Translations under genes and position numbers: made by a program | Assembly: GCF_004768465.1 (NCBI RefSeq) | Contig: NZ_SRMF01000006.1 | Location: forward strand, 1 to 64,000 | From: Natronospirillum operosum | Lineage (GTDB): Bacteria > Pseudomonadota > Gammaproteobacteria > Pseudomonadales > Natronospirillaceae | Length of the DNA stretch: 64,000 nt | Direction: 5' to 3' | The notes under the pieces: model-generated | Database searches by the model: none | Seen by the model: only the letters and a program-made list of their open reading frames with translations | What the model was told of the DNA's origin: nothing | Part shown: piece after piece, positions 1 through 64,000 of the stretch | How the letters are laid out: each line of letters starts with the position of its first letter | How positions within the stretch are numbered: the stretch's first letter is position 1

Positions 1-110
1 GCTGATGTTTTTGTGACCCAGGACCTGACAACATGTCCGGTCCCGGCGTCTCAACACCCACAAGCGCCCACACGAATATCCTGATAGGTTGTTAAAGAAC
101 TGCGGAGGGC
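1..110 (-). promoter_or_regulatory. rRNA operon leader with boxA
   Basis: On the minus strand a boxA-like TTCTTTAACAA (about 89-100) is followed by a stretch ending in TTCGTGTGGGCGCTTGTG. This resembles the conserved leader in front of 16S rRNA in Pseudomonas and relatives. BoxA is the antitermination signal for rRNA transcripts. The 16S gene itself should begin left of position 1. A boxA also precedes 23S in many operons, but the rrn-type promoter just upstream (140-167) argues for the 16S leader. Confidence 0.75.
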
Positions 111-139
111 GCTGGGCCGCTCCGTTTAGCGTGGCGCGC

Positions 140-200
140 ATTCTACACTGAAGCGCCGCGCTGTCAACTGATTCCGGCAGAAAATTTCTCAGTGTTTTCA
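140..200 (-). promoter_or_regulatory. rrn P1-type promoter
   Basis: On the minus strand TTGACA (162-167) and TAGAAT (140-145) are separated by 16 bases. A GC-rich discriminator (GCGCGCC) follows, and an A/T-rich patch near 181-200 could be an UP element. A 16-base spacer with a GC discriminator is typical of stringently controlled rRNA promoters. It drives transcription leftward out of the window. Confidence 0.75.
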
Positions 201-317
201 GACACTTACAGGGCCTCTACCGCACCCCTCATTTCCGCCTTGCCAGTCGCCCTGCAGCGGTGTGTCCGTCACAGGGAGCGCGAATTATAGAGACATTCGG
301 GTGGGAGTCAATGGCGG

Positions 318-372
318 ATTCGGAAAAAGTCGAAAGTTGGGAGTTGAAAGCGAAAAGTTGAAAGTTGTGAGT
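318..372. repeat. AGTTGAAAG-like low-complexity repeat
   Basis: The words GTCGAAAGTTGGG, AGTTGAAAG and AAGTTGAAAGTTG follow one another with small variations, giving a degenerate short-period repeat. It is followed by GTCGACAG/GTCGACAGCGG repeats to about 400. No coding role is visible. Confidence 0.5.
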
Positions 373-533
373 CGACAGCAGACGGTCGACAGCGGACAGC
401 GGGGCTGCCGGGGTACCTGGCCACGCAGGCGTGAACAAGACTCACAGCCCGGGGAAGAGCCTCTGCTGTAGCGCGGGACGCAAGTGCCGATAATGAGGCG
501 CAGGCCGAATTTGTAGCGAGCGACACGAGTCGC

Positions 534-552
534 GATGGCGGCGCCAGCCGCC
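534..552. repeat. GGCGGC-GCCGCC hairpin, copy 1
   Basis: A 6-bp GC stem with a 4-base loop, preceded by GAT. A copy matching 18 of 19 bases is at 8651-8669. Both lie in intergenic DNA, so this looks like a small dispersed hairpin element. Confidence 0.45.
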
Positions 553-575
553 TTTACGTGGGGGCCTGCGTCCCC

Positions 576-773
576 ATCGGGACTTGCGTCCCTCGCCACG
601 GGGACTGGGCGGCACTGGCACCAACCCAAACATGGCGACTAGAATGTGGCAGCATCAATCGGGACTTGCGTCCCTCGCCACAGGGACTGGGCGGCACTGG
701 TACCAACCCAAACATGGCGACTAGAATGTGGCAGCATCAATCGGGACTTGTGTCCCTCGCTACAATGGCGCCG
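576..773. repeat. 82-bp tandem repeat, about 2.4 copies
   Basis: Units begin at 576, 658 and 740, an exact 82-bp period. The first two are nearly identical and the third is truncated after about 30 bases. Each unit starts with a GGGAC-TTGC-GTCCC hairpin and ends with a block containing GTGGCAGCATCA. The array lies between the rrn promoter and the msrQ 3' end, with no credible reading frame. It is not CRISPR-like: there are no short repeats with variable spacers. Confidence 0.85.
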
Positions 774-830
774 TCCTGTCGGGGCTGGCAGGGCCTCTTC
801 CTCACAGGGGATGTGCCCGGGCGTGTCGGT

Positions 831-1457
831 TCAGGAAACTCGCCTGCGAGCGCTGCGGAGCCACCAGTGGAGCCGCAGGCCCAGCAGCAGAACCAGCACC
901 AGGGTATGGATCACGGCCCCGATCTCGAAGCTCTTGACCTGCCATAGCTGATGGATCACGGCCAGAATGGCCGCCGGGTAAACCAGATAGTGTAGTTGCT
1001 GCCAGCGTTTCTTCAGCAGCCGCATGGCTGCCTGGGTCGACGTCAGTACCAGTGGCAGCAGCAACAGAGCGGCCAGAGCGCCGAGCAGAATATAGGGCCG
1101 CTCGACCACCTCGTGCCAGAACTCGGCCAGGTCACGACCCAGAATCAGGGTATAGAAGACCAGAATGTGGGTCAGCACATAGACGAAGGCCCACAGCCCG
1201 ACCGCCCGGCGGTATCTGACCCAGCGCAGTCGGAACAGCCGCTGCAGGGGTGTCAACGCCAGACTGGCCAGCAGCAGGTTGATGGCCCAGAAACCGGACT
1301 TGTCGGCCAGCACGGCACCCGGGTCGGTGCTGATAACCGTGAACTGGCCCTGAGCGGTGAGCACTGTCTGCCACCCCCAGTACAGCAGCGGCAGCGCGCA
1401 CAGCACGTGAACCAGAGGCCGCCGCAGCGGCTGTGGCAGGGAGATTTGCACCGACAT
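831..1457 (-). CDS. msrQ: MsrQ heme-binding membrane subunit of methionine sulfoxide reductase
   Basis: MsrQ (YedZ family) is a heme b inner-membrane protein that passes electrons from the quinone pool or a flavin source to periplasmic MsrP. The 208-residue length is normal. About six hydrophobic segments are visible, with histidines at H97, H156 and H169 in the places expected for heme ligands, and the family RRAVGLW stretch near residue 83. The start codon overlaps the msrP stop by one base, so the two genes are translationally coupled. The call rests on family features and the msrP neighbour. Confidence 0.93.
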   Translation of the reverse strand: MSVQISLPQPLRRPLVHVLCALPLLYWGWQTVLTAQGQFTVISTDPGAVLADKSGFWAINLLLASLALTPLQRLFRLRWVRYRRAVGLWAFVYVLTHILVFYTLILGRDLAEFWHEVVERPYILLGALAALLLLPLVLTSTQAAMRLLKKRWQQLHYLVYPAAILAVIHQLWQVKSFEIGAVIHTLVLVLLLGLRLHWWLRSARRRVS

Positions 1458-2416
1458 CAGATATAGCGGTGACGGGTCAGGTCCATGCCCTCGTAAAGAT
1501 GGGCCACTTCTTCATAGCCGTTGAACATGCGCGTCGGTATGCGATTGGCCTGCAGACCGGTCGACGGCAGGCGGCGTTCGGTTGCCTGACTCCAGCGCGG
1601 ATGGTCCACATTCGGGTTCACATTGGCGTAGAAGCCGTACTCTCTGGGCTGCATCACTGCCCAACTGTTGGCTGGCTGTTCGCTGACAAATTCGATTTTC
1701 ACGATGGCCTTTATGCTCTTGAAGCCATATTTCCACGGCACCACCAGCCGCATCGGCGCCCCGTTCTGGTTGGGCAGTGCTTCACCGTACATGCCCACCG
1801 CCATCAGTGTCAGCGGATGCATGGCCTCGTCCATCCGCAGCCCTTCGACATAGGGATAATCCATGGCCGGGAACCAGGCGCGCTGATTGGGGTATTGATC
1901 CGGGTCGTACAGCGTTTCGAAGCGCACATACTTCGCGTCACTGGTCGGTTCCATGCGTTCGATCAGGCTGGCGAGCGGAAAACCCAGCCAGGGGATAACC
2001 ATGGACCAGGCCTCTACGCAGCGCAGTCGGTAAATGCGCTCTTCCAGATCCTTGGGCTGCACAATGTCTTCCAGCGCATAGGTACCGGGGTTGCGACAGT
2101 GCCCGCCAATTTCCACCGACCAGGGGTCGGTCCGGAAGTCGCCGGATCGATTCACCGGGTCGGACTTGCCGGTTCCGAACTCGAAATAATTGTTGTAGGT
2201 CGAGGCATCCTCGAACGGGGTGATCCGTTCATCGGTTGCCATGGTGGTATCGAAACCGGCGCCGATCTTTTGCTGCATCCAGTCTGCAGGGGTGGCCAGA
2301 GCATCCCGCCCCAGAGTCAGCGCCCCCAGCATGGCAGCACCACCCGCCATGAATTCTCTGCGTCGCAGGTAGATATGTTTGGGTGTTACATCATTTTCAG
2401 TCAGTCGGTCAGCCAT
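1457..2416 (-). CDS. msrP: MsrP periplasmic protein-methionine-sulfoxide reductase, catalytic subunit
   Basis: MsrP (YedY) is a molybdopterin enzyme that repairs oxidised methionines in periplasmic proteins. The 319-residue product starts with a Tat signal: arginines 18-20, then a hydrophobic stretch rich in Gly and Ala. The oxidoreductase molybdopterin domain follows, with the conserved molybdenum-ligating cysteine in RLRCVEAW (C133). Its stop overlaps the msrQ start. The protein should fold with cofactor in the cytoplasm and be exported by Tat. Confidence 0.95.
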   Translation of the reverse strand: MADRLTENDVTPKHIYLRRREFMAGGAAMLGALTLGRDALATPADWMQQKIGAGFDTTMATDERITPFEDASTYNNYFEFGTGKSDPVNRSGDFRTDPWSVEIGGHCRNPGTYALEDIVQPKDLEERIYRLRCVEAWSMVIPWLGFPLASLIERMEPTSDAKYVRFETLYDPDQYPNQRAWFPAMDYPYVEGLRMDEAMHPLTLMAVGMYGEALPNQNGAPMRLVVPWKYGFKSIKAIVKIEFVSEQPANSWAVMQPREYGFYANVNPNVDHPRWSQATERRLPSTGLQANRIPTRMFNGYEEVAHLYEGMDLTRHRYI

Positions 2417-2476
2417 GGAACCCTCCAGCCCAGCAAAGGCCTTATCCCTAGTTGTACGACTGTTGACCCATTCAGA

Positions 2477-3280
2477 TCAATCTTTATCCGCCTCCGGTTC
2501 GCCTTGACTGCGTCTTTTCATACGGCGCCAGACTTCCATTACCGGACCCGACGCCGCGTAGGCGATGAACAACAGCAGCAGGACAATGGGCGGATCCACC
2601 GCAACCACGACAAAAGCCAGAATCACCAGCAAGACAGCCGTGAAGGGAATGCTGCCGCGCAGACCGAAATCCTTGAAGCTGTAGTAGCGTATATTGCTGA
2701 CCATCAGGCAGCCCAGACCGGGCACCAGCACGACCATCAGCCAGGCCAGGTCATTGCCCTCGAAGCCCATATCGTTGAAAGCCCAGATGGTGCCGGCCAC
2801 CATGGCCGCCGCCGCCGGGCTGGCCAGACCAATAAAGTATTTCTTGTCGACACTGCCCAGTTGCACATTGAACCGGGCCAGGCGCAGCGCCGCCGCCGCC
2901 GTGTACACGAAGGCGGCGCCCCAGCCCACCTGATCCAGACTCTCCAGTGACCATAGAAAGGCCACCAGCGCCGGCGCCAGACCGAAGGCAATCAGGTCCG
3001 ACATGGAGTCATAGTTAGCTCCGAACTCGCTCTGGGTATGCGTCAAACGAGCCACCCGGCCATCCAGGCCATCAAACACCATGGCCACAAAGATACCTAC
3101 GGCCGCATTGCTGAAGTTGCCGTTGATGGCGGCAATAATGGCGTAGAAACCCGCAAAAAGAGCCGTTGTGGTCAGCAGATTGGGGACCAGATAGACCGTG
3201 CGCCGCCGCTTGCGCGCTTCCGGCGTCATGGCCACATTGTCCGGCGTGGGGTCATTATTCTGGTTTTCGGGTTCAGCCAT
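2477..3280 (-). CDS. pssA: CDP-diacylglycerol--serine O-phosphatidyltransferase
   Basis: This integral membrane enzyme condenses CDP-diacylglycerol with serine to form phosphatidylserine, the precursor of phosphatidylethanolamine. The CDP-alcohol phosphotransferase signature is complete from D70 to D95 (D70, D73-G74, A77-R78, G87, D91, D95), followed by several membrane segments. The ATG at 3280 is preferred over an upstream extension because it fits the family N-terminus and overlaps the ilvY stop through ATGGCTGA. It is the Bacillus/Pseudomonas-type PssA, not the E. coli phospholipase D-like type. The charged C-terminal tail (MKRRSQ...) is unremarkable. Confidence 0.93.
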   Translation of the reverse strand: MAEPENQNNDPTPDNVAMTPEARKRRRTVYLVPNLLTTTALFAGFYAIIAAINGNFSNAAVGIFVAMVFDGLDGRVARLTHTQSEFGANYDSMSDLIAFGLAPALVAFLWSLESLDQVGWGAAFVYTAAAALRLARFNVQLGSVDKKYFIGLASPAAAAMVAGTIWAFNDMGFEGNDLAWLMVVLVPGLGCLMVSNIRYYSFKDFGLRGSIPFTAVLLVILAFVVVAVDPPIVLLLLFIAYAASGPVMEVWRRMKRRSQGEPEADKD

Positions 3281-4187
3281 GCTTTGCTTTCTCTTCTTCG
3301 TCGTCCACCAGGTCGGGGCAGCATTGCCAGAATGCCTGGATGATAGGGTCCTGCAGGCGGCGGCGCAGCGCACAGAGGCCGATCAGGAACGGATCCAGCG
3401 CCGGTTCTGCAGGCAGTATCTCTACCTTGTCGCGCATCGGGCTGTGGGTCAGTACCAGCTCCGGCACCACCCCGACACCCAGCCCCAGCGCCACCATGGA
3501 TACGATGGCTTCGTGACCGCCCACCTGAGCATATACGTTGGGACGCAGGTTACGCGCTGCAAACCAGCGGTACAAGCGCTGGCGGGCCAGACCATACTCC
3601 GGCACCACGAAGGGCACCTGGTCCCAGACAGGCTGATCACCCGCCAGTTGCTGCGCCACGGGCGATTGTATCACCGGGCCGATAAAGCACAGCGGCGATT
3701 CGGCAAAGGTACCGAACACCACCTTCCCCGGCAGGCTGTCGGGGCGGGGCGCAATCGCCACATCAGCCTCATCGGCCATGACCTTGTCGATGGCATGCGC
3801 TGCATCACCCGTGTCCACTACTACATCCACCCCGGGATGACGATGGCGAAACACCTGCAGCAGATCGATCAACAGGCCATAGCTGGCGGTGACCGAACAG
3901 TACAGCCTGATTTCGCCGCGCAGGGTGCGTGGAGTCTGGCCCAGACTGGTCTGCAGGCTGTCCCACTCCCGCAACATGCGCTCGGCATGCTCGCGCGCAC
4001 TGCGTCCGGCCCCGGTCAGACGCACGGTGCGGTTGTCACGCTCGAACAGCACAACACCCAGCTCATCTTCCAGCCGCGAAATCATACGACTGAGTGTAGA
4101 AGGGCTAACATGCAGGCGGTCGCTGGCCCTGCCAAAATGCAGAACCTGAGCCAAAACAAGAAAGGCGCGCAGTGTGCGGATGTCCAT
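3273..4187 (-). CDS. ilvY: IlvY, LysR-family activator of ilvC
   Basis: The 304-residue product has an N-terminal LysR winged helix-turn-helix (about residues 1-60, with VSPSTLSRMISRLE) and a substrate-binding domain. The run CSVTASYG, the segment TGDAAHAIDKV and GGHEAIVSMVALG closely match E. coli IlvY, which senses acetolactate or acetohydroxybutyrate and activates ilvC. In enterics ilvY is divergent from ilvC. Here ilvC is about 27.5 kb away at 31727 and ilvY is instead joined to pssA by an 8-base overlap. The assignment rests on recalled sequence similarity. Confidence 0.85.
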   Translation of the reverse strand: MDIRTLRAFLVLAQVLHFGRASDRLHVSPSTLSRMISRLEDELGVVLFERDNRTVRLTGAGRSAREHAERMLREWDSLQTSLGQTPRTLRGEIRLYCSVTASYGLLIDLLQVFRHRHPGVDVVVDTGDAAHAIDKVMADEADVAIAPRPDSLPGKVVFGTFAESPLCFIGPVIQSPVAQQLAGDQPVWDQVPFVVPEYGLARQRLYRWFAARNLRPNVYAQVGGHEAIVSMVALGLGVGVVPELVLTHSPMRDKVEILPAEPALDPFLIGLCALRRRLQDPIIQAFWQCCPDLVDDEEEKAKHG

Positions 4188-4419
4188 TTTGGCATGGTAC
4201 CAGATTCAGCCTTACACTGGCCGACTTCGCCAACGGAAAGCGGTTTTTACAAATGGAAATAGTCGGACACTGTCGCTGTCCAAAAAACAGGCATACACTT
4301 GTCGCAAACAGTGTCATTAATGACCTTAACTGTCGCAGGCAGACAAATAGCCGCCGTTTTCTGGCGCTACTGTTCCTGATACCCACAACAGACATGCGGG
4401 AATAGAGAGGGCTGACACC

Positions 4420-5610
4420 ATGACCGAGACCGACCGTAACCGCCCTGCAACAGCGCCAGGTCAGGAATCAGCGGCTGGCGAGACACCACGCACGTTCAGC
4501 GTCGGCTTCCTGCTGATCAACAACTTTACCCTGTTCGCCCTCGCCTCCTCCATCGAGCCTCTGCGCATGGCCAATCAGTTGTCCGGGCGAGAGCTGTACA
4601 GCTGGCAACTGTTGTCTGCGGACGGCCAGCCCGTCAGCGCCAGCGATGGCATATCCATCGGCGCCGATGCTTCGCTGTCCGAGCCCTGCACCTTCGATCT
4701 GGTGATCGTGGTCGGCGGCGTCAACATCACCCGCAGCTTCAATCAGAAAGAGCTCGCCTGGCTACGCGCCATGGGTCGGCGCAAGGTTACTCTGGGCGCA
4801 GTCTGCACCGGCAGCTATGTGCTGGCCATGGCCGGTGTGCTGGATGGCTACTCCTGCAGTGCGCACTGGGAGTGCCTGGCCGCCCTGCAGGAGCAATTTC
4901 CCAAGGTGAACTGCAGCTCCCAGCTGTACACCATTGATCGCGACCGCATTACCTGTACCGGCGGTGGCGCGCCGCTCGACATGATGCTGACGGTCGTGAC
5001 CCGGCACCACGGCACAACACTGACCAGCGGGATCTGCGACATGTTTGTCTACGACCGGGTACGCGCAGACACAGAGCAGCAGCGCGTGCCGCTGCGCCGA
5101 CTGCTGACGTCGGAGCAACCCAAGCTGGCAGAAATCACCGAATTGATGGAAAACAATATCGAGGAGCCGATAGAACTGGACGAACTGGCCCAGTTTGTCG
5201 GTATTTCCCGACGCAAGCTGGAACGGCTCTTTCTCAAGCACCTGGGTTGCACCCCCTCGCGCTATTACCTGAAACTGCGCCTGGACCGGGCCCGGCAGTT
5301 GCTGAAGCAGACTACCCGTTCCATCATCGAGATCTCCTCCATGTGCGGCTTCGTCTCACCGCCCCACTTCAGCCGCTGCTATCGCAAGTACACCGGCCGT
5401 TCACCCAAGGAAGAGCGGGCTGCAGTCTGGGCCATGCGGGAAGTCCAGGCCAGCGGCGAGGGGCTGGACATCAACTTCCTGAGCCCCAGCCGCGCCAGCA
5501 AGGCTTTGCAGGCAGCACAGGCCGAACCCAGCTACGGTGCGGTCAACTTCACGGCCATGCCACTCAGCGGTGGTCGCAAATCGAGCGGCCCCTCGTCCAC
5601 CCAGCACTGA
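4420..5610 (+). CDS. GlxA-family (DJ-1/AraC) transcriptional regulator, GbdR-like
   Basis: The 396-residue product joins a DJ-1/PfpI-like domain (about 27-200, with the elbow GAVCTGSY and C129) to a C-terminal AraC helix-turn-helix (about 235-335). This architecture is shared by GbdR, SouR and CdhR of Pseudomonas, which sense glycine betaine or dimethylglycine, sarcosine and carnitine. It opens the betaine demethylation block and reads towards the dimethylglycine dehydrogenase gene. A GbdR-like activator of that block is the best inference, but SouR-like specificity cannot be excluded. The ATG has a weak upstream AGAGAGGG. Confidence 0.85.
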   Translation: MTETDRNRPATAPGQESAAGETPRTFSVGFLLINNFTLFALASSIEPLRMANQLSGRELYSWQLLSADGQPVSASDGISIGADASLSEPCTFDLVIVVGGVNITRSFNQKELAWLRAMGRRKVTLGAVCTGSYVLAMAGVLDGYSCSAHWECLAALQEQFPKVNCSSQLYTIDRDRITCTGGGAPLDMMLTVVTRHHGTTLTSGICDMFVYDRVRADTEQQRVPLRRLLTSEQPKLAEITELMENNIEEPIELDELAQFVGISRRKLERLFLKHLGCTPSRYYLKLRLDRARQLLKQTTRSIIEISSMCGFVSPPHFSRCYRKYTGRSPKEERAAVWAMREVQASGEGLDINFLSPSRASKALQAAQAEPSYGAVNFTAMPLSGGRKSSGPSSTQH

Positions 5611-5619
5611 CAGGCAAAC

Positions 5620-5642
5620 GGCCGGGCCGCTCGGGCCCGGCC
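5620..5642 (+). terminator. Strong GC hairpin after the regulator gene
   Basis: A 9-bp stem (5620-5628 with 5634-5642) and a 5-base loop lie 10 bases after the regulator stop. There is no T tract, so it may stabilise the 3' end or act as a weak terminator. Confidence 0.4.
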
Positions 5643-5760
5643 TGCCGATAATGGACCTGCGCCTGTCGTTTCCAGTGAATTTCTCCCCGACCCTGCTGCC
5701 TATACTCGAAATCATTGCGCCTGATTACCCTGAATTACAGAACAACGCGGAGAATCCAAC

Positions 5761-8328
5761 ATGGCTGAGTTCCCCAAAAGTGCAGATGTGGTCATTGTCG
5801 GCCTCGGTGGTATTGTCGGCGCCTCGGTCGCCCATCACCTGGTAGAACGCGGATGGCGCAACATTGTGGGGCTCGACAAATCGGGTATTCCAACCGACAT
5901 TGGCTCGACCGCGCATGCCTCAGATTTCTGCTACATGACGTCTCACGACCAGCTGTCCTGCTGGGCCACGCTCTACAGTGCCGACTTCTTCGAAAAAATG
6001 GGCCACTACGAGCGCATTGGCGGCCTTGAAGTCGCCCGTGTCGACGACGACGGGCGGATGGAGGAACTGAAGCGCAAGGTCGCCTCGGGCAAGGCCTTTG
6101 GCACCAATGTCAGCCTCATCAGTGCCGCCGAGGCCAAGGCCAAGTTCCCGCTGCTGGAAGAAGACATGATCCAGGGCGCCCTGTGGGACCCGGATGCCGG
6201 CCTGGTGGTGCCGCGTTCCCAGACCGTGGCCGGCGAGCTGATCGATCAGGCCCGCGACAGCGGCGCGCTGACTGCCTTCGCCAACACCCCCGCCACCCGG
6301 CTGGATATTCAGGACGGCCGCATCTGCGGCGTGGAAACACATCGGGGCTATATCGCGGCCAAACATGTGGTGGTCTGTGCCGGCCTCTGGGGACGCCTGA
6401 TTGCCAACATGGCAGAAGAAGATCTGCCTGTCATGCCGGTGGACCACCCGCTGATGTTCTTCGGACCCTATGACGAATTTGCCGGCACCGGCAAGGACAT
6501 CGGCTACCCGCTGCTGCGCGATCAGGGCAACTCTGCCTACATGCGGGATACCGGCGACCCGAAAACCTCTGAAGGCGGTCAGATCGAGTGGGGCTACTAC
6601 GAGGAGAAGGACCCGCGCCTGGTGCACCCGCGCGATCTGCAGGAAAAGGAACAGGCCCGCCTGTCACCCTCGCAGCGGGATCTGGAGATGGAGCAGATCA
6701 TCGAACCGCTCGAACGGGCCATGGAACTGACGCCCATTCTGGGTGAGCTGGGCTATGACGAGAAACGCTCCTTCAACGGCCTGCTGCAGGTCACCTCGGA
6801 CAATGGCCCCTCGATCGGCGAGTCCGTCAAGGCGCGCGGGCTCTGGTATGCGGTCTCCGTCTGGGTCAAGGACGGGCCCGGCGTGGGCAAACTGGTGGCC
6901 GACTGGATGACTGACGGCCGTACCCATATCGACCATCATAGCATCGATGTGGCCCGCTTCTACGAGTTCCAGAAAACCGAACACTATATTGCCGAGCGGT
7001 GCTACGAATCCGCCTTCAAGATCTACAACCCGGCCGTGCACAACCGCGAGCCCTACACCCATGCCCGCAGTCTGCGGCGCAGCCCCTTCTGGCCACGGGA
7101 AGAGGCGCTGGGCGCACACTTCATGGAACTGGGCGGCTGGGAGCGTGCACACGGCTACGCCAGTAACGAGAAACTGCTGGACAAGTACGCCGACCGAGTA
7201 CCGGAGCGCCAGAACGAATGGGACAACCGCCATTTCTGGCGCGTCTCCAATGCCGAGCATCTGGCGCTGTCTGACGATGTGGGCATGATCAATCTGTCGC
7301 ATTTTGCCGTCTATGATGTGCTGGGCAATGATGCCGAAGCCCTGCTGGAATATCTCAGTGTGGCCAAGGTGGGTGGTGACACCCCCATCGGAAAAGGGGT
7401 TTATACGCACTTTCTGGACAGCGCCGGTGGTGTGCGCTCCGACCTGACCATCATCCGACTGGGCCCATGCCACTATCGGATGATCGACGGCGCCGATGCC
7501 GGCAACCGGGACCATGTCTGGATGCAGCGTATGGCCGAGGACCGGGGTCTGGACAGCGTCTGGATTCAGGACCTGACCGACCACTGGGCCTGCCTGGGCG
7601 TCTGGGGACCCAATGCCCGGACCACGCTGCAAAAGGTCGCCGATCAGCCGGACGCCTGGTCAAACGAGAACTTCCCGTTTGCGCACTGGAAAACGCTCAC
7701 GCTCAAGGGCATTCCGGTCTCTGCTTTCCGCATCTCCTATGTCGGCGAACAGGGCTGGGAGCTGCATGTGCCCTTCAGCTATGGCCTGGCCCTGTGGGAC
7801 CTGATTCACGATCTGGGTGTCACCCCGGTCGGGGTGGAAACCTATGCCAACAGCCGGCGGCTGGAAAAGAGCCTGCGCCTGCAGAATGCCGACCTGCTGA
7901 CCGAATACAACCTGTATGAAGTCGGGCTGGCCCGACCCAAGGTCAAAGCGGCAGACTTCCACGGCAAGGCCGCCTATCTGGCCCAGCGCGAACGCAGCGA
8001 GCAGCCGGCCTATCTGTGCACCATGACCATGCTGGAGAACACGGATGCACAGGGTGTGGCGCGCTATCCGGTCGGCACCTGCCCGATCATGGACCCGGCC
8101 AGTGGCGAGGTACTGGTGGACGAACTGGGGCGGCGCTCCTATACCACCAGCTTTGCCTATGGCCCCAGTGTCGGCAAGAACATCTGCCTGGGGTACATCC
8201 CGGTCAGTCATGCGCGGGAGGGACAGGAACTGCTGATCGAGTACTTCCACGAACAGTATCGGGTGCGCATCGAAGGCGTGGGCTACAAGCCGCTGTACGA
8301 TCCGGAGAACGAGAAGCCGCGGTCGTGA
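5761..8328 (+). CDS. Dimethylglycine/sarcosine dehydrogenase-like FAD oxidoreductase with GcvT domain
   Basis: The 855-residue protein begins with an FAD-binding Rossmann motif (VIVGLGGIVGA, about 11-22) and a STAHAS segment. H52 of that segment aligns with the covalently flavinylated histidine of DMGDH/SARDH enzymes. The C-terminal half (about 430-855) is a GcvT-type folate-binding region. Family members oxidatively demethylate N-methylglycines and pass the methyl group to tetrahydrofolate. Because sarcosine oxidase is encoded separately nearby, dimethylglycine is the likely substrate. GGAG sits 11 bases before the ATG. Substrate assignment is by context. Confidence 0.87.
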   Translation: MAEFPKSADVVIVGLGGIVGASVAHHLVERGWRNIVGLDKSGIPTDIGSTAHASDFCYMTSHDQLSCWATLYSADFFEKMGHYERIGGLEVARVDDDGRMEELKRKVASGKAFGTNVSLISAAEAKAKFPLLEEDMIQGALWDPDAGLVVPRSQTVAGELIDQARDSGALTAFANTPATRLDIQDGRICGVETHRGYIAAKHVVVCAGLWGRLIANMAEEDLPVMPVDHPLMFFGPYDEFAGTGKDIGYPLLRDQGNSAYMRDTGDPKTSEGGQIEWGYYEEKDPRLVHPRDLQEKEQARLSPSQRDLEMEQIIEPLERAMELTPILGELGYDEKRSFNGLLQVTSDNGPSIGESVKARGLWYAVSVWVKDGPGVGKLVADWMTDGRTHIDHHSIDVARFYEFQKTEHYIAERCYESAFKIYNPAVHNREPYTHARSLRRSPFWPREEALGAHFMELGGWERAHGYASNEKLLDKYADRVPERQNEWDNRHFWRVSNAEHLALSDDVGMINLSHFAVYDVLGNDAEALLEYLSVAKVGGDTPIGKGVYTHFLDSAGGVRSDLTIIRLGPCHYRMIDGADAGNRDHVWMQRMAEDRGLDSVWIQDLTDHWACLGVWGPNARTTLQKVADQPDAWSNENFPFAHWKTLTLKGIPVSAFRISYVGEQGWELHVPFSYGLALWDLIHDLGVTPVGVETYANSRRLEKSLRLQNADLLTEYNLYEVGLARPKVKAADFHGKAAYLAQRERSEQPAYLCTMTMLENTDAQGVARYPVGTCPIMDPASGEVLVDELGRRSYTTSFAYGPSVGKNICLGYIPVSHAREGQELLIEYFHEQYRVRIEGVGYKPLYDPENEKPRS

Positions 8329-8424
8329 TCACGCTCCCAGTGGCGGCTGACTTCTCCGGAGGTTGTGCCGCCTGATGGCGGGGTACACTGACTCCTGTGT
8401 GCCAGTCGGACCGTCGCCACGCTC

Positions 8425-8518
8425 GGGTACATGCCTGTGAGACACGCAAAAAACGTCATCCCTGACGGCTCGGTTGCGGCCGTCCCTGGCCGCAAACGGT
8501 CTCACAGTGCATGCACCC
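8425..8518 (-). repeat. Cloverleaf intergenic repeat, copy A
   Basis: An outer inverted repeat (GGGTACATGCC... with ...GTGCATGCACCC, both running into GTGAGAC/GTCTCAC) encloses an 8-bp stem (TTGCGGCC with GGCCGCAA) and a short GTCA/TGAC stem. Copies B (11476), C (27211) and D (29496) share this plan. It lies between the convergent dimethylglycine dehydrogenase and gbcA genes, inverted relative to copy B. Confidence 0.85.
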
Positions 8519-8759
8519 GGCAGGCGACTCCTGTCGTGCCTCCCCAAATCAGGGGCCCTGCGGCCCCATCGCGCACGGGACCGAAACGTCGGACCGGCTC
8601 TCCCACGGTACGATTGGTGCCTGAATGTCGTGGGAGGCCAGCACCTGGCCGATGGCGGCGTCAGCCGCCCATTGAAAGTAGCCTGCGATGGTGCGGCCGC
8701 CGGGCGGCAATTGGCAGTTGGTGTGACGCCTTCCGGGTCAAACTAGCACCAACGGCCAC
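8519..8759. other. Intergenic DNA with three hairpins
   Basis: No credible gene. Three stems are visible: TCCCACG (8601-8607) with CGTGGGA (8629-8635), the GGCGGC/GCCGCC hairpin (8651-8669, related to 534-552), and GTTGGTG (8717-8723) with CACCAAC (8747-8753), the last ending 6 bases from the gbcA stop. The region may serve as a 3' end for gbcA. Confidence 0.5.
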
Positions 8760-10004
8760 CTACCCCTCCCCGAGCAGAGCCTGGCGATACCAGTCGATAA
8801 AGTTGATCACCCCGAACTCGTGGGTTTCCGAGTAGGGCCCCGGCGCATAGCTCAGGGAGTTGATGCCCCGCTGGTTCTGTTCCGCCAGCTCCTTGTCCTG
8901 CCGGTTGGTGGCGTGCCAGACGTGGGTCAGGCGATCAACATCCACCTCGGCGTCCTTGTGCACCAGCCACTTGGTGGTCACCAGCGTCTTCTGCGCCGAC
9001 ACCGGCAGTACCCGAAACACAATCACATGATCGCTCTGCATATGGTTCCAGGAATTGGGCAGGTGCAGAATGCGCATCGACCCCAGTTCCCGGCTTTTAA
9101 TGCGACCCAGCAGTCGGCTGCTGGCAGTCTTGCCATCCATGGTCATCACCTGAGTACCCGATTTGAGCGGCATCCGCACAATCCGGTTGCGCAGGCCGAA
9201 CTTGATCTGCCGGTGTGGTATACCCTCGGCATCCCACTGCCGCGCCTGTCGTTCATAGTCTGCAACAAACTCCGGAGTCGCCCTGGGGTCATTGGTGTCG
9301 TCCCATTCCAGCAGCGTGCGCAGTAGCTCCGGGTGTGAGCCCGCGCAGTGATAGCACTCGCGGTTGTTCTCCACCACCAGCTTCCAGTTGGCCTGCTCCT
9401 CGATCGTGCTTTCTGCTGCAACCCGGGTGTTCTCCATGTCATAGGGCGCCATGTATTCATCCAGCGTCGACAGGAATTCATCAATGGGTGGCGGCTCATC
9501 CGGCGTCAGGCTGACAAAGATGAAGCCGCCGGCCTGCCGGCAATGGACCTTGCGCAGCGCAAATGCCTGCGGATCAAAGTGCTCGCCCATGGCCGTTCCG
9601 GTATACAGCAGATTGCCCTTCAGGTTGTAGGTCCACTGATGATACGGACAGGTCAGGTTGGCCACCTTGCCCTTGGGCTGGGTGCAGATCCGTGACCCGC
9701 GATGCCGACATACATTGTGAAAGGCCTCGATGCCGCCATCGCCATCGCGCACGATCAGTACCGGGTTCTGTCCGACTTCCACGGTCAGATAATCGCCACG
9801 TGACGGTATTTCCGCAGTCATGCCGACAAACAGCCACTCGTGCTGAAAAATGGTCTCCATATCCAGACGGAAAAACGAGGGGTCATTGTAGAAAGGCTGT
9901 GGCAGTGACCATCCACGCGGATGGTCGGCCAGCATCTCCATGGCTGCGGAACGCGCCTGCTCCGCCGTGGCATAGTTCAGGTTCAGCAGATCCAGTTCCG
10001 ACAT
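8760..10004 (-). CDS. gbcA: Glycine betaine monooxygenase, Rieske oxygenase subunit GbcA
   Basis: GbcA converts glycine betaine to dimethylglycine and formaldehyde with O2 and electrons from GbcB. The 414-residue product carries the Rieske [2Fe-2S] motif C99-x-H101 ... C119-x2-H122 and the mononuclear iron motif with H219 and H224 (NNRECYHCAGSHPE). Its setting with gbcB, dimethylglycine and sarcosine oxidising enzymes supports betaine rather than carnitine or stachydrine as substrate. It is transcribed away from gbcB across a 277-bp region that should hold both promoters. Confidence 0.9.
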   Translation of the reverse strand: MSELDLLNLNYATAEQARSAAMEMLADHPRGWSLPQPFYNDPSFFRLDMETIFQHEWLFVGMTAEIPSRGDYLTVEVGQNPVLIVRDGDGGIEAFHNVCRHRGSRICTQPKGKVANLTCPYHQWTYNLKGNLLYTGTAMGEHFDPQAFALRKVHCRQAGGFIFVSLTPDEPPPIDEFLSTLDEYMAPYDMENTRVAAESTIEEQANWKLVVENNRECYHCAGSHPELLRTLLEWDDTNDPRATPEFVADYERQARQWDAEGIPHRQIKFGLRNRIVRMPLKSGTQVMTMDGKTASSRLLGRIKSRELGSMRILHLPNSWNHMQSDHVIVFRVLPVSAQKTLVTTKWLVHKDAEVDVDRLTHVWHATNRQDKELAEQNQRGINSLSYAPGPYSETHEFGVINFIDWYRQALLGEG

Positions 10005-10281
10005 GGCAGTGCACCCTCATCAAGGTAGTTTGATCGTGAAGGGCATCCCGTGATGCCCGAACGCGCCTATTGTGGTCGCACTCAGGTCACCAGAGTTGCC
10101 TGCACGCGACAGGGTCCGGTGCTGTTTTTACCAGCCGGGGCCGCATCATGACTGGCCTGCAGCAGAGTGGTTCAGACAAACAAGCCGCTGTCGTTTTCAG
10201 TACCACTCGGGCGCTTCAGTTGAGGAACAATGCGCTCTGAGAAAATCGTTCCACTGTTTGACTACCCGGAGCTCTGTACCC
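10005..10281. promoter_or_regulatory. gbcA-gbcB divergent control region
   Basis: This 277-bp gap separates divergent gbcA and gbcB and must carry their promoters and probably a GbdR-type site. I could not pick out a convincing -35/-10 pair or operator by eye. An open frame running from 10072 into gbcB has no family similarity before residue 71 and is not taken as coding. Confidence 0.4.
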
Positions 10282-11409
10282 ATGACCACCCTGCTTTCCG
10301 AGCCTGCGACTACGCTTTACAGCCACGAACTCAACACCCGGGTCTGGTCCAACGGCCGCCATCAGGTAAGGTGCGTGCGTATCATCCACGAAACGCATGA
10401 TGTCAAAACCTTTTGTTTCAATGCCGAGCAGGCGGTCATGTTCTTTTTCAAGCCGGGTCAGTTCGTCACTCTGGAACTGGAGATCGACGGCGAACAGGTT
10501 ATGCGTTCCTATACCATTTCCAGCTCACCCTCGGTGCCGTACAGCTTTTCCATCACCATCAAGCGCATTCCCGGTGGCCGCGTGTCCAACTGGCTGCATG
10601 ATCACCTCAAAGTGCATGACGAGGTGGTCGTCCACGGACCGACCGGCCTGTTCAACTGCATTGACCATACGGCGGACAAGGTGCTGTTTCTGTCCGGCGG
10701 CGTGGGCATCACGCCGGTGATGTCCATGGCGCGCTGGCTGTTTGATACCAATGCCGAGGTCGATGTGGCCTTTGTGCACAGTGCACGCACCCCGGCCGAC
10801 CTGATTTTCCAGCGCGAGCTGGAGCACATGAGCTCGCGGGTGGATGAGTTTGTGCTGCACCTGATCTGCGAGCGGGTGGAGCCCGGACAGGCCTGGCCCG
10901 GTTATCGCGGGTTTCTGGATCAGACCCGGCTGGAGATGATGGTGCCAGACTACATGGAGCGCCTGGTTTTCTGCTGCGGGCCCGAGCCCTACATGCGGGC
11001 GGTGCGCAATCTCCTGCAATCGAACGGCTTCGACATGGACTTCTATCACCAGGAATCCTTCAATGCGACGCCCGTGGAAGCCAGCCAGGAGGCGCTGGAG
11101 CATTCGGAACTGGCAGAACGCGAAGCCGAGATCGCGCAGGAGGCGACGCAGTTCAGCGTGACCTGCAGCGAGTCAGAGGTCAGCGCTGAGGCCCTGCCCG
11201 GTGAGACCGTGCATGCGGCCGCAGCACGTGCGGGCATTCCCATACCCAAGGCCTGTGGCGTCGGCATATGCGGCACCTGCAGGGTTCTGAAAACCTCGGG
11301 AGAGGTGGACATGCAGCACAATGGCGGCATCACGGATGAGGATGTCGCAGCGGGTTATATTCTGTCCTGCTGCAGCGTACCGCGCTCGGATGTGGCGGTG
11401 GCGGTCTGA
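10282..11409 (+). CDS. gbcB: Glycine betaine monooxygenase reductase subunit GbcB
   Basis: GbcB passes electrons from NAD(P)H to the Rieske oxygenase. The 375-residue product has an FAD/NAD ferredoxin-reductase module (about 25-260, with RSYTISSSP and LSGGVGITPVMSM). A C-terminal plant-type [2Fe-2S] ferredoxin follows (ACGVGICGTC ... ILSCC). The start at 10282 follows a GGAG 9-10 bases upstream and matches the family N-terminus. An in-frame upstream ATG would add an unlikely 70-residue leader. Confidence 0.9.
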   Translation: MTTLLSEPATTLYSHELNTRVWSNGRHQVRCVRIIHETHDVKTFCFNAEQAVMFFFKPGQFVTLELEIDGEQVMRSYTISSSPSVPYSFSITIKRIPGGRVSNWLHDHLKVHDEVVVHGPTGLFNCIDHTADKVLFLSGGVGITPVMSMARWLFDTNAEVDVAFVHSARTPADLIFQRELEHMSSRVDEFVLHLICERVEPGQAWPGYRGFLDQTRLEMMVPDYMERLVFCCGPEPYMRAVRNLLQSNGFDMDFYHQESFNATPVEASQEALEHSELAEREAEIAQEATQFSVTCSESEVSAEALPGETVHAAAARAGIPIPKACGVGICGTCRVLKTSGEVDMQHNGGITDEDVAAGYILSCCSVPRSDVAVAV

Positions 11410-11475
11410 GCGTTGCAGGCGAGGCAGTTCGACGGTATCTACAAAGGCTGGGAGGCACAGTTGGAGTCGCCTGCC

Positions 11476-11570
11476 GGGTGCATGCCCTGTGAGACCGTTT
11501 GCGGCCAGGGACGGCCGCAACCGAGCTGGCATGGATGCCGTTTTTTGCGTGTCTCACAGGGCATGTACCC
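11476..11570 (+). repeat. Cloverleaf intergenic repeat, copy B
   Basis: A 20-bp outer inverted repeat with one mismatch (11476-11495 with 11551-11570) encloses an 8-bp stem TTGCGGCC/GGCCGCAA with a 6-base loop. A second stem GGCAT/ATGCC is followed by six T. It lies between the convergent gbcB and soxG stops. The same sequence in inverted orientation is copy A at 8425, so the pair brackets gbcA-gbcB. Confidence 0.88.
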
Positions 11571-11600
11571 GAGCGTGGCGACGGTCCGAATGGGTAACCC

Positions 11601-12218
11601 CTAACGCTGATACTCGCTGGCGGCATCCTCAACCCAGCGCCAGATATAGTCGGCAAAGCTGCGTCGGGCCAGTATCTCCCAGTCATTCTGCCCGAGGCGT
11701 CGCACCACGGCCTGGGTCTTGCCGAACACAGTGGCCACCACCTTACCGACCGGAAAATGGGCGTCGTGGACATCATAGGGTATCGATTTCTTCAGCACCT
11801 GCACGGCCTGCGGGCCGGACAGCTGGATCCGGGTCATGCCACCGGTATTGTTGGCCAGGGCAAAATGCCCGCTGTAGCGCTCGCGCAATTGCACCTCCAG
11901 AGCATAGGCCTGATCCGGCGGACACAGCACCCACCACTCGTCAGGCGACAGCCACAGCAGGCTGACCTCCTGCGCCATGACAAAACTCAGCGTCTTTGCC
12001 AGCGGGCACCCGAAAGTCGCCTTTACGGCCTCGGCAAACGCCTTGTCGGCAGCATTGCCACGCAATACCAGCAGTCCGGTCAGGTCATGCTCCCGGTAGT
12101 GCAGCTGGCCAGCACCGCCCGCGCGGGCAGTATGGTGCAGCGGTGTCCGGGGTGTCAGCGGCTCGCCCTGCTGCGGAATCTGATCAATGACCGCTACGCT
12201 ATCTGGCACTTCAGACAT
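11601..12218 (-). CDS. soxG: Sarcosine oxidase gamma subunit
   Basis: SoxG is the gamma subunit of heterotetrameric sarcosine oxidase, a GcvT-like structural subunit. The product is 205 residues, normal for the family, with LWLSPDEWWVL and TRIQLSGPQAVQVLKK as recognisable family stretches. The ATG at 12218 overlaps the soxA stop by eight bases (ATGTCTGA), which rules out longer in-frame starts. It is the last gene of soxBDAG. Confidence 0.92.
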   Translation of the reverse strand: MSEVPDSVAVIDQIPQQGEPLTPRTPLHHTARAGGAGQLHYREHDLTGLLVLRGNAADKAFAEAVKATFGCPLAKTLSFVMAQEVSLLWLSPDEWWVLCPPDQAYALEVQLRERYSGHFALANNTGGMTRIQLSGPQAVQVLKKSIPYDVHDAHFPVGKVVATVFGKTQAVVRRLGQNDWEILARRSFADYIWRWVEDAASEYQR

Positions 12219-15200
12219 TCTGGCGCTCTCCTTTCGGGTCCAGGAAAATGGTGCTGCAGATTTCCGCTTCAACCACGCGGCCATCCTCCAGTGGATAATA
12301 AACCGTATCGCCCATGCGCTCATGCCCGCCCTTGATAAAGCCCAGCGCAATGCTGCGCCCCAGGAAGGCACTGTAATAGCTGGACGTCACATGCCCCAGC
12401 ATGGCCATGGGCTTGGGCTGGCTGGGGTCGGCGACCGCATGCGCCCCCTCGGGCAGCACAATGTTCGGGTCTTTCGTTTTCAGCCCGACAAACTGCTTGC
12501 GGTTGGGTCGCACACAGTCTTCACGCTTCATGCCGCGCCGCCCGATAAAGCTGAACGGCTTGTTCTCGCCCACAGCCCAGCCCATGCCCAGATCATAGGG
12601 ATGCACAGAGCCGTCAGTATCCTGACCGGCAATGATGAAGCCTTTCTCGGCACGCAGAATATGCATGGTTTCCGTGCCGTACGGAGTCAGATTGTACTTC
12701 TCGCCGTGCTCGAACAGACGCTCCCAGATGTACAACCCATAGTGGGCCGGCACATTGATTTCATACTGCAGTTCGCCGGTGAACGAGATCCGGAATACCC
12801 GGCAGGGCACGCCGCAGATGGTACCCTGGCGCCAGTCCATGAAGCGGAAGGCCTCGCCATCCAGATCAATGTCCTCGATCAATTCTGCCAGCAACTTGCG
12901 GCTGTTGGGGCCCGCAACCCCCATGGTCGCCCAGTGGTCGGTTACCGAGTTGAAGTAGACCTCAAGCTCGGGCCATTCGGTTTGATGATAGAGTTCCAGC
13001 CATTCCAATACGTGCGCCGCACCGCCGGTGGTGGTGGTCATCAGAAAGTGGTTTGCACCCAGGCACGATGTCACCCCGTCATCGAACACCATGCCGTCCT
13101 CGCCACACATCAGGCCGTAGCGACACTTGCCTGGCGCCAGCTTGGCCCAGGCATTGCTGTAGACGCGGCCGATGAACTCCCGCGCATCCTTGCCCTGGAT
13201 ATCAATCTTGCCCAGCGTGGACGCATCCAGAATGCCGACACTTTCGCGGGTAGCCAGGCATTCCCGATTGAGGGCTTCCTGCATGCTCTCGCCCGGTTTC
13301 GGATAGTACCAGGGGCGTTTCCACTGGCCGACATTCTCGAATTCGGCGCCGTGCTGCTCATGCCAGGGCTGCATGGCGGTATAGCGTTTCGGCTCGAACA
13401 GTTCCCGGCAGTGGCGCCCGGCAATGGCGCCGAAGGTGACCGGTGTATAGTTGGGCCGGAAAACGGTCGTACCTGTTTCGGGAATGGTCTGCCCCAGTGA
13501 CCGGGCAGCAATCGCCATACCATTGATATTGCCCAGCTTGCCCTGGTCGGTACCGAAGCCCATAGCGGTATAGCGCTTCACATGCTCTATCGATTCGAAA
13601 CCTTCGCGGGTGGCCAGTTCGATGCCGGCCGCCGTCACATCATTCTGATAATCGACAAACTGTTTGGGGGCACGACTGTTGGGCTTCGGGTGCGGCACGG
13701 CAAACAGCGCCATGGGGGGTGTCTCTGCCAGCTCGGACACTGTCGGCACAGGCACGTCAGCACCGGAGAACCCTGCTTCGGTGGCGGCTTTCAGGCCAGC
13801 CGAAACGCCCTCTTTCAGGCAATCCGCCAGACTGTAGCTGCCGGCCACGGCGCCGGCTGTCAGCATCTGTTCACGCGACTCACCGGGCACAAAACCGATG
13901 ATGTCGTCACGCCACTGCGGGCGCGCGCCGGTATGGCAGGACAGATGCACCGCCGGGCTCCAGCCGCCCGAAGTCGCCACCGTGTCACAGGTCAGCCACT
14001 GCAGGCTGCCGGTCGCCTGCGTACCGTCTTCATTCAGTGGCACGATGGCGGCTGCCTTGACCCGCTTGCTGCCACGCACGTCGCTTACCGCAGCACCCGT
14101 GATCAGACGCAGACCGCGCTCGCGGGCCTCCTCCTGCCAGGCGCCCTGCGGGTTGGCCCGACTGTCGACCAGCGCAACCACCTCATGGCCGGCATCCTGC
14201 CAGTCGAAGGCCGCCCGATAGCCGTAATCATTGGCCGTTGACACGACCAGACTGCGTCCCGGGGCAACCGCATAGCGGCGCAGGTAGGTCGACAGGGCCG
14301 CAGCGACAAAACAACCCGGCACATCATTGTTGCCATACACCAGAGGCCGCTCATGCGCGCCCGTCGCCAGGACCACCCAGCGCGCCCTTACCCTGTGCAG
14401 ACGCTGGCGGGTCATGCCCTCGGGCGCTCGATCACCAAGGTGGTCGGCACGACGCTCATGAATGGTCAGAAAGTTGTGGTCATGATATCCATTGACGGTC
14501 GAGCGCGGCAGCAACAGGACGTTCTCGCGGTCTGCCAGTTCGTTGACCACCCGGGTCACCCATACCGAGGCCGCCTCGCCGTCGATCTGGGCGGCACTGT
14601 CGAGCAGCGAGCCGCCCGGTTCTTCCTGCTCATCGGCCAGCATGACCCGGGCGCCGGCTCTGGCCGCCGCCAGGGCCGCGCCCAGACCGGCCGGACCGCC
14701 CCCCACCACCAGCACGTCGGCATGCTGATTGATATGATCATACTGGTCGGCATCCGGGGCGCGCGGCGAGCGGCCCAGCCCGGCAGCACGCCGAATATGC
14801 TTCTCGTAAAACATCCACAGCGACTGCGGATACATGAAGGTCTTGTAGTAGAACCCGGGCGGCATGAAGCGCCCGAACCAGCGTCCGACAAAGCCCATGG
14901 CATCAAGATTGACGCTCGGCCAGCCATTGGTCGGCTGGGCCTCCAGGCCGTCATAGACCGCTTGCTGCGTCGCCCGTACATTGGGTATCTGGGTCGCTTC
15001 AGTGGCACCCAACTGCAATACCGCATTGGGCTCATCAGCGCCGGCCGCCATGATCCCGCGCGGCCGGCTGTACTTGAAGCTCCGCCCGACCACGTCGACA
15101 CCATTGGCCAGCAGGGCCGAAGCCAGCGTATCACCCTGATACCCCTGATAGCTTTTGCCGTCAAAGCGGAAAGTCAGTGGCTTGCTGCGATCAATACGAC

Positions 15201-15231
15201 CGCCAGCCTGAAGACGGTTGATCTGCGTCAT
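12211..15231 (-). CDS. soxA: Sarcosine oxidase alpha subunit
   Basis: The 1006-residue alpha subunit binds NAD and folate in heterotetrameric sarcosine oxidase, which makes glycine, H2O2 and 5,10-methylene-tetrahydrofolate. It has an N-terminal ferredoxin-like segment, a dinucleotide-binding motif near residue 154 (VLVVGGGPAGLGAA), and a C-terminal GcvT-type folate domain (about 610-1000). Length matches the family. The start overlaps soxD by four bases and the stop overlaps soxG by eight. Confidence 0.95.
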   Translation of the reverse strand: MTQINRLQAGGRIDRSKPLTFRFDGKSYQGYQGDTLASALLANGVDVVGRSFKYSRPRGIMAAGADEPNAVLQLGATEATQIPNVRATQQAVYDGLEAQPTNGWPSVNLDAMGFVGRWFGRFMPPGFYYKTFMYPQSLWMFYEKHIRRAAGLGRSPRAPDADQYDHINQHADVLVVGGGPAGLGAALAAARAGARVMLADEQEEPGGSLLDSAAQIDGEAASVWVTRVVNELADRENVLLLPRSTVNGYHDHNFLTIHERRADHLGDRAPEGMTRQRLHRVRARWVVLATGAHERPLVYGNNDVPGCFVAAALSTYLRRYAVAPGRSLVVSTANDYGYRAAFDWQDAGHEVVALVDSRANPQGAWQEEARERGLRLITGAAVSDVRGSKRVKAAAIVPLNEDGTQATGSLQWLTCDTVATSGGWSPAVHLSCHTGARPQWRDDIIGFVPGESREQMLTAGAVAGSYSLADCLKEGVSAGLKAATEAGFSGADVPVPTVSELAETPPMALFAVPHPKPNSRAPKQFVDYQNDVTAAGIELATREGFESIEHVKRYTAMGFGTDQGKLGNINGMAIAARSLGQTIPETGTTVFRPNYTPVTFGAIAGRHCRELFEPKRYTAMQPWHEQHGAEFENVGQWKRPWYYPKPGESMQEALNRECLATRESVGILDASTLGKIDIQGKDAREFIGRVYSNAWAKLAPGKCRYGLMCGEDGMVFDDGVTSCLGANHFLMTTTTGGAAHVLEWLELYHQTEWPELEVYFNSVTDHWATMGVAGPNSRKLLAELIEDIDLDGEAFRFMDWRQGTICGVPCRVFRISFTGELQYEINVPAHYGLYIWERLFEHGEKYNLTPYGTETMHILRAEKGFIIAGQDTDGSVHPYDLGMGWAVGENKPFSFIGRRGMKREDCVRPNRKQFVGLKTKDPNIVLPEGAHAVADPSQPKPMAMLGHVTSSYYSAFLGRSIALGFIKGGHERMGDTVYYPLEDGRVVEAEICSTIFLDPKGERQNV

Positions 15232-15515
15232 GCTGTTATCGCCTTAGAGGGTTGCTCGCCAATCTTGTAGGTCTCGTAGATCCGGTAGCTCTGGGTATCA
15301 CGCGTCACATTGAAGAATTTCCGGCAGCCGGCCGCATGCACCCACAGTTCATGATGCACGCCACGCGGATTCTTGCGGAAGAACAGGTAGTCACCCCACT
15401 CTTCATCGGTGCAGTTGTCCGGGTCTTCCGGCCGTGCGAGATGGGCTTCACCCTTGGGATGAAATTCCTCTTCCTCGCGATACTCTTCGCAGTGCGGACA
15501 GTAGATATGGAACAT
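15228..15515 (-). CDS. soxD: Sarcosine oxidase delta subunit
   Basis: The 95-residue delta subunit binds zinc in heterotetrameric sarcosine oxidase. C6 and C9 (CPHC), H59 and C63 (HAAGC) are in the expected places, and the central RKNPRG...HELWVH segment is characteristic. The gene lies between soxB and soxA, with an ATGA overlap into soxA and 11 bases after soxB. Confidence 0.95.
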   Translation of the reverse strand: MFHIYCPHCEEYREEEEFHPKGEAHLARPEDPDNCTDEEWGDYLFFRKNPRGVHHELWVHAAGCRKFFNVTRDTQSYRIYETYKIGEQPSKAITA

Positions 15516-15526
15516 TCACGACTCTC

Positions 15527-16780
15527 CTAGTGCGCAACCCCGGCTGCGCCATGTTCGTCAATCAGCGCGCCGTCATGGAAACGGAACATGGAAAACGGCT
15601 TCGCCAGCTCACTGGCTTCACCGCGCGCCAGCATTTCCGCAAAGACATGGCCGGAGCCCGGTGTGGCCTTGAAGCCCCCCGTACCCCAGCCACAGTTGAA
15701 GAACAGATTCTCGACCGGCGTGGCTGAAATGATCGGGCAGGCGTCCGGGCAGGTATCGACAATGCCGCCCCACTGCCGGTTCATGCGTACCCGGCTGAAG
15801 ATCGGGAACATCTCGACAATGGCCTGTACCGTATGCTCGATGGTGGGGTAGGAGCCGCGCTGTCCGTAACCGTTGTAGCCGTCAATCCCGGCACCGATGA
15901 CCAGGTCGCCCTTGTCGGACTGGGAAATATAGCCATGCACCTGGTTGGACATGACAACGGTATCCAGCACCGGCTTGATGGGTTCCGAGACCAGCGCCTG
16001 CAGCGGGTGCGACTCGATAGGCAGCCGGAAACCGGCCATCTGCGCCAGCACACCCGAGTTGCCGGCCACCACACAGCCGACCTTGCCCGCCTTGATGGTG
16101 CCATGCTGGCGGGTTTCCACACCGGTCACGGTGCCGTCCTCTATCAGCAGATCAGTGACTTCACACTGCTGCAGCATGTCCACGCCCAGGGCATCAGCCG
16201 CCCGGGCATAGCCCCAGGCCACGGCATCGTGCCGGGCCACGCCGGCGCGCGGCTGCCAGGACGAACCGAGCACCGGATAACGGGCATTGGGCGAGCAGTC
16301 CATGATGGGTACCAGGTCCTGCACCTGCTGCGTATCAAGTACTTCGCTGTCAATACCGTTCAGACGGTTGGCGCTGACCCGACGCTGAATATCACGCATG
16401 TCCTGCAACGTATGCCCCAGATTGAGCACGCCGCGCTGGGAAAACATGACATTGTAATTCAGTTCCTGCGACAGGCCTTCCCAGAGTTTGAGCGCATGCT
16501 CATAGAGATGGGCCGATTCATCCCACAGATAGTTGGAACGCACTATGGTGGTATTGCGGCCGGTATTGCCGCCGCCCAGATAGCCTTTCTCCAGCACGGC
16601 CACATTGGTAATGCCATGGACCTTCGCCAGATAGTAGGCGGTCGCCAGACCATGCCCGCCACCGCCAACAATTATGACGTCGTAGTGCGGTTTGGGTTTC
16701 GGGTTGCGCCACACGCGCTGCCAGTTTTCATGGTGGTTCAGGGCGTGTTTGAACAGCCCGAATCCGGAGTATTTCTGCAT
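15527..16780 (-). CDS. soxB: Sarcosine oxidase beta subunit
   Basis: SoxB carries the FAD and covalent FMN of tetrameric sarcosine oxidase and oxidises sarcosine. The 417-residue product has a DAO-type Rossmann motif ([17 protein letters not shown], about 33-49) and the family GGNTGRNTT segment. The ATG at 16780, giving [10 protein letters not shown], matches the family start, and an in-frame extension of 68 codons is rejected. It is the first gene of soxBDAG. glyA, often linked to this operon in Pseudomonas, is not adjacent. Confidence 0.95.
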
Positions 16781-16910
16781 GCTGGACCCTCTTCCTAGTC
16801 GCGTCACCGATGGTAATCTGCAGGCTGGCCAACCATATGCTCGGTGACGACAGTGCGGGGTTGATTTGCGACATACCGTACAATGGCGCGGCAATGCTGA
16901 AAAGCGGCGC
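16781..16910 (-). promoter_or_regulatory. soxBDAG upstream region
   Basis: A 130-bp gap lies between fdsD and soxB, both on the minus strand. It includes the imperfect inverted pair CACCGATGG and CTCGGTGAC. It probably contains the sox promoter, but no clear hexamers are visible. Confidence 0.35.
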
Positions 16911-17153
16911 TCAGGAGGATTCCGTTTTTCGGGCCGCCTGCAGGGAACGCACCGCCTCCATTGCCACCGGATCCAGCCCTTCACCGCCCTGCTCCAGATG
17001 GGCGATGATGTCCTGCTTCATGGGCTTGGCCCAGAATTTTCGCACGTGGTTCAGCACCACCTCGGCCGACGCATTGTCATCGCCGTTGCAGGGGTTGTTG
17101 CGCGCAATCTGGTTGATCATCTTGATCAGTTGTTCGAGTCGGCCATGGCTCAT
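16911..17153 (-). CDS. fdsD: Formate dehydrogenase delta subunit FdsD
   Basis: An 80-residue protein matching FdsD, the small subunit needed for assembly or activity of NAD-dependent molybdenum formate dehydrogenase. MINQIARNN and [13 protein letters not shown] are recognisable family segments. The ATG at 17153 overlaps the fdhD stop (ATGA). It ends the fdsGBA-fdhD-fdsD operon. Confidence 0.9.
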
Positions 17154-18022
17154 GAAGAGGTTCCTCCGGCGGCAGCATGATAGACAACCTGACGCCCGGG
17201 CCGGGCAAAGGCAAGCAGGTTGAGATGGTTGCGCGCCGCCGTCTGAATGGCCAGTTGCGTGGCCCCGGATACCGCCACCAGGCTCGGCAAACCGGCCCGC
17301 ACACACTTGTAGGCCAGTTCATAGCTGGCCCGGCTGGAGACCAGCACAAAGCCGTCCAGGTCCCGCTGCGGACCGTCATCGCCCTGCATCAGGGCGCCGA
17401 TCAGCTTGTCGAGCGCGTTGTGACGCCCCACATCTTCGCGGCTGAGCACGATATCACCGGCAGCGCTGCACCAGGCGGCAGCATGGCAGGCTCCGGTTTG
17501 CTGCTGTATACGCTGGCGAGCCGGCAGGTTGTGCAGCGCCTGTTCCACAGCAGCCGCTGCCGGCAAACCACGGGGCACCAACTGTGACAGAGGCTGCATC
17601 ACTGCCTGCAGCGAATCTTTGCCACAGAGACCGCAACCGGTGGGGCCCGCCATGTGCCGGTGCTGCCGTTTCAGGCGATCCAGCCGGGCACCGTGAATAT
17701 GCAAGTCCAACGTAAAACCGTTGTCGACATCGCCACTGACATCAATGGCGAAGATATCCGCCACCCCGTCCACAATGCCTTCACTGAGGCTGAAACCCCG
17801 GGCCAGGTCTTCCAGATCCAGCGGCGTGGCCATCATGACGGCATGGCTGATACCGTTGTAGGACAGTGCCACCGGGCACTCCTCGGCCACCTCGTCCTGC
17901 AGCACCTGCTCGCGCTCGCCAAGGCGCTCGCGAGCGGCAACGGACTGCAGGCCGCTCTGTGGCCGCCCCGCCTCGTCGGCAGGGCGCCGGCCTGCCTGGG
18001 TCAGGGCAGCGAACTCAGGCAT
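17150..18022 (-). CDS. fdhD: Formate dehydrogenase accessory sulfurtransferase FdhD
   Basis: FdhD transfers sulfur from IscS to the molybdenum cofactor so that formate dehydrogenase becomes active. The 290-residue product has the family GCGLCG cysteine pair and the conserved VSRAGYELAYK-like segment near the C-terminus (here SSRASYELAYK). It overlaps fdsA by eight bases (ATGCCTGA) and fdsD by four. Placing it between structural genes secures stoichiometric maturation. Confidence 0.93.
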   Translation of the reverse strand: MPEFAALTQAGRRPADEAGRPQSGLQSVAARERLGEREQVLQDEVAEECPVALSYNGISHAVMMATPLDLEDLARGFSLSEGIVDGVADIFAIDVSGDVDNGFTLDLHIHGARLDRLKRQHRHMAGPTGCGLCGKDSLQAVMQPLSQLVPRGLPAAAAVEQALHNLPARQRIQQQTGACHAAAWCSAAGDIVLSREDVGRHNALDKLIGALMQGDDGPQRDLDGFVLVSSRASYELAYKCVRAGLPSLVAVSGATQLAIQTAARNHLNLLAFARPGRQVVYHAAAGGTSS

Positions 18023-20903
18023 CGCTGGCCTGTTCCAGATACTGCCACTGCCGGCGACCGAAGGTCTGATGGCGCTGCTGCCAGCTTGAAGGCTCGGTGA
18101 CCTTCTCCACCTGCACCGCTGTCACCTTGTACTCGGGGCAGTTGGTTGCCCAGTCCGAGTTGTCGGTGGTGATCACATTGGCCCCGCTGCCGGGATGGTG
18201 GAAGGTGGTATAGATCACGCCCGGCTGCATGCGCTCGCTGATGCGGGCCCGCAGCACCGTATCACCGGCGCGGCTGGTGATGCCGACCCAGTCGCCGGCG
18301 CTGATGCCGCGTTCCTCGGCATCATGAGGGTGCAGTTCCAGCACATCCTCGTCATGCCAGACCTGGTTGTCGGTACGGCGGGTCTGGGCACCGACATTGT
18401 ACTGGCTGAGAATGCGGCCCGTGGTCAGCAGCAGCGGGAAGCGCCGGTTGGTGCGCTCTTCCGTCTCCACAAACTCGGTCAGACCAAAACGCCCCAGCCC
18501 GATCGGGAAGCTGTCTTCGTGCATGGTCGGCGTACCGTCCGGATGCGCCTCGTTGCACGGCCACTGAATGCTTCCCAGCCGCTCGAGCTTGTCGTAACTG
18601 ACGCCGGTAAAGGTGGGTGCCAGCTGTGCGATTTCGTCCATGATCTCGGACGGGTGACTGTAGTGCATCGGATACCCGAGGGCATTGGCCAGGTCCTGAG
18701 TCACCTCCCAGTCTTCCTTGCCGGCCACGGGGGCCATCACCTTGCGCACGCGGTTGATACGGCGCTCGGCATTGGTAAAGGTGCCGTTCTTTTCCAGGAA
18801 GGTGGAACCCGGCAGCAGCACATGGGCAAACTTGGCGGTCTCGTTGAGGAAGATATCCTGCACGATCAGGCATTCCAGAGAGGTGAGCGCCTGCTCCACA
18901 TGCTGGGTGTTGGGGTCCGATTGGGCAATGTCCTCGCCCTGCACATAGAGCGCCTTGAAACTGCCGTCAATGGCGGCGTCGAACATGTTGGGAATGCGCA
19001 GGCCCGGCTCCGGGTCGATATCAACCCCCCAGGCTGCACTGAAGCGCGCCCGCACTTCCGGCACACCCACATGCTGATAGCCTGGCAGTTCGTGCGGGAA
19101 GGAGCCCATGTCACAGGAGCCCTGCACATTGTTCTGGCCGCGCAGCGGGTTCACGCCCACGCCCTCGCGACCGATATTGCCGGTGGCCATGGCCAGATTG
19201 GCAATGCCGATCACCATGGTGGAGCCCTGGCTGTGCTCGGTCACACCCAGGCCATAGTAGATGGCACCGTTGCCGGCCTCGCCATACAGGCGTGCGGCCT
19301 GACGAATGCTGTCGGCGGGCACACCGGTGATGGTTTCCATGTGTTCGGGCGAGTTCTTTTCCAGCAGGATGAACTCGCGCCACTGCCGATAGGCCTCCGG
19401 ATCACAGCGGCGGCTGACAAAGTCTTCGTCTTCCAACCCTTCGCTGACCACCACATGGGCCATGGCATTGATCAGGGCCACATTGGTGCCCGGGCGCAGC
19501 GGCAGGTGAATGCCTTCGCCCATATGCGGTGTTTTCAGCAGATCGATATGGCGCGGATCGGCCACAATCAGGCTGGCACCCTGGCGCAGGCGCTTGCGCA
19601 GCCGGGAGGCAAACACCGGGTGGGCATCGGTCGGGTTGGCACCGATGACCACGATCACATCGGATTTCATGACCGAATCAAAGGTCTGGGTACCGGCGGA
19701 TTCACCCAGGGTGGTTTTCAGGCCATAGCCGGTCGGTGAATGGCAGACCCGGGCACAGGTGTCGGTATTGTTGTTGCCGAAGGCAGCCCGCACCAGCTTC
19801 TGCACCAGATAGGTTTCTTCGTTGGTGCAGCGCGAAGAGGTAATGCCACCCACACTGTCGCGACCGTGCCGGGTCTGAATGTCCCTGATGCGATCGGCAG
19901 TGAACTGGATGGCCTCCTCCCAACTGACGGCGCGCCAGGGCAGGTCGATACTGTCGCGGATCATGGGTTCGCGCAGACGGTCCTTGTGGGTGGCATAGCC
20001 GAAGGCGAAACGCCCCTTCACGCAGCTGTGGCCATGGTTGGCATCACCGCCTTTCCAGGGGGTCATCCGCACCAGCTTATCGCCCTTCATTTCGGCCTCG
20101 AACGAACAGCCCACGCCACAGTAGGCACAGGTGGTGACCACGCTGTGGTCAGGCTGGCCCTCGTCGATGATGCTCTTTTCCATCAGCGTCGAAGTCGGGC
20201 AGGCCTGCACGCAGGCACCGCAGGAGACGCATTCCGAATCCATGAAGGGCTCGTCCTGCCCGGCCGCCACCTTGGAATCAAAGCCGCGACCGTCGATGGT
20301 CAGCGCAAAGGTGCCCTGCACTTCTTCACAGGCCCTGACACAGCGCGAACAGACAATGCACTTGCTGGGATCGAAACTGAAATAGGGGTTGGAGTGGTCC
20401 TTTTCCGCCTGCAGATGATTCTCGCCGCTGAAGCCGTAGCGCACCTCGCGCAGGCCCACGGCGCCGGCCATGTCCTGCAGTTCGCAGTCACCGTTGGCCG
20501 GGCAGGTCAGGCAGTCCAAGGGGTGGTCGGAAATATACAGCTCCATGACATTGCGGCGCAGCTTCGCCAGAGCTGCGTTCTGCGTGGTCACGGCCATGCC
20601 TTCGGCCACCGGTGTGGTGCAGGAGGCCGGCATGCCGCGCCGCCCGTCGATCTGCACCGCACAGAGGCGACAGGAGCCGAAGGCCTCGAGGTTGTCGCTG
20701 GCACAGAGCTTGGGAATATTGATACCGGCCAGAGCAGCCGCGCGCAGTACCGAGGTGCCCTCGGGCACGGTGACAGCCACACCGTCAATATCGAGACTGA
20801 CCTGCACGTCCGAGTCGACAGCGGGTGTACCGTAATCCCGGGTCCAGTCAATCGCGCTGCCGGCGCCGGTGTGTTCGGTTTTCGGGTCAAAGTAGTTCAA
20901 CAT
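18015..20903 (-). CDS. fdsA: NAD-dependent formate dehydrogenase alpha subunit FdsA
   Basis: FdsA oxidises formate to CO2 at a molybdopterin centre. The 962-residue product has an N-terminal [2Fe-2S] domain (C67, C78, C81, C95), a His-Cys3 cluster (H127, C131, C134, C140) and two 4Fe-4S ferredoxin motifs (about 182-192 and 225-235). A MopB 4Fe-4S cluster follows (C259, C262, C266), with the probable molybdenum-ligand C387. This is the full FdsA arrangement of Ralstonia and Rhodobacter. The ligand is cysteine, not selenocysteine. It overlaps fdhD. Confidence 0.95.
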   Translation of the reverse strand: MLNYFDPKTEHTGAGSAIDWTRDYGTPAVDSDVQVSLDIDGVAVTVPEGTSVLRAAALAGINIPKLCASDNLEAFGSCRLCAVQIDGRRGMPASCTTPVAEGMAVTTQNAALAKLRRNVMELYISDHPLDCLTCPANGDCELQDMAGAVGLREVRYGFSGENHLQAEKDHSNPYFSFDPSKCIVCSRCVRACEEVQGTFALTIDGRGFDSKVAAGQDEPFMDSECVSCGACVQACPTSTLMEKSIIDEGQPDHSVVTTCAYCGVGCSFEAEMKGDKLVRMTPWKGGDANHGHSCVKGRFAFGYATHKDRLREPMIRDSIDLPWRAVSWEEAIQFTADRIRDIQTRHGRDSVGGITSSRCTNEETYLVQKLVRAAFGNNNTDTCARVCHSPTGYGLKTTLGESAGTQTFDSVMKSDVIVVIGANPTDAHPVFASRLRKRLRQGASLIVADPRHIDLLKTPHMGEGIHLPLRPGTNVALINAMAHVVVSEGLEDEDFVSRRCDPEAYRQWREFILLEKNSPEHMETITGVPADSIRQAARLYGEAGNGAIYYGLGVTEHSQGSTMVIGIANLAMATGNIGREGVGVNPLRGQNNVQGSCDMGSFPHELPGYQHVGVPEVRARFSAAWGVDIDPEPGLRIPNMFDAAIDGSFKALYVQGEDIAQSDPNTQHVEQALTSLECLIVQDIFLNETAKFAHVLLPGSTFLEKNGTFTNAERRINRVRKVMAPVAGKEDWEVTQDLANALGYPMHYSHPSEIMDEIAQLAPTFTGVSYDKLERLGSIQWPCNEAHPDGTPTMHEDSFPIGLGRFGLTEFVETEERTNRRFPLLLTTGRILSQYNVGAQTRRTDNQVWHDEDVLELHPHDAEERGISAGDWVGITSRAGDTVLRARISERMQPGVIYTTFHHPGSGANVITTDNSDWATNCPEYKVTAVQVEKVTEPSSWQQRHQTFGRRQWQYLEQASDA

Positions 20904-20926
20904 AACGTATACCCCCTGGCGCCCTT

Positions 20927-22519
20927 TCAGGCGGCGCCTGCGGATGATTCAGGAGTGACCCCGAAGGCGTCCGGAAAGTGCTCGACGGCACTGCGGACCG
21001 GATTCGGCGTCATGCCCCCCATGGCGCAAAGTGACCCAAACTCCATCGTATCACAGAGTTCTGCCAGCAGGTCCAGTTGGGCGGCTCGGTTGTCGTCGGC
21101 AATGATGCGGTCGATCACCTCGACGCCGCGCACGGAACCGATGCGACAGGGCGTGCACTTGCCACAGGACTCGACCATGCAGAATTCCATCGCAAAGCGG
21201 GCCTGCTGGGCCATATCGACCGTATCATCAAATACCACGACGCCGCCGTGCCCGAGCACGGCTCCCGCCTCGGCAAAAGCCTCATAATCCAGTGATGTAT
21301 CCCATTGCGCTGCGGGCAGATAGGCACCCAGCGGGCCGCCGACCTGAATGGCCTGCATGGGCCTGCCACTGCGGGTGCCGCCACCAAAGTCCTCTACCAG
21401 CTCACGCAGGGTCGGCCCGAAGGCCAGTTCCACCAGTCCCCCGCGCTCGATATTGCCCGCCAGTTGGAACGGCATGGTGCCCAGCGAACGGCCCTGACCA
21501 TGGTTGGCGTAGGCCTGCCCGCCCTGATCGATGATCCAGGGCACTGCAGCCAGCGTCAGCACATTGTTGACCACGGTCGGCTGGCCAAAAGCTCCTTTCA
21601 GGGCCGGCAGCGGTGGTTTGGCCCGCACCATGCCGCGCTTGCCTTCCAGGCTGTCCAGCAGCGAGGTTTCCTCGCCACAGATGTAGGCGCCGGCGCCCAG
21701 TCTGACTTCCAACTGAAAGTCGCGCCCCGAGCCCTGCATATCGGCGCCGAGCCAGCCGGCCTGCTCGGCACGCGTGATGGCTTCCTGCAGCACCTGATGC
21801 GCCAGCGGATACTCCGAGCGCAGGTAGATGAAACCATAGTCGGCTCCCACCGCCAGACCGGCAATGATCATGCCTTCAATCAGCATGTAGGGGTCGGCTT
21901 CCATGACCAGGCGGTCGGCAAAGGTGCCGGAGTCACCCTCATCGGCATTGCACACTATGAACTTGCGCCCGCTCTGGGGATTGCCCGGGTTGTCTGCCGG
22001 GGCGTCCAGCACCGTCTGCCATTTGATGCCGGCCGGAAAGGCGGCACCTCCGCGTCCACGCAGGCCCGAGGCCTTGACTTCATCCACCAGCGCCTGCGGC
22101 GTCATGGACAGTGCCTTTTTCAGCCCAACAAAGCCGCCGTGGGTGCGATAGTCCTCGATTGATAGCGGGTCCGTCACCCCGGCACGGGCAAAGGTGAGCC
22201 GCTGCTGGCGGCGCAGCCAGGGGATGTCATCAACGGGGCCCAGGTACAGCGGGTGCTCCGTGGTGCCTGCAAGCAACCCTGCGGCCAGCAGATCCGGCAG
22301 TTGCTCGGGCGTAACCGGCCCATAGGCCAGCCGGCCCTGCTCGGTCTCGACTTCCAGCAGCGGCTCCAGCCAGAAGGCACCACGCGAGCCGTTGCGGACC
22401 AGGCGACAGTCCGGACTGTGCATGGCCAGATGCCGGCCCAACTGCTGTGCAATGGCCTCTGCGCCCAGTGAACAGGCCGTGGTGTCACGGGGGACATAGA
22501 CGGTGTGCACTTCAGCCAT
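20927..22519 (-). CDS. fdsB: Formate dehydrogenase beta subunit FdsB (NuoF-like)
   Basis: FdsB binds FMN, NAD and a 4Fe-4S cluster and hands electrons from FdsA to NAD+. The 530-residue product has a thioredoxin-like N-terminal part and a NuoF-type core starting at RGRGGAAFPAG. The cluster motif ESCGKCTPCRIG sits near the C-terminus. The ATG at 22519 overlaps the fdsG stop (ATGGCTGA), so a 17-residue longer start is rejected. A 23-base gap separates it from fdsA. Confidence 0.95.
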   Translation of the reverse strand: MAEVHTVYVPRDTTACSLGAEAIAQQLGRHLAMHSPDCRLVRNGSRGAFWLEPLLEVETEQGRLAYGPVTPEQLPDLLAAGLLAGTTEHPLYLGPVDDIPWLRRQQRLTFARAGVTDPLSIEDYRTHGGFVGLKKALSMTPQALVDEVKASGLRGRGGAAFPAGIKWQTVLDAPADNPGNPQSGRKFIVCNADEGDSGTFADRLVMEADPYMLIEGMIIAGLAVGADYGFIYLRSEYPLAHQVLQEAITRAEQAGWLGADMQGSGRDFQLEVRLGAGAYICGEETSLLDSLEGKRGMVRAKPPLPALKGAFGQPTVVNNVLTLAAVPWIIDQGGQAYANHGQGRSLGTMPFQLAGNIERGGLVELAFGPTLRELVEDFGGGTRSGRPMQAIQVGGPLGAYLPAAQWDTSLDYEAFAEAGAVLGHGGVVVFDDTVDMAQQARFAMEFCMVESCGKCTPCRIGSVRGVEVIDRIIADDNRAAQLDLLAELCDTMEFGSLCAMGGMTPNPVRSAVEHFPDAFGVTPESSAGAA

Positions 22520-23072
22520 GGTCGACCTCCCGGCTGACAGCCAACAGCCCCTGTATATTAACCGGCTCATGCTGAGCCCGTTCGATCAGTGCCTGCAGGG
22601 ATGCCGCGCTGACCCGACCATGAACTGTATCGTCGAGACGCACAGAGGGACCGGTGGCACAATTGCCCAGACAGTACACAGGCTCCAGGGTAAACCGCCC
22701 GTCTGCCGTGGTCTGATGCCAGTCCACCTGCAGCAGGTCGCGGGCGGCCTGCTCCAGCGCCCTGCCATCCTGCGCCTGGCAGGCCTCGGCACGGCAGATC
22801 TGCAGTCGATGCTGACCGCCAGGGGTGGTGTGGAAATCCGGGTAGAAGCTGACCACCCCATGCACCTCGGCGCGGGTCAGCGTCAGCGCCTCGGCAATCA
22901 GGCCTATGGCCGCATCGGGAATATGCCCTTCACTGTGCTGGACACCGTGCAGAATGGGCAGCAGGGGCCCGGGACGCGCCCTGTAAGTGTCGACGAGGTG
23001 CCCTATGGTCGCGCGCAACCGGTCATGGCCGCTGCCTGCTGCTGATGGCGCCCCTGAGGTCGGTTCGGTCAT
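22512..23072 (-). CDS. fdsG: Formate dehydrogenase gamma subunit FdsG (NuoE-like)
   Basis: FdsG is the NuoE-like [2Fe-2S] subunit of soluble NAD-dependent formate dehydrogenase. The 186-residue product has the four cluster cysteines as C-x4-C (CRAEAC) and C-x3-C (CLGNC). It is first in the fds operon, next to the divergent GDPD gene. The ATG at 23072 begins MTEPTSG. A longer in-frame start at 23123 has no family support. Confidence 0.93.
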   Translation of the reverse strand: MTEPTSGAPSAAGSGHDRLRATIGHLVDTYRARPGPLLPILHGVQHSEGHIPDAAIGLIAEALTLTRAEVHGVVSFYPDFHTTPGGQHRLQICRAEACQAQDGRALEQAARDLLQVDWHQTTADGRFTLEPVYCLGNCATGPSVRLDDTVHGRVSAASLQALIERAQHEPVNIQGLLAVSREVDHG

Positions 23073-23265
23073 GATGTCTGACTGCCTGCAGTTGTCGTTA
23101 TACTTGTGGTGACTTGCCCACACAGAACACTAGCTTAAAGTGGCCGTCGGTGCATCATGAGTCACTGTACGACAGGCCACTGTCTGGAAGCGACAGTGGA
23201 CAGTCCAATCGACGCACCTGGCTGCCGACGCTAATATGAGCGGGCGTTCTGAAAGGAGTCAACTG
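23073..23265. promoter_or_regulatory. Divergent region between fds operon and GDPD gene
   Basis: A 193-bp gap contains the inverted pair CCACTGTC (23178-23185) and GACAGTGG (23192-23199), an 8-bp perfect dyad with a 6-base spacer. It could be an operator for either gene. No clear hexamers were found. Confidence 0.4.
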
Positions 23266-25074
23266 ATGACCTACCACCCCAGCCTGCTGCTGGCTGTGTT
23301 CGGCAATCTGCAGGCACGCTGGCGTTCACTGCTGGTGCTGCACCTGTTCTTCGCCGGCCTTGGGGTGGCGGCCTTCCTGCCACTGAGCACCTGGATGGCC
23401 ACCCGCCTGCTGAGTGTCACCGGCGCTTCGGCTGTCAGCAATGACGACCTGCTGACCTTCGCCTTCATGCCCGGCGCCTGGCTGCTGGCCCTGTGCGCCG
23501 GCAGTCTGGCACTGACCCTGGTATTCGTGCAGTCGGCAGGCATTCTGATGTCACTGGAGGTCCATGGCCGCAATCGCTATCAGGCTGCCACCTCGGCGTT
23601 GCTGTCGGTACTGCAGCGGCTGCCGTCCATACTGGCGCTGGCGTGCCTGCAGGTGGGTGCCCACCTGCTGATTGCACTGCCTTTCCTGTTGCTGATCGGC
23701 GGGCTCGGCTGGTTCCTGCTGGCCGACTACGACCCCTACTATCTGGTCAACGAGTGGCCGCCGGCCATGCAACTGTTCACGGCCGGGGCCGGTGTGCTGC
23801 TGCTCGGCATGATCATGGGCAATGGCGCGCTCTACCTGCGCTGGGTACTGGCCCTGCCCGCCCTGCTGTTCGAACAGGTCACGCCCTGGGCCGCTCTGGG
23901 TCGCAGCCAGAGACTGACCCGCGGCTATCGCAGTCGCATTGCGCTGCTGATTCTGGCCAGCGCCCTGATCACGCTGGCCATGCCACCCCTGTTTTCGCTG
24001 CTCTACCGGCAGGGCGTAGCGCTGACACTGGACTGGATTCCCACCGTGCAGGGCCTGGTTATCAGCTACATGCTGCTGGTCATTCTGGGCTATCTGGTGC
24101 TGGTCGCTGTGCTCACCTTCATCGGGGTTTCGTTCAACAGCCTGCTGATCCGGCAGCTTTATCTGCGGGCCTGTGGCCTGCGTCGTACTCATGCGCCCAG
24201 GCCGGCCAGCCGGCTCAGCGGCTGGCTAAGCTGGGGCGCGGAGGCCGCCGTCCTGCTGCTGGCACTGGCGCAGGCCGGCTGGATTCTGCATGGCTTTTTG
24301 CATCTGGAAGACGAGGTCACCATCACGGCTCACCGGGGCAGCTCCATCAATGCGCCGGAAAATACCCTGGCGGCCATCGAACTGGCCATACAGGAAGGCG
24401 CCGACTATGTGGAGATCGATGTGCGGCAGACCGCAGACGGCGCCCTGGTCCTGCTGCATGACCGCGACCTGCGACGGCTGGGCGGCGGCAGCCGACCCAT
24501 CTGGCAACTGACGCTGGAGGAAGTGCGGGCGATCGACGCCGGCAGCTGGCACGACCCGGCTTTCGCCGCTGAACGCATACCGACTCTGGAAGAGGTCATC
24601 CACACCGTGCGCGGCCGCGCGCAGCTGTATCTGGAAATCAAGCCCAGTGCACAGACACCGGATCTCGCTGCGGATGTGATCAACCTGCTGCAGGCCGAGA
24701 ACATGCTGGACCAGACGCTGCTGGCCGGCCTCAGCCGCACCACCCTGGCCTCCATTGCCGACCTGGCTCCGGACTCCCGACGCGCCCTGTTCGTGCATTC
24801 GGTTGTCGGCACACCCGACTACAGTGGCCTGCATGCAGTGGGCAAGCGCGCGGCCATTGTCGATCGGGGTGCGGTCTCCCGGGCCCGTCGGGGCGGTTAT
24901 CAACTGCATGTGTGGACCGTCAACGACCGCGATCAGATGTCACGCTTTATCGACCTTGGAGTGGACAGCATCATTACCGACCGACCGGATGTACTGGCCG
25001 ATTTGCTGGCCGAGCGTGCGGCCTTGTCCGATGCAGAACTACTGCTGCTCAAGCTGGCCAACTGGCTGCGCTGA
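23266..25074 (+). CDS. Membrane-anchored glycerophosphodiester phosphodiesterase
   Basis: The 602-residue product has a multi-pass membrane region (about 1-330, the GPDPase_memb type) and a C-terminal GDPD catalytic domain (about 345-590). Visible active-site elements are HRG and ENT (AHRGSSINAPENT), the EID pair and LLHD. The family hydrolyses glycerophosphodiesters to glycerol-3-phosphate and an alcohol. Choline would be a relevant product beside a betaine pathway, but that link is inferred. The ATG at 23266 follows AAGGAG by seven bases. Confidence 0.88.
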   Translation: MTYHPSLLLAVFGNLQARWRSLLVLHLFFAGLGVAAFLPLSTWMATRLLSVTGASAVSNDDLLTFAFMPGAWLLALCAGSLALTLVFVQSAGILMSLEVHGRNRYQAATSALLSVLQRLPSILALACLQVGAHLLIALPFLLLIGGLGWFLLADYDPYYLVNEWPPAMQLFTAGAGVLLLGMIMGNGALYLRWVLALPALLFEQVTPWAALGRSQRLTRGYRSRIALLILASALITLAMPPLFSLLYRQGVALTLDWIPTVQGLVISYMLLVILGYLVLVAVLTFIGVSFNSLLIRQLYLRACGLRRTHAPRPASRLSGWLSWGAEAAVLLLALAQAGWILHGFLHLEDEVTITAHRGSSINAPENTLAAIELAIQEGADYVEIDVRQTADGALVLLHDRDLRRLGGGSRPIWQLTLEEVRAIDAGSWHDPAFAAERIPTLEEVIHTVRGRAQLYLEIKPSAQTPDLAADVINLLQAENMLDQTLLAGLSRTTLASIADLAPDSRRALFVHSVVGTPDYSGLHAVGKRAAIVDRGAVSRARRGGYQLHVWTVNDRDQMSRFIDLGVDSIITDRPDVLADLLAERAALSDAELLLLKLANWLR

Positions 25075-25142
25075 AAGAAGAGTGCCGTCAGCCTTTGCGA
25101 ACTGTTGAACATACGGCATCAATCAAGTGAGAGTAGTTCGTA

Positions 25143-25170
25143 TTGACCCTTTGCACCCAGCAACTATACT
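25143..25170 (+). promoter_or_regulatory. Sigma-70 promoter of mgtE
   Basis: TTGACC (25143-25148) and TATACT (25165-25170) with a 16-base spacer form a strong candidate. Transcription would start near 25177, leaving a leader of about 370 nt before the mgtE ATG. Confidence 0.75.
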
Positions 25171-25176
25171 GCCCGC

Positions 25177-25546
25177 CGTTATCAGCAGAACAGGACACCT
25201 CCAGTGGACTCCAGTAGTTGCAGGCGATCAAACGCCAGACAACAGGATGCAGTTCGCGCGCAGGTTGACCGATAAAGCAGACTCTCTTCTTCGACGCCCA
25301 GCGTCTTCCGCTTTAACGACTCACCTGCCGCCGACTGCCAAGCATCAGCGGAAGGTGAGCCGATCATCACCGGGAACAGGTTCAAGCCAAAACGCCTTGG
25401 CAGGCATTTTGTTTTTGAGCCATGCCCAACTGTTCTGCACTGACTACTGTGTCTGTGCGGTGCAGGGCGACAACGAATTGGCCCCTTCCTGAATCATAAT
25501 GGCCACTCTGCTCTGCAGAGGGCCGGAATGCACAAGGAATATCATC
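25177..25546 (+). promoter_or_regulatory. Long structured 5' leader of mgtE, possible Mg-responsive switch
   Basis: Segment 25347-25359 can pair in two ways: AGCGGAAG (25347-25354) with CTTCCGCT (25305-25312), or AGGTGAG (25353-25359) with CTCACCT (25320-25326). A short GACGC/GCGTC hairpin (25293-25305) precedes them. Downstream, CAAAACGCC/GGCATTTTG (25388-25411, one mismatch) followed by five T looks like an intrinsic terminator. Overlapping alternative pairings plus a terminator suggest attenuation. The sequence does not match my recollection of the M-box consensus. Confidence 0.55.
25388..25416 (+). terminator. Candidate attenuator hairpin in mgtE leader
   Basis: Stem 25388-25396 with 25403-25411 has one C-A mismatch and a TTGGCA loop. 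It runs directly into TTTTT (25412-25416), about 130 bases before the mgtE start. Confidence 0.5.
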
Positions 25547-26905
25547 ATGAGCAATACCGAACACGACAACACACCCGTACAGCATGTGCTGAATGACCTC
25601 ATTGCCCAGGAATTGTGGGAAGAAGTGCCGGCGCAACTCGACGAAATGCATGTGCAGGACATCGCTACGGTTCTGGATGATCAGGACAACGATACTGCCG
25701 TGCGGATTCTCAAGTTGCTGGCAGAGGAGCGCCAGCTTGAAGTCTTCTCCTATCTAAAAGAGGAAAACCAGTACGCTGTGCTGGATGCGATGGACAATGC
25801 CATCAGCCGCAAGCTGCTGCAGAGCCTGTCTTCGGATGACCTGACCAGACTGCTCGAAGCACTGAAGCCGGAACAGTCGGAGCCGCTGCTCAAGCTGCTG
25901 ACTTCGAAAGAGGTCAAGGCGGCGCTGAAGATTCTGGGCTACCCGGAGCAGAGTGCCGGACGTCTGATGAACACCGAGTTTGTCACCATCCGGCCTGACT
26001 GGACGGTGCGCGAAGTCTTGCAGCATGTGCGCAGTCAGGACAGCTCCGAGGAAACCATCAACACCCTGTACATTACCGATGAACAGGGCCACCTGCTGGG
26101 TACGGCAGGCATCAAGCGCATGGTGCTGTCCGACCCGGACACCCCGGTGGAAACCATGATCTCGAGCCCGCTGGTCAGTGTGCAGGCCAGCGATGACCGG
26201 GAAGAAGCGGTGCACCAGATTCAGCACTACGACATCAATGCACTGCCGGTGCTGAGCAAGCAAGGCATCCTGCTGGGTGTGGTGACTGTCGATGACGTCA
26301 TGGACGTGATCGAGGAAGAAGCCACGGAAGACTTCCACAAGATGGGCGGTACCAGCACGCTCAACCTCAGCCTGCGTGATGCGCGGCCGTCGCTCCTGTA
26401 TCGCAAGCGTGTCGGCTGGCTGGTGCTGCTGGTGTTCATGAACATCTTCGGCGGGGCGGGTATCGCCTACTTCGAGGAGACCATCGAGGCGGTGATTGCG
26501 CTGGTCTTCTTCCTGCCGCTGATTGTGGACTCCGGCGGTAACGCCGGTTCGCAGTCTGCCACGCTGATGGTACGTGCTCTGGCCACCGGTGATGTCAGGT
26601 CGAAAGACTGGCTGCGCCTCTGGGGCAAGGAGCTGGGCGTGGCGATTGCGCTGGGCATTACCATGGGCCTCGCGGTCTGGGGCCTGGGTATCTGGCGCGG
26701 CGGCCCGGAAGTGGGCCTGGTGGTCGCGATGGCGATGGTCTGTGTAGTGACCTTCGGCAGCATGGTGGGCATGGTCCTGCCGTTCGTGCTGGCCCGCATG
26801 AAGTTCGACCCGGCCACAGCGAGTGCGCCGCTGATCACGTCCATCGCGGATATCTGCGGTATTCTGATCTACTTCTCGATCGCCACTGCCGTGCTGACGA
26901 TCTGA
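25547..26905 (+). CDS. mgtE: MgtE magnesium transporter
   Basis: MgtE is a homodimeric Mg2+ channel gated by its cytosolic domains. The 452-residue product has the helical N domain (about 20-130), two CBS domains (about 140-265, with TEFVTIRPDWTV) and five membrane helices from about residue 290. The filter-region segment DSGGNAGSQSATL is conserved. The ATG at 25547 follows AAGGAA at a proper distance, and a 16-codon longer in-frame start is rejected. A terminator follows. Confidence 0.95.
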   Translation: MSNTEHDNTPVQHVLNDLIAQELWEEVPAQLDEMHVQDIATVLDDQDNDTAVRILKLLAEERQLEVFSYLKEENQYAVLDAMDNAISRKLLQSLSSDDLTRLLEALKPEQSEPLLKLLTSKEVKAALKILGYPEQSAGRLMNTEFVTIRPDWTVREVLQHVRSQDSSEETINTLYITDEQGHLLGTAGIKRMVLSDPDTPVETMISSPLVSVQASDDREEAVHQIQHYDINALPVLSKQGILLGVVTVDDVMDVIEEEATEDFHKMGGTSTLNLSLRDARPSLLYRKRVGWLVLLVFMNIFGGAGIAYFEETIEAVIALVFFLPLIVDSGGNAGSQSATLMVRALATGDVRSKDWLRLWGKELGVAIALGITMGLAVWGLGIWRGGPEVGLVVAMAMVCVVTFGSMVGMVLPFVLARMKFDPATASAPLITSIADICGILIYFSIATAVLTI

Positions 26906-26920
26906 TCGCACTGCAATCTG

Positions 26921-26947
26921 AAAAGGGCGCCTGCGGGCGCCCTTTTT
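26921..26947 (+). terminator. mgtE intrinsic terminator
   Basis: AAAAGGGCGCC, a short loop and GGCGCCCTTTTT form a GC-rich stem with flanking A and T tracts, 15 bases after the mgtE stop. Confidence 0.95.
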
Positions 26948-26990
26948 GTTGGCCAACGTTTTAACAAAATCGGATAGCGCCGGTTGCGAC

Positions 26991-27092
26991 GGAGGGCAGG
27001 AGACTCCCCGGGGACCGCTGTGAATACATCCCTGTACGCTACGGTTCGGCCGTCCCTGGCCTCAACGTTCCCCGGGGAGCCTCCTGCCCTCC
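26991..27092. repeat. 102-bp palindromic repeat, copy E
   Basis: A 24-bp terminal inverted repeat with one mismatch (GGAGGGCAGGAG..., ...CTCCTGCCCTCC) surrounds a core containing ACATCCCTGTACGCTACGG. A second copy, F, is at 29275-29376, and its arm bases have changed in step on both sides. It lies between the mgtE terminator and the ABC-F gene. Confidence 0.85.
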
Positions 27093-27210
27093 TGCTCGCA
27101 CCTGCCGAGGCAACATCCGACAAACATTCACCCTATTGTTTCGGCAGACTGGTGAGATCGTCAGGGTTCGAAGGTTGAAGCCGTCCGGAAGCGGCCGCAG
27201 GAGCCTCGTG

Positions 27211-27307
27211 CTGGGTGCAGGCACTGTGAGACCGTCTGCGGCCAGGGATGGCCGCAGTCGAGCTGTCATGGATGACGTTTTTGCGTGTCCCACAGACCTG
27301 CACCCAG
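27211..27307 (+). repeat. Cloverleaf intergenic repeat, copy C
   Basis: Outer arms CTGGGTGCAGG (27211-27221) and CCTGCACCCAG (27297-27307) pair perfectly. The inner stem CTGCGGCC/GGCCGCAG has a 6-base loop, and the second stem GTCAT/ATGAC is followed by five T. It ends 14 bases from the ABC-F stop. It forms a composite with copy E. Confidence 0.87.
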
Positions 27308-27321
27308 CGGAGGCCACACCT

Positions 27322-29028
27322 CTACAAGCGTTGCCAAAGCGCACTCAGTTCCTGCTCCCAGCGCGCCTGCCGGTCTGGTTTCTGGTGCTTCGGCTTGCGC
27401 GCGCGGTCCTGGGCCAGTCGTGTTTCGAGCTCGTCGATGCGCGCCAGCAGCGTCTCGTCATCCAGAGCATCAATGCTTTCCCGGATTGACTGAGTTTCGC
27501 CGGGCTGAGCCGACACCGTCGATTCCAGAGACTGATAGAAGCCCTCCGGCCCGGTCACTTCCTGCAGCCGGCCTGCGTTGATCCACCACCAGCGTGTCGC
27601 CACCGCTTCCATGAAATGCTGATCGTGGCTGGTCATCAACACCGTTATGTCACTGTTCACCAGCGCTTCGATCAGTTCGGCCCGGCCGTCGAGATCAATG
27701 TGATTGGTCGGTTCATCCAGCACCAGCACATTGGGCCGCTGCAGCCGAAACAGCGCGAATACCAGGCGGGCCTTTTCACCGCCGCTGAGCTGTTCGACCG
27801 GCTCATCAAAGCGCTCATAAGGCACGCCACTGTGCAACAGGGTCTGGCGGATGGCGTCGTCAGGGCCCGCCACCTGTTCGCGCAGCCAGTCGAAGCGACC
27901 CAGACCCCGGTTCAGTTCGGCCAATTGCTGTTCGTAGTAGCCCAACGTCACGCGCGGGTTCCAGCGAATGGGGCCATCCTCATGGTTCAGCGCGTCAATG
28001 ATGCGCTGCAGAGTTGTAGATTTGCCGACCCCGTTGATGCCCAGCAAGGCCACTCGATCACCCGGGCGCAGGTTCAGGAACTCGCACTGCACCAGCGTTC
28101 GGCCTGTGGCGGGCACGGTAACGGTCAGGTCCTCCAGCACCAGCACCTGACGGGCGGTCAGCCCGGTTTCCGGTAACGCCAGAGAGAGCCCGCTGCCCTG
28201 ACTGACAAAGGTGTAGTCGGCCCTGAGCCTGTCCGCCCGTTTGGCCATGGTTTTCGCCTTGCGCGACAGATCCTCGTTGTCGAAGGTATGGCCCCAGTGC
28301 GCCAGGCGTTTGGCAGAGGCCTCGATGCGGGCGACTTCCTTTTCTTCCTCGGCGCGGCGCGCTGCGGCCTGCTCATCGGCGTGGGCCAGCGCTGCTCGGG
28401 CACGGTCGAACGGCAGCTCGAAGCGGTACACCGTCCGGTCCCGCAGGATCCAGGTCTGACGACACACGGCATTGAGCAAATGCCGGTCGTGCGAGACCAG
28501 CACCCAGGGTTGATGCAACTGGGTCAGCCAGCGGCGCAATCGGGTCAGGCTGAGGATGTCCATGTGGTTGCCCGGTTCATCCAGCAGCAGAACATCCGGG
28601 TCAACCAGGATCGCCCGTGCCATCAGCAGCAGGTTTTGCTGGCCGCCGCTGAGTTCGGCCACCGGGATGTCGAATTGGCTGATTTCGAAGCCCAGCTTGT
28701 GCAACTCGGCTTCGGCCCGGTAGGCCTCCAGCTCACGTCGGGCTTCGGGCAGGGCCAGCTCGGCAGCTTCCCGCAAGGTACGCGCCAGCAGGGCTTCGGG
28801 GACAAACTGGTCCACCATGGCCACGACAACGTTGCGTTGGCTGCGGCGTTCGCCGTCATCCGGTGCCAGTTCACCCTGCAACAGTTTCAACAGGGAAGAC
28901 TTGCCGGAACCATTGTGTCCGACCAGACCGATGCGGTCGCCGAGGTTCAGATGCAGGGTCAGATCGACAAACAGGGGGTGTGCACCCAGGTTCAGGGAAA
29001 CCTGGGCGAGAGATAGCAATGCACTCAT
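27322..29028 (-). CDS. ABC-F family ATPase
   Basis: The 568-residue protein has two ABC domains and no membrane segments. Walker A motifs are GHNGSGKSS (about 38) and GINGVGKST, signatures LSGGQQ and LSGGEK, and the inter-domain linker is charged, as in ribosome-acting ABC-F proteins (Uup, YheS, EttA). A C-terminal coiled coil (about 510-568) favours a Uup-like protein. The first domain reads DEPGNHMD rather than DEPTNHMD. It is bracketed by two direct copies of a roughly 320-bp repeat composite. Confidence 0.9.
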   Translation of the reverse strand: MSALLSLAQVSLNLGAHPLFVDLTLHLNLGDRIGLVGHNGSGKSSLLKLLQGELAPDDGERRSQRNVVVAMVDQFVPEALLARTLREAAELALPEARRELEAYRAEAELHKLGFEISQFDIPVAELSGGQQNLLLMARAILVDPDVLLLDEPGNHMDILSLTRLRRWLTQLHQPWVLVSHDRHLLNAVCRQTWILRDRTVYRFELPFDRARAALAHADEQAAARRAEEEKEVARIEASAKRLAHWGHTFDNEDLSRKAKTMAKRADRLRADYTFVSQGSGLSLALPETGLTARQVLVLEDLTVTVPATGRTLVQCEFLNLRPGDRVALLGINGVGKSTTLQRIIDALNHEDGPIRWNPRVTLGYYEQQLAELNRGLGRFDWLREQVAGPDDAIRQTLLHSGVPYERFDEPVEQLSGGEKARLVFALFRLQRPNVLVLDEPTNHIDLDGRAELIEALVNSDITVLMTSHDQHFMEAVATRWWWINAGRLQEVTGPEGFYQSLESTVSAQPGETQSIRESIDALDDETLLARIDELETRLAQDRARKPKHQKPDRQARWEQELSALWQRL

Positions 29029-29274
29029 GTCAACGTCCTTCAGACTCTATATATCAGGTCCGGACGCCGAAGGAGGTGAGGCGTATAGGGGTCAGCTCAG
29101 TCGACGTCCACTCAGTGGCGGGAGGACGTCAGGCCTGCTTCCGAGGGGCACTGTGCAAAACCGAGACGGCACAAGCACAACATGTAGGGGCTCCTCTGTT
29201 GGGGTGAATGGAAGTTGCCAGCCTACCCGAAGCCGGGCTGCCTGGAAAGTGTCCCTTGTTGTTGGAGTGGAGAC
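29029..29274. other. Intergenic DNA upstream of the ABC-F gene
   Basis: No gene and no recognisable motif beyond the probable minus-strand ribosome site AAGGACGTTGAC before the ABC-F ATG. An imperfect dyad GACGTCC (29102-29108) with GGACGTC (29133-29139) is present. Confidence 0.4.
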
Positions 29275-29376
29275 GGAGGGCAGCAGACTGTCCGAGGACC
29301 GCTGTGAATACATCCCTGTACGCTACGGTTCGCCCATCCATGGGCTCAACGTTCCCCGGACAGTCTGCTGCCCTCC
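29275..29376. repeat. 102-bp palindromic repeat, copy F
   Basis: Arms GGAGGGCAGCAGACTGTCCG and its complement CGGACAGTCTGCTGCCCTCC enclose the same core as copy E. Compared with E, the arms differ at several positions and nearly all the differences preserve pairing. Confidence 0.85.
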
Positions 29377-29495
29377 TGCTCGCACCTGCCGAGGCGACAT
29401 CCGACAAGCATCCATCCTAGTTGTTTCGGCAGACTGGTGAGGTCGTCAGGGTTCGAAGATTGAAGCCGTCCGGAAGCGCCCACAGGAGTGGCGGG

Positions 29496-29592
29496 CTGGG
29501 TGCAGGCACTGTGAGACCGTCCGCAGCCAGGGACGGCCGCGGTCGAGCTGTCATGGATGACGTTTTTGCGTGTCTCACAGGCCTGTACCCAG
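29496..29592 (+). repeat. Cloverleaf intergenic repeat, copy D
   Basis: Outer arms run from CTGGGTGCAGG to CCTGTACCCAG. The inner stem CCGC...GCGG has one A-C mismatch, and GTCAT/ATGAC is followed by five T. It lies 23 bases from the stop of the LytTR regulator and 120 bases after copy F, the same spacing as E to C. Confidence 0.87.
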
Positions 29593-29615
29593 CGGACGCT
29601 TAAATGGAACAACCC

Positions 29616-30383
29616 CTACATCTGCCGAAAGCGGTCGGCAAAGCGGCGGCTGACCGGCTGGGGCTGTTTCAGCCCCTTGATATGGACCCTGAGACCACCG
29701 GTGAGGTCGCGCCGCACGCGTTCGATGGCCGGTACGCGTACGATGGCGCTGCGATGCACCCGCCAGAATGCATCCGGGTCCAGCTCTTCTTCCAGCTGTT
29801 TCAGTGACTTGCGGATCAGGTACTCACCATCTGCCGTCACCACAGTGGTGTACTTGTCCTCCGCCCGAAACACCAGTACGGACTCGACCGCGATCACATG
29901 GATATCCTCGCCCTGCTGAGCATTGATCCACTTCAGCCAGTCGCCCCGCTCCCGACTGACCCAGCGCTTGAGATCACCCAGGTCAGCCACCACCGGTTCC
30001 GGCCTGTGCAGCCGATTCTGCAGGCGGTCAATGGCCTGATGCAGGCGTGCTTCATCGACCGGTTTGAGCATGTAGTCGACCGCCTCACGCTCGAAGGCCT
30101 GCACCGCATAGTCGTCATAGGCCGTGAGAAACACGATATGACTGGCCTTTGTCAGACCATCTTTCTGCAGTTGTTCCGCCACTTCTATACCGGTCAGCCC
30201 CGGCATCCTGATATCCAGAAAAATGGCCTGGGGGCGGATCGAACGCGCCATTTCCAGCGCCTCCTCACCATTGGCCGCAGTGAGCACCTGGTCAATCTCG
30301 GGCCACAGGTCCTCCAGCAATTGCTGCAAATGAAAGCGCAGCATGGGCTCGTCATCGGCAATCAGCACGCGCAGTTCAGTCAT
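29616..30383 (-). CDS. LytTR-family response regulator
   Basis: The 255-residue product has an N-terminal receiver domain (acidic D10-D11, phosphoacceptor D57 in FLDIRMPG, K in MLKPVD) and a C-terminal LytTR DNA-binding domain (about 145-250). It resembles AlgR/LytR-type regulators. Its ATG overlaps the sensor kinase stop by eight bases (ATGACTGA), so the two form a co-translated pair. The target genes are not indicated by the sequence. Confidence 0.9.
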   Translation of the reverse strand: MTELRVLIADDEPMLRFHLQQLLEDLWPEIDQVLTAANGEEALEMARSIRPQAIFLDIRMPGLTGIEVAEQLQKDGLTKASHIVFLTAYDDYAVQAFEREAVDYMLKPVDEARLHQAIDRLQNRLHRPEPVVADLGDLKRWVSRERGDWLKWINAQQGEDIHVIAVESVLVFRAEDKYTTVVTADGEYLIRKSLKQLEEELDPDAFWRVHRSAIVRVPAIERVRRDLTGGLRVHIKGLKQPQPVSRRFADRFRQM

Positions 30384-31470
30384 TGTTTCCCGTTTCCCCG
30401 GTCGTTTGCTCGGCCAGTGTCTGTGGTAGCACCAGCGTCAGATGCAATCCGCCCTGCTCGCCGGGCCGCATGGTCAACTCTGCAGAGTCCCCGTACAGAC
30501 TCTGCAGACGCTGTTTCAGATTGCTCAGCCCCACGCCTTCCCCCTGCGTCTGGGCCAGCGCATCCAACCCCAGGCCGGTATCGATCACTTCCAGTTGCCA
30601 CCATCCAGCTTGCGCATCCAAAGTGGCGGCCCGTACCTGAATGTGCCCCCCTTCCCGCTTGGGCTCGATACCATGGCGGATGGCATTCTCCACCAGTGGC
30701 TGCAGCAGGAGCGGCGGCAAGGGCAGCGCGTACATGGCCTCCGGTACCGCCAACTCATAGCTCAGTCGTTCACCCATGCGGATGGACTGGATTTCCAGAT
30801 AGCTGCGGGCAATGGTCAGTTCGTCTCCCAGCGTGGTCGTATCCGACCTGACCCGATTCAGGTTGGCGCGCAGCATGGTGGTCAGAGCCTGAATCATCGC
30901 CTTGGCTTTCTCGGGCTCTGGGCCGATCATTGCCTGCACATTGGCCAGGGTATTGAACAGGAAATGGGGCTCCATCTGGCTCTGCAACACCTTCAACTGG
31001 CTGAGCGTCAGTGCCCGCTCACGCTCCGCCTGCAACCGTCTCTGCTCGCTGACTTCGGCGCGCAGCAACTGCAGTCGATAAAGCGAATAGAAGAACAGCA
31101 GGCCGAGACAGCCGAAGAAAAGGCCCACGCCAACATTCGACAGAATGGCATCCGGCTGCGCAACAAAATCTGACAGCTTGCCCATGAAGTACAGCATCAG
31201 CATCAGGTTCAGCATGCCAAGGACAACCCCGCTGACGAGTCCAAGCAGGTTGACTACCAGATCCGGCCAATCCGGGCGCAGTGTGGTGATCAGCATGATG
31301 CTGAGCACAATGCTGATGCCATACCCCTGCGACACCCAGAGATTCACCAGATAACCATTGTCATTCAGCATCTGTGTCACCACCGCGATCGCTGCGCACA
31401 ACAGGACTGTGATGGCCAGCGTGCGCCCCCAGCGCATCACGTCAACCTGGTTACAACTTCCCGAGTGCAT
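30376..31470 (-). CDS. LytS/YehU-type sensor histidine kinase
   Basis: The 364-residue kinase has four hydrophobic segments (about 15-140) without a large periplasmic sensor. The His_kinase phosphoacceptor box is EPHFLFNTLANVQ, and the ATPase domain has PLVENAIRHGIEP and GVGLSNLKQRL. It is the AlgZ/LytS type that pairs with LytTR regulators. The ATG at 31470 follows AGGAG by seven bases, so a longer frame is rejected. Confidence 0.88.
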   Translation of the reverse strand: MHSGSCNQVDVMRWGRTLAITVLLCAAIAVVTQMLNDNGYLVNLWVSQGYGISIVLSIMLITTLRPDWPDLVVNLLGLVSGVVLGMLNLMLMLYFMGKLSDFVAQPDAILSNVGVGLFFGCLGLLFFYSLYRLQLLRAEVSEQRRLQAERERALTLSQLKVLQSQMEPHFLFNTLANVQAMIGPEPEKAKAMIQALTTMLRANLNRVRSDTTTLGDELTIARSYLEIQSIRMGERLSYELAVPEAMYALPLPPLLLQPLVENAIRHGIEPKREGGHIQVRAATLDAQAGWWQLEVIDTGLGLDALAQTQGEGVGLSNLKQRLQSLYGDSAELTMRPGEQGGLHLTLVLPQTLAEQTTGETGNND

Positions 31471-31642
31471 ACCGGCTCTCCTGCCTGATTCTGATAGCTG
31501 TGCTGTAATGTAACGCAGAGTGCCACAGCCCCCGGGCCTTTGCGACAGGCGGTCTTCTGGCGGACCGAGTGGCGTCCACGCAGGACAAGTGGCCCAAACC
31601 ATTATCCCGGATTTTGCAACAAACTATTTCAAACAATTCATT

Positions 31643-31670
31643 TTATCAAACATCTGTTCAACGATAGAAT
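31643..31670 (+). promoter_or_regulatory. Candidate ilvC promoter
   Basis: TTATCA (31643-31648) and TAGAAT (31665-31670) with a 16-base spacer. The weak -35 is consistent with dependence on an activator such as IlvY. The upstream stretch from 31610 is A/T rich. Confidence 0.5.
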
Positions 31671-31726
31671 GGCCGCACTTCTATCCAAACCCTGATGCAA
31701 TTTCATCTCCAACAGGATCCGCAAAC

Positions 31727-33211
31727 ATGTCACAGAACTATTTCAACACCCTGAATCTGCGCCAGCAGCTCGACCAGCTTGGCCGCTGCCGATTCATGGA
31801 CCGCGATGAATTCGAAAACGAGTGTGAATACCTGAAAGGCAAGAAGGTCGTGATCGTCGGCTGTGGTGCCCAGGGCCTGAACCAGGGCCTGAACATGCGC
31901 GACTCCGGGCTGGACGTGTCCTATGCCCTGCGCCAGGCCGCCATTGACGAGAAGCGTCAGTCCTGGAAAAACGCCAGCGAGAACGGCTTTGTCGTGGATG
32001 CCTATGAAAAGTTGATCCCGCAGGCGGATCTGGTGGTCAACCTGACCCCGGACAAGCAGCACTCCAGTGTGGTTGAAGCCATCATGCCGATGATGAAAAA
32101 GGGCGCGGCGCTGGGTTATTCCCATGGTTTCAACATTGTCGAAGTGGGCCAGAAGATCCGCGATGACATCACCGTGGTCATGGTGGCCCCCAAGTGCCCG
32201 GGTACCGAGGTGCGCGAAGAGTACAAGCGCGGCTTTGGTGTACCGACGCTGATCGCGGTGCACCCGGAGAACGACCCCCAGGGCGACGGACTGGAAATCG
32301 CCAAGGCCTGGGCTGCGGCTACCGGCGGCCACCGTGCCGGTGTACTGGAAAGTTCCTTCGTGGCCGAGGTGAAATCCGACCTGATGGGCGAGCAGACCAT
32401 CCTGTGCGGCATGCTGCAGGCCGGCTCCATCCTGTGCTATGACAAGATGGTGGCCGAAGGCACCGACCCGGCCTACGCCGGCAAGCTGGTGCAGTATGGC
32501 TGGGAAATCATCACCGAGGCCCTGAAGCTGGGCGGCATTACCCACATGATGGACCGCCTGAGCAACCCGGCCAAGATCCGCGCCCATGAGTTGTCGGAAG
32601 AACTGAAAGCCCTGCTGACGCCGCTGTTCCAGAAGCATCAGGACGACATCATCAGCGGCGAATTTTCCCGTGGCATGATGGCCGACTGGGCCAATGATGA
32701 CGCGGACCTGCTGCGCTGGCGTGAAGAGACCGGCCAGACGGCCTTCGAGAACGCCCCTGAGTACAAAGGTGAACTGAGCGAGCAGGAATACTTCGATCAC
32801 GGCATTCTGATGATCGCCATGGTCAAGGCAGGCGTCGAGCTGGCGTTCGAAACCATGGTGGTTTCCGGCATCATCGAAGAGTCCGCCTATTATGAATCAC
32901 TGCACGAGCTGCCGCTGATCGCCAACACCATTGCCCGCAAGCGCCTGTACGAGATGAACGTGGTCATCTCCGATACGGCGGAATACGGCAACTACCTGTT
33001 TGCCAATGCGGCCGTGCCACTGCTGCAGAAAGAGTTCATGCCGAAGGTGAGTGCTGACGTCATCGGTCGCGGCCTGGACGTGCAGGACAATGCTGCCGAC
33101 AACCTGCGTCTGATCGAGGTCAATGAAGCCATCCGCAACCATGACATCGAGTGGATCGGTGCCGAACTGCGGGGCTACATGACCGACATGAAACGCATCG
33201 TGGGCGCCTGA
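31727..33211 (+). CDS. ilvC: Ketol-acid reductoisomerase, long (class II) form
   Basis: IlvC isomerises and reduces acetolactate or acetohydroxybutyrate with NADPH in valine and isoleucine synthesis. The 494-residue product is the long form with a duplicated knotted domain, as in E. coli, and is nearly identical to it over segments such as [21 protein letters not shown]. The ATG at 31727 gives the family start [15 protein letters not shown]. Its usual partner ilvY is elsewhere in the window (3273). Confidence 0.97.
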
Positions 33212-33281
33212 TCCAGGGCGCTCTCGCAGCAAGCTGACAGTCTCGTTTTCCTCTGGGTGCTCCGTGCGGGCACCAATTCAA

Positions 33282-33332
33282 GCGGCGCCTGCTCCTAATT
33301 AACCAGACAGGACACTGGGCGCCGCCTTTTTT
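33282..33332 (+). terminator. ilvC intrinsic terminator
   Basis: GCGGCGCC (33282-33289) pairs with GGCGCCGC (33318-33325) and is followed by CTTTTTT. The loop is long at 28 bases, but the stem and T tract are convincing. Confidence 0.8.
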
Positions 33333-33350
33333 AACACTGTATGGAACCGC

Positions 33351-34613
33351 TTACACGCTGTTCAAAGACTGCAGGAACAGACGTGCCTCCATCAGTGCCT
33401 GCTGCTGGAGCTCTCCCATACGCGCCCGCGCCAGACCCAGTTGCTCCAGCGCCCGACCGGAAATACGATCTATCGGATGGCGTTCCAGATAGCGCGCCAC
33501 CCGCAGCCAGGCTCCGAGCCGACCGCGGTTTTCCAACAGCGCATGATTGAGCAATTCATCAAGCGGCAGATGCTGCAGCAGTTCCTGCATCGGGCGGTCA
33601 AAAAAGGCATCCAGGCAGCTCAGCAGGCCCACGGTGAAGGCTGCATTTTCCATTGCCGGTCGCGTCTCACGAGCCAGTTGCTGACACATGTAGGCATTGA
33701 ACAGAGTCATTTCCTGCAGCGCCTTGCCACGATCACTGTGCGCATCCAGCAACAGCAGCGTCACCCAGCTGCGCAGCCGGTTGATGCCAAGCATGGCAAT
33801 GGCCTGCTGCAGGGAGCGAATGGCCCGCTGTCGACGGTACAGCGCCGAATTGACCAGGCGCAGCAGTTTCACCGACAGCGACGGGTCACGCTGAATCACC
33901 GCCACCACGTCGCGAATATTGACCTCGGACTGATACAGCGTGCTCAGCAGGTCCAGCACCACGGTCCTGTCCGTGCCCAGCGGGCGTCCACTGACAATTC
34001 TGGGGCGACTGAAAAAGTACCCCTGGAACATCTCAAAGCCCAGTTCGCGGCACCGGTTGTATTCTTCCAGCGTCTCGACTTTCTCGGCCAGCAACTGGAC
34101 GTTGTAGGGCTCCAGCTCATCGACCACGGAAGCCAGCACATCAAGCGGCGAATGCAGGAGGTCAACCTTGACGATATCGACCAGATCAAGCAGTTCAGAC
34201 GGATACTTGCGGGTACCGTAGTCATCGATGGCGATGGTGTAGCCGCGCCGCCGCAGGTCCCTGAGTTTGTCGAACAGACGCGCCGTGAGCGGAATGTCTT
34301 CCAGCAACTCGATCACCAGATGCTTTTTGGCAAAGTCCGGGACCACGGACAGCATGTCTAGAGTGAAATTGACGAAGGCGCGCTTGCCGGAAACAACAGA
34401 CAGCAGATCAACCTCGGTCAGCGCATTGATCAGCACCCGTGCCGAGGCTGAAGACCCATCATCAAAGGACGCGGTATTACCCCCGACAGAGCCCCGAAAC
34501 AGCAACTCGTAACCGACAATACGCAGGTCGAGGTCAAAAATAGGCTGGCGGGCAAACAGAGGCACCTGTGCCTGCGCCACCGACAAAGAGTCCTTTTGGG
34601 CACTTGAATCCAT
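33351..34613 (-). CDS. EAL-HDOD (YuxH-like) signalling protein
   Basis: The 420-residue product has a degenerate EAL domain (about 15-215) and a HDOD domain (about 220-400, with LSVKLLRLVNSALYRR). The EAL signature reads YELLFRG and the downstream motif reads DDYGTRKY instead of DDFGTG, so c-di-GMP hydrolysis is unlikely. Related proteins act by protein contacts in motility or biofilm control. The ATG at 34613 lies eight bases after AGGAG. ATGs at 34619, 34634 and 34676 are less well placed. Confidence 0.85.
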   Translation of the reverse strand: MDSSAQKDSLSVAQAQVPLFARQPIFDLDLRIVGYELLFRGSVGGNTASFDDGSSASARVLINALTEVDLLSVVSGKRAFVNFTLDMLSVVPDFAKKHLVIELLEDIPLTARLFDKLRDLRRRGYTIAIDDYGTRKYPSELLDLVDIVKVDLLHSPLDVLASVVDELEPYNVQLLAEKVETLEEYNRCRELGFEMFQGYFFSRPRIVSGRPLGTDRTVVLDLLSTLYQSEVNIRDVVAVIQRDPSLSVKLLRLVNSALYRRQRAIRSLQQAIAMLGINRLRSWVTLLLLDAHSDRGKALQEMTLFNAYMCQQLARETRPAMENAAFTVGLLSCLDAFFDRPMQELLQHLPLDELLNHALLENRGRLGAWLRVARYLERHPIDRISGRALEQLGLARARMGELQQQALMEARLFLQSLNSV

Positions 34614-34772
34614 GTCCATAACTCCTGCTGGCATGGCTGATATTGATGCGTCTGCCGTTCCTGACGCTATATACAATACCCGGTTGCAGGCCCTGCCCGC
34701 AATCGTACCCTGTGCTCTGTCGGCCGGCGCGCGTGCAATCTGCCTTACACAGGCCGCATGCTTGCCCTGAAA

Positions 34773-35270
34773 TCAAAGGCTCAGGGTCTTCTCGCCGCGG
34801 GAAATCCCGGAGACCCCGGAACGCACGACCTCCAGCACCGAGGCCTGCGCCAGCGCGCCAAGAAATGCATCCAGCTTGTCACTGTTGCCAGCCACCTGAA
34901 TGGTGTAGGTGTTGGGTGTGACATCGATCACCTGACCACGGAAAATATCGGCCGTGCGCTTCACTTCTTCGCGCTGCGCGCCGGCAGCCCGAACCTTCAC
35001 CAGCAGCAGTTCACGCTCCACATGCACGCCTTCGGACAGATCGATCAGCTTGACCACTTCGATCAGCTTGTGCAGTTGCTTGGTGATTTGCTCGATCACC
35101 TGATCGGAGGCCTGCGTGACCAGCGTCATGCGCGACAGCGTGGCATCCTCTGTGGGCGCCACGGTCAGCGAATCAATGTTGTAGCCACGCTGTGCGAACA
35201 GACCCACCACGCGTGCCAGGGCTCCGGACTCGTTTTCCATCAGGACCGAAATGATACGTCGCGTGGTCAT
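34773..35270 (-). CDS. ilvH: Acetolactate synthase small (regulatory) subunit
   Basis: The 165-residue regulatory subunit starts with an ACT domain (ISVLMENESGALARVVGLF), the valine-binding module that gives feedback inhibition. It matches E. coli IlvH throughout. The ATG shares one base with the stop of the large-subunit gene (TGATG), so the two are translationally coupled. Confidence 0.95.
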   Translation of the reverse strand: MTTRRIISVLMENESGALARVVGLFAQRGYNIDSLTVAPTEDATLSRMTLVTQASDQVIEQITKQLHKLIEVVKLIDLSEGVHVERELLLVKVRAAGAQREEVKRTADIFRGQVIDVTPNTYTIQVAGNSDKLDAFLGALAQASVLEVVRSGVSGISRGEKTLSL

Positions 35271-37036
35271 CAGGTTCTCTCCGTCTTGCTCAGGAACATG
35301 TCACACATGGCACCACCGGCCACCTGCATGGGGTAAACGTGCTCTTTGGGGTCGACCAGCACATCGAGGAAGACCAGCCGGTCCTTCATGGCAAAGGCTT
35401 CTTTCAGCGCCGGTTCCAGGTCCGATGGCTTCTCGATGCGCATGCCGACATGGCCATAGGCCTCGGCCAGGCGCACGAAGTCGGGCAGCGAGTCCATGTA
35501 GGAGTTCGAGTAGCGGGATTCATAGTTCATGTCCTGCCACTGCTTCACCATGCCGAGATAGCCGTTGTTCAGGTTCAGAATCTTCACCGGCAGGTTGTAC
35601 TGCTTGCAGGTGGACAGTTCCTGAATATTCATCTGAATCGAGCCTTCACCGGTGACGCAGACCACATCCTCGTCCGGGTAGCTCAGGGCCACCCCCATGG
35701 CCGCCGGCAGCCCGAAGCCCATGGTGCCCAGGCCGCCGGAGTTGATCCAGCGATTGGGCTTGTTGAAGCGGTAGTACTGGGCCGCGTACATCTGGTGCTG
35801 GCCCACATCGCTGGTGACAAAGGCATTGCCGCCGGTTGCCCGCCACATGGCTTCGATCACGAATTGCGGCTTCATCATCTGGCTGTCATCGGTGTTGTAC
35901 CGCCCGCCATGACGACCGCGCCACTCGTTGATCTGACTCCACCAGAGGCGCAGGGCTTCCTGATCCACCTCCAGTTTGCTTTCGTCGATGGCCTTCAGCA
36001 TCTCTTTCAGTACGGACTTGACCGGCCCGACGATGGGAATATCGGCCCGTACCGTCTTCGAGATCGAAGTCGGGTCGATATCGATATGGATAATCTTGGC
36101 ATGGGGGCAGAACTTGGTGGTGTTGTTGGTCACCCGATCGTCAAAACGCGCCCCGATGGCAATGATGACATCGGCATTGTGCATGGCCATGTTGGCTTCA
36201 TAGGTACCGTGCATGCCCAGCATGCCGATAAACTGGTCGTCGCCGCCCGGGTAGGCCCCAAGGCCCATCAGGGTGTTGGTGACCGGGTGCCCCAGCTTCT
36301 GCACCAGTTGGGTCAGCAGATCGGAAGCGCCGCCCAGAATGACCCCGCCACCACTGTAGATCATGGGCCGCTTGGCCTGCAGCAACAGGTTGACCGCCTT
36401 GCGGATCTGCCCGGCATGGCCCTTGGCAACCGGATTGTAGGACCGCATGCGCACCTCTTTCGGGTACACATAGGGAAACCGTTCATTGGGCATTGTCATG
36501 TCTTTCGGGATATCCAGCACCACCGGACCCGGCCGGCCGCTGCTGGCGATATAAAAGGCCTTTTTCACCATGGCCGGAATATCGGCCGGATTGCGCACGG
36601 ACATGTTGTGCTTCACGATCGGGCGCGAAATACCCATCATGTCGGTTTCCTGAAAGGCATCGTCGCCGATCAGGTGGCTCATGACCTGGCCGGTAATCAC
36701 CACCATGGGAATGGAATCCATGTAGGCGGTCGCAATACCGGTGATGGCATTGGTGGCACCCGGGCCACTGGTGACCAGCACCACGCCGGGCTTGCCGGTG
36801 GCACGCGCATAGGCATCAGCCATGTGAGTGGCGGCCTGTTCGTGGCGGACCAGAATATGCTGGACGGCATCCTGATTGTGCAGGGCGTCATAGATATGGA
36901 GCACAGCCCCACCCGGGTAGCCGTACAGGTATTTGACCCCTTCGTCTTTCAGGGCCCGCATCAGCATTTGTCCGCCGGACAGCATGGGGGGCTTTTCTTT
37001 GGGCTTGCTTTCAGTCTGTTCTTTGATTTCGGTCAT
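35270..37036 (-). CDS. ilvI: Acetolactate synthase large (catalytic) subunit
   Basis: This TPP- and FAD-dependent enzyme makes acetolactate and acetohydroxybutyrate, the first shared step of branched-chain amino acid synthesis. The 588-residue product has the TPP-activating glutamate region ([15 protein letters not shown]...), HEQAA and a C-terminal TPP motif [12 protein letters not shown]...NLNNGYLG. The ATG at 37036 is chosen, and the in-frame extension of 37 codons lacks family similarity. It is closer to IlvI than to IlvB or IlvG from the paired IlvH. Confidence 0.94.
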
Positions 37037-37533
37037 GTCCGTGTCTCGCTCTGCCGGGCGCGCGGGCAGGCGTGTGCCGCGCCAGATTACTGGGAGACTG
37101 ACAAGCAATACGCAAGGCGTGTGCTGGATAAAGCACACAGACGACAACGGTCAGGAAAGGATAAGGCAGGGCGCGGAGCGCTGCGGACTATCCTGTGCCA
37201 GCTATTTCGCGATAACAAAAAAGCTCACCGGACCAAGCGTCGCCCCTCGACCCGGGCACCTGTCAGAGGCCAGTGGCCACCGTAGCCGTGATCACGCACC
37301 GATACCTTGTGGGTACCAGTGAGAACACGTCGTTACGGCACCATGCTGACCGATGACGCCTGCCATAAGGCCGAAGCAGTCGAAACTTGCACAGTCACCG
37401 ACGACCGATACAGTCGCCGATAACCGCTATTGTCGCCGCCTGCGGCGCAATGTCAACCGTTCGTCTGGCATCAAGCGCAGCAAGCGGGCATACTGCCAGC
37501 TTTAACACTGAGTAAAGTCGGGATTTCGGCAGT
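37037..37533. other. Intergenic DNA between ilvI and the TetR gene
   Basis: A 497-bp divergent region. On the minus strand a weak hairpin followed by TTTTTTG (37214-37220 on the plus strand as CAAAAAA) lies before ilvI and could be an attenuator remnant. I found no leader peptide rich in Leu, Val or Ile that ends before ilvI. The repeated GTCGCC words near 37412-37437 flank GATAACCGCTATT, a possible operator. Confidence 0.35.
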
Positions 37534-37995
37534 ATGGCGCGTGCCTCCAAACGGGACCACATCATCGAACGGGCAACCGATCTGTTTCTGCAGCAGGGTT
37601 TCAAGGGTACGTCCATTGATCTGGTAGTCACCACCTGTGGCGTGTCCAAACCGACGGTGTACAAGCACTTTCCCGACAAGACCATACTGATGAACGCGGT
37701 GATGACCCACTGGCTGCGCGACCCGGTGCCGGAGCCGCCCGAGACTGGCGGTCTGGGTGCTCTCTGGCAGCATCTGCGGCGCTACTGGTGGGCGCCCGAC
37801 CACATGGCCATGTATCGGCTTGTGATCAGCGAAGGCTGGCGCTTTCCCGCTGCCGCAGAAGCCTTCTGGAGCGACTTCGATCAAGCCTGGTGGCAGGCCG
37901 TGGAAACCTGGCGCAGCATCCAGCCAGGCATCGAAGCCGCTGGTTTCGAACTGCGCCTGCAGGCAGAACTCTGGCGGCGTCTGACCGCCCAATAG
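37534..37995 (+). CDS. TetR-family transcriptional regulator
   Basis: The 153-residue product has a clear TetR helix-turn-helix (about 10-55: FLQQGFKGTSIDLV and SKPTVYKHFPDK). The ligand domain is short for the family, which usually runs 190-210 residues. It ends 18 bases from the convergent CoA-transferase gene, whose product it may regulate, but nothing in the sequence proves this. Confidence 0.83.
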   Translation: MARASKRDHIIERATDLFLQQGFKGTSIDLVVTTCGVSKPTVYKHFPDKTILMNAVMTHWLRDPVPEPPETGGLGALWQHLRRYWWAPDHMAMYRLVISEGWRFPAAAEAFWSDFDQAWWQAVETWRSIQPGIEAAGFELRLQAELWRRLTAQ

Positions 37996-38013
37996 GTCCG
38001 AACCGATGTCCTG

Positions 38014-39237
38014 CTAGATAGTACCCTCTGCCCGCAGACGGTCGAGGGCCTCGGCCGACAACCCCAGCAATTCACCCAGTACAGCGTCGGTCTGCTGCCC
38101 CAGTTGCGGCGGCCCCAGCTCGGCATTCAGTGGCGCGCCGTCAAAGCGCACTGGATTACCGACCAGTTGCGCACTGTGCCCCGCTTCCGGTGGCCCCAGC
38201 GGACGCTCGATCAGCAGACCACGATGCAGCACCTGAGGGTCGGCAAACACCCGGTCCATGGTATTGATGGGCCCGCAGGGCACGCCGGCCGTTTCCAGCC
38301 GCTGCACCCAGGCATCCGTGGGGCGCTGCTGGAATACCGGCGCCAGCAACGCAATGAGTTCCCGCCGGTGACTGACCCGGGCGGCATTGGTCCGAAAACG
38401 GTCGTCTGCGGCCCATTCCGGGTGGTCGATGTGCTCGCACAGACGCGCAAACTGGTCGTCATTGCCCACGGTCAGGATCATGTGGCCGTCGGCTGTCGCA
38501 AAGGCCTGGTAGGGCACGATATTGGGATGGGCATTGCCCATGCGCCCGGGCACCTCACCCGAGGTCAGATAGTTCTGCGCCTGGTTGGCCAGCACGCCGA
38601 CCTGCACATCCAGCAGGCTGAGGTCGATATGCGCGCCCTGCCCGGTACGCTCACGCTGCCACAGGGCCGCCAGCACCGCATTGGCCGCGTACATACCGGT
38701 AAAGATATCGGTCAGCGCCACGCCCACCTTGAGCGGCCCGCCACCGGGCTCTTCATCTGGCTGGCCGGTCAGACTCATCAGCCCGCCCATGCCCTGAATC
38801 AGAAAGTCGTACCCGGCGCGTTGGGCATAGGGGCCATCCTGACCGAAACCGGTGATGGAGCAATAGATCAGCTCCGGTCGCTCCCGGCGCAGGCTTTCAT
38901 GGTCCAGACTGTACTTCTTCAGCCCGCCGACCTTGAAGTTTTCCAGCACCACATCGCAGTGCTGTGCCAGGTCCCGGACCAGTTGCTGGCCTTCGGGACG
39001 GGTGATGTCAATGGTGACCGACTGTTTGCCCCGGTTGGCGGCCAGAAAATAGGCCGCATCACGAGTCTCTTCGTGCCAGGGTGGCCCCCAGCCGCGAGTG
39101 TCATCACCGCGGCCCGGGCGTTCGATCTTGATCACCTCGGCACCCATGTCGGCCATCCACTGGGACGCCCAGGGGCCGGCCAGGATGCGCGACAGATCCA
39201 GAATACGCACGCCATGCAATGGTTTCTGTGGGGACAT
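38014..39237 (-). CDS. Family III CoA-transferase, probable succinyl-CoA:glutarate CoA-transferase
   Basis: The 407-residue product is a CaiB/BaiF (formyl-CoA transferase-like) protein, with VRILDLSRILAGPWASQ at the N-terminus and the conserved aspartate in GAHIDLSLLD. In Pseudomonas the homologue beside gcdH (GcdG) activates glutarate to glutaryl-CoA. It lies 22 bases after gcdH on the same strand. The ATG at 39237 follows GGAGG by seven bases. The substrate is inferred from gcdH. Confidence 0.85.
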   Translation of the reverse strand: MSPQKPLHGVRILDLSRILAGPWASQWMADMGAEVIKIERPGRGDDTRGWGPPWHEETRDAAYFLAANRGKQSVTIDITRPEGQQLVRDLAQHCDVVLENFKVGGLKKYSLDHESLRRERPELIYCSITGFGQDGPYAQRAGYDFLIQGMGGLMSLTGQPDEEPGGGPLKVGVALTDIFTGMYAANAVLAALWQRERTGQGAHIDLSLLDVQVGVLANQAQNYLTSGEVPGRMGNAHPNIVPYQAFATADGHMILTVGNDDQFARLCEHIDHPEWAADDRFRTNAARVSHRRELIALLAPVFQQRPTDAWVQRLETAGVPCGPINTMDRVFADPQVLHRGLLIERPLGPPEAGHSAQLVGNPVRFDGAPLNAELGPPQLGQQTDAVLGELLGLSAEALDRLRAEGTI

Positions 39238-39259
39238 AAAACCGCCTCCTGCAGGCCTT

Positions 39260-40438
39260 TCAGCCAAAGGCCTGGATGCCGGTCTGGGCCCGGCCGAGAA
39301 TCAGCGCATGAATATCATGCGTGCCTTCGTAGGTGTTGACCGTTTCCAGGTTCACCATGTGGCGCATCACGCCATACTCTTCGGAGATGCCGTTACCGCC
39401 GTGCATGTCGCGCGCGACCCGGGCAATATCCAGCGCCTTGCCACAGTTGTTGCGCTTGATCAGCGACACCATTTCCGGCGCCCAGTCACCGCTGTCCATC
39501 AGCCGGCCCACCTGCAGGGCAGCCTGCAGCCCCAGGGTGATCTCGGTCTGCATGTTGGCCAGTTTCAGTTGTACCAGTTGGGTCGCAGCCAGCGGCCGGC
39601 CGAACTGCTTGCGGTCCAGGGTGTACTGCCGCGCCGCATGCCAGCAGTACTCGGCCGCGCCCATGGTGCCCCAGGCGATGCCATAACGGGCCTTGTTCAG
39701 GCAACCGAAGGGGCCGGCCAGACCGGCGGCATCCGGTAACAGGTTCCCTGCCGGCACAAAGGCTTCATCCAGCACGATTTCACCGGTGATGGAGGCGCGC
39801 AGCGACAGCTTGCCCTTGATCTGCGGGGTACTGAACCCTTCGGTGCCACGCTCGACGATAAAGCCCTTGATCTTGCCGTCATGCGCCTCGGATTTGGCCC
39901 ACACCACGGCAATATCGGCGATGGGGCTGTTGGTGATCCAGGTCTTGGCGCCGGTCAGCCTGTAACCGCCGTCAACCTTCTTGGCCCGGGTTTCCATGGA
40001 GCCGGGGTCAGAGCCGTGATTGGGCTCAGTCAGGCCAAAGCAGCCGATCATCTCGCCGGTGGCCAGCTGCGGCAGATACTGCTGTTTCTGCTCCTCTGTG
40101 CCATAGGCTTCAATCGGGTACATGACGAGAGAAGACTGCACGCTCATGGCCGAACGGTAGCCGGAATCGACCCGCTCCACTTCACGCGCAATCAGGCCGT
40201 AGGCCACATGGCCCACACCAGAGCCACCATACTGTTCGGCCACCGTCGGGCCCAGCAGCCCCAGTTCGCCCATGGCCGTCATGATGTTGCGATCAAAGTG
40301 TTCTTCGCGCGCGGCGTCCGTCACGATCGGCTGCAGGCGTTCCTGACAGTAGGCACGGGCGGAGTCACGAATCATGCGTTCTTCGTCAGTCAGTTGCTGC
40401 TCCAGCAGCAGGGCGTCATCCCATTGAAAGCGGCTCAT
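39260..40438 (-). CDS. gcdH: Glutaryl-CoA dehydrogenase
   Basis: GcdH oxidatively decarboxylates glutaryl-CoA to crotonyl-CoA, feeding electrons to ETF. It lies on the lysine and glutarate degradation route. The 392-residue acyl-CoA dehydrogenase carries the catalytic glutamate in [10 protein letters not shown] (E371), FAD-binding [12 protein letters not shown] and the arginine-bearing [19 protein letters not shown] specific to the subgroup. It is first in a two-gene operon with the CoA-transferase. Confidence 0.93.
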
Positions 40439-40481
40439 CTTGGTTCTCCGAATGTGTTGTTGTACCTACTGTTTTACGACT

Positions 40482-40510
40482 TTTTATAAAAATGTCTACA
40501 TTTTTGTCAA
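40482..40510 (-). promoter_or_regulatory. gcdH promoter with overlapping palindromic operator
   Basis: On the minus strand TTGACA (40505-40510) and ATAAAA (40482-40487) have a 17-base spacer. The spacer is almost entirely filled by an inverted repeat, AAAAATGT-n2-ACATTTTT (40488-40505). A TGTnnACA core between -35 and -10 is a classic repressor site. The repressor is not identified; the nearby TetR regulator or a GntR protein are candidates. Confidence 0.65.
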
Positions 40511-40587
40511 CTATGGACTGTAAATCAGACGCCCGGACTGTTCATCCAGGTTGCCGCCCGCTGCCTTCGAACCAATGGGACACTCAC

Positions 40588-40621
40588 AAAAAACCCCGAC
40601 CGGGCAGCCCGGTCGGGGTTT
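40588..40621 (-). terminator. clpB intrinsic terminator
   Basis: AAACCCCGACCGGG (40591-40604, with loop CAG) pairs with CCCGGTCGGGGTTT, and the minus-strand transcript then runs into six U. It lies 22 bases after the clpB stop. Confidence 0.93.
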
Positions 40622-40642
40622 CAAGGTCGGTTCGAACTGTGT

Positions 40643-43219
40643 TTACTGAGCGCTGAACACCAGGCGCCCATCCTGTGCGTCCACATGCACGGTGTTGCCG
40701 GGGCTGAACTCGCCCTTCAGCAGTGACGTGGCCAGCGGGTTTTCCAGTTCGCGCTGGATGGTCCGTTTCAGCGGCCGGGCTCCGTAGACCGGGTCATAAC
40801 CGGCCTCACAGAGCAGCTCCAGCGCACCTTCGGTGATGGTCAGACCCAGTTCCTGGTCGGCCAGGCGCTGTCGCAGCAGATTGAGCTGAATATCAGCAAT
40901 GCCGCGAATCTGGTCTGCCTGCAGCGGATGGAAGACCACCAGCTCATCCACCCGGTTGATGAACTCGGGTCGGAAGTGCTCGCCGACCACCGTCATGACG
41001 GCGGTCTTCATGGCGTCGTAGTTTTCCTCCCCGGCCAGGCGCTGAATCTGGTCACTGCCCAGGTTGGAGGTCATGACAATCACGGTGTTGCGGAAATCGA
41101 CCGTGCGTCCCTGACCATCGGTCAGGCGGCCGTCATCCAGCACCTGCAGCAGGATATTGAACACGTCCGGGTGCGCTTTCTCGACCTCATCCAGCAATAT
41201 CACGCTGTAGGGCTTGCGCCGCACAGCCTCGGTCAGATAACCGCCTTCCTCGTAACCGACATAGCCCGGAGGCGCCCCGACCAGACGGGCCACGGAGTGC
41301 TTCTCCATGAACTCGGACATGTCGATGCGGACCATGGCCTCCTGGGTATCGAACAGGAACTCGGCCAGTGCCTTGCACAACTCGGTCTTGCCGACCCCGG
41401 TCGGCCCCAGGAACAGGAAGGAACCGTTGGGTCGATGCGGGTCGGCCAGGCCGGAACGCGAACGGCGTACCGCATTGGATACCGACACCACCGCCTCGTG
41501 CTGGCCGATGACCTTGGCATGCAGGGCTTCCTCCATGCGCACCAGCTTGTCGCGCTCGCCTTCCAGCATTTTCTCCACCGGGATACCGGTCCAGCGCGAT
41601 ACCACCTTGGCGATGGATTCTTCCGTCACCCGGTTGTGCAGCAGTTTCATGTCCATCATTTCGGCCTGACTGGCCATGTCCAGCTGCCGCTCCAGTTGCG
41701 GAATCAGGCCATACTGCAGTTCGGACATCCTGGCCAGGTCACCCTTGCGGCGGGCCGCCTCGATCTGCTTGCGGGCTTCCTCCAACTGCTCCTTGATGCG
41801 TTGGGTACCCTGCAGGGCCGCTTTCTCGGTATTCCAGATCTCTTCCAGATCGGCGTACTCGCGCTCGACTTTCTCCAGTGTCTTGTTCAGTTCTTCCAGC
41901 CGCTTTTTGGTCGCCGCATCGGTTTCCTTTTTCAGTGCCTCGGCTTCGATCTTGAGCTGGATGCGCCGCCGATCCAGCCGGTCCATGGATTCCGGCTTGG
42001 AGTCGATCTCCATGCGAATGCGGCTGGCCGCTTCGTCCATCAGGTCGATGGCCTTGTCCGGCAGCTGGCGGTCCGTGATGTAGCGCTGTGACAGGGTCAC
42101 GGCAGCGATCAGGGCCGAGTCGGTGATTTCCACCCCATGGTGTACTTCGTAGGGTTCCTTCAGCCCGCGCAGGATGGCAATGGTGTCTTCAGTGCCGGGC
42201 TCGGAGACCAGCACCTTCTGGAAGCGCCGCTCCAGCGCGCCGTCCTTCTCGATGTGCTGCCGGTACTCGTCCAGCGTGGTGGCCCCGACACAGTGCAGTT
42301 CACCGCGCGCCAGCGCCGGCTTCAGCATGTTGCCCGCATCCATGGCACCTTCGCCCTTGCCGGCGCCAACCATGGTGTGCAGCTCGTCGATAAAGAGGAT
42401 GATCTGGCCTTCCTGCTTCGACAGTTCCTTCAGCACGGCCTTCAGCCGCTCCTCGAACTCACCGCGATACTTGGCCCCGGCCAGCAGTGCGCCCAGATCC
42501 AGCGACAGCACCTGCTTGCGCTTCAGGCCTTCCGGCACCTCGCCGTCGACAATGCGCTGCGCCAGCCCCTCGACAATGGCGGTCTTGCCCACACCGGGCT
42601 CGCCGATCAATACGGGGTTGTTCTTGCGTCGGCGCTGCAACACCTGAATGGTGCGACGAATCTCGTCGTCGCGGCCTATCACCGGATCCAGCTTACCCTG
42701 ATGGGCCCGTTCGGTCAGGTTGATGGTGTACTTGTCCAGTGCCTGCCGCTGATCTTCGGCGCCCTGGCTGTCGACCTTCTCGCCGCCCCGGACATCGTCG
42801 ATGGCACGGTTCAGTGCCTCTTCGGTCAGCCCGGCATCACGCACGATCTTGCCGATGTGGCCCTTGTCCTGCGTCATGGCCAGCAGCACCATCTCGCTGG
42901 AGATGTACTGGTCACCGCGTTTCTGGGTCAGTTTGTCGGCCATGTTCATGACCCGACCCAGTTCCGGTGCCATGCCGAGTTCACCATCGTGGTCGGGCTG
43001 GCGGGCCAGTTCATCCAGCCGCTGATCCAGCGCCTGGCGCAGGGTTTGTGGTTCCGCACCGGCGCGCTGCAACAACGGGATCACACCCGAGCCCTGCTGG
43101 TCCAGCATGGCCAGCAGCAGGTGCGCCGGGTCGATCTGATTGTGATCACGGCCCAGCGCCAGCGACTGCGCATCGGACAGTGCGAGCTGCAGCTTGCTGG
43201 TTAGTTGATCGATTCTCAT
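40643..43219 (-). CDS. clpB: ClpB disaggregase
   Basis: ClpB is a hexameric AAA+ chaperone that works with DnaK to solubilise aggregated proteins. The 858-residue product has the Clp N domain (about 1-145), NBD1 (GEPGVGKTA), the ClpB-specific coiled-coil M domain (about 410-520) and NBD2 (GPTGVGKTE). No ClpP-binding loop is evident. The ATG at 43219 gives [11 protein letters not shown], the family start. A heat-shock promoter lies upstream. Confidence 0.97.
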
Positions 43220-43284
43220 CTGAGTGACTCTCCCCTCTATTCCGTTCAGGCGGCCTGTGCACACCTGTTGTCAGTTACCGGAAT

Positions 43285-43312
43285 AGATGGGGGGGTGGCT
43301 GATTGTTTTCAA
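43285..43312 (-). promoter_or_regulatory. Sigma-32 promoter of clpB
   Basis: On the minus strand TTGAAA (43307-43312) and CCCCATCT (43285-43292) are separated by 14 bases, matching the heat-shock consensus. It lies between pgeF and clpB, giving clpB its own heat-inducible start. Confidence 0.85.
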
Positions 43313-43340
43313 TACAACCGACGCAGAATGCTGATGCAGA

Positions 43341-44114
43341 TCAAGGATGACGCCAGATCAGAGTGGCCATGCGACCGGTGCTGGGGTCGCGGCGATAGGA
43401 GAAGAAACGATCCGTGTCACTGAGCGTACAGAAGTCGCCCCCGGCAATTCGGTTCACACCGACCCGCTGCAGGCGCTGGCGGGCCAGATGATAGATGTCA
43501 GCCAGCCAGCGATCACCTGTGCCGGCACGAAAAGCCTGCGCAGCATCGGCATCCTGTGCCATGAACGCCGCCCGCACCTCCGGGCCGACTTCAAAGCGCT
43601 GCGGACCAATGGCCGGTCCCAACCAGGCTAACAACTGCTCCGGCGCGGCGGTGAAGGTCTGCACCAGGTTTTCCAGCACGCCGTCACAGAGGCCGCGCCA
43701 GCCGGCATGCGCCACCCCGATTTCGGTACCGTCGGCGTTGGTCAGCACCACCGGCAGGCAGTCAGCGGTCAGCACACATAGCGGCACCCCGATGCAGTCG
43801 GTGTAGGCCGCATCGGCGGCGGCTGCGGGCCGCTGCTCGGGTTGCCGGATGCAGGCCACCTCGGTGCCATGCACCTGTTGCAGCCATACGGGGTCGCGGG
43901 GCAACTCCAGCATGCGGCGAACCTGATCCCGGTTGGCCGTCACCCGCTCCGGGTCATCGCCCACATGCTGGCCCATATTGAGGCTGGCCCAGGGGGCTGT
44001 ACTGTGGCCGCCACGACGAGTCGTCACGGCCACGCCTACCCCGGCAGGTTGATCCGGCCAATCCGGCAACAGTATCTCGGGCGCCACGGTCTGATCTGCC
44101 TCAGTAGCTGTCAT
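43341..44114 (-). CDS. pgeF: Peptidoglycan editing factor PgeF (YfiH family)
   Basis: PgeF is a copper/zinc-type multicopper-like laccase-domain protein that removes wrongly inserted residues from peptidoglycan precursors. The 257-residue product has the three conserved metal/active-site segments: QQVHGTEV, LTADCLPV and AHAGWRG. Its start overlaps rluD by 14 bases, as in the conserved bamD/rluD-pgeF-clpB neighbourhood of gammaproteobacteria. Confidence 0.92.
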   Translation of the reverse strand: MTATEADQTVAPEILLPDWPDQPAGVGVAVTTRRGGHSTAPWASLNMGQHVGDDPERVTANRDQVRRMLELPRDPVWLQQVHGTEVACIRQPEQRPAAAADAAYTDCIGVPLCVLTADCLPVVLTNADGTEIGVAHAGWRGLCDGVLENLVQTFTAAPEQLLAWLGPAIGPQRFEVGPEVRAAFMAQDADAAQAFRAGTGDRWLADIYHLARQRLQRVGVNRIAGGDFCTLSDTDRFFSYRRDPSTGRMATLIWRHP

Positions 44115-45063
44115 CAGGGGTCTCCTCGGCCATCACCGCCAGCAGTGCCTGTATGTCCGCCGGCAGATCGATTTCCCACGCCATCCACTCGCCGGTGGAC
44201 GGGTGCGCCAGGCCCAGCGCCTTGGCATGCAGTGCCTGACGCGGGAACCCGGCCAGCGCCTCGCGCAGGCGGTCGGGACAATTGCGGGGCTGCGAAAACT
44301 GACCGCCATAGACCGGATCACCCACGAGCGGGTAGTGAATATGATCCATATGTACCCGAATCTGGTGCGTACGCCCGCTTTCCAGTTTCAGGCGCACATG
44401 GGTGTGATGGGCAAACTTTTGCAGTACCCGATAGTGCGTGGTCGCTTCCCGCCCACCCGGCCGCACGGCCATACGGGTACGCTGCGTGGGATGCCGGCCG
44501 ATGGGTTCATTCACCACGCCGCCGCCAGTCATCACGCCCTTGCAGATGGCTTCGTATTCGCGGTCGATATCCCGTGCCTGCAGGTCACGCACCAGCCGGG
44601 TGTGCGCCTCGACGGTGCGCGCCACCACCATCAGCCCGGTGGTATCCTTGTCCAGTCGGTGCACGATGCCGGCCCGCGGCACGGTGGCCATATCCGGGTC
44701 ATAATGCAGCAGACCATTGAGCAGGGTTCCGTTCGGGTTGCCGGCACCCGGGTGCACCGTGAGCCCGGCCGGCTTGTTGATCACGATAATCTGGTCGTCG
44801 GCGTAATGAATCGGAAAATCCACTGGCTCCGGCGTCCATTCGGTGAATACTTCCAACTCCGCTTCCAGATGCAGCCATTCACCGCCAATGACCCGCTCTC
44901 TGGGCTTGACGGTACGCTCATCCAGGCTGAGCTGGCCGCCTTTCAGCCAGTTCTGCAGACGCGAGCGGGAGTACTCGGGGAATAATTGGGCCGCGGCCTG
45001 ATCCACGCGCAGCCCACCCATTTCCAACGGGATCTGGGCATCAAGTTCTATCAGTTCATGCAT
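44101..45063 (-). CDS. rluD: 23S rRNA pseudouridine synthase RluD
   Basis: RluD makes pseudouridines 1911, 1915 and 1917 in helix 69 of 23S rRNA. The 320-residue product has an N-terminal S4 RNA-binding domain (about 17-75) and the RluA-type catalytic domain with HRLD (D138 catalytic). The ATG at 45063 fits the family length and leaves a 67-bp divergent gap to bamD. A 54-codon longer frame would run into bamD and is rejected. Confidence 0.95.
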   Translation of the reverse strand: MHELIELDAQIPLEMGGLRVDQAAAQLFPEYSRSRLQNWLKGGQLSLDERTVKPRERVIGGEWLHLEAELEVFTEWTPEPVDFPIHYADDQIIVINKPAGLTVHPGAGNPNGTLLNGLLHYDPDMATVPRAGIVHRLDKDTTGLMVVARTVEAHTRLVRDLQARDIDREYEAICKGVMTGGGVVNEPIGRHPTQRTRMAVRPGGREATTHYRVLQKFAHHTHVRLKLESGRTHQIRVHMDHIHYPLVGDPVYGGQFSQPRNCPDRLREALAGFPRQALHAKALGLAHPSTGEWMAWEIDLPADIQALLAVMAEETPDDSY

Positions 45064-45130
45064 GGGTGTCCGGGCCTGAATATGATTTAATGGGCGCCAT
45101 TGTATTTGATCCGACCGTTTAGGGAAAAAG

Positions 45131-45955
45131 ATGTTCGCGAGAGTGCCTTCAGTCGTACCTACCCTGTTTGCCTTGCTGGTACTGGTCATGCTGACCGCAT
45201 GTGGCCAGCAGACCCGCATCACCACCGAGGGTGACAGCTATGCCCGGGCTCAGCAATTTCTGGAAGAAGGCCGGTATGATGCCGCCATCGACCAGCTTGA
45301 AGCCATGGAAAACCGCTTTCCGTTCGGCGCCTATGCCACCCAGGTGCAACTGGATCTGATCTACGCTCACTATGAACGCCGCAATTATGAGCGGGCCATG
45401 CGCCGGTCCAATCGGTTTATCCGCCTGCAGCCGGCCCACCCGCGCGTGGACTATGTCTACTACATGCGCGGCCTGATCAGCTTCGGCATGGCCGAGCGCA
45501 CAGCCAGCCTGCTGTCCACACGCAACCCGGTGGACCGTGATGTCAGTGGCTATGACGACACCTTCATGCTGCTGGAAGAGTTTCTGGACCGCTTCCCCGA
45601 CAGCGACTACCGGGATGATGCCAAGGGCGTCATGCAGGTGGCCCGTTCGCGCATGGCGGAGCACAGTTTCAATGTGGCGCTCTACTACTATCAGGTGGAC
45701 CGTACCGAATCCGCCCTGACCCGCCTCAACAAACTGCTGGCCGAGTTCCCGGGTGAGTCCGTGCAGGACGATGCGCTGGCCCTGAAGGCCCGCACGCACG
45801 AAAAACGCGGCGACACCGAGGCCGCAGAGCGGACCTTGGAACTGTTGCGCAGCGAATTCCCGGACAGCGCTTTCCTGCGCGATGAAGAACTGGACGCCGA
45901 CTTCCGCTTCCGGCGCCCCTGGTACTTCTGGCTGACTCTGGGCCTGGTGGGCTGA
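45131..45955 (+). CDS. bamD: BamD outer-membrane assembly lipoprotein
   Basis: BamD is the essential lipoprotein of the BAM complex that inserts beta-barrel proteins. The 274-residue product has a lipobox LTAC (C24) after a hydrophobic signal sequence, then TPR repeats (about 35-240). Family segments YDAAIDQLEAMENRFPFG and YVYYMRGL are clear. It is divergent from rluD. Confidence 0.95.
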   Translation: MFARVPSVVPTLFALLVLVMLTACGQQTRITTEGDSYARAQQFLEEGRYDAAIDQLEAMENRFPFGAYATQVQLDLIYAHYERRNYERAMRRSNRFIRLQPAHPRVDYVYYMRGLISFGMAERTASLLSTRNPVDRDVSGYDDTFMLLEEFLDRFPDSDYRDDAKGVMQVARSRMAEHSFNVALYYYQVDRTESALTRLNKLLAEFPGESVQDDALALKARTHEKRGDTEAAERTLELLRSEFPDSAFLRDEELDADFRFRRPWYFWLTLGLVG

Positions 45956-46143
45956 ACCCGACCTGCCGTGCCGGCCGCCATCCCCTGGCGGTCGGCAAAT
46001 GGACAATCTGCCTGAGCGCGTTATAATCTGCCGCTTCCACCCCAACGTAATTCCAACTGGTCGGCCACAGCTGTTTGCATCTAAGCTGGCTGATCTCAAT
46101 GACAGGTGGCGCTGGTAGCCTGTCACTTCCGGGAGCATTCGGC

Positions 46144-46737
46144 ATGATGTGGAACGAACGCTACGCCATGGAAGACTACGCTTACGGCAAGGAGCCCAAC
46201 GAATTCCTGCGCAGGACTTCAGATGACATCCTGCCCGGCGACGTGCTGTGCCTGGGCGAAGGTGAAGGCCGCAATGCAGTCTTTCTGGCCCAGCTTGGCT
46301 TTGATGTCACGGCGGTTGACCTGTCCGAAGTAGGCCTGGCCAAGGCTCAGCGCCTGGCCACCGAGCGCGGTGTCAGTATTCATACCATTCTGGCCGATCT
46401 GGCCGACTTTGCCATTGAGCCCGGCCGCTGGGGCGCCATTGTTCTCATCTTCTGCCACCTGCCCCCCGAAATACGCGAGCCTCTGCATCGCAGGGTGGTG
46501 GCTGGTCTGCGCCCGGGCGGCACTCTGGTCTATGAAGGTTATCACCCCGACCAGATCGACAAGGCCACCGGCGGCCCGAGCAACCCGGCATTGCTGCCCG
46601 ATCTCGAACAACTGCGGGATGATTTCACCGGGCTCAACCTGCAATGCATGCAGGAAATGGAGCGCCCCGTTCATGAAGGCATCTATCATCAGGGTGACAG
46701 TGCCGTGGTGCAGATACTGGGCTTCAAGCCAGCCTGA
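46144..46737 (+). CDS. Class I SAM-dependent methyltransferase
   Basis: The 197-residue product has motif I as CLGEGEGRNAVFLA (about 36-49), an acidic end of strand 2 (AVDLS) and a C-terminal GDSAVVQILGFK strand. It resembles the TehB-like group often annotated as small-molecule methyltransferases, with no known substrate. The ATG at 46144 follows GGGAG by eight bases. Longer in-frame starts lack family support. Confidence 0.8.
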   Translation: MMWNERYAMEDYAYGKEPNEFLRRTSDDILPGDVLCLGEGEGRNAVFLAQLGFDVTAVDLSEVGLAKAQRLATERGVSIHTILADLADFAIEPGRWGAIVLIFCHLPPEIREPLHRRVVAGLRPGGTLVYEGYHPDQIDKATGGPSNPALLPDLEQLRDDFTGLNLQCMQEMERPVHEGIYHQGDSAVVQILGFKPA

Positions 46738-46825
46738 GCCGCCGGTTCAGCGCAGCCTCGCATTTGCCCCACACATCCCCTATAGTGCAGCGAACACCCG
46801 TAGCAGCCGTACAAGGTAGTCCCCG

Positions 46826-48505
46826 TTGGAGTCAGTACCGTTCCCCTGTTTACAGCGCAGCCGATCAGGCTCGTCCAGATCGCTTTTCCTGCTCACCCTG
46901 GCCCTGCTGGCGTTGCTCACTGCCTGCTCCGGCCGCAGCGGCGACAGCACCGTGGACCGCGCACAGATGGAAAACACCGTGCAGCTCCAACTGGACCTGC
47001 TCCTGTCTTCGGTCGCCCCCGTAGGCGGCCAGGCGCTGCCTGATGACACCCTGCAAACCTTCTATGCCGAGCGGAACTACCAGCCGCTCTGGCTGCAGAA
47101 CCATGACGCCCAAAGCCGCCTGCTGGATCAACTGCAGCGGGCCGGTGAACACGGCCTGAACCCGGCTGACTATTTTGTCGACGCCCTGCGTGGCTATCGA
47201 CGGCTGGAGCGCCCCTCGGCTCTGCAGCAGGCCGAACTGGACGTACTGGCCACCATGGCCCTGCAGGCCTACGCCCACGACCTCAGCAGCGGGCGCTATG
47301 ACCCGTCATCCATAGACCCCAACTGGCAGATCGACATTCCCAACGGCGAGTGGAAGACACTGCTGGAACTCGACTCCGCCTCTGCCATGGTGGACGCCCT
47401 GCCCGACCTGGCGCCCCAGCATCCGCATTACCAGGCCCTGCAGCGCTGGTATGCCTACTATCAGGAACTCGATCAGCGCAACGCCGAAGTGCGCATACCG
47501 CGCGGAGAGCTGCTGTTGCGTGGCTCGCGCGAACCCAGAGTGGCCCTGCTGCGCGAACGACTGCAGCAACTGGGTGACCTGCGCGGACCGGCCCGCGGGG
47601 TCGACCCCAACCTGTTCGACGGCGTGCTGGAAGATGCCGTGCGCAGCTTTCAGGCCCGCCATGGCTTGAGTGTCGACGGTCGGGCCGGCAGCCAGACGCT
47701 CGCCGCCATGAATGTACCCGTGGCCGAACGCGCACAGCAGATTCGCCTGAACATGGAGCGCTGGCGCTGGTTGCCGGCAGAGTTGGAAGAGGACCGCATC
47801 TGGGTCGACCTGACGGCCTATGAAGTGCACATGCACCTGCATGGCGAGCATCACAGCATGCGCGCGGTGATCGGCATGCCGGAGCGTATGACGCGGGTAT
47901 TCCGCGGCGAGATGACCTATATGGAAATCAACCCGACCTGGCGGGTGCCCCAGCGCATTGCACGCGAGATGCTGCTGCCACAGATTCAGAACGATGCCAA
48001 CTATCTGCGCCGCAACAACTACCGGGTATTCAGCGGCTGGCACTCCGGTGCCGAAGAGATTGACCCCGATTCAGTCAACTGGGCCGCCATGACGCCGGAG
48101 AACCTGGTCTACCGCTTTGAACAGATGCCGGACCCCGGCAATGCGATGGGCCAGTACAAGTTCATGTTCCCCAACCGTAACGCCATTTACCTGCACGACA
48201 CCCCGGTGCAACGCTACTTTGACCAGCCCGACCGCGCCCGCAGCGCCGGCTGTGTACGCCTGCACGACCCCTCCTTCTTTGCCGACCTGCTGGTACGGGA
48301 CGACCCCTCCGCGCGCGACCGCCTGAACCTGGCGCGTCGAGTCGATGACCCGACCGTGGTATCACTGCGCGACCCGGTGCCCATCTACCTGGTCTACTTC
48401 ACCGTCATGCTGGACCCCCAGGGCCTGCCCGAGTTCAGAGAAGACATCTACGAGCGCGACCCGCTGATGCGCGAGGCCATGATCTACCGCAACCTGAGTC
48501 TCTGA
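46826..48505 (+). CDS. L,D-transpeptidase lipoprotein, YcbB/LdtD type
   Basis: The 559-residue product has a lipobox LTAC (C34), a scaffold domain, a peptidoglycan-binding helix domain (about 225-300) and a YkuD catalytic domain (about 320-490). The active-site region is HDTP... RSAGCVRLHD with C476 as nucleophile. Enzymes of this type form 3-3 cross-links in peptidoglycan. The likely start is a TTG with AAGG 8-9 bases upstream, because no ATG or GTG precedes the signal sequence in frame. Confidence 0.87.
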   Translation: MESVPFPCLQRSRSGSSRSLFLLTLALLALLTACSGRSGDSTVDRAQMENTVQLQLDLLLSSVAPVGGQALPDDTLQTFYAERNYQPLWLQNHDAQSRLLDQLQRAGEHGLNPADYFVDALRGYRRLERPSALQQAELDVLATMALQAYAHDLSSGRYDPSSIDPNWQIDIPNGEWKTLLELDSASAMVDALPDLAPQHPHYQALQRWYAYYQELDQRNAEVRIPRGELLLRGSREPRVALLRERLQQLGDLRGPARGVDPNLFDGVLEDAVRSFQARHGLSVDGRAGSQTLAAMNVPVAERAQQIRLNMERWRWLPAELEEDRIWVDLTAYEVHMHLHGEHHSMRAVIGMPERMTRVFRGEMTYMEINPTWRVPQRIAREMLLPQIQNDANYLRRNNYRVFSGWHSGAEEIDPDSVNWAAMTPENLVYRFEQMPDPGNAMGQYKFMFPNRNAIYLHDTPVQRYFDQPDRARSAGCVRLHDPSFFADLLVRDDPSARDRLNLARRVDDPTVVSLRDPVPIYLVYFTVMLDPQGLPEFREDIYERDPLMREAMIYRNLSL

Positions 48506-48681
48506 GTAGCGGTTGTCTGTCATACCAGACAAGCGGAAAGCACATTGACCGCCAATAGGTGCTGGAGCTTGCAGCTTCATAGATGCGTTGTCCTTTCTGT
48601 TTGACCCTACCCCACTCTTCTCAGTTCCAGTGACTTTTCGGTATAGTCTGCTTTGAGTAGCAGCTACAGCAGATACATTTG

Positions 48682-48898
48682 ATGGAAAAAACTAGCTGGT
48701 ATGCGATCCCGGCCAAGATCCTTTTTTCTCGTGTTTTTCGGGAGCTGGATCTACTGCGTAGTTGCCTATGGCTTCCTTTTGGGGCTCGGCCTAGGTTGGC
48801 TGCCGTCATACTTTGCAGCTGTGATTGCTGCTTTCCTTTGGCCCTTGATCTGGGGCGCAGTCGTTTTCGTGACATACCTGCTTTTTGGCCCCGTGTAG
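48682..48898 (+). pseudogene. Small two-helix membrane protein, possibly frameshifted
   Basis: The frame starting at 48701 encodes 65 residues with two or three hydrophobic stretches (FFLVFFGSWIYCVVAYGF, YFAAVIAAFLWPLIWGAVV). The frame starting ATG at 48682 gives a better N-terminus (MEKTSWYAIPAKILF) and meets the membrane frame at a run of six T (48723-48728). Removing one T would join them into a natural-looking 71-residue protein. It is either a real 65-residue protein from 48701 or a +1-frameshifted gene. No function is recognised. Confidence 0.5.
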
Positions 48899-48934
48899 CG
48901 CTTTCTTTGCTCACTTGGAAGCCCTCGAGGGAAA

Positions 48935-49745
48935 GTGGCAACGCCATCTCAACGCCGAGAGGTGGAAAAGAATGTCGTTGAGGCTGCTCGCTCCAGTATT
49001 CGGCTGGCCTCTCAGATTTTCGGTATCAGTGAGACCTGCTACCGCTATCAGGCGATAGCATAGTCACGATAACGCCTTGATTGCCGACTGGTTGGTGCGA
49101 TTGACCCACAACCAGCGCAGTTGGGGCTTTGGCCTAGGCTTCCTGTATCTGCGCAATGTGAAGGGGCACTCCCCTGGAACCATAAGCGGGTGTATCGGAT
49201 ATACCGTGAACTGGCTGAACCTCCGCATCAAGCGGAAGAAGCGCCTGATACGTGAAAAGCCGGAGCCCTTGGCAGTACCAACCGCGCTGAACGACTGCTG
49301 GTCGATGGACTTCATGCATGATCAGTTGGCAGAGCGTACCGGTTGTTCAACGTGATCGACGATTACAACCGATAAGGCCTGGTAATCGATGCGGACTTCT
49401 CATTACCGGCAAAGCGCGTGATACGCTCTCTCATCCAGTTGATCCCGGCCCAAGGCCATTAGATGCGACAACGGCCCGGAGTACGTCAGTGGCAGACTGA
49501 TCAGTTGGGCGAAGCAGAACGGCATTGAACTGCAGTACATTCAACCTGGCAAGCCACAGCAGACTGCCTACATCGAACGCTATAACCGGACGGTACGCTA
49601 TGACTGGCTGAGCCATTATCTGTTCGACTCGATCGCTGAAGTACAGGACTTTGCCACCCGCTGGCTCTGGACATACAACCACGAGCGACCGAACATGGCA
49701 CTGGGCGGCATCACACCGAAACAGAAGGTGGCTATGGCTGCCTGA
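48935..49745 (+). pseudogene. Decayed IS3-family transposase (OrfB) remnant
   Basis: Fragments in different frames spell an IS3-type OrfB: EVEKNVVEAARSSIRLASQI and ISETCYRYQ (48935-49061), then ALIADWLVRLTHNQRSWGFG and PLAVPTALNDCWSMDFMHDQ. Later come AKQNGIELQYIQPGKPQQTA and WLWTYNHERPNMALGGITPK up to the TGA at 49743. At least four frame breaks and an in-frame stop make it non-functional. The DDE core is split. Terminal inverted repeats were not found. Confidence 0.88.
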
Positions 49746-49851
49746 CCGAGTCTACTTATCACTCGGTTAATAATGAGAGGATTACCCTAGCTGATGCTTT
49801 AGCGTTGAGCCTGCAGGAATTTGTTCATTGGTTTCTCCGATTCTCAGGCAT

Positions 49852-49880
49852 AAAAACCCGCTCAGATATTCCTAGCGGGC
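49852..49880 (-). terminator. Terminator of the unknown two-gene operon
   Basis: On the minus strand CCCGCT...AGCGGG (49857-49862 with 49874-49879) is followed by five T. It lies just after the stop of the 83-residue gene. Confidence 0.8.
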
Positions 49881-49894
49881 CTTTGAAAATAGGT

Positions 49895-50146
49895 TTATTC
49901 AACCTTAGCGTTTCCAATTCTCTCGATCAAAAGCTTTCCTGACAATTTTGAATGTCTTAACCAAAATTCTCCTTGCAAGGCCTCGAGCTGAGCATATGTT
50001 TCTTCAATGTGCTCCTTTAATGCATCAAAATCAGGGTCGGAATGAGAAAAATCATGTAGGCGATCAAACGATTCCCGCACAGCAATGGCAAATTTCTTAT
50101 CCGCAGACGTCAAATCTGCCAATACTTCATCAAGTTTCGTACCCAT
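49895..50146 (-). CDS. Hypothetical 83-residue acidic protein
   Basis: I do not recognise this protein. It is small, acidic and probably all helical (FDRLHDFSHSDPDFDALKEHIEETYAQLEALQGEF), with no signal or membrane segment. GGGAG lies seven bases before the ATG. It follows the 415-residue gene by 84 bases on the same strand and is followed by a terminator, so the two likely form one operon. The DNA is visibly AT-richer than the chromosome around it, suggesting recent acquisition. Confidence 0.7.
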   Translation of the reverse strand: MGTKLDEVLADLTSADKKFAIAVRESFDRLHDFSHSDPDFDALKEHIEETYAQLEALQGEFWLRHSKLSGKLLIERIGNAKVE

Positions 50147-50230
50147 ACGATCACTCCCATTTTGAACGAGATCGAAGGATAAACTCTTCAGTCCGAATTG
50201 TCAGCAGACGCACATTCTGTGCGACACCTA

Positions 50231-51478
50231 TCAACCTTCCTCCAACGCTTGTTTTTGAAGCTTCTTGACGTCTACATTGAGCTCATTGTCACCCGCCTTG
50301 AGCTTCACTGACCGCGAAGATCCTAAGATGGCTGATGCAAGTTGGTCAGCAGCGTTAGCATTGCTGCTCCCGGAATTTCCAGCTTTCGATTCGAACAAGC
50401 CAGCAGTAATTTGTTCAATCAATCTCTCCGGCATTACCTTATCGCCCAACGCGGTCCATTCTAAGGCACTTTCAACAGCCCAGTTAGCTCGCTCAATATC
50501 CAACTCAAACTGCTTGATTTTGAACTCTGCTTCCGCATGCCTTTGGAGCCAGTCGTTCTCCCACCGAAGCCAGTAAAATATTAAACCAATAAGTGCGAAT
50601 GAAAGTGAAGCAAAGTACAAGTATCCATAGATACTGGAATCACCTCCTGCGATATCCCAAAATATGACCACAAAGGCCATAATAAAACTTAGTAAAACTA
50701 AAGATGAGGCTACAGCAACCCGGACAGGCCAGCGCATCTGACGTGTTCCATGTGTAAGATTGAATTCCTTCTGTCGATCCGAGATTGTTTCAATTAATTG
50801 TTTTCGGTTTTCCCTTCGAGCATGGGTGTTTGAACGATCATCGAGCTGCTTCTCCCGTTTTTCCAGCTCCTGAAATTTACCTTTCAGCTCTTCATGTAGC
50901 TCTTTATGTCGATCCTGATATTGAGTCTCTAAGTCATCAGTACGAGCTCTATAATCTGACTCCATTTCAAGCCGTTCATCTCTGATCTTTTCCAGCATGT
51001 CTGCGTTAAGAGACTCCAAGCGTTCCAGAACTGCCTCATGACTGGCGAGAACGTTGGATGCCTGGCGAGTGCTTGTTGTCAGTCGTGTTAGATCTGAGCT
51101 GGCATACAGTTGGTCAGCGATTATATCCATCGCCTGTGCTAACTGATCTTCCTCTAGTTGTTCTTGGTTCGATCTGTCGTTTCTGCTGACGATCATTTGA
51201 TCAATGAATGCAGCAGTTTCTGGCTCACCTCCACCTCTTTGAAAGTCAAATGTAATGTCTGCTATCTTTAATCTAATTCGATTAATTCGATACTTCCTAG
51301 CAATAGCAAACTCATCTAATTCATCTTCCCAGTTTTCAGGATCAATACTTGTAGCAGATATACCGTGATTGTGTATATTTAGCTGATGGAATCCAACTTC
51401 TCCGGTGATTTTCTTAAAACAAGTGATGAGTTTCTTGTCATCAGATTTGACGAAATTAAGCTTAACTAGTTGCACCAT
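50231..51478 (-). CDS. Hypothetical coiled-coil membrane protein, 415 residues
   Basis: Not recognised. Visible parts are an N-terminal globular region (about 1-120), a long charged coiled coil (about 145-240, rich in Glu, Lys and Arg) and two membrane helices (about 251-274 and 283-303). A C-terminal cytosolic part (305-415) ends in a Ser/Asn-rich linker and a short KLKAGDNELNVDVKKLQ tail. AAGGAGG lies six bases before the ATG. It is first in an AT-rich two-gene operon between an IS remnant and tRNA-Leu repeats. The layout recalls membrane-anchored sensor or defence proteins, but no function is claimed. Confidence 0.75.
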   Translation of the reverse strand: MVQLVKLNFVKSDDKKLITCFKKITGEVGFHQLNIHNHGISATSIDPENWEDELDEFAIARKYRINRIRLKIADITFDFQRGGGEPETAAFIDQMIVSRNDRSNQEQLEEDQLAQAMDIIADQLYASSDLTRLTTSTRQASNVLASHEAVLERLESLNADMLEKIRDERLEMESDYRARTDDLETQYQDRHKELHEELKGKFQELEKREKQLDDRSNTHARRENRKQLIETISDRQKEFNLTHGTRQMRWPVRVAVASSLVLLSFIMAFVVIFWDIAGGDSSIYGYLYFASLSFALIGLIFYWLRWENDWLQRHAEAEFKIKQFELDIERANWAVESALEWTALGDKVMPERLIEQITAGLFESKAGNSGSSNANAADQLASAILGSSRSVKLKAGDNELNVDVKKLQKQALEEG

Positions 51479-51585
51479 GCTAGGCCTCCTTCTTTACAAG
51501 AAGCCAGTCTGCACCATTCGGTGCAGGCTAATCCAGCATTTGTCCTTTTTCTGTCGGCTTAAAGGGAGGATTGTCGCTCAAAGTA

Positions 51586-51956
51586 TTAAGCAGTCACCTC
51601 TCCAAAGTCCGAGCGGCCCTGAACGTTGAAGTTGATCTGCTTCTCGGTCAGGGAGTACGCACCGACATCAATCGGGTGGTTCGATACCACCACAGGGCCG
51701 TGATCAATTGACTGCCTACTCCCTGTGGATACAGCTTCAGGGCTAGGTAGGCTCTTAAGCTGATTGCGTTCTGGCCCGAATCGTCAGGACAATGAAGGTA
51801 GGTGAAGCTGCGCGACCAGTTCTGTATCTTGCCAGGCAAGTACTGCTTACCGTTGGCACCCCATAGCCGTCTTGTCATGTCGTGCATGATGAGGGAGCCC
51901 TGCAGGCTGCAGCTGGATATAAAGCGAACAGTTTCAACTGCTGAGCGTTGAGCCAA
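51586..51956 (-). pseudogene. Decayed coding remnant of unknown family
   Basis: On the minus strand the last about 60 codons before the TAA at 51586 read like real protein (VVVSNHPIDVGAYSLTEKQ, then INFNVQGRSDFGEVTA). The preceding sequence reads better in another frame (NGKQYLPGKIQNWSRSFTY). A frameshift near 51735-51775 would explain this. No intact start is present and the family is not recognised. It may be the tail of a gene truncated when the island formed. Confidence 0.35.
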
Positions 51957-51991
51957 TCAACTGTTGATAATCAGTGATGGATTGGTGCTGC

Positions 51992-52078
51992 AGCTGATCG
52001 GGTTCTTTTGAGTATGGTACCAGTGGCCGGAATCGACGGTCCGACGCTTCGGTCGGCACGGGGGAGTGCCGGTTCGAA
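51992..52078. repeat. 87-bp direct repeat with tRNA-Leu 3' end, copy 1
   Basis: Nearly identical to 52110-52196 (one difference seen), with a 118-bp offset. It includes TGGTACCAGTGGCCGGA, the complement of the 3' end of tRNA-Leu(CAA), then diverges. This is typical of attachment-site duplication. Confidence 0.85.
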
Positions 52079-52089
52079 TTTGGAGCCAA

Positions 52090-52126
52090 CAAAAAACCCG
52101 ACCAGGGTGAGCTGATCGGGTTCTTT
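52090..52126 (-). terminator. Hairpin between the two 87-bp repeats
   Basis: On the minus strand AACCCGA...TCGGGTT followed by TTTTTG forms a terminator-like hairpin. It lies partly in repeat copy 2 and may be the original tRNA operon terminator. Confidence 0.6.
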
Positions 52127-52196
52127 TGAGTATGGTACCAGTGGCCGGAATCGACGGTCCGACGCTTCGGCCGGCACGGGGGAGTGCCGGTTCGAA
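52110..52196. repeat. 87-bp direct repeat with tRNA-Leu 3' end, copy 2
   Basis: Second copy, 51 bases from the tRNA-Leu 3' end. Both copies are in the same orientation as the tRNA. They lack the 5' half of a tRNA and cannot fold as one. Confidence 0.85.
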
Positions 52197-52205
52197 CGGT
52201 ACAAA

Positions 52206-52234
52206 AAAGCCCGAGATGATTTTTCACCTCGGGC
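52206..52234 (-). terminator. tRNA-Leu terminator
   Basis: AGCCCGAG and CTCGGGCT form an 8-bp stem. The minus-strand transcript then runs into six U, 13 bases after the tRNA. Confidence 0.9.
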
Positions 52235-52246
52235 TATCTCGAATGC

Positions 52247-52333
52247 TGGTACCAGTGGCCGGACTCGAACCGGCACGGGTGTTACCCCGGCGGATTTTGA
52301 ATCCGCTGCGTCTACCAATTTCGCCACACTGGC
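52247..52333 (-). tRNA. tRNA-Leu(CAA)
   Basis: The 87-base minus-strand sequence folds as a class II tRNA. The acceptor stem GCCAGTG/CACTGGT is followed by ACCA, so CCA is encoded. The anticodon loop TTCAAAA lies in stem GCGGA/TCCGC, there is a long variable arm, and the T loop is GGTTCGAGTCC. Anticodon CAA reads UUG. Its 3' end is duplicated downstream. Confidence 0.97.
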
Positions 52334-52346
52334 ATTTCCAGCGCGC

Positions 52347-52374
52347 ATTCTACTAGAACCGGCGGACTGCGCAA
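52347..52374 (-). promoter_or_regulatory. tRNA-Leu promoter
   Basis: On the minus strand TTGCGC (52369-52374) and TAGAAT (52347-52352) with a 16-base spacer, followed by GCGCGC. This resembles the rrn promoter at 140-167, as expected for stable RNA genes. Confidence 0.7.
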
Positions 52375-52638
52375 CCGTTTCTGCAGGGCCGGAAGGCCCG
52401 AATCACGCCTGATAGCTGCAATATTGATTGGATATTGACTCGTCCGGCGCATTGACTTTCGGGCAAGCCTGACCAAATAATAGCCAGCCCGTCCCGATTT
52501 GGCAGAGCCATGAAGTCAATGCACTGCGCTATCGGTCCGGAGAACAGGCGTCTGACTTGTGTTCAGCATCTGAGAGGTGGACTTCTCCAGAGACACAGGC
52601 GCTTGCCCAGGGAGTCAAGGTAGTCGGGTAAATTCTAC
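52375..52638. other. Intergenic DNA between tRNA-Leu and the EAL-CBS-GGDEF gene
   Basis: No gene. Two TTGACT words (52435-52440 and 52453-52458) are candidate -35 elements for the rightward gene, but no matching -10 stands out. Confidence 0.35.
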
Positions 52639-54480
52639 ATGAGAAGCAGAAAGAGCAACTCTGCAGGAACGCAGTCAGACAATGACACCGAGTCTGAACG
52701 CAAGGGGCTGGCGGGCCGTCTGGATGATCATGATGCCCTGACCGTCAGGGCTATAATCGAGTCGGGCATCCAGTCCCTCTATCAACCTGTGGTGGATGTC
52801 GCACGGGCCGAAATCCTGGGCTACGAATGCCTGTCACGTGGGCCTGACGGCCATGAGCTTGAGCCTCCCTTGCAGCTGTTCTCCGAAGCCAGGGATCATG
52901 GCCTGCTGCCCAGTCTGGAAACATCCTGCCGTGGCCTGGCCGTCGAACGTTTTGTGGAACGTCAGTTCGAAGGCAAGCTGTTTCTGAACTGCGATCCGCA
53001 TGCTTTTCTGCATCCCGAGTATCCCCGCGGCTATACACTGGCCAGACTCCAGGCCGCCAACCTCGACCCCGAGCAGGTGGTCATCGAGTTGACAGCTCAT
53101 CATTTTCGCGAAGATTTCGGGGCCCTGCGGGAAGCCATGCAGCACTATCGCCGGCTCGGCATGCAGACCGCCATTCCGGATCTGGGCACCGGCTACAACG
53201 GGCTTCGCCTCTGGTCGGAACTGCACCCCGACTTCGTCAAGCTGGACCCGCACTTCGCGCAGAATATTCACAAGAGCCACACCAAGCAGAGCTTTGTCCG
53301 GGCGCTGGTACAACTCTGTGACGAGTTGCGTACCCGCCTGGTCCTGACCGGGATAGAAACGGCTGCCGAGGCCGAATTGCTGCAGGAGCTGGGAGTACAC
53401 CTGATGCAGGGGTTCTATTTCGCCCATCCGAAGGCAGGCCCTGCAAGTGCCGACTTTCAGCTACCGGGGGCCGGGCCAAGACGCCGTATCCAGGATTTTC
53501 AGCAGGCCATTGATCTGGCGCACTGGGTCGAACCCGCAGCGCCCAACACCCAACTGGGCAGCCTCTGGCGCCGTTTTGAAAACGAGCCACAGTGTCAGGC
53601 CATTCCGGTGGTGGATGCGGGAAAAGCGCTGGGCTTCATAGAGCGGGCCCGAGTCTATGAACTGTTCGCCAAGCCCTATGGTCGAGCCCTGTTTTCGCAG
53701 AAAACTGCCCGCCATTTCGTCGCGCCGGAATCACTGCTGGTGGATCAGCATACGCTGCTGTCCGATTTGAGCCGCATGATCACTGCCGAGCCGGACCTGC
53801 AGTTGCGCCAGCATTTCATTGTGCTGGACTGCAACAACCGGTATCTGGGAGTAGGCCAGGCCCGAGACCTGCTACGCCGCATGACCGAACATCGCCTGCG
53901 CGTGGCCAGACATGCCAACCCGCTGACCCACCTGCCGGGCAATGTGCCCACCAATGAACATCTGGAAGACCTGATCAACAGGCAGCGCAGTTTCAGTATT
54001 GCCTATCTGGATCTGGATGCCTTCAAGCCCTTCAATGATACCTGGGGCTATCACACCGGCGATCAGGTGATACTGCTGGTGGCGCAGTTGTTGCGGGAGC
54101 GGCTGCGCAGCCGCCAGCATTTTATCGGCCACATTGGCGGGGATGATTTTGTGGTCATCTCCACCCATCACGAGCCGGAGCCGCAGTTGCGCCTGCTGCA
54201 ACAGACCTTCGTCGAGCGCATCAGGCACCTGATGACCAGCTCCGGCCTGCCGGACGGCGATTATCAGGCAACCGACCGTCAGGGCGAGTACCGGCACTAC
54301 AGTCTGCCCCGCGTCTCCATCGGCATCGTGCATGTCGACGGCACAGAGGGCCCGCAGAGCATGGATGAACTCGTGCCGGCCCTGACCCGGGCCAAGCATG
54401 AGTCCAAACGTCTGTGCGGCCAGGGTCTCTACCGGTCACACTGGCATCCGACCAGACCACAGCCTAGTGCGGACGAATAA
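52639..54480 (+). CDS. EAL-CBS-GGDEF signalling protein
   Basis: The 613-residue product is ordered EAL (about 35-270), CBS pair (about 285-415) and GGDEF (about 430-600). The EAL signature reads YECLSRG, the usual ELTE is ELTA and DDFGTG is PDLGTG, so the phosphodiesterase site is incomplete. The GGDEF motif is GGDDF, which may or may not be active. CBS domains may sense adenine nucleotides. No membrane segments are seen. Confidence 0.87.
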   Translation: MRSRKSNSAGTQSDNDTESERKGLAGRLDDHDALTVRAIIESGIQSLYQPVVDVARAEILGYECLSRGPDGHELEPPLQLFSEARDHGLLPSLETSCRGLAVERFVERQFEGKLFLNCDPHAFLHPEYPRGYTLARLQAANLDPEQVVIELTAHHFREDFGALREAMQHYRRLGMQTAIPDLGTGYNGLRLWSELHPDFVKLDPHFAQNIHKSHTKQSFVRALVQLCDELRTRLVLTGIETAAEAELLQELGVHLMQGFYFAHPKAGPASADFQLPGAGPRRRIQDFQQAIDLAHWVEPAAPNTQLGSLWRRFENEPQCQAIPVVDAGKALGFIERARVYELFAKPYGRALFSQKTARHFVAPESLLVDQHTLLSDLSRMITAEPDLQLRQHFIVLDCNNRYLGVGQARDLLRRMTEHRLRVARHANPLTHLPGNVPTNEHLEDLINRQRSFSIAYLDLDAFKPFNDTWGYHTGDQVILLVAQLLRERLRSRQHFIGHIGGDDFVVISTHHEPEPQLRLLQQTFVERIRHLMTSSGLPDGDYQATDRQGEYRHYSLPRVSIGIVHVDGTEGPQSMDELVPALTRAKHESKRLCGQGLYRSHWHPTRPQPSADE

Positions 54481-54901
54481 CCAGCACCGAGACTCTGGAC
54501 CGCTCCACCACCCGCGCGGCCACCGAACCGAGCAGAACCCGCTCCATGGCATTGTGGGAGTGGCTGGGAATGACGATCAGATCAGCCCCGATGCGCTCGG
54601 ATTCATCCAGAATCCGCTTGTAGGGTGTGCCATCCACCACCTTCAGTTTGACCTTGAGGTCATCCGGCACGGCGTCCTGCACAATCTGGCGCAACTGCTG
54701 GTAAACATCATCCCGGATCTTTTCCATCTCGGCCTTGGGGAAATAGCCCGCCACCCAGGGTGAGCCGAAACCCGGCAATACAGTCATGACCTGCAGCTCA
54801 CTCTGATGCTGCTGACTCAGACCAACCGCAGCCTCCAGGGCCCGGTCGGTCTGCGCCTTCTCGGCCGTTATGGCTATGGGTACCAGTATTTTCCTGAACA
54901 T
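54464..54901 (-). CDS. Universal stress protein (UspA family)
   Basis: The 145-residue product is a single Usp domain with a C-terminal GSVAARVVERSRVSVLVIR and the nucleotide-binding pattern IVIPSHSHNAMERVLLGSV. It lies three bases downstream of the TAXI-TRAP permease gene, a frequent arrangement (compare TeaD beside TeaABC in Halomonas), where it can modulate transport. The stop overlaps the 3' end of the convergent EAL-CBS-GGDEF gene by 17 bases. Confidence 0.9.
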   Translation of the reverse strand: MFRKILVPIAITAEKAQTDRALEAAVGLSQQHQSELQVMTVLPGFGSPWVAGYFPKAEMEKIRDDVYQQLRQIVQDAVPDDLKVKLKVVDGTPYKRILDESERIGADLIVIPSHSHNAMERVLLGSVAARVVERSRVSVLVIRPH

Positions 54902-54904
54902 GGT

Positions 54905-57520
54905 TTAGCCCCCCTGCTGGGCTGGATCAGCCGTCAACTGCTCGCGCTTGCGCCGACCCAGCTGTAAAAGAGCAATCAGACCCAGCAGCAACAACGCCGG
55001 GATCCACATCAGTTCCGCTGGCGGCCGCTCGGCATCCAGCTCGACATATTCAATACGCCAGCCAAGGTCCAGGCCCTTCTGCCGGGCCACGGAACCGAAC
55101 TGAACGGTGTTCAGCACCAGGTCCGAGCCATCCTGACTGACATTGGCCAGCCCCAGATTGGCCAGCCGCTCGGTGCCGGTATCCGCCTGTTCGCCCAGCG
55201 GCAGCAGCATATAGGTCTCATAGTCGTCACCGGTCATGGTCATGCCGCTGACCCGCATACGCAGCTCGTGGCCTGCGGGCAGATCTTCGATCACCTCGGC
55301 GACATTGGCGCCGTCATAGCGATCCAGCGGCGGATGGACCATGTCCCACCAGAAACCGGGCCGGAACAGTGTGAAGGCAATCAGCAACAGCGCTACGGTT
55401 TCCCATATACGGGTTCTGGTCAGCCAGAAGCCCTGGGTCGCCGCCGCAAAAATGAGCATGGCCGTCAAGGCCGTGGTCACCACCATCATCAGGTGCCAGA
55501 TGCTCTCGATGTCGATCAGCAGCAGGCTGGTGTTGAAGATGAACATGAACGGCAATATCGCCGTGCGGATATCGTAGGCAAAGCCCTGAACACCGGTCAT
55601 GATCGGGTCCGCTCGGGACACGGCAGCGGCAGCATAGGCCGCCAGCCCTACCGGCGGTGTGTCGTCCGCCAGAATGCCGAAATAGAACACGAACAGGTGA
55701 GCCGCAATCAGGGGCACAATCAGGCCGTTCTGGGCGCCCAGCGACACGATCACCGGAGCCATCAGCGTGGATACCACGATGTAATTGGCCGTGGTCGGCA
55801 GGCCCATGCCCAGGATCAGGCTCATCACCGCCGTGAACAGCAGCATCAGGAACAGATTGCCGCCGGACAGGAATTCGACGAAGTCGGTCATGACCAGACC
55901 GATGCCGGTCAGCGTCACCGTGCCGACGACAATACCGGCCGCCGCTGTTGCCACACCGATACCGATCATGTTGCGCGAGCCGTTGATCAGGCCGTGGTAG
56001 AGGTCATTCATGCCCTCCCAGAGGCGGGCGGGCACATCACCACTGCGCCGGAACAGCGCCTTCAGGGGCCGTTGCGTCAGCACGATAAAGATCATGAACA
56101 TGGTGGCCCAGAACACGGACAGGCCGGGAGAGCGGCGCTCAACAGCCAGGAACCAGACCAGCATGACGACGGGCAGAATGTAGTACAGCCCGGATTTGAC
56201 GGTGGGCCCGACTTCGGGCAACTCCGTTATTTCCACGTCCGGGTTGTCCATGATCAGGTCAGGGAAGCGGCAGGCATACCAGATCAGTCCTATATAGGCC
56301 GCCAGTACCAGAGTCATGATCAGCGGTGTGGCAGCAGGCCCCATCAGCACCCGTATCCAGCCAATACCGTAATAGACCGCCAGGGTAATGATCGAGAGGC
56401 CGATAAACACCGTCAGGAAGCTGATCAGCGACCGCAGCAGGGTGGTCGGCTGGCGCCGCGGGATGCCTTTCATGTTGGCCTTGACGGCTTCCAGGTGCAC
56501 CATGTAGATCAGGGCAACGTAGGAAATCAGCGCCGGCAGAATGGCATGCGTGATGACTTCGATATAGGAAATACCCACATACTCGATCATCAGGAAGGCG
56601 GCCGCACCCATGATGGGCGGTGTCAACTGACCATTGGTGGACGAAGCCACCTCGACTGCACCCGCCTTGGTGCCGGAAAAGCCCACCCGCTTCATCAGCG
56701 GTATGGTAAAGGTACCCGTGGTCACCACGTTGGCGATCGACGACCCGGAAATGATACCGGTGGCGCCGGAGGCGACCACGGCCGCCTTGGCCGGACCGCC
56801 CCGCATGTGGCCCAGCAGCGAGAAGGCCACCTGAATGAAATAGTTGCCCGCGCCGGCCCGGTCCAGCAATGACCCGAACAGTACGAACAGAAATACAAAG
56901 CTGGCCGAGACCCCGATGGCGACACCAAAGACACCCTCGGTGGTCAGCCACTGGTGCGACATTATACGGCGGAAGCTGCGCCCGCTGTGCTGGATGACTT
57001 CCGGAAAATAGGGGCCGAAATAGGTGTAGATCAGAAATACGGCGACCACGATCACCAGGGGTTTGCCCAAGGCTCTGCGCGTGGCTTCCAGCAGCAGCAC
57101 CATGCCGACAGCAGCGAAGATCAGGTCCATGGTCAGGGGGCGGCCAGGCCGCACGGCCAGCGCCTCGTAATTGACCACCAGATACATTGCGGAAGCACTT
57201 GCCGCCAGAGCGAAGACCCAGTCGTACCAGGGCACACGATCCTGCGCGGCCCGCTTCATGGCAGGGAATGTCATGAACGCGAGAAAGATGGCAAATGCCA
57301 GGTGGATTGGTCGCATCATGGTGGTGGACAGCAGCGAGAATGGCGAGGCATTCCAGAGCTGAAACAATGCCCAGGCCAGGGCCACCGCTATAATAATCTT
57401 GCCGGTGATGCCACCCGGCATGCGCGCGCCGCTTTCTTTCTGCAGCAACTCCCTGATGCGGGTGTTGTCCGTTTCATCAATGGAAATATTGCTGCCAGCG
57501 GTCTTGGAATTATCCGTCAT
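54905..57520 (-). CDS. TAXI-type TRAP transporter, fused DctQM permease
   Basis: The 871-residue membrane protein fuses the small 4-helix and large 12-helix TRAP subunits, with family stretches SGATGIISGSSIANVVTTG and GMGLPTTANYI. A C-terminal extension (about 730-870) holds a soluble segment and a last helix. It works with the periplasmic TAXI receptor encoded just upstream. The ATG at 57520 follows AAAGG by nine bases. The substrate cannot be read from the sequence. Confidence 0.92.
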   Translation of the reverse strand: MTDNSKTAGSNISIDETDNTRIRELLQKESGARMPGGITGKIIIAVALAWALFQLWNASPFSLLSTTMMRPIHLAFAIFLAFMTFPAMKRAAQDRVPWYDWVFALAASASAMYLVVNYEALAVRPGRPLTMDLIFAAVGMVLLLEATRRALGKPLVIVVAVFLIYTYFGPYFPEVIQHSGRSFRRIMSHQWLTTEGVFGVAIGVSASFVFLFVLFGSLLDRAGAGNYFIQVAFSLLGHMRGGPAKAAVVASGATGIISGSSIANVVTTGTFTIPLMKRVGFSGTKAGAVEVASSTNGQLTPPIMGAAAFLMIEYVGISYIEVITHAILPALISYVALIYMVHLEAVKANMKGIPRRQPTTLLRSLISFLTVFIGLSIITLAVYYGIGWIRVLMGPAATPLIMTLVLAAYIGLIWYACRFPDLIMDNPDVEITELPEVGPTVKSGLYYILPVVMLVWFLAVERRSPGLSVFWATMFMIFIVLTQRPLKALFRRSGDVPARLWEGMNDLYHGLINGSRNMIGIGVATAAAGIVVGTVTLTGIGLVMTDFVEFLSGGNLFLMLLFTAVMSLILGMGLPTTANYIVVSTLMAPVIVSLGAQNGLIVPLIAAHLFVFYFGILADDTPPVGLAAYAAAAVSRADPIMTGVQGFAYDIRTAILPFMFIFNTSLLLIDIESIWHLMMVVTTALTAMLIFAAATQGFWLTRTRIWETVALLLIAFTLFRPGFWWDMVHPPLDRYDGANVAEVIEDLPAGHELRMRVSGMTMTGDDYETYMLLPLGEQADTGTERLANLGLANVSQDGSDLVLNTVQFGSVARQKGLDLGWRIEYVELDAERPPAELMWIPALLLLGLIALLQLGRRKREQLTADPAQQGG

Positions 57521-57645
57521 GAAAATATGCCTTTTGTGGAACCTGTCACCAAAAAATGCCGGACCGCTGTCAAGGCGGCCCGGCATCTCCTATCCCTGCT
57601 GAAGAGGACATGCCCTCTTCGTTTGCTGGGGGCAGGTGTGCCTGT

Positions 57646-58623
57646 TTACATCAGGCCCGCTTCACGGAAGTAACGCTCGGCACCCGGGTGCAGCGGTGCA
57701 GACAGACCTTCGGTAACCATGCTCTCACGCTCCAGCACCTGCAAGGCAGGGTGCAGTTCGCGGAAGCTTTCCAGGTTCTCGAACACGGCCTTGGTCACTT
57801 CATAAACCACGTCATCCGGGGTATCGGCTGAAGCCACGAAGGTGGCCGCCACACCGAAGGTGCTGACGTCTTCGTCATTGCCTCGATACATGCCACCCGG
57901 TACAGTCGCACGCGCATAGTAGGGGAACTCGGACAGCAGGCCGTCCACGGCATCACCGGTCACGTCAATCAGGCGGCTCTCACAGGCTGTGGTGGCTTCT
58001 TCGATGGCACCACTGGGGTGACCCACTACATAGATGATGGCGTCCACCTGGTTGTCGCACAAGGCAGCAGACATCTGCGAAGCCACCAGATCAGAAGCCT
58101 GCGAGTAGATGCCGAAATCCTTGCCCTGATATTCCAGCAGCTGCGTCAGCGTCGCACGCTGACCGGAGCCCGGGTTACCCACGTTGACGCGCATGCCTTC
58201 CAGCTCGTCAAAATGGCTGACACCGGCGTCGTTACGTGCAACTACGGTGAAGGGCTCCGGGTGCAGGGCAAAAACGGCCCGCAGGTCCTCATAAGCATCA
58301 TCTTCAAACTGGACGATGCCATTGATGGCGTTGTACTGGACGTCACTCTGGACGATACCGAAGTCCAGCTCACCGTCACGAATGGTGTTGATGTTGAACA
58401 CCGAACCGCCGGTGCTTTCCACACCACAGCGTATACCATGCTCGGAACGATTGGCATTGACCAAACGACAGATGGCACCGCCCGCAGGATAATAGACACC
58501 GGTAACGCCACCCGTACCAATGCTGATGAATTCGTTGGCGGCGGCGCTGGAAGCCACGCCCATGGAAACCGCCAGCCCGACGGTAGCCAGCCCGGCTGTG
58601 ATGGATTTCTTAAGGTGTTTCAT
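57646..58623 (-). CDS. TAXI-family TRAP substrate-binding protein
   Basis: The 325-residue product starts with a Sec signal peptide (about 1-33, ending SSAAA) and the TAXI hallmark FISIGTGGVTGVYYPAGGAI. It is the periplasmic receptor for the fused permease 125 bases downstream. The ATG at 58623 follows GGAG by six bases and is preferred to one four codons earlier. Confidence 0.93.
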   Translation of the reverse strand: MKHLKKSITAGLATVGLAVSMGVASSAAANEFISIGTGGVTGVYYPAGGAICRLVNANRSEHGIRCGVESTGGSVFNINTIRDGELDFGIVQSDVQYNAINGIVQFEDDAYEDLRAVFALHPEPFTVVARNDAGVSHFDELEGMRVNVGNPGSGQRATLTQLLEYQGKDFGIYSQASDLVASQMSAALCDNQVDAIIYVVGHPSGAIEEATTACESRLIDVTGDAVDGLLSEFPYYARATVPGGMYRGNDEDVSTFGVAATFVASADTPDDVVYEVTKAVFENLESFRELHPALQVLERESMVTEGLSAPLHPGAERYFREAGLM

Positions 58624-58773
58624 GTGTCGCTCCATTTACAATTGTAATTCTGAATTATTGGTTTTTCTCTGTCAGTTCCATTTCACAATGGACTAAGCTT
58701 GCAACCAGTGTACCGAGGTTGCAATGCTGCCTCTAGCATAATACGAAACTGGGCTTTGGCAAGGAAGAAGACC
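58624..58773. promoter_or_regulatory. Divergent region with TTGCAACC dyad operator
   Basis: An 8-bp perfect inverted repeat, TTGCAACC (58699-58706) and GGTTGCAA (58717-58724), sits between the divergent TAXI receptor and aminotransferase genes. It is a good candidate for a shared regulator site. Confidence 0.6.
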
Positions 58774-60033
58774 ATGACTCCGGAACTGACTCTGGCTCCG
58801 CATCTGCGCAGCCTTCCCCACTCGGAAACTCTGCGCATCAACGAGCGCTGTGAACGGCTGGCGCTGCACCGGCCAGTGGTGCGCTTTGGCTTTGGCCAAT
58901 CGCCCTTCCCGGTGCCGGACCGACTGCAACGCGCACTGGCGGAACATGCGCATGAAAAGGCCTATGCGCCTGTCCAGGGGCTGGCCGAACTGCGCACCGC
59001 TGTGGCCGACTTCCATCGCCGGGAGGATAGCGTCGACTGGCACGCCGATCGTGTGCTGATCGGCCCCGGCAGCAAGCTGCTGATCTACGCGGCATTGGCG
59101 GCCTTTCGGGAAGCCCATGTGTTCCTGACCAGCCCCAGTTGGGTGTCCTATGCACCACAGGCTCAGCTTGCCGGGCATCAGGTCACTCGCCTGGCCAGCC
59201 GAGCTGAAAACCAGTGGCGACTGCAACCGGAGGATCTGGCCGCAGCCTGCCGCACAGTGTCGACCGCCCTGCCCCGCATCCTGATTCTGAACTTCCCCAA
59301 CAATCCGGCCGGCAGCAGCTACGAAGAGGCGCACCTGCAGGCGCTGGCCGAGGTGGCCCGGCAACACGAAGTGCTGGTGATCAGTGACGAGATCTATGGC
59401 CGTCTGCATCACCAGGGTGCTCACAGCTCCTTTGCCGAATACTATCCGGAAGGCACGCTGGTAACCGGCGGCCTGTCCAAGTGGTGTGGTGCCGGCGGCT
59501 GGCGGCTGGGCATACTGCATATTCCCGAGGCTCTTGAGGCCACGCTCAAGCCAATCCTGCTCGGTGTGGCTTCCGAAACCTGGTCCTGTGTCTCGACCCC
59601 CATCCAGCGGGCAGCTGTTGCGGCCTATTCCGGCCACCCTGAGATCGAACAATTTGTTGCACGCCAGCGCACCGTGCTGGGCCATATAGGTCGTGCCGCT
59701 ACCGAGCGTCTCAACAACATGGAAGTCCGCACTGCATTCCCGGAAGGAGGCTTCTATCTGTTCCCGGATTTTGAACTCTGGCGACCGGCGCTGGCGGCCC
59801 GAGGTATCCGGACCGCTGCGGAGTTGTGCGAACACCTGTTGGCGGAGGCCGGAGTAGCCCTGCTGCCCGGCAGCGCCTTCGGCATGCCGGCGGACCAACT
59901 GACGACGCGTCTTTCCTACGTGAACATAGATGGAGCAGCGGCGCTCGACGCCAGCACAGACCTTGACACCATTGCCGAGCCGGTGCTGCAGGGCATCGAG
60001 CTGATCCATGGATGGTTGCGACCGAAAGTCTGA
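58774..60033 (+). CDS. Class I/II PLP-dependent aminotransferase
   Basis: The 419-residue product is an aspartate-aminotransferase-fold enzyme. Visible are NFPNNPAG, the SDEIYG aspartate and the PLP lysine in LSKWCGAGGWRLG. The substrate is not evident. Its divergence from the TAXI-TRAP genes suggests it may act on the imported compound or its product. The ATG at 58774 follows AAGGAAG. A longer frame from 58699 would cover the dyad and is rejected. Confidence 0.87.
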   Translation: MTPELTLAPHLRSLPHSETLRINERCERLALHRPVVRFGFGQSPFPVPDRLQRALAEHAHEKAYAPVQGLAELRTAVADFHRREDSVDWHADRVLIGPGSKLLIYAALAAFREAHVFLTSPSWVSYAPQAQLAGHQVTRLASRAENQWRLQPEDLAAACRTVSTALPRILILNFPNNPAGSSYEEAHLQALAEVARQHEVLVISDEIYGRLHHQGAHSSFAEYYPEGTLVTGGLSKWCGAGGWRLGILHIPEALEATLKPILLGVASETWSCVSTPIQRAAVAAYSGHPEIEQFVARQRTVLGHIGRAATERLNNMEVRTAFPEGGFYLFPDFELWRPALAARGIRTAAELCEHLLAEAGVALLPGSAFGMPADQLTTRLSYVNIDGAAALDASTDLDTIAEPVLQGIELIHGWLRPKV

Positions 60034-60111
60034 CTTTCAGAGGCCTTGCACCAAATAAGCCTGTAAATAATTCTGGACGCCCCTTTTTGGTTCAATGCCA
60101 CCGAAACCGAT

Positions 60112-60139
60112 TTGTCGGTAGGACAATTTGCTCTATAGT
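60112..60139 (+). promoter_or_regulatory. Candidate aapJ promoter
   Basis: TTGTCG (60112-60117) and TATAGT (60134-60139) with a 16-base spacer, leaving a leader of about 160 nt before aapJ. Confidence 0.55.
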
Positions 60140-60307
60140 CACGGGGCGTTCTGCACTCGTAAAGTGAGTGTCAGCAAGGGCTGCCGGTTCTTTCGGCACA
60201 GACAGGGCATCACAATAACAACAGTTGGCCTGTCTATTGCTTTTCCGACGCCAGCAGACTGACGTAGGACTGCGCAAGAAAATCAATAACGAGCATTGGA
60301 GCAACAC

Positions 60308-61324
60308 ATGAAAAAACTCGCTACCGTAGCCGCCAGCATTGCTGCGGCACTCACTTTCTCGGCGGCTGCTCAGGCAGCTACTCTGGATGATGTCCAGAGC
60401 CGTGACACGCTGCGCTGTGGCGTCAGCGACGGTCTGCCGGGCTTCTCCGTTACCGATTCTGACGGCAACTGGGTAGGCCTGGATGTCGACACCTGTAAAG
60501 CCGTTGCCGCTGCCGTTCTGGGCGACGCGGACAAGGTCGAGTTTGTATCGCTGACTGCTGTCGAGCGTTTCACTGCTCTGCAGTCGGGTGAAGTCGACAT
60601 GCTGTCGCGCAACACCACCTGGACCACTACCCGTGATGCCTCTCTGGGTATCAACTTCACCGGCACCAACTACTATGATGGTCAGGGCTTCCTGATCAAC
60701 ACTGACCTGGGCGTCACCAGTGCTACCGAACTGGATGGTGCGGCCGTCTGTGTAGCCTCCGGTACCACCACCGAACTCAACCTGGCCGACTACTTCGAAG
60801 CCCAGGGCATGAGCTTCGAGCCGGTGCTTTATGATACCTCCGACCAGACCGTGGCCGGTTTCGAAGCAGGCCGCTGTGACGTTCTGACTTCCGACACCTC
60901 CCAGCTGGCCGCTCTGCGCATTCAGCTGAGCGATCCGGAAGGCGCCATGATCCTGCCCGAAATCATCTCCAAGGAGCCGCTCGGACCGGCTGTGCGTCAG
61001 GGTGACGACCAGTGGTTCAACATTGTGAAGTGGGCCCTGTTCCTGCAGGTCAACGCTGAAGAGTATGGTGTGAGCAGCAGCAATGTCGATGACATGCTGG
61101 AATCTGACGATCCGAACGTCAGCCGTATCGTCGGCACGTCCGGTGATCTGGGTTCACTGCTGGGTCTGCCTTCTGACTGGGGTTACCAGATCATCAGCCA
61201 GGTCGGCAACTATGCCGAGATGTTCGAGCGCAATGTCGGCCCCGACACTCCGCTGGAACTGGAGCGTGGCACCAATGCTCTGTGGACTGATGGCGGCATC
61301 ATGTATGCACCGCCGGTACGCTGA
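60308..61324 (+). CDS. aapJ: General L-amino acid ABC transporter, substrate-binding protein AapJ
   Basis: The 338-residue product has a signal peptide (about 1-23, cut after AAQA) and a type 3 solute-binding fold, with TLRCGVSDGLPGFS at the start of the mature protein. Two cysteines at the family positions and the closing segment DGGIMYAPPVR match AapJ/BztA. It collects amino acids in the periplasm for AapQMP. The ATG at 60308 follows GGAG by six bases. Confidence 0.93.
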   Translation: MKKLATVAASIAAALTFSAAAQAATLDDVQSRDTLRCGVSDGLPGFSVTDSDGNWVGLDVDTCKAVAAAVLGDADKVEFVSLTAVERFTALQSGEVDMLSRNTTWTTTRDASLGINFTGTNYYDGQGFLINTDLGVTSATELDGAAVCVASGTTTELNLADYFEAQGMSFEPVLYDTSDQTVAGFEAGRCDVLTSDTSQLAALRIQLSDPEGAMILPEIISKEPLGPAVRQGDDQWFNIVKWALFLQVNAEEYGVSSSNVDDMLESDDPNVSRIVGTSGDLGSLLGLPSDWGYQIISQVGNYAEMFERNVGPDTPLELERGTNALWTDGGIMYAPPVR

Positions 61325-61351
61325 TCAGCCCGTCTGATTCAGTGTAGGTCC

Positions 61352-61409
61352 GGTACCCCGGGAAACCGGGGTACCATTCTGACAGCAGGGTACTGCGGTG
61401 CCCTGCTGT
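61352..61409 (+). promoter_or_regulatory. Two intercistronic hairpins between aapJ and aapQ
   Basis: The first hairpin is a perfect 10-bp stem GGTACCCCGG/CCGGGGTACC with a GAAA loop (61352-61375). The second is ACAGCAGGG/CCCTGCTGT with a 10-base loop (61382-61409). Neither has a T tract. Such hairpins after a binding-protein gene usually stabilise its mRNA and lower expression of the permease genes. Confidence 0.8.
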
Positions 61410-61440
61410 TGGTCGTATCTAGGGAGCGATCTTCTCTGTC

Positions 61441-62628
61441 ATGAAACACAACCTGAATTCCACTCAACGCAGTTGGTTCAATATCAACGACCCCAGAGTG
61501 CGCAGCGTGATCTATCAGATCCTGATCATTCTCGGCGTCATCTGGGCCGTTATGACCATAGCAGGCAATGTTGTTGCCAACCTTGAGGCCCGCGGTATTG
61601 CCACCGGCTTCCGCTTTCTCGGCGAACGCGCCGGGTTTGGTGTCTCCCAGGCACTGATTGAATACTCTTCGAATTCCACCTATGGCCGCGTCTTCTTTGT
61701 CGGCCTGCTGAATACCCTGCTGGTCTCCGCCATGGGTATTGTCGCCGCCACCTTTCTCGGTCTCTTTGTGGGCCTTGGCCGGCTGACACCCAACTGGCTG
61801 GTACGCAAGATCTGCATGGTCTATATCGAGATCTTCCGCAATATCCCGGTACTGCTGCAGATATTCTTCTGGTACTACGTGGTCCTGCAGACGCTGCCAC
61901 GTCCGAATCAGAGCATCGCCCTGCTCGGTGACCTGGTCTTCATCAATGTCCGGGGAGCCTATGCGCCGAGACCGATACTGGAAAGCGGTATCGGTATCCT
62001 GACCACCATGCTGATACTGGCCGTCGTCGCGGTCATTGCCCTCACCATATGGGCTCGTCGTCGCAAGCGCGATACCGGTGAAGAGTTTCCGGTACTCTGG
62101 ACCTCATTGGGCATTCTGGTCGGCACCATGACTGTCGGCTACATCGCCACCGGTCAGCCACTGGTGTTTGAAATCCCCGAGCTGCGGGGCTTCAGCTTTG
62201 ATGGCGGCATGCGTCTGCGTCCGGAACTGCTGGCGCTCTGGCTGGCACTGACCATCTACACCAGCACCTTCATTGCCGAGATCATCCGCTCCGGCATCCA
62301 GTCGGTTTCACACGGTCAGACCGAGGCCTGTCGGGCCCTGTCGCTGTCCGAACGCCAACGCATGAAGCTGGTGGTACTGCCGCAGGCACTGCGGGTCATA
62401 GTGCCGCCACTGACCAGCCAGTACCTGAACCTGACCAAGAACTCATCGCTGGCGGTGGCCATCGGCTACCCGGACCTGGTGTCGGTATTCCAGGGGACGG
62501 CCCTCAACCAGACCGGACAGGCCATAGAAATCGTCGGCATGACGATGGCGGTCTATCTGCTGATCAGCCTGCTGGTTTCCGCCTTCATGAACTGGTTCAA
62601 CAAGCGCGTCGCGCTGGTGGAGCGATAA
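61441..62628 (+). CDS. aapQ: General L-amino acid ABC transporter permease AapQ
   Basis: The 395-residue inner-membrane permease has an N-terminal helix, a long segment typical of AapQ/BztB, and a C-terminal core with the ATPase-docking EAA loop (QTEACRALSLSERQRMKLVVLPQA). It pairs with AapM. It is separated from aapM by one base. Confidence 0.93.
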   Translation: MKHNLNSTQRSWFNINDPRVRSVIYQILIILGVIWAVMTIAGNVVANLEARGIATGFRFLGERAGFGVSQALIEYSSNSTYGRVFFVGLLNTLLVSAMGIVAATFLGLFVGLGRLTPNWLVRKICMVYIEIFRNIPVLLQIFFWYYVVLQTLPRPNQSIALLGDLVFINVRGAYAPRPILESGIGILTTMLILAVVAVIALTIWARRRKRDTGEEFPVLWTSLGILVGTMTVGYIATGQPLVFEIPELRGFSFDGGMRLRPELLALWLALTIYTSTFIAEIIRSGIQSVSHGQTEACRALSLSERQRMKLVVLPQALRVIVPPLTSQYLNLTKNSSLAVAIGYPDLVSVFQGTALNQTGQAIEIVGMTMAVYLLISLLVSAFMNWFNKRVALVER

Positions 62629-62629
62629 C

Positions 62630-63724
62630 ATGCCTTTTACTCCGACACCTGCGCGTCCGGCCCCGATCTCCCAGATGGGTGTCATCGGCTGGCTGCGCAA
62701 GAATCTGTTTTCCAATATTCCCAATACGCTGCTGAGCCTGGTGGCGCTGTATGTCGTCTGGCAGGTCCTGTCGTCCGTCATCAGTTGGGCTTTCATCAAT
62801 GCCGACTGGGTTGGCAGCAGCCGGGCAGACTGCACCAGCGACGGGGCCTGCTGGGTCTTCGTCAGCGTACGCCTCAACCAGTTCATCTACGGTTTCTACC
62901 CGGCTGAGGCACGCTGGCGACCCAACCTGGCCTTTGCCCTGCTGGTCGGCTTTCTGATCTGGCTGGCTGTGCCGCGCATTCCCTACAAGAAGCTGGGCGG
63001 CATTCTGGCGCTGACGGCATTTCCGGTGGCGGCCTACTTCCTGCTCTATGGCGGTGCCTTTGGCCTGCCGGTTGTGCCGACCAGCCGCTGGGGCGGTCTG
63101 CTGCTGACCATCGTACTGGCCGTGATCGGCATCGTGCTGGCCATGCCCATCGGCATTGCGCTGGCCCTGGGCCGACGCAGCAACATGCCGGCCGTGCGTC
63201 TGGTCTGTACCATCTTTATCGAGTTCTGGCGCGGTGTACCACTGATCACCATTCTGTTCATGGCATCCGTCATGCTGCCGCTGTTCTTTGCCGAAGGGGT
63301 ATCGATTGACCGCCTGATCAGGGCGCTGATCGGTATCACGCTGTTCCAGTCAGCCTATATGGCGGAAGTGGTGCGCGGCGGCCTGCAGGCGCTGGGCAAG
63401 GGGCAGTACGAAGCCGCCGACGCCCTCGGGTTGTCCTACTGGCAGAAGATGAACCTGATCATTCTGCCGCAGGCACTGAAGATCATGATCCCCGGCATCG
63501 TGAACACTACCATTTCCCTGTGGAAGGACACCAGTCTGGTGGTCATCATCGGTCTGCTCGAGGTGCTGGGTCAGGTACGCCAGGCACTGGCCGACCCCAA
63601 CTGGCTGGGCTTCCCGGCCGAAGGCTATATCTTTGCAGCCCTGACCTTCTGGGTTTTCTGTTTCAGCATGTCGCGGTTCAGCCAGTATCTGGAAAGACGC
63701 CTCGACACCGGCCACAAGAATTAA
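62630..63724 (+). CDS. aapM: General L-amino acid ABC transporter permease AapM
   Basis: The 364-residue partner permease has the EAA loop KGQYEAADALGLSYWQKMNL and a family insert between helices 2 and 3 with two cysteines (about 64-70). It ends 13 bases before the aapP start. Together with AapQ it forms the channel. Confidence 0.93.
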   Translation: MPFTPTPARPAPISQMGVIGWLRKNLFSNIPNTLLSLVALYVVWQVLSSVISWAFINADWVGSSRADCTSDGACWVFVSVRLNQFIYGFYPAEARWRPNLAFALLVGFLIWLAVPRIPYKKLGGILALTAFPVAAYFLLYGGAFGLPVVPTSRWGGLLLTIVLAVIGIVLAMPIGIALALGRRSNMPAVRLVCTIFIEFWRGVPLITILFMASVMLPLFFAEGVSIDRLIRALIGITLFQSAYMAEVVRGGLQALGKGQYEAADALGLSYWQKMNLIILPQALKIMIPGIVNTTISLWKDTSLVVIIGLLEVLGQVRQALADPNWLGFPAEGYIFAALTFWVFCFSMSRFSQYLERRLDTGHKN

Positions 63725-63737
63725 CGGAGCGACAGTC

Positions 63738-64000
63738 ATGACAACCAATGAAAAAACGGAGTACAACGGCCCGGCCATCGAAATCAAGGGCATGAACAAG
63801 TGGTACGGTGACTTTCACGTTCTGAAGGACATCAATCTGGAAGTCGCCCGGGGCGAGCGCATCGTCATCTGTGGCCCTTCGGGTTCCGGCAAATCGACCC
63901 TGATTCGCTGCATCAACCGGCTGGAAGAGCACCAGGAAGGTGACATCATTGTCGACGGCATGCCCCTGATCAACGACCTCAAGAAGATCAATGCGATCCG
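63738..64000 (+). CDS. aapP: General L-amino acid ABC transporter ATP-binding protein AapP (partial)
   Basis: Only the first 87 codons are inside the window. They contain the A-loop aromatic (KWYGDFHVLKD) and the Walker A motif GPSGSGKST, as in GlnQ/AapP ATPases. ACGGAGC lies about seven bases before the ATG. The gene continues beyond position 64000. Confidence 0.92.
   Translation, partial: MTTNEKTEYNGPAIEIKGMNKWYGDFHVLKDINLEVARGERIVICGPSGSGKSTLIRCINRLEEHQEGDIIVDGMPLINDLKKINAI

Follow-up and report, generated by a model that had tools for sequence, protein, structure and literature searches.

A CorL-like upstream open reading frame in the switch-like mgtE leader of Natronospirillum operosum

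The leader of a magnesium transporter gene, mgtE, in N. operosum contains a short upstream open reading frame (uORF) that is, in all likelihood, real and of the kind of Escherichia coli CorL. We propose that this leader is an attenuator driven by the uORF, which on balance seems the likely reading, and that Mg2+ is quite probably its signal; that the output is release of the mgtE Shine-Dalgarno (SD) sequence rather than Rho-dependent termination is close to evenly balanced, with a slight tilt against. Coordinates are those of the window, the whole 64,000-nt stretch of contig NZ_SRMF01000006.1 that was analysed, and are collected in Table 1. A preliminary description of this DNA had recognized a structured, switch-like leader and had overlooked its centre, the uORF at 25204-25275. 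Published leader systems are cited here from portions of the articles.

Results

The mgtE leader

The gene that the preliminary description placed downstream of the leader is indeed mgtE (381 bits to TIGR00400). We place its start at 25547 and not at the in-frame ATG 25499, since the nearest named relative found, a Natronospirillum MAG of a sister species (L033, MgtE 96% identical), has no possible start farther upstream. The promoter reported earlier is present as well, and it is the single site that the promoter scan finds in 24000-27000, where shuffles expect 0.6; by eye, boxes resembling it stand upstream of the uORFs of L033, L034, L039, L040 and L139. Searched with this MgtE, the genome gives six matches (one is weak), and it gives no CorA match at 1e-25; two of the paralogues, L026 and L138, lack such a leader. 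On its other side mgtE adjoins an ABC-F gene (27322-29028, minus strand), which is flanked by a direct repeat of about 330 nt (26983-27314 and 29267-29599, two blocks 88-91% identical). A tRNA gene (52250-52333, minus strand) is the sole Rfam gathering match in the window.

Folding of the leader beats 100/100 dinucleotide shuffles (z -3.88), and the view of it as structured and switch-like is supported; no Rfam family matches it at gathering or at E<=1, M-box (RF00380) included, in line with the earlier remark that it was unlike the known M-box and mgtA leaders. Its DNA has no similarity to plasmids, and among 57 genomes it resembles only its own genome and one sister. A true riboswitch, in which the RNA binds Mg2+ or another metal and the uORF is incidental, would agree with the strong folding and has a precedent in SRC-65-1, an mgtE motif of Thioalkalivibrio only that is rated a strong riboswitch candidate (PMC11109978). 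Like our leader, SRC-65-1 belongs to mgtE of soda-lake Gammaproteobacteria and has its SD paired in a stem, the consensus placing SD and AUG at the base of P4; the portion of the article seen mentions no uORF, and the two are set side by side by description, not by alignment. The missing Rfam match tells against a riboswitch, and so does the comparison by eye with orthologues whose MgtE is 64-69% identical, in which no RNA can be aligned beyond the start of the uORF. The part conserved across phyla, and shared with CorL, is the uORF, and a ribosome-driven attenuator is therefore likelier than a ligand-binding riboswitch, which we consider very improbable.

Table 1. Features of the mgtE leader in the window
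Feature	Position	Strand	Basis
Sigma-70 type promoter TTGACC-16-TATACT	25143..25170	+	Promoter scan
uORF Shine-Dalgarno AGGA	25192..25195	+	Sequence
uORF, GTG start, TAA stop, peptide MDSSSCRRSNARQQDAVRAQVDR	25204..25275	+	ORFs upstream of MgtE relatives; N-terminal motif
Codon 5, AGT (Ser), near-invariant across leaders	25216..25218	+	36/38 leaders
P1 5' arm, made of the final uORF codons plus stop; partner 25310-25338	25249..25278	+	Partition function; L033 fold
P1 3' arm, overlaps P2 5' arm	25310..25338	+	Predicted fold
P2 5' arm CTCACCTGCCGC, pairs 25348-25359	25320..25331	+	Fold; compensatory 25325:25354 in L033
P2 3' arm GCGGAAGGTGAG, also used by P3	25348..25359	+	Predicted fold
P3 5' arm GGAAGG..GCCGAT (SD-like), pairs 25477-25489	25350..25364	+	Fold; last pair lost in L033
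Hairpin, terminator of the preliminary description, unconvincing as terminator	25388..25411	+	Fold, terminator scan
P3 3' arm ATTGGCCCCTTCC, overlaps anti-SD	25477..25489	+	G-C to A-T at 25354:25485 in L033
Anti-SD TTCCT, pairs mgtE SD region 25535-25539	25486..25490	+	Predicted fold
mgtE Shine-Dalgarno AAGGA	25534..25538	+	Sequence
mgtE, magnesium transporter (MgtE_N, CBS, MgtE)	25547..26905	+	TIGR00400; PF01769/PF03448/PF00571

The uORF and its distribution

Reading the upstream DNA of MgtE relatives revealed, in several of them, a short ORF just 3' of the promoter. These ORFs begin with the motif M-[DE]-x-[PSC]-S-[SCR], which the uORF of the window has in common with 35 other distinct mgtE leaders and two leaders elsewhere. 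The uORF of L033 starts with TTG and encodes MDSSSCRRQFARQPTAVRAAG; over the first eight codons it differs from the window only in the start codon and in one AGT/AGC exchange, which is synonymous, and beyond codon eight the two diverge, with an indel. More distant relatives keep the N-terminus only: MEPCSWRF (L034), MDSCSCRS (L039), MEPSSSRS (L040), MEPWSRRA (L139), MEPPSRHY and alike in Halomonadaceae, MDLPSRCL in Pseudomonas sp. WN033 and MDDPSSRL in Nitrincola. Besides these and other Gammaproteobacteria, motif ORFs precede mgtE in Desulfonatronovibrio (MDLPSSRF), a Balneolia MAG (MDESSSRR) and two Bacilli (MDIPSSRF in L081, MDIPSCRF in L079). Two of the 38 leaders, L151 and L158, are manual additions in which we found no SD, and L284 and L286 do not lie 5' of a full mgtE (L284 has a short MgtE); L041 (MDTTCSRS) and L043 (MDADTGLP), seen by eye, fail the final regex and stand outside the 38.

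Of 152 distinct loci, 26 (among them the window itself and its sister) match this final regex, six residues plus an SD, at most 520 nt upstream of the mgtE match, where the rate in the remaining DNA of these loci, 3 matches in 1.04 Mb, predicts 0.23. For an earlier regex the count was 20 of 154, with 0.38 expected. Both had been tuned on the counted loci, and related species were counted separately. On the two strands of the 64-kb window the earlier regex matches once, at 25204. One of its 20 matches, the L086 ORF at -375, was rejected as false, as it opens with the M-box start sequence of L080 and L082. Fixed beforehand and applied to a phylum-wide draw, the same regex found the leader at none of 88 other proteobacterial mgtE loci, five of which (L167, L169-L172) were genes already seen without it, and the leader is therefore not general; an ORF MDPIPSPRWDE at L166, from this draw, is matched by a looser pattern only. 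Within the Halomonadaceae the leader stands at 13 of 30 mgtE loci (nine repeat leaders already seen), and 14 of the 17 loci without it sit behind a gene read by eye as atpC. When the leader is mapped as a label on a FastTree phylogeny of 170 MgtE proteins (37 rows carry it, five of them assigned by hand), it needs 18 changes, against 33.7 for shuffled labels: the leader is clustered on the tree, but with many gains or losses. A pattern blind to mgtE matched in 13 of 369 genomes, never 5' of mgtE, with three matches for the reversed-pattern control. One of its matches, the ORF MDSPSRTPPPTPDPALSESP... at L300 1517, begins 122 nt 5' of a protein that we read as CNNM/CorC-like, and may be due to chance.

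Likeness to CorL and constancy of codon 5

The motif had been derived without E. coli CorL, which fits it. Upstream of E. coli corA, ysgD (NC_000913.3 4001218-4001274) has a UUG start and reads TTG GAC ACA CCC AGT AGA, that is M-D-T-P-S-R, followed by Y-W, and it is the sole match to the motif on both strands of 12 kb. We identify ysgD as corL from its place and its UUG start, the start codon reported for corL (PMC11552253). The window, like CorL, has a short, SD-preceded uORF in a Mg2+ transporter leader, with a non-AUG start and AGT as codon 5; of the M-D-x-P-S-R of CorL it keeps D2, S5 and the AGT codon and has Ser for Pro at residue 4. Unlike the uORF of the window, CorL precedes corA and not mgtE, lies in a different RNA and has Rho-dependent termination as its reported output. 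At Pseudomonadales corA loci, 0/30 had a CorL-like leader.

Serine codon choice was no criterion in selecting the leaders, and AGT is codon 5 in 36 of the 38 distinct leaders, as compared with 79 of 791 Ser codons (10%) in mgtE of the same loci. The start codon is kept with a changing first letter (28 ATG, 8 TTG, 2 GTG), which favours translation, whereas the retention of AGT favours a constraint below the amino-acid level. When the nucleotide motif was searched with the two bases before GGA left free, 28 of its 30 matches upstream of 252 mgtE loci had NTG at that place (22 ATG, 6 TTG); the reverse strands gave eight matches in 0.86 Mb, one with NTG. The uORF of the window itself does not fit this stricter, nucleotide motif (T before AGT).

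Two alternatives bear on these codons. Conservation might be that of an RNA motif, UGGA-N6-SAGU-NG, and not of translation, for which AGU kept beyond the need of the amino acid would speak; the use of three start codons, the NTG in 28 of the 30 free-base matches and the reported translation of corL in E. coli (PMC11552253) make this reading very improbable. Alternatively, the uORF might sense slow decoding (AGU, CGA, AGG, UGU; charging of Ser, Cys and Arg tRNAs) rather than Mg2+. AGT at codon 5 fits, since any Ser codon would keep the peptide, and so do the codons after it, which in the 38 leaders are often AGT, CGA, AGA, AGG or TGT, the rarity figure covering AGT only. We nevertheless find sensing of slow decoding improbable, as the downstream genes are Mg2+ transport genes, two of them behind an M-box, and CorL expression is reported to rise with Mg2+ (PMC11552253).

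Predicted helices of the leader

The preliminary description had proposed two mutually exclusive pairings, and both complementarities exist: CTTCCGC (25305-25311) with GCGGAAG (25348-25354), and CTCACCT (25320-25326) with AGGTGAG (25353-25359), the latter extended by CCGC (25328-25331) with GCGG (25348-25351) into the helix that we call P2; the two do exclude each other. In L033 the second keeps all its pairs, one through C-G to T-A. The pairing of 25305-25311, by contrast, has a probability of 0.00 in every state tried in the window and gains a C-A mismatch in L033, and 25305-25312 was rejected as the main competitor. The modelled folds suggest stronger competitors, namely a helix with the last codons of the uORF (P1) and a helix that captures the mgtE anti-SD (P3). 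With its 5' arm free, P1 forms with a probability of 0.90-0.95 in the window, and L033 folds in the same way (no pair broken, three with a gap). Once the RNA upstream of 25270 is hidden, P2 reaches 0.98 in the window. Window and L033 alike are predicted to fold P1 when the uORF is free and P2 when everything as far as the uORF stop is cut away. G25354 of the window corresponds to A in L033, and each of the two bases with which it could pair, C25325 for P2 and C25485 for P3, corresponds to T; P3 loses its end pair in that species. Pairing cells are filled to 96% for the P2 set (slid controls 35-49%) and to 99% for the P1 and P3 set (33-51%), while column shuffles were as good in 254/500 and 244/500 cases, a comparison that is uninformative with two sequences and three substitutions.

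The opening predicted for the mgtE SD is small in the window. There the anti-SD:SD pairing has a probability of 0.93 with the uORF hidden and 0.66-0.80 with it free, the SD is unpaired at 0.29-0.33 with the uORF free versus 0.22 when it is hidden (0.25 free versus 0.21 masked in the masking test described below), and P3 remains at 0.09-0.20 when the RNA is full-length. In L033 P3 reaches 0.93, and the probability of an unpaired SD is 0.37-0.72 for the free uORF, varying with the start chosen for the RNA, versus 0.21-0.22 hidden. Dinucleotide shuffles gave a switch as large in 27/60 cases for the window and 9/60 for L033, neither sequence being clearly beyond them.

The terminator that the preliminary description placed at 25388-25416 did not hold up. 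The hairpin at 25388-25411 is absent from the terminator scan, its T's overlap the 3' arm and L033 has no T run; as aligned, 3/8 of its pairs are lost in L033, although by our own reading L033 keeps a comparable hairpin there.

SD accessibility in other leaders

In two leaders that we could not align to the window, L034 and L039, the helices follow one another as they do there: the end of the uORF, when free, pairs with the P2 5' arm, and removal of the RNA up to the uORF stop leaves a P2 of 9-11 bp together with a paired mgtE SD (L034) or start codon (L039). This layout was not found in L139, L131 and L040. In eight Halomonadaceae leaders the mgtE SD lies in a helix formed in 97% of cells (slid controls 23-57%), and in 82% (37-55%) the end of the uORF is an alternative partner for the anti-SD arm; compensatory changes were absent from these eight leaders.

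In 15 of the 35 leaders covered (L063 and L137 lie outside the test) the predicted accessibility of the SD dropped by over 0.05 on masking of the uORF, and in five it rose by over 0.05, the window being in neither group; in the motif-fitting subset of 31, 15 were lowered and three raised. The free SD was more open than with codon-shuffled uORFs in 17/35 leaders and less open in 4/35; in L005 and L139 a codon-shuffled uORF performs as well as the real one. The effect of masking has the wrong direction in L148, L151, L158 and the Bacilli L082 and L090, and the three leaders of the MEDPSSRL type (L056, L263, L264) show no SD effect. An earlier test by truncation had been mixed (9/30 up, 11/30 down); masking took its place after that result was seen, because truncation deletes the anti-SD arm in short leaders.

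These folds bear on a further alternative, in which the CorL-like uORF would work through Rho-dependent termination, the mechanism proposed for mgtA and corA: translation of the whole uORF would expose a C-rich stretch past its stop, and early abortion would let this stretch fold away. The region 25276-25345 has 28 C and 13 G in 70 nt (109 C and 94 G in the 370 nt of the leader), CorL and MgtL leaders are reported to work through Rho (PMC11552253, PMC11282234), and long leaders such as those of the MEDPSSRL type, lacking an SD effect, need another output. The recurrence of helices that close the mgtE SD in L033, L034 and the Halomonadaceae argues against Rho as the output, and we hold it to be unlikely, though a serious contender.

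M-box neighbours and gene context

The M-box is a known Mg2+ control element of mgtE that the window does not have. An Rfam scan of 20 loci found it in L079-L082 and not in the other 16. In two Bacilli, L079 and L081, the motif uORF stands between the M-box and mgtE; in M. tuberculosis a conserved uORF, though not this one, is reported to be under the control of an M-box (PMC12810186). L080 and L082 also have SD-led ORFs between M-box and mgtE, which begin with M-[DE] and fall outside the motif. More widely, Bacilli mgtE genes are preceded by strongly SD-led short ORFs with an M-[DE] start and D/E and P residues, namely MDSSPDSEWPES at -145 in L080, MEVPASIEPPD at -132 in L082, MDGSPSPEPHS at -126 in L086 and MDDGSEPSS at -153 in L090 (positions relative to the mgtE match); judging by their sequence, these four look more like MgtL-type drop-off sequences. 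The same upstream listing shows no such ORF for L093 and L094.

Other genes also occur behind these leaders. At L287 (924-5703) a CorL-like leader precedes the gene row mgtE-mgtC-mgtE-cobW. At L284 the leader is followed by a short MgtE and an outer-membrane-like protein, a homologue of which sits between leader and mgtE at L037 and L052. This small family (L284 4730-5500, L037 793-1473, L052 669-1388; 30-37% identity) has no Pfam match; it is probably an outer-membrane family and possibly part of Mg2+ uptake.

Discussion

Leader ORFs that tie translation to Mg2+ transporter genes are an already known kind, represented by CorL, mgtQ and MgtL, in which poor or aborted translation is reported to go with more transporter (PMC11282234, PMC11552253, PMC8092293). 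Since these three share that logic, we infer it by analogy for the window. CorL translation is reported to be inverse to corA expression and raised by Mg2+, and the corA leader to adopt mutually exclusive folds whose output passes through Rho-dependent termination (PMC11552253). For the uORF mgtQ, between mgtC and mgtB of Salmonella, premature abortion is reported to raise the transporter, the SD being freed by alternative stem-loops (PMC8092293). Like the uORF of the window mgtQ is short, has an acidic residue 2 and is tied to the SD of a Mg2+ transporter gene. Its residue 5, however, is Glu where the window has Ser, a residue that most alternatives of the regex used to collect the leaders demand, and the pair Asp2 and Glu5 is thus absent from the window's peptide; moreover, mgtB is reported to be off when mgtQ is not translated, the opposite of what would be expected of an untranslated uORF in the window. 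MgtL, at which drop-off at low Mg2+ is reported to turn mgtA on via Rho (PMC11282234), is likewise a short uORF before a Mg2+ transporter gene with an acidic residue first after the start, and shares M-E-P with some leaders. It differs in its EPDP motif, its many prolines, its Rho output and the absence of AGT at codon 5. Many other leaders have D/E2 with P3 or P4; the window has neither an EPDP-like nor a repeated acidic start, its peptide having a single acidic residue among the first 14 and no Pro, and its N-terminus, MDSSSC, is a weaker drop-off signal than EPDP.

We propose the following working of the uORF-driven attenuator. With ample Mg2+, ribosomes would complete the uORF and occupy the P1 5' arm, P2 would form, and the anti-SD would hold the mgtE SD shut, keeping mgtE off. 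With scarce Mg2+, ribosomes would not get past the first codons (M-D/E-x-x-S), where they would stall or drop off, allowing P1 to form; the freed GGAAGG..GCCGAT arm would then capture the anti-SD in P3, the SD would open and mgtE would be made. The route of abortion could be drop-off, stalling or slow decoding of AGU, and the output SD release or Rho. Mg2+ is plausible as the signal by analogy, given the gene context, the M-box in two Bacilli and the likeness to CorL.

As far as our searches go, the CorL-like uORF on mgtE across phyla, the constancy of AGU and the particular RNA switch are new. No paper had both corL and mgtE as whole words, and no title or abstract start described a uORF-controlled mgtE, in searches that covered little of the subscription literature; five motif peptide strings matched in two unrelated papers only.

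It is tempting, if still tentative, to see here one ancient Mg2+-responsive translation signal, made of the first five or six codons, start-GA(N)-N6-AGU-NG, and attached across phyla to differing uptake genes and RNA switches. Its carriers would be corA in E. coli, mgtE in halophiles and others, and M-box mgtE in some Bacilli, two of which have leader ORF and M-box on one mRNA. Such a signal would explain why the mgtE leaders of soda-lake bacteria can look like riboswitches though their conserved part is a uORF. Mg2+ sensing by the corA leader is called uncharacterized (PMC11552253), and a start sequence shared by unrelated mgtE mRNAs, down to one Ser codon, offers a comparative handle on it, with residues 2 and 5 and the AGU codon as sites of interest for mutation. 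If the signal is indeed common, the near-invariant AGU would mean that sensing needs a specific codon decoded with a four-residue nascent chain, and not the peptide alone.
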